IMG/VR virus record: IMGVR_UViG_3300007628_000004 | Location: 1-22,978 of that record | Source of the DNA: a virus | DNA length: 22,978 bases | Strand: one strand, 5' to 3' | Shown here: positions 1 to 22,978 of the stretch, in pieces | Layout of the letters: every line of letters starts with the position of its first letter | Position numbering within the stretch: the stretch's first letter is position 1 | Position numbers and translations under genes: made by a program | The notes under the pieces: model-generated | What the model was told of the DNA's origin: nothing | What the model saw: the letters and a program-made list of their open reading frames with translations, nothing else | Database searches by the model: none

Positions 1-53
1 CTAAGAAACACAGACGAGAAGTAATCGAAAAAGAATATAAGTCAGAGAAATGA
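1..53 (+). CDS. C-terminal end of a gene cut by the window edge
   Basis: An open frame runs in from the left edge and stops at TGA 51-53. The visible residues (KKHRREVIEKEYKSEK) are highly charged and probably helical. The stop overlaps the next start in an ATGA (50-53), the usual sign of translational coupling. Too little is present to name a function. Confidence 0.5.
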   Translation, partial: KKHRREVIEKEYKSEK

Positions 54-196
54 GGAAAGAACGTATTATAATATGTGGTAACCCAGATTGTCAAGCTGAA
101 AAGCGTGTAGCTAAACCTGATGAAGTTGAAGGTAAATTATCTCAAGCATATTGTGAACATTGTGGGCATGTGTCATTGCCTAAAATTAAAGAATAA
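50..196 (+). CDS. 48-aa zinc-ribbon-like small protein
   Basis: A short gene starts in an ATGA overlap with the gene before it and ends with TAA twelve bases before the next start. The 48-residue product has two cysteine pairs, C9-x4-C14 (CGNPDC) and C35-x2-C38 (CEHC). This four-cysteine layout is typical of a minimal zinc ribbon. The flanks are basic (MRKER at the start, KIKE at the end), which would suit nucleic-acid or protein binding, but no specific partner can be inferred. It is one of four Cys-rich small proteins in the first 2.8 kb. The reading frame is supported by the cysteine spacing and by exact fit between neighbours; the role is unknown. Confidence 0.65.
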   Translation: MRKERIIICGNPDCQAEKRVAKPDEVEGKLSQAYCEHCGHVSLPKIKE

Positions 197-207
197 AAAT
201 TATAATT

Positions 208-558
208 ATGATTAATAAACTGAAAGTAGAAGATGCGGGGAGGATTGTACCCCCGAGTGGTAAGATTTTAGTACTTAGGGAGAAAGTACGTAAACATACG
301 GTAACAAGGAAACTACCTGTACCAATGGAAGGTCAAGAGAAGGAAAAGGATCCTATGATGGAAACTAAAGATGTTAAACAAAGAGAACCATATTATATAC
401 AATTCTATAAGGTACTATCAGTTAATGGTGCTGAAGATGAATATAAAGAGGGTATGATTATCTTAGCAGCTGATACAGCAGGGGCAGACTTTGACCTCAT
501 CCCTAAAACTAAGATGGTAAATAAATTTGAAATACTAGGAAAATATGCCGAAAATTAG
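208..558 (+). CDS. Possible GroES-like co-chaperonin (gp31-like), 116 aa
   Basis: The pattern of beta strands resembles the GroES/Cpn10 barrel. An early strand, GKILVLREKV (18-27), corresponds to the GroES 'DRVIVK' strand. A long polar segment (28-62) could serve as the mobile loop. FYKVLSVNG (66-74) resembles 'GEVLAVG', YKEGMIILAA (79-88) resembles 'VGDIVIFND', and the C-terminal FEILGKY (107-113) resembles 'DILAIV'. The length is slightly above bacterial GroES (about 97 aa) and close to T4 gp31 (111 aa). Some phages carry such a protein to help the host GroEL fold their capsid protein, which would suit its position upstream of the head genes. This is a fold-level guess from residue patterns. 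It could also be an unrelated small beta-barrel protein. The next gene overlaps its end by 14 bases. Confidence 0.4.
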   Translation: MINKLKVEDAGRIVPPSGKILVLREKVRKHTVTRKLPVPMEGQEKEKDPMMETKDVKQREPYYIQFYKVLSVNGAEDEYKEGMIILAADTAGADFDLIPKTKMVNKFEILGKYAEN

Positions 559-754
559 TATAATGAATATTGATGATGCAAGGGAGTTTGAATTCAATAA
601 TTTAGAAGAAGTAATTGAAGGTCTAATCATGCAAGAACCAACCTATGATGTTGAAGACATTGATGAAGAAATTTTACAGTGTCTAATGTATGGTTTTGAT
701 GAAGGTCTAATTCACCCTGAAGAATATGGAGATGAATGGGAAATTAATTTATAA
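545..754 (+). CDS. Small acidic protein, unknown function, 69 aa
   Basis: A short, strongly acidic protein (runs such as VEDIDEEI and HPEEYGDEWE) with an amphipathic pattern suggesting two or three helices. I do not recognise the family. The ATG at 545 overlaps the preceding gene by 14 bases. A second in-frame ATG at 563, five bases after the preceding stop, is also possible and would remove six residues. I keep the longer form because 14-base overlaps recur elsewhere here (3649-3662 and 22022-22035). It is the last gene before a palindrome and a strong terminator, so it ends a transcription unit. Small acidic phage proteins sometimes mimic DNA or inhibit host proteins; nothing here shows that directly. 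Confidence 0.6.
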   Translation: MPKISIMNIDDAREFEFNNLEEVIEGLIMQEPTYDVEDIDEEILQCLMYGFDEGLIHPEEYGDEWEINL

Positions 755-773
755 AATAAATTAGAAATAGTGT

Positions 774-790
774 AACCTTTTTAAAAGGTT
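774..790. repeat. Perfect palindrome AACCTTTT-T-AAAAGGTT
   Basis: Two 8-base arms are perfectly complementary around one central T. The palindrome sits between the acidic-protein gene and the terminator at 802-829. It could be an operator-like protein site or a hairpin assisting termination. Its left arm lies within the 12-mer TGTAACCTTTTT, which occurs again at 1557. Confidence 0.5.
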
Positions 791-801
791 CACGTATAAT
801 A

Positions 802-829
802 GGGTGTACAATATAGTACGCCCTTTTTT
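802..829 (+). terminator. Rho-independent terminator
   Basis: GGGTGTAC (802-809) pairs with GTACGCCC (816-823) around loop AATATA. The 8-bp stem has one G-U pair and is followed directly by six T residues (824-829). It closes the first group of small genes. Confidence 0.85.
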
Positions 830-830
830 A

Positions 831-1113
831 TGATCTAAGCCATCATTTAAAAGGACCGCCCAAACGAAAACCGAGAGGGGGATCAACTTCAATCATAGGT
901 AGACTTGTCACCGAAGATTGTTGGATCAGATAATTTAGCTACTGAACAATTGGGTTCAGGTCACAAAAGATAGTGATGTTGGGCAAAGGTATAAGCATCA
1001 ACTTTAGGAGGGGAATCATGCTTACTATAAAAGTTAGAATAAATCTTTGATTTATGACGAGGGAGCGGAGCGACTGAGTTACGAAGTTCGTTACTTTTGC
1101 TAAATAAGCTTTT
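831..1113 (+). ncRNA. Gene-free, hairpin-rich stretch; candidate structured RNA or leader
   Basis: This stretch of about 280 bases between a terminator and the next small gene has no convincing protein gene and contains more G-rich blocks than its neighbours. Hairpins seen by eye: GATCAACTTCAATC (881-894) with GATTGTTGGATC (916-927), imperfect; CTGAAC (942-947) with GTTCAG (954-959), perfect, 6-nt loop; TCAC (961-964) with GTGA (973-976); TAAGCAT (992-998) with ATGCTTA (1018-1024), perfect; ATAAATC (1039-1045) with GATTTAT (1049-1055), perfect with a TTT loop; and GTTACGAA (1078-1085) with TTCGTTAC (1087-1094), one mismatch. The GGGAGCGGAGCGACT block before the last hairpin resembles structured-RNA flanks. 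It could be a small RNA, a cis-regulatory leader for the two Cys-rich genes downstream, or both. No known RNA class was recognised, and pairing was judged only by eye. Confidence 0.45.
1006..1050 (+). promoter_or_regulatory. Shine-Dalgarno plus 10-codon mini-ORF inside a hairpin
   Basis: AGGAGGGG (1006-1013) lies four bases before ATG 1018, which opens a 10-codon frame (MLTIKVRINL) ending at TGA 1048-1050. The ribosome site lies in the loop, and the ATG in the 3' arm, of the 992-1024 hairpin. The mini-ORF ends inside the next hairpin (1039-1055). This arrangement resembles a leader peptide or translational switch. It is the only clear Shine-Dalgarno-like sequence noticed in the window, where genes otherwise use A/T-rich leaders. 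It may be coincidental. Confidence 0.3.
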
Positions 1114-1233
1114 ATGATATATAAATATAAGATAATATGTAATAATTGCCCGTACAGGGGTAATTCACAAACTGAACAACCTAGGTGTCCTACTTGTCAA
1201 TCTAAAGACATACAGGTTATAAAACAAAATTAA
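1114..1233 (+). CDS. 39-aa zinc-ribbon (rubredoxin-knuckle-like) small protein
   Basis: A 39-residue frame begins at ATG 1114 and stops at TAA 1231-1233, two bases before the next start. It has C9-x2-C12 (CNNC) and C25-x2-C28 (CPTC), a compact four-cysteine zinc ribbon of the short type found at the ends of many small prokaryotic metal-binding proteins. The lead MIYKYKIIC is a beta-strand-like segment preceding the first knuckle, as usual for zinc ribbons. It is likely co-transcribed with the Cys-rich gene at 1236. Function unknown; a transcription- or host-binding role would be a guess. Confidence 0.65.
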   Translation: MIYKYKIICNNCPYRGNSQTEQPRCPTCQSKDIQVIKQN

Positions 1234-1235
1234 TT

Positions 1236-1484
1236 ATGCATTTACAACCAGCAATAGGTCATGTTAATAATGAGTCAGGGGGTTTCTTTACGCATTATGT
1301 TACAATGGAGTGTATAGAATGCGGGGAAACATTATACAAAACCTTAGACAGGGAACATGGTCCCAAAGATTATGCTGCTTTTATTACGGAAAATGATCTA
1401 GAAAATGGTTGTCATTGCCACAAATGCAATGCTGTTAATTATGCAGAGGACACATTTAATGTGTACAATATTTTTGATAACTGA
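1236..1484 (+). CDS. Cys-rich zinc-binding-like protein, 82 aa
   Basis: The product has C26-x2-C29 (CIEC) and a second cluster C59-x-C61-x2-C64 with H60 and H62 in between (GCHCHKC). These could hold one zinc ion as a zinc ribbon with long connection. Between the clusters lies a helix-like segment (DYAAFITENDLEN). No family is recognised. It is tandem with the 39-aa zinc ribbon two bases upstream and ends in TGA at 1482-1484. It is the last gene before an inverted repeat and a second strong terminator, so it and its neighbour form a short unit of their own between two terminators. Confidence 0.65.
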   Translation: MHLQPAIGHVNNESGGFFTHYVTMECIECGETLYKTLDREHGPKDYAAFITENDLENGCHCHKCNAVNYAEDTFNVYNIFDN

Positions 1485-1510
1485 CTCTTTTCTCCTACTC
1501 TTTTATTATC

Positions 1511-1530
1511 TTAATACGATTATGTATTAA
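1511..1530. repeat. Inverted repeat TTAATAC-n6-GTATTAA
   Basis: Two perfect 7-base arms (1511-1517 and 1524-1530) flank GATTAT. There is no T-run after it, so it is not a terminator. Its symmetry and position in a promoter-sized gap upstream of the next terminator suggest an operator, but no partner is known. Confidence 0.35.
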
Positions 1531-1569
1531 ATATAATTAAAAAAGTTATTGATTTTTGTAACCTTTTTG

Positions 1570-1604
1570 CGCTTCTCCCGTATACATGGGGGAGGCGTTT
1601 TTTT
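1570..1604 (+). terminator. Rho-independent terminator
   Basis: CGCTTCTCCC (1570-1579) pairs with GGGGGAGGCG (1588-1597) in a 10-bp stem with two G-U pairs and an 8-nt loop, followed by seven T residues. It ends the unit holding the two Cys-rich genes. The upstream 12-mer TGTAACCTTTTT (1557-1568) also precedes the terminator at 802. Confidence 0.88.
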
Positions 1605-1617
1605 ATATAATACAATT

Positions 1618-1905
1618 ATGACAGAAGGCTTATATGATTTAATGATGGAGGAACCAACAAAGACATATAATAATGATTATAGTGTTGAAGAGTTTGATGT
1701 ACTGGTAAAAGATATAGTTAAGGCAAGGTCTGCATTAGAACAGGAATTTAGTTTTGGTGATGATATATCTGAAATAGCAAAGAAAAAAGATGGTCTATTC
1801 ATTGTTAAAAATAGATCTTATACAATGACTATAACACCAGCACTAGCAAGAGAATTGTTAAAAGCAGCAGATGAGTTCAATAAAGAAATGATAAAAGGGA
1901 AATAA
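1618..1905 (+). CDS. Unknown 95-aa protein
   Basis: An open frame extends back to an ATG at 1549, but that segment would translate straight through the terminator at 1570-1604. The real start is therefore most likely ATG 1618, behind an A/T-rich leader (ATATAATACAATT). The 95-residue product begins MTEGLYDLMMEEP. It is predicted to be mainly helical with a short beta hairpin near DGLFIVKNRSYTMTITPALA, and it ends in a basic tail (EMIKGK). I do not recognise the family. It starts the long + strand run that leads into the packaging genes, one base before the next ATG, so translation is probably coupled. Confidence 0.65.
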   Translation: MTEGLYDLMMEEPTKTYNNDYSVEEFDVLVKDIVKARSALEQEFSFGDDISEIAKKKDGLFIVKNRSYTMTITPALARELLKAADEFNKEMIKGK

Positions 1906-1906
1906 A

Positions 1907-2266
1907 ATGAAAAGAGAAACCATTAAAGTTATATCTGAAGACACGGGGTTACCTGTAGGCACAGAGTTAGTATTTGATGAGGATAAAGAGCTTTATGTAT
2001 ATAAGGCTAATGATACAGAGATAGGTGACGGCTATGAGGCTGAGACACAGAAAGTATTTTACTTCAACGCTGAATATGTAGATGAACACACAGGTGTTTA
2101 TTTTGAAGTAAAAGATGAGAAACCATTGGAGAAAAAAGAAAGTAGTTTATCTGATCTTAGGGCTACTTATAATAAGGGATACCGTGCAGGTTATAAACAA
2201 GGAATAAACTCTGCACTAGAAAACCCTTTTTTATATGATTTACAAAAAAGAAAATATTTTTTATAA
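1907..2266 (+). CDS. Unknown 119-aa protein
   Basis: The protein opens with a beta-rich stretch (TIKVISEDTGLPVGTELVF, then ELYVYKAND and QKVFYFNAEYVD), reads like a small beta sandwich or barrel, and ends in a helical basic segment (YNKGYRAGYKQGINSALEN). The glycine/tyrosine pattern YxxGYxxGYxxG is notable and could be an amphipathic helix or a binding surface. No family is recognised. It lies one base after the previous stop, and its TAA shares an A with the next ATG (TAATG, 2264-2268), which indicates coupled translation. Confidence 0.65.
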   Translation: MKRETIKVISEDTGLPVGTELVFDEDKELYVYKANDTEIGDGYEAETQKVFYFNAEYVDEHTGVYFEVKDEKPLEKKESSLSDLRATYNKGYRAGYKQGINSALENPFLYDLQKRKYFL

Positions 2267-2745
2267 TGAGTGAAGAAACAAAAAATCCAGCTGTTGAAGC
2301 TGAGGAAAAAACAGAAGCTAAGGAAGCTCCACAAACAGAGGCTAAAGAAGAGCCAACTGGTCCAGGTGAGCGTTATGAGTTTGCTGATGTTTATTTTCAA
2401 TGTAACCAATGTGGGCATGAGAATAAACTTGCTGAAGGACTAAGGGGCATATCCTATACTGTTCCTGCTGCTGAAAATGCAGAAGTAAGTATGGAATGTG
2501 AAGCCTGTAAGGCTAAACTTCGTTTGTATTTTAAAGAATCAAGTGAAGAAGTCAAAGAACTTAGACGTGCTGAATTAGCTGAAATGGAGAAACAAGAAAA
2601 TGGAACTACAGAAGACAATACCGATAAAGAAGCTGGATCAGGAAGTACTGAAGACACTGAACGGTCACCTGAGTCTAACTCCAAGGGAGACGACACTGGC
2701 GCTTCTACTGATGGAGATGGATCGGAATTGGAAGCCAAAAACTAA
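2266..2745 (+). CDS. Zinc-ribbon protein with acidic disordered ends, 159 aa
   Basis: Three parts are visible. Residues 1-35 are Glu/Ala/Lys/Thr-rich and low in complexity. Residues 40-90 hold a zinc ribbon with C46-x2-C49 (CNQC, then GHENK) and C78-x2-C81 (CEAC) ending in a strand KLRLYF. Residues 110-159 are an acidic Ser/Thr/Gly/Asp/Glu tail predicted to be disordered. The last 146 bases also encode, in another frame, the start of the next gene (2600), so the tail and that gene's N-terminus are overprinted. The start is coupled to the preceding stop (TAATG). The zinc ribbon implies nucleic-acid or protein contact, but the role is unknown. The acidic tail may tolerate the overlap because its sequence is loosely constrained. 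Confidence 0.7.
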   Translation: MSEETKNPAVEAEEKTEAKEAPQTEAKEEPTGPGERYEFADVYFQCNQCGHENKLAEGLRGISYTVPAAENAEVSMECEACKAKLRLYFKESSEEVKELRRAELAEMEKQENGTTEDNTDKEAGSGSTEDTERSPESNSKGDDTGASTDGDGSELEAKN

Positions 2746-2986
2746 AGGCGACCACAAAGATCTAATTTCTACAGATAATCGTAGGATCATAACAAAGCAA
2801 TTAAAAATGGCCAAATCCAACTTGGTTGCACACATCTATAAGTTGAGGAATGTTGGTCTACTAGTTGATAATGAAGATGGTGGTACAGAAGTAAACCCAT
2901 ACTTTATAATGAATCCTAATGAAGAAGGTATTGTAGAATTTAATATAATATTTAAATGTCATGAGCAACAAAGCGAGGAAAAATAA
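2600..2986 (+). CDS. Helix-turn-helix-like protein overlapping the previous gene, 128 aa
   Basis: The product reads as a compact folded domain. A helix LTPRETTLALLLMEMD (26-41) is followed by a HTH-like part with ISTDNRRIITKQLKMA and SNLVAHIYKLRNVGLLV (56-89), a pattern seen in winged-helix proteins (recognition helix, then 'L...GLL' leading to the wing). It may bind DNA or act as a regulator or TerS-like protein. The start at 2600 gives a 146-base overlap with the previous gene. Starting later would cut into the hydrophobic first helix, and the amino-acid quality upstream of 2745 looks genuine. The end overlaps the next gene by 26 bases. Function is inferred only from pattern. Confidence 0.6.
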   Translation: MELQKTIPIKKLDQEVLKTLNGHLSLTPRETTLALLLMEMDRNWKPKTKGDHKDLISTDNRRIITKQLKMAKSNLVAHIYKLRNVGLLVDNEDGGTEVNPYFIMNPNEEGIVEFNIIFKCHEQQSEEK

Positions 2987-3251
2987 TAAAACCGTAAATA
3001 ATCCAACAGAGAAAGTATACCAAAAGTATCCTTTACTGTTGACTGAACCTACAGTAGATCATAGTATTACAAATAAACTTTTTGGTACTGTTGTAGATAA
3101 GAGAGAAGAAATTGGTAAAAAATATGATACGGGTGATGGTTATATAAAAGACGTAACTGAATCTAAAACATATCGTTATATATTTGGTATTTTTAAATAT
3201 CTAAAGAGATATAACTATTGGGAGTGGACTAGTGAAAAATCAAAAAATTAA
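2961..3251 (+). CDS. Small basic protein, unknown, 96 aa
   Basis: The N-terminus is basic and Asn/Lys-rich (MSNKARKNNKTVNNPTEK). A more structured segment with aromatic residues follows (TYRYIFGIFKYLKRYNYWEW, about 71-90), and it ends in a basic tail. It starts inside the end of the preceding gene (26-base overlap). No membrane segment or signal peptide is convincing; IFGIFKYL is short and interrupted by Lys/Arg. The family is not recognised. The basic charge and position before packaging genes fit a DNA-associated or small structural protein, but this is a guess. Confidence 0.55.
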   Translation: MSNKARKNNKTVNNPTEKVYQKYPLLLTEPTVDHSITNKLFGTVVDKREEIGKKYDTGDGYIKDVTESKTYRYIFGIFKYLKRYNYWEWTSEKSKN

Positions 3252-3260
3252 AAAAGTATA

Positions 3261-3662
3261 GTGTATAGTAAGAAATGGCAAAATACTATAATTGAACAAC
3301 TAGCTTTTAAGTATGGTTTAGACAAGCGGGTAGTACAGGAAATAGTGTACTACCCCTTGCGCTTTACTAGAGATGTGATGAACGACCCCGCTGACGATAC
3401 ACCAGTACGTATTAAACGACTTGGTGTTTTTGCATATAGAGGCAGTCGTACAAAAGCAAGTACAGTTAAACCAAAATATGATCAATTGATAATGTTTGCT
3501 GAGCAATTGTACGAGGTCGAATATAAAAAAAATTTCGAATCTTTAGATGAATTTACAGAATATATTGTAGATATGTTTAAATCAAAACAATATGATAAAA
3601 TATACGATATGCATAAAGTATTTAGAGATAAGATAAAATATGTAGCAGATGAGAGCGTATGA
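3261..3662 (+). CDS. HU/IHF-like DNA-bending protein, 133 aa, GTG start
   Basis: The first 60 residues resemble HU/IHF: a helix-turn-helix lead (TIIEQLAFKYGLDKRVVQEIV), then a second helix, then the beta element PVRIKRLGVFAYRGSRTK (about 47-64), which mirrors the HU motif 'VxLxGFGxFxxxxRxxRxG'. A helical extension of about 70 residues follows. HU/IHF-like proteins bend DNA, and such genes are reported in crAss-like phage structural modules. The start is GTG 3261: TAA at 3249-3251 closes the frame upstream, and the only other ATG is well inside the domain, so GTG is needed for a full helix 1. The gene overlaps the next by 14 bases. The fold is likely; an architectural role in packaging is inference. 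Confidence 0.55.
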   Translation: MYSKKWQNTIIEQLAFKYGLDKRVVQEIVYYPLRFTRDVMNDPADDTPVRIKRLGVFAYRGSRTKASTVKPKYDQLIMFAEQLYEVEYKKNFESLDEFTEYIVDMFKSKQYDKIYDMHKVFRDKIKYVADESV

Positions 3663-4230
3663 TATAGAAGGTGGACAGGTTGTATTTCAACCAGAATTCT
3701 TAGCCGTTCCAGCATTTAAAAAAATATGGGATAGAGATAAGTCTAAAAATAAACATAGGGCATATAAAGAATTGTCTTATGTTGTTTTTTTAGGTGATAA
3801 TACTATTTTAAACCCGTATGGGAATTTAGATGAACTCTTTAAAGGGGAACTACTAAAGAAAGATATACTAGAAAATTCTGACTATAAGATAGACGATACC
3901 TTACAAAAAGCAATAGATAAGTTTTCTGAAATAAAAGAAACTACATCGTCTAGACTGTTAAAAGCAGCTAAAGTAGCAGCTAGTAAATTGTCACAATACT
4001 TCGAAGAAAAGGTTAATTTTGATGATGTAGACGTTAATGGGAAACCAGTTTATTCAGCTAGGGACTTGGCATCAAATTTAGGTTCTGTCGGTAAGATAGT
4101 AGAGTCATTGAAAAAGTTAGAAGATCAAGTACTCAAAGAACAATTAGATGGTGGTACTGCTAGAGGTAATGTGACAATTAATCCATTTGAATTACCAAGT
4201 GATGATATAGATTACGGAGAAGATGTATAA
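3649..4230 (+). CDS. Candidate small terminase or TerL-associated protein, 193 aa
   Basis: It lies directly upstream of TerL, overlapping its start by 8 bases (ATG 4223, TAA 4228-4230), and follows the HU/IHF-like gene with a 14-base overlap. The N-terminal part has a mixed fold with FKKIWDRDKSKNKHRAYKEL (23-42), a segment I associate with a conserved family in crAss-like and related phages. The middle is a long helical region (about 80-120, KETTSSRLLKAAKVAASKL), followed by another helix (SVGKIVESLKKLEDQVLKEQ), and the tail is acidic. TerS subunits are typically small, helical and just before TerL, so position argues for TerS. Sequence alone does not prove it, and no HTH is obvious. Confidence 0.5.
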   Translation: MRAYDIEGGQVVFQPEFLAVPAFKKIWDRDKSKNKHRAYKELSYVVFLGDNTILNPYGNLDELFKGELLKKDILENSDYKIDDTLQKAIDKFSEIKETTSSRLLKAAKVAASKLSQYFEEKVNFDDVDVNGKPVYSARDLASNLGSVGKIVESLKKLEDQVLKEQLDGGTARGNVTINPFELPSDDIDYGEDV

Positions 4231-6238
4231 AGTAGAAATAAAATCAACAAACAATGCCGATAAATTTAGACCTGCTGCAATAGAGTATGATAAAACAGGT
4301 CGATATACTGCTGCTCCAAAAGGGACAAAAGAGTATAGGGATTATTGGAAAGAGCAATTAGAGCGTTGCATACATGGTTATGTCACAGATGATGGTGAAT
4401 TCATCACTGGCTACTTTTATTTTTACTTAAATTTCTGTAGAATAAATGTAACCAAACGTAGAAAGTATAAAGACAGATTAGGTAGAGAAAGAGAAAAAGA
4501 AGATAGAATAGAATCTTTTCCTTGGTTTTATGACTACGATAGATCCTATTTTGATACCATAGAAGAAGCAGAAACACAAGGTAGACATTTGGCTGTACTT
4601 AAAAAAAGGGGTGCAGGTTATTCCTTTAAGGGAGCGGCAATGTTAATTAGGAATTATTATTGTTTACCTAAATCAAAATCTTATGCTATTGCATCAGAGA
4701 TGGAATTCTTAGTTAAAGATGGTCTTATAACTAAGGCTTGGGAAATGATGTCTTTTATAGATGAGCACACTGGTCTTGGAAAAAAGAGACAGAAGGTTGA
4801 TCAATCAACTCACAAACGGGCATCTTTAATAAAAAAAGCAGGGGATGGCACAGAATTAGAGATAGGATATAGATCAGAAATAATGGCTATATCCCTAAAA
4901 AATGATCCGCAAAAAGCTCGTGGTAAAAGAGGTAAATTAATATTATGGGAAGAAGCTGGTAAATTTCCTAATTTAAAAACAGCTTGGCAGATTGCCAGGC
5001 CGTCAGTAGAAAATGATGATGGATCTGCCTATGGGCTTATGATTGCCTTTGGTACTGGTGGTGAGGAAGGTTCTGATTATGATGGTCTTAAAGATATATT
5101 TTATGAGCCTAAAGGGTATAATGCATTAGAGATTGAAAACATATGGGATGATGGTAATCCAGATAAACCATGTGGCTTCTTTGTACCACAATATGTCAAT
5201 ATGGCAACTCCTAAAGATTATTCAATACCTCTAATGGATGAGAATGGGAATTCAAATATTGCAGAAGCCAAGAAATATTCTTTAGAGAAACGTCAAGAAA
5301 TTGTAGATAATGCTAGTGATAGGAATGCAGTAGATAGATATATTGCAGAACGTCCATTCAATCCAATGGAAGCATCACTGGAAATTAGTGGTAACATATT
5401 TCCGAAGAAAGCATTGATGTCTCACTTAGCTGAGATACGAAATAGTAAATCAATATCTGATTTTAAACAAGTAGGTTATTTAGAATGGACCAGTGAAGGT
5501 AGATTGAGATGGGAATTAGATCCTAACTTGAGAGCATTGAATAGGTATAGGTTAGAACCAGGGGATGATAAAACAGGAGCCATAGTTATATGGGAGCATC
5601 CGGACGAGGATCCTCAACATGGTCTATATATTGCAGGTGTTGACCCATATGACCATGATAAATCAACAACTAACTCACTTGGTTCATGTTTCATATATAA
5701 ACGTTTTCAAACATACGAGAAATATCACGATATGATAGTAGCAGAATATACAGGTAGACCAGATCGTGCTGATGATTTTTATGAGATGGTGCGTAAATTA
5801 ACTACTTATTATAATGCTACTATTTTATATGAGAATGAAAAGAAAGGTATGTTTGATTATTTTAGGCGTAAACATTGTGAGTTTTTACTTGCTGATCAGC
5901 CAGGTTTAATTAAAGATATTGTTAGAGACTCAAAAGTCGAAAGAGCAAAAGGTATTCATATGAATGAACAAATCAAAATGTTTGGAGAAGGTGCGATAAG
6001 GGATTATCTTATTGAAGAGTTTGCGCCTGGTCAAACGAATATCTTAAAAATATATTCCGAACCTCTTTTAGAAGAGCTCATAAATTATAATGACACTGGT
6101 AACTTTGACCGTGTTATGGCATTTATGATGGTTATAATATATAACAGGGAATTGTTTAATGTACATATAAAACAAAAAAAAGAGGAGTCAAGAGAAAACA
6201 TGTTATTCTCTACTCCTTTATTTACAGATAAATTTTAA
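4223..6238 (+). CDS. terL: Terminase large subunit (TerL), packaging ATPase-nuclease
   Basis: It cuts concatemeric DNA and pumps it into the prohead through the portal using ATP. The 671-aa length is typical. The ATPase part shows an unusual Walker A, KKRGAGYSFKGA (127-138), lacking the usual GK-S/T. Walker B-like LILWEEA (239-245) carries the catalytic-type glutamates E243/E244, and a coupling-motif-like FGTGG lies at 276-280. The C-terminal RNase H-like nuclease has YIAGVDPYDHDK (469-480, D474), LYENEK (535-540, E537 or E539) and NFDRVMAFMM (627-636, D629), a plausible metal-binding acid triad. It starts 8 bases inside the preceding gene and is followed eleven bases later by the portal gene. 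Assignment is strong; the exact Walker A alignment is by eye. Confidence 0.9.
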   Translation: MYKVEIKSTNNADKFRPAAIEYDKTGRYTAAPKGTKEYRDYWKEQLERCIHGYVTDDGEFITGYFYFYLNFCRINVTKRRKYKDRLGREREKEDRIESFPWFYDYDRSYFDTIEEAETQGRHLAVLKKRGAGYSFKGAAMLIRNYYCLPKSKSYAIASEMEFLVKDGLITKAWEMMSFIDEHTGLGKKRQKVDQSTHKRASLIKKAGDGTELEIGYRSEIMAISLKNDPQKARGKRGKLILWEEAGKFPNLKTAWQIARPSVENDDGSAYGLMIAFGTGGEEGSDYDGLKDIFYEPKGYNALEIENIWDDGNPDKPCGFFVPQYVNMATPKDYSIPLMDENGNSNIAEAKKYSLEKRQEIVDNASDRNAVDRYIAERPFNPMEASLEISGNIFPKKALMSHLAEIRNSKSISDFKQVGYLEWTSEGRLRWELDPNLRALNRYRLEPGDDKTGAIVIWEHPDEDPQHGLYIAGVDPYDHDKSTTNSLGSCFIYKRFQTYEKYHDMIVAEYTGRPDRADDFYEMVRKLTTYYNATILYENEKKGMFDYFRRKHCEFLLADQPGLIKDIVRDSKVERAKGIHMNEQIKMFGEGAIRDYLIEEFAPGQTNILKIYSEPLLEELINYNDTGNFDRVMAFMMVIIYNRELFNVHIKQKKEESRENMLFSTPLFTDKF

Positions 6239-6249
6239 AGCTAGCTTAA

Positions 6250-8589
6250 ATGAAAGACTATAATTCAGCATTTCCTGCTCAGAAAAAGCCTTTACGTGAA
6301 AAAACGAAGGCTTGGCGTGAAGCATGCGTAAATGGTATTATAGGTAGAATTGGACAAGGTAGAATTGGTTCCAGAAATAGAAGGGATAATATGGCCATAC
6401 TCTACGATTTATACAATGGTCAATTTAACAAAGATGACCTGAAGTATATTGTAGATCCCTTTGAAGTAGGTGACACATTTCCTGCCTCTCCTCAAGAATT
6501 TAATATTATTAGGCCAAAGGTTGACCTATTGATAGGTGAAGAATCGAAGAGGCCTTTTAACTACTTAGTAATACAGACTAATGACGAAGCTGTTAGTCAA
6601 TTGCAGGAAAAGAAAAAACAAATGATTACCCAATATATGTTACAAGAATTGGGTATAGGCGAAGAAGATCTTGAAGTACAAACGCCACCTCAAATAGAAA
6701 AATATTTAAAGTCTACGTATCGGACTAATGCTGAAAGGCAAGCAAATCATGCCTTAAAGTATTTAAAAGAACAATTAGATTTACAAGATGAATTATTGCG
6801 AGGATGGAAAGATGGTTTGGTTGCAGGAGAAGAAATATATTATGTAGGTATTGTAAATGGGGAACCTGTATTAAAACGCATGAATCCCATGAATGCAGAC
6901 TACGATGGTAATAGTGATATTGAAGTAATAGAAGAAGGAGATTGGTTTGCGTATGAACAAGAATTGACAGTAGAAGAAGTTAATGATCTTCATTATGACA
7001 AACTTGACGAAACAACTTTAAACAAACTATTAGAAAAACAAAATACAGTTGGTGGTTTTGGCAGTGGACCAATGGAAAGCGGTGGTGTATCTTACAGATT
7101 AAACATCACAGATACTGGTGTCACTAGCCCATTTGAACGTCAATGGAATGCAGTTAGTGTATATCATGTTGTGTGGAGATCTTATCAAAAGATAGGATTT
7201 CTTACCATTACAAATGAATATGGTGATGAAGAAGTTATTCAAGTTGATGAAAACTATAAAGAACAAGAAGGTGATGTTATAGAGTGGGAGTGGGTAGGTC
7301 AAATTTGGGAAGGTTATCGTGCAGGAGAAGATGTATTTTTTGGCATAGAACCTTTAGATTATGTAGACACACCTATAGATAGTCCGGAACGTCAAAAATT
7401 GCCTTATACTGGTGTAATATATAGTAATACTAATTCAGATAATAAATCATTGGTGGCAATAATGAAACCATTACAATATATGTATATTGTATTGTGGTAT
7501 CGTTTAGAGTTAATGATTGCTAGAGATAAAGGGCGTGTGATTAATATGGATATTACACAAATACCTAAATCTATGGGTGTTACTCCTGAGAAATGGATAC
7601 ATTACTTATCTGCTGTTGGTGTAAACTTTATTAATCCTTACGAAGAAGGTTGGGATATACCTGGTCGAGAAGGTGGAAAGCCTGCTCAATTTAATCAAAT
7701 TTCTTCTCAAGATTTAGGTATGTCTAATGTAATTGCAGGTTATGTAGACCTACTTATGAAAATAGAAGATATGCTTGGTGAATTATCAGGAGTATCTAAG
7801 CAACGACAAGGTTCAATACAACAACGTGAATTAGTAGGTAATGTAGAAAGGGCAGTGATTCAATCTAGTCACATTACTGAACCTTTATTTTGGAAACATG
7901 GTAAAGCAAAAAGATCAGCATTAAATATGTTGTTAAATACTGCTAAACATGCATGGAAAAAATCTGGTAAAAAGAAATTACATTACTTATACAGTGATGG
8001 TGCTCGTATTTTTATGGATATTACGGATGATTTTTTATATGCAGACTTAGGTATATTTGCTACTGATGCCACTGAAGAACATCTTAACTTACAAAAAATT
8101 GAATCATTGTTACAACCTGCTATGCAAAATGGAGCAACTCTTGCTGAAGCTGCAGAAGTATTAACTACAGGTAATCTTTCAGATATTAAAGAAAGATTAA
8201 ATGATATAGATCAAAGAAGGATGAAACTACAGCAAGAACAACAACAAGCTGAGCAGCAAATGCAGCAAATGGAAGTTCAAGCAGAAATGGATAAAGCCGC
8301 TGAAGAGAATCGAATTAAAGAAGAAGATTCTATACGTAAAGCAGAAACTCAGTTAGAAGTAGCATTGATTAATGCTGGAGTAAAAGAAAGTGGAGATAGT
8401 GATTTCAAACAGCAATTAGATGCTAAGAAATTAGAACTTGATGCCATGAAACAGCAAAATGAAATAAACCTTAAGCGAAATCAGTTAAATGAAACTGAAC
8501 GTAAGAATCGCAAAGATGAGCAATTGAAACAAGAAGAAATTGCTATCAAAAGAAAACAAGCAAATAAGAAACCTACAAACAGTAATTAA
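6250..8589 (+). CDS. Portal protein, 779 aa
   Basis: It forms the dodecameric ring at the capsid vertex that TerL docks on and that nucleates head assembly. The order after TerL and the 779-aa length match P22/crAss-like portals. The N-terminal part has a region around IRPKVDLLIGEESKRP (87-102) typical of such portals. The core includes a long insertion rich in beta elements (about 200-400), then helices around LLMKIEDMLGELSGVSKQ. From about residue 650 to the end runs a Gln/Glu/Lys-rich coiled coil (QQEQQQAEQQMQQMEVQ), a barrel-like tail seen in long portals of this group. It starts eleven bases after TerL and ends two bases before the scaffold-like gene, indicating one operon. Confidence 0.85.
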   Translation: MKDYNSAFPAQKKPLREKTKAWREACVNGIIGRIGQGRIGSRNRRDNMAILYDLYNGQFNKDDLKYIVDPFEVGDTFPASPQEFNIIRPKVDLLIGEESKRPFNYLVIQTNDEAVSQLQEKKKQMITQYMLQELGIGEEDLEVQTPPQIEKYLKSTYRTNAERQANHALKYLKEQLDLQDELLRGWKDGLVAGEEIYYVGIVNGEPVLKRMNPMNADYDGNSDIEVIEEGDWFAYEQELTVEEVNDLHYDKLDETTLNKLLEKQNTVGGFGSGPMESGGVSYRLNITDTGVTSPFERQWNAVSVYHVVWRSYQKIGFLTITNEYGDEEVIQVDENYKEQEGDVIEWEWVGQIWEGYRAGEDVFFGIEPLDYVDTPIDSPERQKLPYTGVIYSNTNSDNKSLVAIMKPLQYMYIVLWYRLELMIARDKGRVINMDITQIPKSMGVTPEKWIHYLSAVGVNFINPYEEGWDIPGREGGKPAQFNQISSQDLGMSNVIAGYVDLLMKIEDMLGELSGVSKQRQGSIQQRELVGNVERAVIQSSHITEPLFWKHGKAKRSALNMLLNTAKHAWKKSGKKKLHYLYSDGARIFMDITDDFLYADLGIFATDATEEHLNLQKIESLLQPAMQNGATLAEAAEVLTTGNLSDIKERLNDIDQRRMKLQQEQQQAEQQMQQMEVQAEMDKAAEENRIKEEDSIRKAETQLEVALINAGVKESGDSDFKQQLDAKKLELDAMKQQNEINLKRNQLNETERKNRKDEQLKQEEIAIKRKQANKKPTNSN

Positions 8590-8591
8590 AA

Positions 8592-9836
8592 ATGGCAGAA
8601 AAAAATGATGCTCCTTTTGTTGGTGGATTTGAAGTTTTAGCTGATACCATTGGTATTGGGAAAGCTCAATCTGACACAGAGGGAAGGACAAACGTAACGG
8701 ATGCAACCACAGGTGGATTTGATGATCCAATGGGTACAGGAGATTCTGTTAAAATAGGCGATGATGGAGATGATCCCATTGTTGATAAACCAGGGGATGA
8801 TGATTCGATAGATGATGATTCCACTGATGGGGATGATGGTGATGACTCTACCACCAATGATGATTCTACTACTGATGATGATTCTTTAAATGATGATTCT
8901 GTGGATGATGATGGAGATGATGATGGAGATGATAATAATGATGACGATTCATCTAAAGATGATGATGTTTCAACAGAAGATTTAACTAAATTTGAAGAGG
9001 ATATCACAAATGTATTTAAAGATAAGTTATCAGAAATACTAGGTTGGGATTTTGATAAATTAGATGAACCACCGAAGACAGTGGAGGATATGGTTGGTTT
9101 TATGAACTCTGTAGTTCAAGAAAACTCCGTACCTGACTATGCTAGTGATGATATTAAGCAACTAGATGAATATGTAAAGAATGGTGGGGATATTAGAAAA
9201 TTCTATGAAGAAACTTACCAAAAGGGAGTAGATTCTAAAAGTATTGATTTAGAAGAGGAAACTGACCAGAAAAGAGTGGTTAGACAGAATTTAAAGAATC
9301 AAGGTATAAAAGATTCTATCATAGAAAAACGTATAAAAAGGTATGAGGATGCTGGTGTACTTGCAGAGGAAGCAGAAGAAGCCTTTGAATTAGTCAAAGA
9401 GCATGAAGAGAAAACAAGTAAAGAGCTATTAGAAGAGCAACAAAAACAGGCTCAACTTATGGAAGAACAGCAACAAAAGTTTGTATCTGACGTAGAAGAA
9501 AATATAAAAGAATTATCAGACATTAAAGGAATTACTATATCTGAGAAAGAGAAAAAAGAACTCCGAGATTACATCTTAGAGGCTGGTCCAGATGGAATGA
9601 CAAAATATCAGAAGGATTATCTTTCTGATGTTAATAATTTATTGGAATCAGCATACTTTACTAAGAACAAAGATGCCCTTCTAGATAGAGCTAGGAAACA
9701 AGGGTCATCAGATAGCCTGAAAAGTCTACAGAAAAAACTACAAAATAATAAAGGGCCAAATAAGATTAAAAAGAGCCAAGGTGGAAATAACACAGTAGAT
9801 ATAAAGAGTTTAGGCAAGAAAATAGGGGTTATGTAA
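8592..9836 (+). CDS. Scaffold-like head protein with Asp/Ser-rich region, 414 aa
   Basis: Three regions are visible. Residues 1-56 are Gly/Thr-rich. Residues 57-125 are an extremely acidic Asp/Ser/Thr repeat. From about 130 to the end the protein is helical and charged, with coiled-coil runs (EHEEKTSKELLEEQQKQAQ) and a basic tail ending LGKKIGVM. Position between portal and capsid protein, helical content and charge pattern match phage scaffolding proteins, whose basic C-terminus binds the shell. No protease motif was seen. The Asp repeat is encoded by GATGATGATTC-like repeats and could vary in length. It starts two bases after the portal gene. The scaffold role is inference. Confidence 0.6.
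   Translation: MAEKNDAPFVGGFEVLADTIGIGKAQSDTEGRTNVTDATTGGFDDPMGTGDSVKIGDDGDDPIVDKPGDDDSIDDDSTDGDDGDDSTTNDDSTTDDDSLNDDSVDDDGDDDGDDNNDDDSSKDDDVSTEDLTKFEEDITNVFKDKLSEILGWDFDKLDEPPKTVEDMVGFMNSVVQENSVPDYASDDIKQLDEYVKNGGDIRKFYEETYQKGVDSKSIDLEEETDQKRVVRQNLKNQGIKDSIIEKRIKRYEDAGVLAEEAEEAFELVKEHEEKTSKELLEEQQKQAQLMEEQQQKFVSDVEENIKELSDIKGITISEKEKKELRDYILEAGPDGMTKYQKDYLSDVNNLLESAYFTKNKDALLDRARKQGSSDSLKSLQKKLQNNKGPNKIKKSQGGNNTVDIKSLGKKIGVM
8760..8966 (+). repeat. GAT-rich DNA repeat encoding Asp/Ser tract
   Basis: Imperfect repeats of GATGATGATTC and GATGGAGATGAT run across the region encoding residues 57-125 of the scaffold-like protein. On the other strand this gives a long stop-free Ser-rich frame, which is not a real gene. 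Such tracts are prone to slippage. Confidence 0.7.
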
Positions 9837-9870
9837 AATTTTTATTTATTAATTAATATTTATTAGAGTA
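9837..9870 (+). promoter_or_regulatory. A/T-only leader before the capsid gene
   Basis: The first 29 bases after the scaffold-gene stop contain only A and T. They include a 12-bp palindrome TATTAATTAATA (9847-9858), followed by GAGTA just before the ATG. A/T-rich, unstructured leaders boost translation in Bacteroidota, which would suit the most abundant virion protein. A promoter is possible but no clear -7 TAnnTTTG is seen. Confidence 0.4.
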
Positions 9871-11343
9871 ATGGCACAAGAAAACAATTCAGTTAATCAA
9901 CTACAACTTTACCGCACAAAGTGGTTCAGTGACCTTGTAGATGAGAATATGCTGACCAACGCTCTTATGACTAAACCACATGAGGTATCACCAGTTATTT
10001 CATATTTGATGGGTTACTTCAACCAAGGTAATGTTATTGACTTTATCACTAACGGACTTGGTAAAACTATGACCATTGAGAATCGTGAATACGAATGGCG
10101 TGTTATGATTGAACATGACAAGGCTATCAGTATTCTAGATGCAAAATGGCAAGGTAACTCTATCAGTTCAGGAGATCTTTGTGGTATTAACCAAACACCT
10201 ATCCAAATCTGGGTTGGTGAAAAATGGTTTGGTCCTGGAGCAGTCATCGTATTTGATGACAAAGAATATCAAGCTAGAGTAGTAGGCGAACCTTATCAAG
10301 ATGGTAATGCATTCGTATATACTGTAGTAGTAGCAGATGGTAAAGCGGAATCTTATATTGATGATTCACTCTTAGCTTCTGGAAAACAAGTAAGTAGGCT
10401 CGCTTCTGCTTATGAAGAAGGTAGTGAAGAAGCTGATATCTTCAATTATCAGACTCCTTTCATGCTGCGTAATCACTTGACTACAATGCGTGCAAGTTAT
10501 GATATTACTGGTAGTGCTGTTTCTAGTGTAATGGTTGTTCAACTTCGTGAGCCAGTTTCAGGTAAGTCTTCTTACTATTGGGCTGATTATCAGGAGTGGA
10601 TTGCAATGCGTCAGTGGTATGAACGTATTGACATGATGACTATGTATTCCAAGTATAATGCTAAGACTGATGGTAGTGTTGCATTGAAAGGTACAAACGG
10701 TCGTCCTGTTTATATTGGAGCTGGGCTTCTTCAGCAAATTGCTCCTGCTAACAGACGTTATTATACAACTTTGACTCTTGATCTTCTGGATACTTTCTTG
10801 AGTGATCTTTCTTATAACCTTCGTGGATTCGGTGAGCGTAAATTTATTGCTCTTACTGGTGAAATGGGAATGAGGGAATTTGATAGAGTACTTAGAGAAA
10901 AGGCATCTGGATATACTCTCGTTGACAGCAAGTTTGTTAATGGTAGTGGTCAAGATCTTACACTTGGTGGACAGTTTACTACATATAAAGGGTTGAATGG
11001 TATTGAGCTTACGCTTAAGCACTTCCCGCTTTATGATAACACTGTACATAACAGGAAACTACATCCAATTTCAGGTAAACCGCTTGAATCATATCGTATG
11101 ACAATGCTTGACATTTCCAATAAGGATGGTCAAAGTAATCTACGTAAAGTTGTCCGCAAAGACCGTGAAATGGTTATGTGGTACACTGGTGGTTCTGTAG
11201 CTCCTGGTGCAGGACATGCAAAATCTATTAGTGTTCTTAGATCTAATGCTAAGGATGGTTATTCAGTACACTTCCTTTCAGAACAAGGAATTATGCTGGC
11301 TGATCCAACAACTAGTGGAGAATTAATTTGCGATGCCGAGTAA
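9871..11343 (+). CDS. Major capsid protein, HK97-fold type, 490 aa
   Basis: It forms the icosahedral shell. The 490-aa length equals that of crAss-like capsid proteins, and it lies right after portal and scaffold-like genes. Diagnostic-looking stretches are HEVSPVISYLMGYFNQG (about 37-53) in the N-arm and a C-terminal domain with GERKFIALTGEMGMREFDR (about 324-342), a pattern I associate with capsid proteins of Bacteroidota podoviruses. Loops rich in Gly/Ser/Asp and a well-mixed beta content suit the HK97 fold. The frame is compact with no low-complexity tract. The start is supported by the A/T-only leader and by MAQENN, typical of phage structural proteins here. I am sure of a virion head role, and fairly sure it is the main shell protein. 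Confidence 0.85.
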   Translation: MAQENNSVNQLQLYRTKWFSDLVDENMLTNALMTKPHEVSPVISYLMGYFNQGNVIDFITNGLGKTMTIENREYEWRVMIEHDKAISILDAKWQGNSISSGDLCGINQTPIQIWVGEKWFGPGAVIVFDDKEYQARVVGEPYQDGNAFVYTVVVADGKAESYIDDSLLASGKQVSRLASAYEEGSEEADIFNYQTPFMLRNHLTTMRASYDITGSAVSSVMVVQLREPVSGKSSYYWADYQEWIAMRQWYERIDMMTMYSKYNAKTDGSVALKGTNGRPVYIGAGLLQQIAPANRRYYTTLTLDLLDTFLSDLSYNLRGFGERKFIALTGEMGMREFDRVLREKASGYTLVDSKFVNGSGQDLTLGGQFTTYKGLNGIELTLKHFPLYDNTVHNRKLHPISGKPLESYRMTMLDISNKDGQSNLRKVVRKDREMVMWYTGGSVAPGAGHAKSISVLRSNAKDGYSVHFLSEQGIMLADPTTSGELICDAE

Positions 11344-11362
11344 ATTTAAAACGGGATTAACC

Positions 11363-11413
11363 ATACAGGGTAATGGGGCTTTGTGAAGAGCTCCATCCCT
11401 GGGTTTCCTGTAT
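11363..11413 (+). promoter_or_regulatory. Alternative-hairpin RNA element downstream of the capsid gene
   Basis: Two mutually exclusive structures can form. ATACAGG (11363-11369) can pair with CCTGTAT (11407-11413), enclosing the hairpin ATGGGGCT (11373-11380) / AGCTCCAT (11389-11396). Or CAGGG (11366-11370) can extend that inner hairpin by pairing with CCCTG (11397-11401), with a UA bulge. CAGG is used in both. No T-run follows, so it is not an ordinary terminator. It may attenuate or process the transcript between the capsid gene and the next gene, protecting the capsid mRNA end. A small CGAT-n4-ATCG hairpin follows at 11422-11433. Confidence 0.5.
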
Positions 11414-11440
11414 TATTAAACCGATTAAAATCGAGGAAGA

Positions 11441-12331
11441 ATGAAAGTAATATTACGACCATTAATGAAAGACGCATGGTCAGGAATTAGTAAGTATAGA
11501 AATTGCCATGAAGATTTGGCATCATATTTCACAAGATCAGGTAGATTATATACTGGTCTTACTGATGGAGATGCTGAAAGACTTGGTAAGAAATTAGATT
11601 TAGAATTAAGTCCAAATTCAGATTTTTGGAAAACATTCTTCATAAGGACAAGTGGTAAAGATATCCATCTAGAGACAGAAGATCCAATGGATGAACTCAA
11701 ATATCTTTTCCTTAAAAGCCACAAACGAGTAAAAGAATCAATGTTTGAACACAAAGCTACTGCTAATTTTGCTTTAATAAATGAAACAGAAGAAGCTAGA
11801 AAAGCAAATGTTCATAATAAATCAAAACGTCAAGCAATTAGAGAGCTTGATAAAATGTCCACAGAAGACATGCGTAAAGCATTGAGAATATATGGTAAGC
11901 GTGGTGAAAGTTTGTCTGGAGAAATGGTAGAAAATACCTTATTTGAAATAGTTGAGGGTAATCCACAAGGTTTTCTTGATAGGTGGGTTAACAACCAATC
12001 AAGGGAAACACAATATCTCATCGAACGTGCAGTTGCTGAAAATATTATTCGTAGAAATAAGAGACAGTATACTTATGGCACAGAGGTTATTGGACATGGT
12101 TTAGAGGATGCAATTATTTATTTAGAGCAACCAAAAAATCAAGAACTTCGATTAACTATCATTTCTGAAATAAAAGCAAAAGAAGGTTTATCTAATAGAG
12201 TTGAAAAAGAGGAAACTTTAGAACAACCCAAAAAGAAAGAAGTTTCTAGACCTATGGATGAGAGTGAAATTTCAGAAATAGAAGATAAGCCTGAAGTTAA
12301 GAAAACTACAAAGAAGACTACTAAGAAGTAA
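11441..12331 (+). CDS. Unknown head-associated protein with Lys/Thr tail, 296 aa
   Basis: It lies between the capsid protein and a connector-like protein. The N-terminal half has mixed content (MKVILRPLMKDAWSGISKYR at the start). The middle is helical (RQAIRELDKMSTEDMRKAL, then RETQYLIERAVAENIIRRN). Residues after about 260 are charged and low in complexity, ending in KKTTKKTTKK. A basic, lysine-rich tail suits DNA or RNA contact or a disordered tether; the helical core suits a head-interior or cargo protein. No family was recognised. The stop and next start share an A (TAATG, 12329-12333). A GAGGAAGA stretch lies just before the ATG but too close for a standard ribosome site. Confidence 0.6.
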   Translation: MKVILRPLMKDAWSGISKYRNCHEDLASYFTRSGRLYTGLTDGDAERLGKKLDLELSPNSDFWKTFFIRTSGKDIHLETEDPMDELKYLFLKSHKRVKESMFEHKATANFALINETEEARKANVHNKSKRQAIRELDKMSTEDMRKALRIYGKRGESLSGEMVENTLFEIVEGNPQGFLDRWVNNQSRETQYLIERAVAENIIRRNKRQYTYGTEVIGHGLEDAIIYLEQPKNQELRLTIISEIKAKEGLSNRVEKEETLEQPKKKEVSRPMDESEISEIEDKPEVKKTTKKTTKK

Positions 12332-13026
12332 TGACTATAACCGAAATGCATAATGCTGTACGACTAGGGTTAGATAAAACATCTGCCCTAGAAGTACCTT
12401 CTTTTGAATCAGAGGAATTAGACCACTGGTTAAATAAGGCTATTGAACGTTTTGTTAAAACTAGATATAGTGGTGTTAATGTAAAAAAGGAGTCTTTTGA
12501 ACAAACACAGAAAAGGATTGATGATCTTCGTACTTTAGTTAAAAGTACAGATTTAATATTATATGCCCGCAGTGTTGAATTCCCAAATGCATATATAGTA
12601 GATGATGAAGAAAACGACTGGCCTTCAGATTATCTATTTACAATAAGCGAAGAGGCTTTAGCTACTATAAATGGCGAGGAAAAAAGAGTGGGTGTAGTAC
12701 AATGTACTCATGATGAGTATAGAGAGGCAATTGACAATCCTTATTCTGAACATATTTTGCATTATAATAGTGCGAAACCCCTGAGGTTATTTTATGAATA
12801 TAATGTTATATTAATAACGGATGGGCAATATACGTTGAGTAATTATTATCTAACGTATTTAAGAGTACCTGCAACAGTTGATTTTGATGCGGATACTCCA
12901 ATTGATTGTGATCTCCCAGAGCATACCCATAGTGAGATAGTTGACATGACAGTTAATATGCTGTTAGAAAACATCGAACAACCAAGGTATAAAACCCACT
13001 CTGCGGAAGTTGCAATGATGGAATAA
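12331..13026 (+). CDS. Connector/ring-like head-tail adaptor protein, 231 aa
   Basis: The N-terminus has a pattern I associate with a conserved virion family of crAss-like and marine phages: TEMHNAVRLGLDKTSAL, then EELDHWLNKAIERFVKTRYSG (28-48) and QKRIDDLRTLV. In crAss-like virions such proteins form rings between portal and tail. After about residue 65 it changes to beta-rich segments (YLTYLRVPATVDFD near 170-183), and ends in a helix (SEIVDMTVNMLLENI). The position after the capsid gene and the coupled start (TAATG) agree with a connector. The virion role is likely; the exact ring is inference. Confidence 0.65.
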   Translation: MTITEMHNAVRLGLDKTSALEVPSFESEELDHWLNKAIERFVKTRYSGVNVKKESFEQTQKRIDDLRTLVKSTDLILYARSVEFPNAYIVDDEENDWPSDYLFTISEEALATINGEEKRVGVVQCTHDEYREAIDNPYSEHILHYNSAKPLRLFYEYNVILITDGQYTLSNYYLTYLRVPATVDFDADTPIDCDLPEHTHSEIVDMTVNMLLENIEQPRYKTHSAEVAMME

Positions 13027-13050
13027 TTATTAATTTTAAATTTTTAAATT
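13027..13050 (+). promoter_or_regulatory. A/T-only leader
   Basis: The gap between the connector-like gene and the next gene is A/T only, with the repeated pieces TTTTAAATTTTTAAATT. It is comparable to the leader of the capsid gene and suggests high translation. No promoter motif is seen. Confidence 0.35.
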
Positions 13051-14085
13051 ATGTTAAAAAGGGTAACGAGTTTATTAATCGGTAAGGATATTGACCGTTC
13101 AAGCGGAGTCACAGCAGGTGAAGATGTTGTGGGTTTTGCTGATGGAGCAAATGCACTGGCCGATGGTGAAATAGTAGTATTAGATAAAAACATGAAAGTA
13201 TTGGCTGCAGGTGCAACCATTGCTGATTCTGACGTTATCTATATTGCTCAAGGTACTGGCACTACTTTTGATGTTGGTTCTTTATCAGGTGTAAGAGAAG
13301 TAATTGTCTCTGATCCCATTGAAGGGTCTAAAGTCAAGGAGTATAGTGGTATATCATACAGCGCTAAGTCAGAACAAACAAGTTCTTTGACTTTGACAGG
13401 TATGACTCCAGTCGTTGGTACAGAATATATTGTTCGTATTATATATAAAGATATAAATGAACATCCAGGTCAATTTACACATACTTATAGACATGTTGCA
13501 GAAAGTGCAACACTAGATACATTTGGTGCAGCTATTGAAGCTAAGATCAATGCTCATAGTGGACGCAGAGTAACTGCTACATATACTACTGGTACTGATG
13601 TACTATTGCTTACTGCACGTGAAATTAGTGAATGCACTAGTTCTTTAGATAACATTGATCCATTTACAATGGTGGAATTTGATGTATTCTTCAACTATGT
13701 TGACTCTGATGGAAACTGGCAAGTATGGCCTTCTACTAGTACAACTGTAACAACTAGTGCAGCTGATACTGGTTCAGGAGAATGGGAAGAACTTAGGGAT
13801 CTTGAGAAGTCTCTGCTTTCTAACCGTGGTGTAACTAACACAATTAGCTTCCCAGTCATTAAACCTGACTATAGGACAGTTAAAGATGCTACTTATGATT
13901 TGATTGTTATTGAACATGATAAGTCTTATTTGTCACCAGACAATGCATATACTAAAGATGCAAGACTTGCAACTGTTGTAGCAATTCCAGTTCCTTCAAG
14001 TGGAACTCAAACAGTAAGTGTGTTGGCACAATTGAATCCTTGGATGGCTTCATTGCCAGGAGCGTTTGAAAATGTTTCAGTGTAA
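13051..14085 (+). CDS. Virion structural protein, possibly auxiliary capsid or tail protein, 344 aa
   Basis: The sequence is rich in beta strands with many Thr, Ser, Gly and Asp residues, no low-complexity charge runs and no Cys-rich parts (one Cys), typical of virion proteins. The first 90 residues form a Gly/Ala/Asp-rich repeat-like part (ADGEIVVLDKNMKVLAAG). A middle domain has YIVRIIYKDINEHPGQFTHTY (about 126-146), then a helix DTFGAAIEAKINAHSG and a strand pair. The C-terminus ends VLAQLNPWMASLPG. The helix-strand pattern in the middle resembles tail-tube or decoration proteins but I cannot decide. It lies between connector and a small virion protein, behind an A/T-only leader, and is probably abundant. 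Confidence 0.6.
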   Translation: MLKRVTSLLIGKDIDRSSGVTAGEDVVGFADGANALADGEIVVLDKNMKVLAAGATIADSDVIYIAQGTGTTFDVGSLSGVREVIVSDPIEGSKVKEYSGISYSAKSEQTSSLTLTGMTPVVGTEYIVRIIYKDINEHPGQFTHTYRHVAESATLDTFGAAIEAKINAHSGRRVTATYTTGTDVLLLTAREISECTSSLDNIDPFTMVEFDVFFNYVDSDGNWQVWPSTSTTVTTSAADTGSGEWEELRDLEKSLLSNRGVTNTISFPVIKPDYRTVKDATYDLIVIEHDKSYLSPDNAYTKDARLATVVAIPVPSSGTQTVSVLAQLNPWMASLPGAFENVSV

Positions 14086-14115
14086 TAAAGTACTAATATA
14101 AAAAAATAATAAGAC

Positions 14116-14496
14116 ATGGCTAATGAATTTTATGGAGTTAGAGTAGCAAAAGCTACATATGACTTCGACGTACATGGTGGAGCCACAGGAGATGGTCAAA
14201 GTCTTGGCGTAATTGTTCCAGAGGGAGCAATCATAATGAGGTGTACTGGAAATGTCCAGACTACTTTAGCGTCAGACGGTAGTGCAACTGTTGCAATAAA
14301 TGTAGGATCTACAGAATTAAATGCTGCTACAGCATTTGATGATGCTACTTATGTTGCTGCAGATGTGCATTATGATACGGCTGCTTCTGGTGATACACCA
14401 GTTGTGTTAACTTCTGATTCAGAAGTTAATATTGATATTGCAGGTGCTGCTTTAACAGCAGGCAAGTATGATATTTATGTTGAATATCTTTACTAA
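14116..14496 (+). CDS. Small beta-rich virion protein, head decoration or fibre candidate, 126 aa
   Basis: The product is nearly all beta strand and loop: VRVAKATYDFDVHGGATGDG (9-28), then VIVPEGAIIMRCTGNVQTTL (32-51), Ala/Thr/Gly-rich repeats, and a terminal strand KYDIYVEYLY. This pattern is found in small decoration or head-fibre proteins of marine phages, where 'YDFxVDGG...IPxGAII' recurs. The protein is the last gene before a strong terminator at 14511-14537. Its A-rich leader (TATAAAAAAATAATAAGAC) suggests good translation, and it is probably abundant. The decoration role is inference. Confidence 0.6.
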   Translation: MANEFYGVRVAKATYDFDVHGGATGDGQSLGVIVPEGAIIMRCTGNVQTTLASDGSATVAINVGSTELNAATAFDDATYVAADVHYDTAASGDTPVVLTSDSEVNIDIAGAALTAGKYDIYVEYLY

Positions 14497-14510
14497 AAAT
14501 AACTAAAAGG

Positions 14511-14537
14511 GGCGGGTTAACAGCCCGCCTTTTTTTT
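14511..14537 (+). terminator. Strong Rho-independent terminator ending the head module
   Basis: GGCGGG (14511-14516) pairs with CCCGCC (14524-14529) around TTAACAG, followed by eight T residues. The A-rich 5' flank can extend the stem against the T-run. It separates head genes from tail genes and is fully GC in a strongly AT-rich region. On the other strand it also has a short T-run, so it could work both ways. Confidence 0.92.
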
Positions 14538-14552
14538 ATAAAAAATTAAACA

Positions 14553-15191
14553 ATGGCTTTAGAATTATCACTAAGTGTATCACAATCAAATGATGCAACC
14601 CATTTAACTGTTACAGATAACTCCACAGGTTGGGGGGATACTGTAGGTGTTGCAGATATTGTAGATGTTGATACAACCACTGTTGACAAATATCATTTAG
14701 TTCTTGATGTAATTGTGACAGATAAAAACAACGAATCACATACATATGATACTTTAGATTTGTATGAAATAGCAGGCGGTAGTGATTTTACTACTACTGA
14801 TGATTTGACATGGAATATTTACGCAGATGATTTAGTTGAATCTGATACTGCAATGGGTACAGATGAAGATAGATTGATGGATGGCATTTGGTCTATAACA
14901 TATAGTGTGAGAGAAGCACATGATATAACAAGTACTGAAGATACATATGAATCTGAATTAATAGTTGATGGTGATGTTAGAGCAGATGTTTATGATGCTT
15001 TACGAGAAATAGCCAAACAGTATGATGATAATATAAATGATCATATTGATGAAATACAAGAAACTTTATTGAAATTTGCATATTTAAAAGCAATACAAGC
15101 TTCTGCTTCTGTATCTGAAAAAGAAAATCTTGTCAATATGTTATGGACATTAGATAAATTAAACAGCGATGGCAGTAAATACGATTGGTAA
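14553..15191 (+). CDS. Tail-associated structural protein, 212 aa
   Basis: The N-terminus MALELSLSVSQSNDATHLTV followed by DNSTGWGD is typical of a family of tail-associated proteins in Bacteroidota phages ('LxLSISQSNDxTxLTITDxTG'). The first 130 residues are beta-rich with many Asp and Thr. From about 140 the protein is helical (RADVYDALREIAKQYDDNI, then ETLLKFAYLKAIQASASV). It follows the head terminator with a short A-rich leader, so the tail genes may have their own start or depend on read-through. It overlaps the next gene by 23 bases. A tail attachment or hub role is likely; the exact part is unknown. Confidence 0.6.
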   Translation: MALELSLSVSQSNDATHLTVTDNSTGWGDTVGVADIVDVDTTTVDKYHLVLDVIVTDKNNESHTYDTLDLYEIAGGSDFTTTDDLTWNIYADDLVESDTAMGTDEDRLMDGIWSITYSVREAHDITSTEDTYESELIVDGDVRADVYDALREIAKQYDDNINDHIDEIQETLLKFAYLKAIQASASVSEKENLVNMLWTLDKLNSDGSKYDW

Positions 15192-16371
15192 TAGTAATGG
15201 ACCTATAGGTGTTGATGAATTAGGTATTGGTGTAACTCCTGTATGGGGTGCTAGAAGCCTTAGTGCATTAAACGCTATTGATTATTCTTTTTCTACTGGA
15301 TTAAGTGTAACTGGGGGTACAGTATCAATCGTTGTATCAGAAATTGATCATGATTCGTTGTTAAATTTTGAAGAAAATGAACACATTGATTGGACAAACA
15401 CTGACGAAGAATTAGTTACAAGTGGCGACATCACTGGAGATACACTCCTTGCAACAGCAGAAATTTACACCGATAACATAGTTGAATATACTAGTGATGA
15501 AGGAGTAACTATAGATGGGGTTTTAATCAAAGATAATTCTATTGATGCTTCTTATATATCTGGATTGTCTGCAAACACTTTATCTAGTGATATTGTAGTA
15601 AGTTTAAGTGGTGGAAAAACTTTTGGTAAATATACAAATGGTCAAACAATTCCAGCAACTGGTAAAACACCAGAAGAAGTTTTAACTGACATTGCACAAG
15701 AATATATAACTCCCTCTTTTACTTCATTTAGTGCGAGCGGTGCTACACAAGTAGAAGTAGGTACTACAATATCTGGTGATTATGATTTCACATGGTCTAC
15801 AAATGAAGGATCTGGTTCTATACCGCAAGTTACTATAATTGATGTCACTATTGGTGATGCTGCATTAGGTGATGCAGAAAATATTTTAAATGATGGTAGT
15901 GAAAATAATGTAACCGTTAATACAAATACATTAGCTGCATCTGGTGACAAACAACAATGGAAAATAACTGGAGAAGATTCGGTACCCACGCCTCCTGTAT
16001 CATATAGTAGTTCAAATCATACAATTACTGCATATTATTATAGGTATTATGGTCCAACATCATCCGCACCAGCGAGTAAAGCTGACTTGCAAGCATTAGG
16101 CGGATCTGCTTTTCAAACTAGTAATAGTCAATCTTTTAGTTTTGAAACTGGTACAACAGAGAGCATTTTTGTAATTGCATTACCACCAGGTCGTACTTTA
16201 GCTAGTGTAAATGATGAAGATTCATTGGGGGCTGATTATACTGATGAATTTACATTATCTACTCTTACTATTCAAGATGCAGATGGGGAGAATGCAGTGT
16301 ATAATATATATACTATGACAATAGTGGGTACTTTTGATCCACCACATACTTTAAATGTAGTCACTGCTTAA
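15169..16371 (+). CDS. Tail fibre or baseplate-type protein, 400 aa
   Basis: An adaptor-like N-terminus (residues 1-45) is followed by IDHDSLLNFEENEHIDW (about 59-75), a motif repeatedly found in phage tail-fibre proteins. A further module, SGGKTFGKYTNGQTIPATGK (147-166), is shared with other phage virion proteins ('GKxFGKYxNGDTIPAxGKT'). The rest is Ser/Thr/Asp-rich beta sheet with a Tyr-rich strand (ITAYYYRYYG). It overlaps the preceding gene by 23 bases. It most likely forms an appendage on the tail; no enzyme motif is seen. No intramolecular chaperone was found at its C-terminus. Confidence 0.65.
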   Translation: MAVNTIGNSNGPIGVDELGIGVTPVWGARSLSALNAIDYSFSTGLSVTGGTVSIVVSEIDHDSLLNFEENEHIDWTNTDEELVTSGDITGDTLLATAEIYTDNIVEYTSDEGVTIDGVLIKDNSIDASYISGLSANTLSSDIVVSLSGGKTFGKYTNGQTIPATGKTPEEVLTDIAQEYITPSFTSFSASGATQVEVGTTISGDYDFTWSTNEGSGSIPQVTIIDVTIGDAALGDAENILNDGSENNVTVNTNTLAASGDKQQWKITGEDSVPTPPVSYSSSNHTITAYYYRYYGPTSSAPASKADLQALGGSAFQTSNSQSFSFETGTTESIFVIALPPGRTLASVNDEDSLGADYTDEFTLSTLTIQDADGENAVYNIYTMTIVGTFDPPHTLNVVTA

Positions 16372-16383
16372 TAGAAATAACTT

Positions 16384-16752
16384 ATGAGTTTAAAATTACC
16401 ATATAATATAGAGATTTTAAATCCACTACCTGTGGATTATTATTACTATAATGGGTCATCTCCTTACGCTGATGCAGATGAAGTTAATTCAACAATTGCA
16501 TCTGATTTAAGGTACAAAGGTTTAACTGTTAATGTAGATGGTACAGAATACTGGTATTCAGGTGGAACGGCAAATGAAAATTTAGTAAAGAAAAGAATGC
16601 CTTTTCGTGTAGAATATGGCACAAAAGATAGTGTTGATGATGCAGGCACTGCTGGAGATTTATCATATGACGATGATTACTTATATATTTGTGTAGCTAC
16701 AGGGGGAGAAGGTGACGCAACTTGGAAAAAAGTAATATTAACTACAACTTAA
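16384..16752 (+). CDS. Small tail appendage protein, 122 aa
   Basis: It has a Tyr/Asp-rich N-terminus (LPVDYYYYNGSSPYADADEV) and a C-terminal module AGDLSYDDDYLYICVATGGE (about 90-109) ending in TWKKVIL. That last pattern ('LSxDDxYLYICVATG...TWKKI.L') is common at the ends of phage tail fibres and appendages. The protein is short, so it may be a separate tip or cap piece bound to the adjacent fibre. Its position among fibre genes fits. Function beyond that is unknown. Confidence 0.6.
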   Translation: MSLKLPYNIEILNPLPVDYYYYNGSSPYADADEVNSTIASDLRYKGLTVNVDGTEYWYSGGTANENLVKKRMPFRVEYGTKDSVDDAGTAGDLSYDDDYLYICVATGGEGDATWKKVILTTT

Positions 16753-16763
16753 AATTAATACAG

Positions 16764-17270
16764 ATGAGGAAAAAAGATTACCATTTGTTTTTAGAAGGAC
16801 TTAAAGAATCTAAATTTGAACATCCTTCGATTACATTTATTGTACATAAAAATAAAAAAATAATTGAAGAGGAAGTTGAACAATTAAAAAAATTAATTGA
16901 ACCTAGTGAAGAAGTAAAAGAATTCACAAAAGAAAGAGAAGAATTAGCAAAACAATTTGCAGAAAGAGACGAAGAAGGAAACCCTAAGATTAAAACATAT
17001 ACAAATTCAGATGGATCTACTCTTTCTTATTATGAAATACCTGGGCAAGATAATGCAAAAAGTGAATATACAAAAGCCTTTAATACATTAAAAGAAAAGT
17101 ATAAGGAAGCACTTGATACTCACCAAAAATTAGTTACTAGATTTAATGAAGTAACTTTAGAAGAAAAAGCAGATATTGAAATAAAAAAAATAAAATTAGA
17201 TTTTTTAGCAGAAAACGAAAAATGTCCTCAAGAAATCATGGATAAGATTCACTGGATGATAGAAGAATAA
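16764..17270 (+). CDS. Helical coiled-coil protein, unknown, 168 aa
   Basis: The frame is open from ATG 16722, but that start lies inside the previous gene. ATG 16764, twelve bases after its stop and behind an A-rich leader, is preferred. The product MRKKDYHLFLEGLKESKFEH... is highly charged and helical, with long coiled-coil segments (EEVEQLKKLIEPSEEVKEFT, then EYTKAFNTLKEKYKEALDTH) interrupted by a short beta hairpin (IKTYTNSDGSTLSYYEIP). It contrasts with the beta-rich fibres around it. It may be a fibre-assembly chaperone or a helical tail linker; no family is recognised. It ends one base before the next start. Confidence 0.55.
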   Translation: MRKKDYHLFLEGLKESKFEHPSITFIVHKNKKIIEEEVEQLKKLIEPSEEVKEFTKEREELAKQFAERDEEGNPKIKTYTNSDGSTLSYYEIPGQDNAKSEYTKAFNTLKEKYKEALDTHQKLVTRFNEVTLEEKADIEIKKIKLDFLAENEKCPQEIMDKIHWMIEE

Positions 17271-17271
17271 T

Positions 17272-18474
17272 ATGGCGCAGTATGATTATATATTTAACCA
17301 AAATGTCTCTGCTGTTGGAGAAGAATTTACTTCACAAGCAATAAATTTAGTTAAAGGTGATTTATTAACTGTAGATAGTAGTTATAACTTAACTACCTTA
17401 ACTAGAGGTACAGATGATCAAGTTTTAGTATCAGATGCTAGTGAAACAAGTGGCCTGGCTTGGAGAGATTTAAGTAGTTTAGGGACTACTACTACTCCCG
17501 TATCTGCCGGTGGTACTGGTGTATCTTCAATAGATGCAAATTGTTTGATATCAGGTAATGGCACAGATCCTGTAACAGTGGAAAGTACATTAGAAGCATA
17601 TTCTGGACGATTCATATTAAGATATCCTTCTGATCCAAGTAATGATTATTTGGTTATAGGTGGACACACCAAACCTTTTTATATACAAGGTATTACAGAT
17701 GATGGTTGGACTGGGCAATTAATTTTAGGAGCAAATTCTACTTCACCAGAAAAAGGTATTTTTATAGATAAAACAAATGGTTTATCTAGTCATAGTGGTT
17801 GGGGCAGACTTGGTGTTTTTATTGAAAGTCCAGACCACGACTTAGATGTATGTGGAGATATTGGATTAAGAAATAGTTTAATTTTTACAGAACCATCTGC
17901 TGGAGATCCTGCTGTTTCGGGTACTTTAAATGCAACTAGGACCATTGAGATAGAGGGAGATAGTGGTTATTCTTTAAAAGTTTCTGCTGGAGATGGAGTA
18001 GAGTATAATGGTGGTAAACTTTCATTAATAGGTGGAGAAGGATCTTCTACTTCTAGTACAAGAGATGGTGGTGATATAGAACTTACTGCTGGTACTGGAG
18101 ATGGAAATGGTGGATCTATTACAATTGATGCTGGTACAGGAGCTACTACTGGTGGTAATATTAATATAAGTGGTGGAGATAATAGTTATATTTCAGAAGG
18201 TGGAAACGTTATAATACAAAGTGGCGGGGGATATACTTCAGGTGATGTTATAATAAAAACTGTCGATGCAGAACTTACTGGAGATGGAGATGGTGGAAGT
18301 GTATATATTACTGCAGGTACTGGGACTAATGAAGATGGAGTTATATATTTAGGTAGTGACTCTTCTTTGTCTAACCATTCAGATATATATATGAAAGGTA
18401 TAGCAGCTTCAATAATTAGTGCAGGATATATAAAAATAGATACTTCTGGAAAATTATATTATAGCGCAACTTAA
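17272..18474 (+). CDS. Tail fibre with paralogous N-terminus and Gly-rich beta repeats, 400 aa
   Basis: The first ~70 residues (MAQYDYIFNQNVSAVGEEF ...) are clearly related to the start of the next gene, so both probably dock at the same tail site. A middle part (about 70-240) includes LSAGGTGVSS-type fibre motifs (here VSAGGTGVSSIDANCLI). From about 247 to 370 it carries Gly-rich repeats of the form GGxIxIxAGTGxxxxGG (GGDIELTAGTGDGNGGSITI), a pattern for a triple beta-helix or beta-roll stem. It ends simply, without a chaperone. It is probably a shorter fibre, or the partner of the S74 fibre. The gene begins one base after the previous stop. Confidence 0.7.
   Translation: MAQYDYIFNQNVSAVGEEFTSQAINLVKGDLLTVDSSYNLTTLTRGTDDQVLVSDASETSGLAWRDLSSLGTTTTPVSAGGTGVSSIDANCLISGNGTDPVTVESTLEAYSGRFILRYPSDPSNDYLVIGGHTKPFYIQGITDDGWTGQLILGANSTSPEKGIFIDKTNGLSSHSGWGRLGVFIESPDHDLDVCGDIGLRNSLIFTEPSAGDPAVSGTLNATRTIEIEGDSGYSLKVSAGDGVEYNGGKLSLIGGEGSSTSSTRDGGDIELTAGTGDGNGGSITIDAGTGATTGGNINISGGDNSYISEGGNVIIQSGGGYTSGDVIIKTVDAELTGDGDGGSVYITAGTGTNEDGVIYLGSDSSLSNHSDIYMKGIAASIISAGYIKIDTSGKLYYSAT
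18010..18370 (+). repeat. Gly-rich repeat tract in a tail fibre
   Basis: DNA encoding GGxIxIxAGTG-type repeats (residues about 247-370 of the fibre). Units such as GGTGGT and GCTGGTAC recur at irregular spacing, so it is degenerate at DNA level but clear in protein. Confidence 0.5.
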
Positions 18475-18480
18475 AAATAA

Positions 18481-21400
18481 ATGGCACAATACGATATCAT
18501 ATTAAATCAAAATATTTCAGCTGCTGGAGTTGAATATGAAGCAGTATCTATAAATTTAAGCAAAGGAGATTTATTATCTGCTAACTTAAGCCAAGATCCT
18601 ACTGTTTTAAGTGCTGGTACGGATGGATATGTATTGTCTAGGGATGATGCTACAACAACTGGATTAAAATGGATTGCTAATGCATCTACGAACTATTATT
18701 TATCAAATGTTGTTGTTAATAGTATTGATGATGTTGATTTTATTATTTCTGGTGGTACTGATATAGAAGGTATAGATTTTAGTCATACTCATGCTTGGGC
18801 AGATATAACAAGTGGAGTGCCAACATATGACAACTATCAAGGTTGGAATTTAAGTGTAGAAGGCACAAATGAAGGAACTATAAATAATACGACGCCTCTT
18901 AATTTTGTAGGAACTGGAGATGTAACAGTATCTTATTCATCTGGAACCTTAACAATCAATAATCCAGTTGTTTCAGAGTTTAGCGATTATGGTACTGATA
19001 CGCAAGTGCCTTATATGAACGGAACAAATGATTTTTCTTATTCTAGTAACTTAGTTTTTACTGGCACTAGTTTAAATATAACAGGTAATGTAGATGTCAG
19101 TGATACATTAACTGTAAATACGATAGAAGATCATTCTGGCGATACCACTACGATTAACAATAATACAGATATTGTTGGTGATCTCGATGTATCAGGCAGT
19201 TTCACTGTAGATACGATAGATGATAGTGGTGCAGGTTCTTTGTCAATAAATAGTAACACTGACATTACAGGTTCTTTAGATGTTAGTACAGATCTTAGTG
19301 CATCAACAATTAAATTAACTACAGGTGCTACGGATGGATATTATTTAAAATCTGATTCATCTGGAAACGGTACTTGGGCAGCAGTAGCAGCTTCACAAGT
19401 ATATAAAGGTACGTGGGATGCTTCTACAAATACGCCAACTTTAGCTGATGGAACAGGTACAAGTGGCTGGTATTATAGGGTTACTACTGCTGGTACACAA
19501 GACTTGGGTTCTGGTAATATTACATTTAGTGTTGGAGACGATGTTTCATATAATGGATCCACATGGGAAAGAATTCCTGCAGCAACAATTACAGGAAATG
19601 CTTTAACTAAGACAGATGATACTAATGTTACATTAACATTGGGGGGATCTCCTTCTACAGCATTAGTTGATGCTACTTCGATAACAGTTGGTTGGAGTGG
19701 GACATTAGCGGATGGTAGAATAGAGAGTGCATCTGATTGGAATGAAGCTTATAGTAATAGAATCACTTCTCTTACTACTACTGGAACAAGTGGGCCAGCA
19801 AGTTTATCATCCAATGTTTTAAATATACCTGAATATACATATACTCATCCAACAGAAGCAGGGGATGATATAAATATAGATACAACAGCACTAACTGGTG
19901 CAACCGTTATATCAGATCTAGATTTAAATATTACTACCAATACCTTAGGTCATGTTACTGATGCTAATGGTACGGTTTCTACTAGGAATATAACACTCAG
20001 TGATTTAGGTTATACTGGTGCTACAGATGCTAATAAATATGTACATCCTACTTACAGTAGCGATGATTTTAGTATAGATTCAACTGTATTAAGTGGGGCA
20101 ACAGTCATATCAGATATTGATATTAATATTACTACTAATTCGACTGGGCATGTTACTGATGCTAATGGTAGTATAAACACTAGAGATTTAACTTTATCTG
20201 ATTTAGGATATACTGGTGATGCAAATGCCAATGCGTATACTCATCCAACCTATAATGGAGATGATTTTGATATTGATACAGGAGCTTTATCAGGTGCAAC
20301 TGTAATTTCAGATCTTGATATTAATTTAACAACAGATGCTACAGGACATGTTGTGGATGCTAATGCTACTGTTTCTACTAGAAATATAACATTAGCTAAT
20401 TTAGGTTATACAATACCATATCAAACCTTAAGTTGGAATGACACTAATGGCAATCTTACCATATCTGGTACAGGTGGAAACACTGTTGATTTAGATGGGA
20501 GATATTTAACTTCTGCTACAAATTCATATTTAAGTGGAGTAAATACATCTGATTTAAGTTCTGTTGATTTTACGATAACAAATGGTTCAGATGTATCAAA
20601 TATAGACTTTAGACCAGCTTGGGGAGATGTAACTAGTAAGCCTACGTTAGATAATTATGTAGGTTGGGACTTATATGTTGACACAAGTACATTGAGAGAT
20701 ACTATCACTTCAAGAGAAGATCTTAAGTTTGTAGGTGGTGATGAAATCACATTAGCATATTCAACATCTCCTAACACAATTACTATAACTGGTACTAATA
20801 ATTATTTAACCGGTGTAAGTGGTAGTGGAGATGGTTCTGTTACCTTTACAAGAGATGGTTTATCTAACTTAACATGGGATTCATCGCATACTCATTCTGA
20901 ATATGATAATTATCAATATTGGACTTTATTTATAGAAGATTCATTAGAAGATAATATAAATTCAGGCCATGAAGTTAATTTTATTGGTGGAACAGACATT
21001 TCAATAGATTATGATTCAGCTGGAACTACTGACAATGATATAACCATAAACTATACTGGTTCAGGCGGCAGTGTCTATCAGGGATGGGAGTTGTTTATAG
21101 ATGATGTTAGTAAAGGAAATATATCAAGCACAGAACAAGTTAATTTTAAAGGGGGATCTAATATATCACTTAGTTATGGAGATGAAGTAATAAAAGATAA
21201 TGACATAACAATAGACTATACTGGTATAAGTGGTAGTGGCTCATCATCACAAATTGCATATTGGAGTGGAACTGATACATTAACTAGTGATTCTGCATTG
21301 CAGTTTGACGGAACTACTTTAGATGTAGTAGCAGATGGATATATTAGTGGTAGTTTATCTATTGGAACAGACAGTCCAACAAATCAAGCCGATACTAAAT

Positions 21401-22035
21401 TTGTAATATATGGTGGAACTGGTCTTGGAACTAGCAAAGGAGTTGCAGCATTTAGAAGAGATGATGCTCCATTGAATGGGAGTACTATAGGTTATTTAGC
21501 ATCTTTTCAAAGGATCAATAATACTACTGCTGCGTGGTATTTGGGCGCTGACACTTCTACTAATGCTATTTTGGCTTCTAATAACTCAGATATTAGGATT
21601 GGTAAAGATTATTTAGGCACCTTTACAGAAAATATGCGAATTGAAGTTGGTGGTGATGTAGGTATTGGGGTTGTTTTACCTGACACTAAATTACATGTTG
21701 ATGGAGATGTTAAAGCAGATGATTTTGTAATGAGTTCAGATCCACGATTAAAAAACATAGAAGATACGGAGGTAAATGGTCTTGACTTAGTGAGGCAAAT
21801 GAATCCAGTATTATATAAATGGAAAGATAAAAAAGATAACTATACTCATATTGGATTTCTAACCAATGAAATTGAAAAGATACGGCCTGAACTAGTTACT
21901 ACTTTAAAAAGTGGATATCAAGCACTATCTTACTCTAAAATTACAGCTATCAATACAGCAGGAATTAAAGATTTGAATAAAAAAGTAGAAACAATTGAGC
22001 AAGAACTTAAAGAATTAAAAAATGGCAGTTCCTGA
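18481..22035 (+). CDS. Large tail fibre with tandem repeats and Peptidase_S74 chaperone, 1184 aa
   Basis: Parts in order: N-terminal docking domain (1-70) related to the preceding fibre; module NYYLSNVV...WADI (71 on) followed by YQGWNLSVEG; beta repeats with SGSFTVDT-like strands (about 200-280); VYKGTWDASTNTPTLADGTG (307-326), a common phage-fibre module; three 66-residue tandem repeats (454-644); further copies of the 'GWxLxVxxxxxxxIxxxxxxxFxGGxxIxxxY' module up to about residue 915; then a C-terminal Peptidase_S74 domain (about 1081-1184). The S74 domain begins SSDPRLKNIEDTE with S1086-D1087 and K1091 at +5, the family Ser/Lys pair; it trimerises the fibre then cuts itself off before S1086, leaving about 1085 aa. 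It ends in a coiled coil (VETIEQELKELKNG). Receptor binding is its likely job. Confidence 0.85.
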   Translation: MAQYDIILNQNISAAGVEYEAVSINLSKGDLLSANLSQDPTVLSAGTDGYVLSRDDATTTGLKWIANASTNYYLSNVVVNSIDDVDFIISGGTDIEGIDFSHTHAWADITSGVPTYDNYQGWNLSVEGTNEGTINNTTPLNFVGTGDVTVSYSSGTLTINNPVVSEFSDYGTDTQVPYMNGTNDFSYSSNLVFTGTSLNITGNVDVSDTLTVNTIEDHSGDTTTINNNTDIVGDLDVSGSFTVDTIDDSGAGSLSINSNTDITGSLDVSTDLSASTIKLTTGATDGYYLKSDSSGNGTWAAVAASQVYKGTWDASTNTPTLADGTGTSGWYYRVTTAGTQDLGSGNITFSVGDDVSYNGSTWERIPAATITGNALTKTDDTNVTLTLGGSPSTALVDATSITVGWSGTLADGRIESASDWNEAYSNRITSLTTTGTSGPASLSSNVLNIPEYTYTHPTEAGDDINIDTTALTGATVISDLDLNITTNTLGHVTDANGTVSTRNITLSDLGYTGATDANKYVHPTYSSDDFSIDSTVLSGATVISDIDINITTNSTGHVTDANGSINTRDLTLSDLGYTGDANANAYTHPTYNGDDFDIDTGALSGATVISDLDINLTTDATGHVVDANATVSTRNITLANLGYTIPYQTLSWNDTNGNLTISGTGGNTVDLDGRYLTSATNSYLSGVNTSDLSSVDFTITNGSDVSNIDFRPAWGDVTSKPTLDNYVGWDLYVDTSTLRDTITSREDLKFVGGDEITLAYSTSPNTITITGTNNYLTGVSGSGDGSVTFTRDGLSNLTWDSSHTHSEYDNYQYWTLFIEDSLEDNINSGHEVNFIGGTDISIDYDSAGTTDNDITINYTGSGGSVYQGWELFIDDVSKGNISSTEQVNFKGGSNISLSYGDEVIKDNDITIDYTGISGSGSSSQIAYWSGTDTLTSDSALQFDGTTLDVVADGYISGSLSIGTDSPTNQADTKFVIYGGTGLGTSKGVAAFRRDDAPLNGSTIGYLASFQRINNTTAAWYLGADTSTNAILASNNSDIRIGKDYLGTFTENMRIEVGGDVGIGVVLPDTKLHVDGDVKADDFVMSSDPRLKNIEDTEVNGLDLVRQMNPVLYKWKDKKDNYTHIGFLTNEIEKIRPELVTTLKSGYQALSYSKITAINTAGIKDLNKKVETIEQELKELKNGSS
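18691..21222 (+). repeat. Dispersed copies of a ~90-residue GWxL fibre module
   Basis: Module copies begin near 18691, 20521 and 20797 (each NxYLxxV..., then a polar linker, then YxxWxLxx... and FxGGxxIxxxY). A partial fourth copy is at about 21076 (YQGWELFIDD, FKGGSNISLSYG). They surround the 66-aa repeats, indicating expansion by module duplication. Confidence 0.6.
19840..20412 (+). repeat. Three tandem 198-bp (66-aa) repeats in the fibre
   Basis: Copies begin at 19840, 20038 and 20236; each encodes a unit starting Y-x-H-P-T and containing GATVISDLDINITT-like and TRNITLSDLGYTG-like segments. Copies 1 and 2 are each 66 residues; copy 3 is cut at about 59. The units are diverged enough in DNA to be old duplications, and they probably form successive trimeric stem knobs. 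Confidence 0.85.
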
Positions 22036-22777
22036 TACAAATACATTTTCTTTACAAGATGTGGTGGATGAAATAAACCCTTTAAATAATACTTTATCTA
22101 GTTGTTTCATATATGCAAGTTCTTATGGGTATGATTCAAGTTATGAAGGTAGTAAAGATAGGCTTAGTAATTTTAGGAATTATTCACATGAATCTGAGTT
22201 CCAAATTGACTATAGTTTTTCAAATTGGGCAACTTTAGACTGTGAAGAAGATTCATTAGAAGATATACATGATTTTGGTGTTGCAGATCTTGATGATACA
22301 AGAATGGAAGTTAGACTAGCAGCAGATGCAATTAGTACTGAAGTATCAAGGTTATTTTTATCTTTTGATTTAAGTGCTTTACCGACAAATGTAACTGTAG
22401 AAGAAGCTCGTATAGAATTACGAATAATATCTGAATCTGGTACAGATCCTAATGTTTTAGTATATTATGCAAATTATGGGACCATAGATAGTTTTGATTT
22501 AAATAATTATAGCACAACTCAAGTATTTGGTTGCAATCAAAGTTCCTATCTTGATGGTGGGGGACATAAAGTAGTTACAATAGATGCATGTGAATCTGGT
22601 AAAATATTTCTAGGAGATCAAGGAGGCACTACTTTAAAAGTAGCCATCTTAATGCAAGATGACTATAATCAAACACAACCAGCTAATGGTTCAGATATTG
22701 GATATACATTTTGGTACGCTGGAGAAGTTGTATCTGGGGATGCAGGGGCTCCTAACATTTATATTAAATATACTTAA
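22022..22777 (+). CDS. Tail appendage protein with DNRLRE-like domain, 251 aa
   Basis: The N-terminus MAVPDTNTFSLQDVVDEINP with YDSSYEGSKDRLSNFRNY (37-54) is a small docking domain frequent in Bacteroidota phage tail proteins ('P.TTFxLxDVVxEV...L..CF..A....YxGSKD.L.NFRNY'). The rest is a beta sandwich resembling DNRLRE-type domains: RLFLSFDLSALPTNVTVEEA (110-129), with the 'AxIxLxI' strand IELRIIS following, and a C-terminal strand IYIKYT. Such domains act as surface-bound or adhesive modules. It overlaps the S74 fibre gene by 14 bases. No secretion signal is expected since it is a virion part. Adhesion is inference. Confidence 0.65.
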   Translation: MAVPDTNTFSLQDVVDEINPLNNTLSSCFIYASSYGYDSSYEGSKDRLSNFRNYSHESEFQIDYSFSNWATLDCEEDSLEDIHDFGVADLDDTRMEVRLAADAISTEVSRLFLSFDLSALPTNVTVEEARIELRIISESGTDPNVLVYYANYGTIDSFDLNNYSTTQVFGCNQSSYLDGGGHKVVTIDACESGKIFLGDQGGTTLKVAILMQDDYNQTQPANGSDIGYTFWYAGEVVSGDAGAPNIYIKYT

Positions 22778-22787
22778 TTAATAAACA

Positions 22788-22978
22788 ATGGCTTTAACAG
22801 AAGCAAAAGTAAATAATTATCTAAATTACGTAAGACAAGAAACGTCACGTTATGGTAATAAATTAGCAAATGCTCAACAAAGAGGGGATAAACCTGACTT
22901 TGCATATGAGGTTAAGTTTATGCTACTAGTGGCATATAATGATATTGCTGATCACTATCTTGATAAATGGGATGATAG
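22788..22978 (+). CDS. Start of a further gene, cut by the window edge
   Basis: The frame opens at ATG 22788 behind an AT-rich leader (TTAATTAATAAACA) and runs 63 codons to the edge without a stop (MALTEAKVNNYLNYVRQET ...). The visible part is mixed charged helix with YGNKLANAQQRGDKP and FMLLVAYNDIADHYLDKW. Its position after the fibre block suggests a tail or assembly protein, but nothing identifies it. Confidence 0.6.
   Translation, partial: MALTEAKVNNYLNYVRQETSRYGNKLANAQQRGDKPDFAYEVKFMLLVAYNDIADHYLDKWDD

Follow-up and report, generated by a model that had tools for sequence, protein, structure and literature searches.

Phage-Associated Structured RNAs

The put RNA of phage HK022 forms short hairpins after its promoter and brings about antitermination in cis on its own operon. 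The pRNA of phage phi29 is a phage-encoded structured RNA that functions in DNA packaging. GOLLD and ROOL are orphan structured RNAs associated with phages, the function of which is unknown. The 6S RNA is essentially one long bulged hairpin, with the 6S-Flavo form coming from Bacteroidota. The crAss-like phages rank with the most abundant viruses in the human gut, and how they are regulated is in large part not understood.

The Window and Its Gene-Free Stretch

The DNA analysed here, termed the window, is the virus contig IMGVR_UViG_3300007628_000004 at its full length of 22,978 bases. It is a fragment of a crAss-like phage with a TerL, portal and MCP block, in which profile searches identified TerL at 4223-6238 (phrog_6681) and the portal at 6250-8589 (phrog_6547). 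The window TerL matched 159 phage records with crAss-like phages at the top, and the annotated relatives retrieved via TerL belong to the Crassvirales, Suoliviridae. Upstream of the stretch of interest the gene at 208-558 occupies the position of a gene annotated as ‘putative chaperonin’ in relatives, and a relative of it also sits before the RNA in locus L085; a GroES-like protein used as bait for relatives found none.

An initial annotation of this DNA had singled out positions 831-1113 as a hairpin-rich, gene-free stretch with G-rich blocks atypical of the neighbourhood. That description holds, in that hairpins are present, no + strand ORF of at least 30 aa lies between 755 and 1113, and the G+C content is 0.39-0.41 vs 0.29-0.36 in the adjoining windows of sequence. 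The only ORF reaching into the stretch runs along the - strand (761-892), begins with TTG and encodes 43 aa. The folding energy of 831-1113 is ordinary (z = -0.98) and that of 1039-1112 likewise uninformative (z = -0.96), such that the abundance of hairpins could by itself be due to chance and proves nothing. The case for structure in 831-1113 is the covariation among homologues described below, not folding energy.

Downstream of the stretch, the two tiny Cys-rich genes and the second terminator at about 1570-1604 that had been reported are all present. The products of these genes (1114-1233 and 1236-1484) are small Cys-rich proteins with weak, sub-threshold matches to zinc-type Pfam families. 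The proposal that RNA and two metal-binding peptides make up a self-contained unit was not supported, with a relative of the 1114 gene found only in L013, the closest relative of the window, and with some 50 other loci having the RNA beside holin/endolysin genes. The pair of Cys-rich genes does not regularly accompany the RNA. In L013 Cys-rich counterparts follow the RNA (L013:412-836), one found as a relative of 1114-1233 and the other looking by eye to be related to 1236-1484.

Homologues and the Conserved Core

The conserved structured RNA lies on the + strand at 836-1025, the outer ends being estimated, with homologues in L013, L005, L025, L085, L030, L382 and L277; for 1030-1113 conservation was not seen among homologues. 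By eye the relatives have in common AACUUC, a hairpin and GUUGGAUCAGRYA. In the window this core occupies 873-938 (+ strand) and consists of AACUUC, hairpin P3 (CAAUC at 890-894 with GAUUG at 916-920) and UUGGAUCAGAUA, the layout being AACUUC - P3 - GUUGGAUCAGAUA. The family consensus is AAACUU - P3 - UUGGAWCAGRYA with nearly invariant P3 flanks. Among the relatives, L013 (obtained from the TerL relatives) is 85% identical to the window over 921-979, and L015/L016 hold an exact 17-mer, with a TerL that is only 36% identical.

Searches with a DNA pattern of the core, derived from the window, L025 and L016, turned up numerous intergenic copies elsewhere among virus contigs, coding chance matches being discarded by eye. 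The pattern contained AACUUC and UGUUGGAWCAGR and the invariance of these segments is therefore partly selected. This first search did not select for the inner pairs of P3, for the A 5′ of AAC, for the YA that follows CAGR or for the inner loop CCUAAUAAAGAUGG. The covariance model R1 was built from 24 of the pattern-found sequences, which are mostly but not all non-crAss since L170, L187, L217 and L218 carry distant crAss-type TerL genes. R1 recovers the window at E = 1.2e-6 and, in 100 crAss-type loci, L025, L015/L016, L099 and L030, with L013 and L005 detected weakly; its match in L060 was judged to be coding, lying within an open stretch. The crAss-like L277 and L382, with TerL 58% and 55% identical to that of the window, score 67 and 47 bits with R1 and both have the non-crAss inner loop CCUAAUAAAGAUGG, joining the clades in one family. 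A pattern taken from the 3′ part of the RNA (GGAGCGGAGCGACTGAGTTACG) gave zero matches. One virus contig, IMGVR_UViG_3300022690_000487, holds two differing copies of the core (L244 and L259).

A conserved protein frame had been named beforehand as the finding that would speak against a structured RNA, and none runs through the homologues. Some members allow a KLQDPNKDGRLLEQ-like coding reading, which was rejected because stops interrupt the frame in other members and because P3 covaries.

Covariation and Helices

Compensatory changes, set beforehand as a test, were found in the alignments and exceed those in the controls, as would be expected of a structured RNA under selection. Across 70 R1-fitted matches, a set that contains a few false matches and an alignment biased towards the structure, 98.9% of the cells in P3 are paired with two-sided changes in five of its seven pairs. 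The P3 covariation score is 0.32 vs 0.075 in shuffled alignments (0/500 reach the score) and at most 0.064 with the partners slid. Because the fitted alignment leans to the structure and includes false matches, an alignment made without fitting to it served as a check, and here AU, GC, CG and UA types are already seen in two inner P3 pairs. G-U is also among the pair types kept in P3, which fits RNA rather than DNA.

The helices were also compared in crAss-like sequences by swapping arms between sequences, the arms having been chosen by eye, which favours them. Pairing of P3 with its own arm was 0.97 vs 0.48 when swapped (0/20,000 permutations), that of hairpin P4 (CUGAAC/GUUCAG, 942-959, + strand) 1.00 vs 0.76 (2/720 permutations) and that of hairpin P5 (GUCAC/GUGAU, 960-977, + strand) 1.00 vs 0.67 (1/720 permutations). 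Support is weaker for P2a and P6. The former, a small hairpin (ACC/GGG) following ACGAAA at 864-880 on the + strand, pairs better unswapped in five crAss-like sequences (1/120 permutations) and is weak in the window itself. P6 is a possible hairpin (UAAGCAU/AUGCUUA, 992-1024, + strand) with the Shine-Dalgarno-like AGGAGGGG (1006-1013) in its loop, the stem in the window being one of two competing pairings. There was no clear support for a P1 helix.

Promoter-Like Elements and Terminators

A promoter-like element, TGTAACCTTTTT-n10-CGTATAATA, lies on the + strand of the window at 771-801. The same element precedes the RNA at nearly fixed spacing in L013, L005, L025, L085 and L030, and in the crAss-like loci scanned was seen on the + strand only. 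The form before the RNA in crAss-like phages is TGTAACCTTTT-n-ACGTATA (also written TGTAACC...CGTATA), with a related promoter-like element in L277 and L382. In many non-crAss phages the RNA is preceded by TAnnTTTG, which we take to be a promoter type pointing to Bacteroidota; this motif is found 20-80 bases upstream in 26 of 69 loci vs a background of 0.039, and in 1/69 antisense. The RNA hence has upstream the same-strand promoter-like element expected of a stand-alone small RNA.

The hairpin and T-run at 801-829 (+ strand) had been read as a terminator (802-829) behind which the RNA would need a start of its own. The hairpin and its T-run are real, but they stand directly 3′ of the promoter-like element and so fall where the presumed transcript would begin. 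The second terminator-like hairpin, at about 1570-1604 (1558-1607), overlaps a promoter-like element of the same type and has a counterpart at L013:1072-1115, in which the stem sequence differs with the pairing kept. Many loci have T-rich tracts resembling terminators downstream of the core.

More widely, TGTAACYTTTT-n-ACGTATA repeatedly precedes gene groups of crAss-like loci, always on the + strand and with near-constant spacing (window 771-801; L007:3927, 4767; L075:35, 1109, 1527, 2953; L085:532, 2144, 3832). A longer non-coding stretch, comparably placed and preceded by a similar promoter-like element, occurs at L007:3525-3910 and L075:1130-1500, the two being mutually alike and having no Rfam match, and L033 also has another such stretch. 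That of L007 and L075 is possibly a second structured RNA.

Genomic Setting

More than 10 diverged crAss-like phages have the RNA and the terminase gene on one strand with the RNA upstream, 2.8-8 kb from TerL in most, L217 being an exception with TerL on the strand opposite to the RNA. Where the RNA adjoins holin/endolysin genes in other phages, NinG, Erf or RusA-type genes are close by. Both neighbours are on the same strand as the RNA in 38 loci and on the opposite strand in 26, as counted from simple ORF calls that may miss small genes. The 26 opposite-strand loci indicate that the RNA is not the leader of one gene and, with the varied neighbours, that it is independent of any one neighbour gene or its strand. 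Together with the upstream promoter motif they argue for an independent RNA gene.

Distribution and Novelty

A specific pattern identified 96 stretches in viral contigs with P3 paired in nearly all. In 257 Gb of bacterial and archaeal genomes the same pattern identified 11 stretches, none of them convincing, and these were set aside as chance-like with P3 largely unpaired. The named phages crAss001, crAss002, phi14:2, phi4:1, DAC15, cr60, cr114, cr115, cr116, cr118, LMMB, Bohxovirus, ProJPt-Bp1 and Fpv2 gave weak matches only, without a convincing core, and Nonlabens phage P12024L has no RNA copy in the gap after its holin gene, such that none of the isolated phages examined holds a convincing copy.

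The Rfam search that the initial annotation had named as a check matched no family when the window and 12 related loci were scanned against Rfam 15 (4227 models) at gathering scores, and a relaxed scan of 760-1620 gave only chance-level matches (E of at least 0.3). No description was found in the open-access literature, with an unnamed listing in the supplements of large RNA screens (e.g., PMC8040213) being possible. The proposal of a new structured RNA is thus supported by homologues, compensatory changes, a promoter-like element, the absence of an Rfam match and its non-coding nature. The best reading is an undescribed, virus-specific RNA family absent from Rfam 15. The hosts are probably Bacteroidota, as suggested by the crAss-like relatives and the promoter type.

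Possible Functions

The RNA is probably a virus-encoded, stand-alone structured RNA working in trans. In the window it would be a phage RNA gene about 200 nt long, with shorter forms in some other phages, that has a promoter of its own and whose product folds into the hairpin core AAACUU - P3 - UUGGAWCAGRYA with further clade-specific helices. The invariant P3 flanks would then serve as a putative binding site, recognized by a protein or some other factor that the hosts share. More speculatively, the G-rich block near the 3′ end might contact 16S rRNA at its CCUCC tail, or some other C-rich target, and thereby alter translation in the infected cell.

In 37 of 68 loci a G-rich block stands 3′ of the core on its strand (vs 0.128 at random and 3/68 antisense), and in 18 of 69 loci such a block sits inside a hairpin loop (vs 29/344 random and 5/69 antisense). 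Being Shine-Dalgarno-like and near the 3′ end, it weakly suggests a link to translation. In part of the loci it may be a component of a terminator. Ribosomes of Bacteroidia hide their anti-Shine-Dalgarno sequence (PMC8710568), making action on translation an attractive if speculative reading of the block. In its fuller form the RNA would reprogram host translation, offering a Shine-Dalgarno-like loop to ribosomes that hide their anti-Shine-Dalgarno and docking through the AAACUU/UUGGAWCAG core on a ribosomal or RNA-binding protein, a mechanism that we hold to be rather improbable.

One point against action in trans is that the crAss-like copies have same-strand genes behind them, the arrangement expected of a leader. 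Transcribed at the start of an operon, a cis-acting leader or antitermination element might let RNA polymerase or ribosomes pass later terminators into the late genes, much in the way of the put RNA of HK022. This would suit the order of promoter-like element, RNA and same-strand TerL block in the window and its crAss-like relatives, the terminator-like hairpin downstream (about 1570-1604) and the 38 loci with both neighbours on the RNA strand. However, not all members share a strand with their neighbours, both flanking genes being opposite in 26 loci, the downstream gene varies between clades and T-rich, terminator-like tracts stand behind the core in many loci; a leader is unlikely on balance, yet deserves some weight. 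That the RNA serves DNA packaging or virion assembly in the manner of phi29 pRNA would suit a location close to terminase in crAss-like phages and close to late lysis genes elsewhere, but with the proteins tried no terminase was found near most non-crAss loci, and with no Rfam match either this role appears very improbable.

The chances are just as small for a DNA-level element, be it an origin, packaging or recombination site, for which an intergenic position and inverted repeats at module borders would speak; the kept G-U pairs and the single orientation of promoter-like elements and G-rich block relative to the core argue against it. Least probable is that the RNA imitates the 3′ end of the host 16S rRNA (helix 45 and UGGAUCA) and so titrates a 16S-binding factor. 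Here the similarity of UUGGAUCA to the sequence after 16S helix 45 and the GGAA-looped P3 of some members are set against the other P3 loops of many members, the lack of CCUCC in the RNA and the Bacteroidia 16S ends examined, which read GGAACA, GGAAUA, GGAUUA or GGACCA and not GGAUCA. In the Bacteroidia genomes L345, L348 and L349 the 16S 3′ ends have an altered anti-Shine-Dalgarno context (ACATCTCC, ACATCTCA).

Selection on the RNA structure across crAss-like and differently arranged phages indicates an important role during infection, which may relate to some trait peculiar to Bacteroidota. The covariance model, the defined core, the bridging sequences and the promoter-like motif are at hand for annotation and direct test.

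Comparison with Known Systems

Like the put RNA of HK022, the window RNA has short phage RNA hairpins after a promoter-like element; put acts in cis, whereas RNAs of the window type are without a same-strand neighbour on either side in 26 loci. It shares with phi29 pRNA that it is structured and phage-encoded, but is widespread beside lysis genes and has no match in Rfam. The 6S RNA and 6S-Flavo are likewise stand-alone small RNAs, from which the window RNA differs in being found in viruses, in matching no Rfam model and in not being one long bulged hairpin. GOLLD, ROOL and other orphan RNAs of this kind resemble it in being intergenic, conserved in fold and carried by phages, but are much larger and have a different core, and no Rfam family matches the window RNA.
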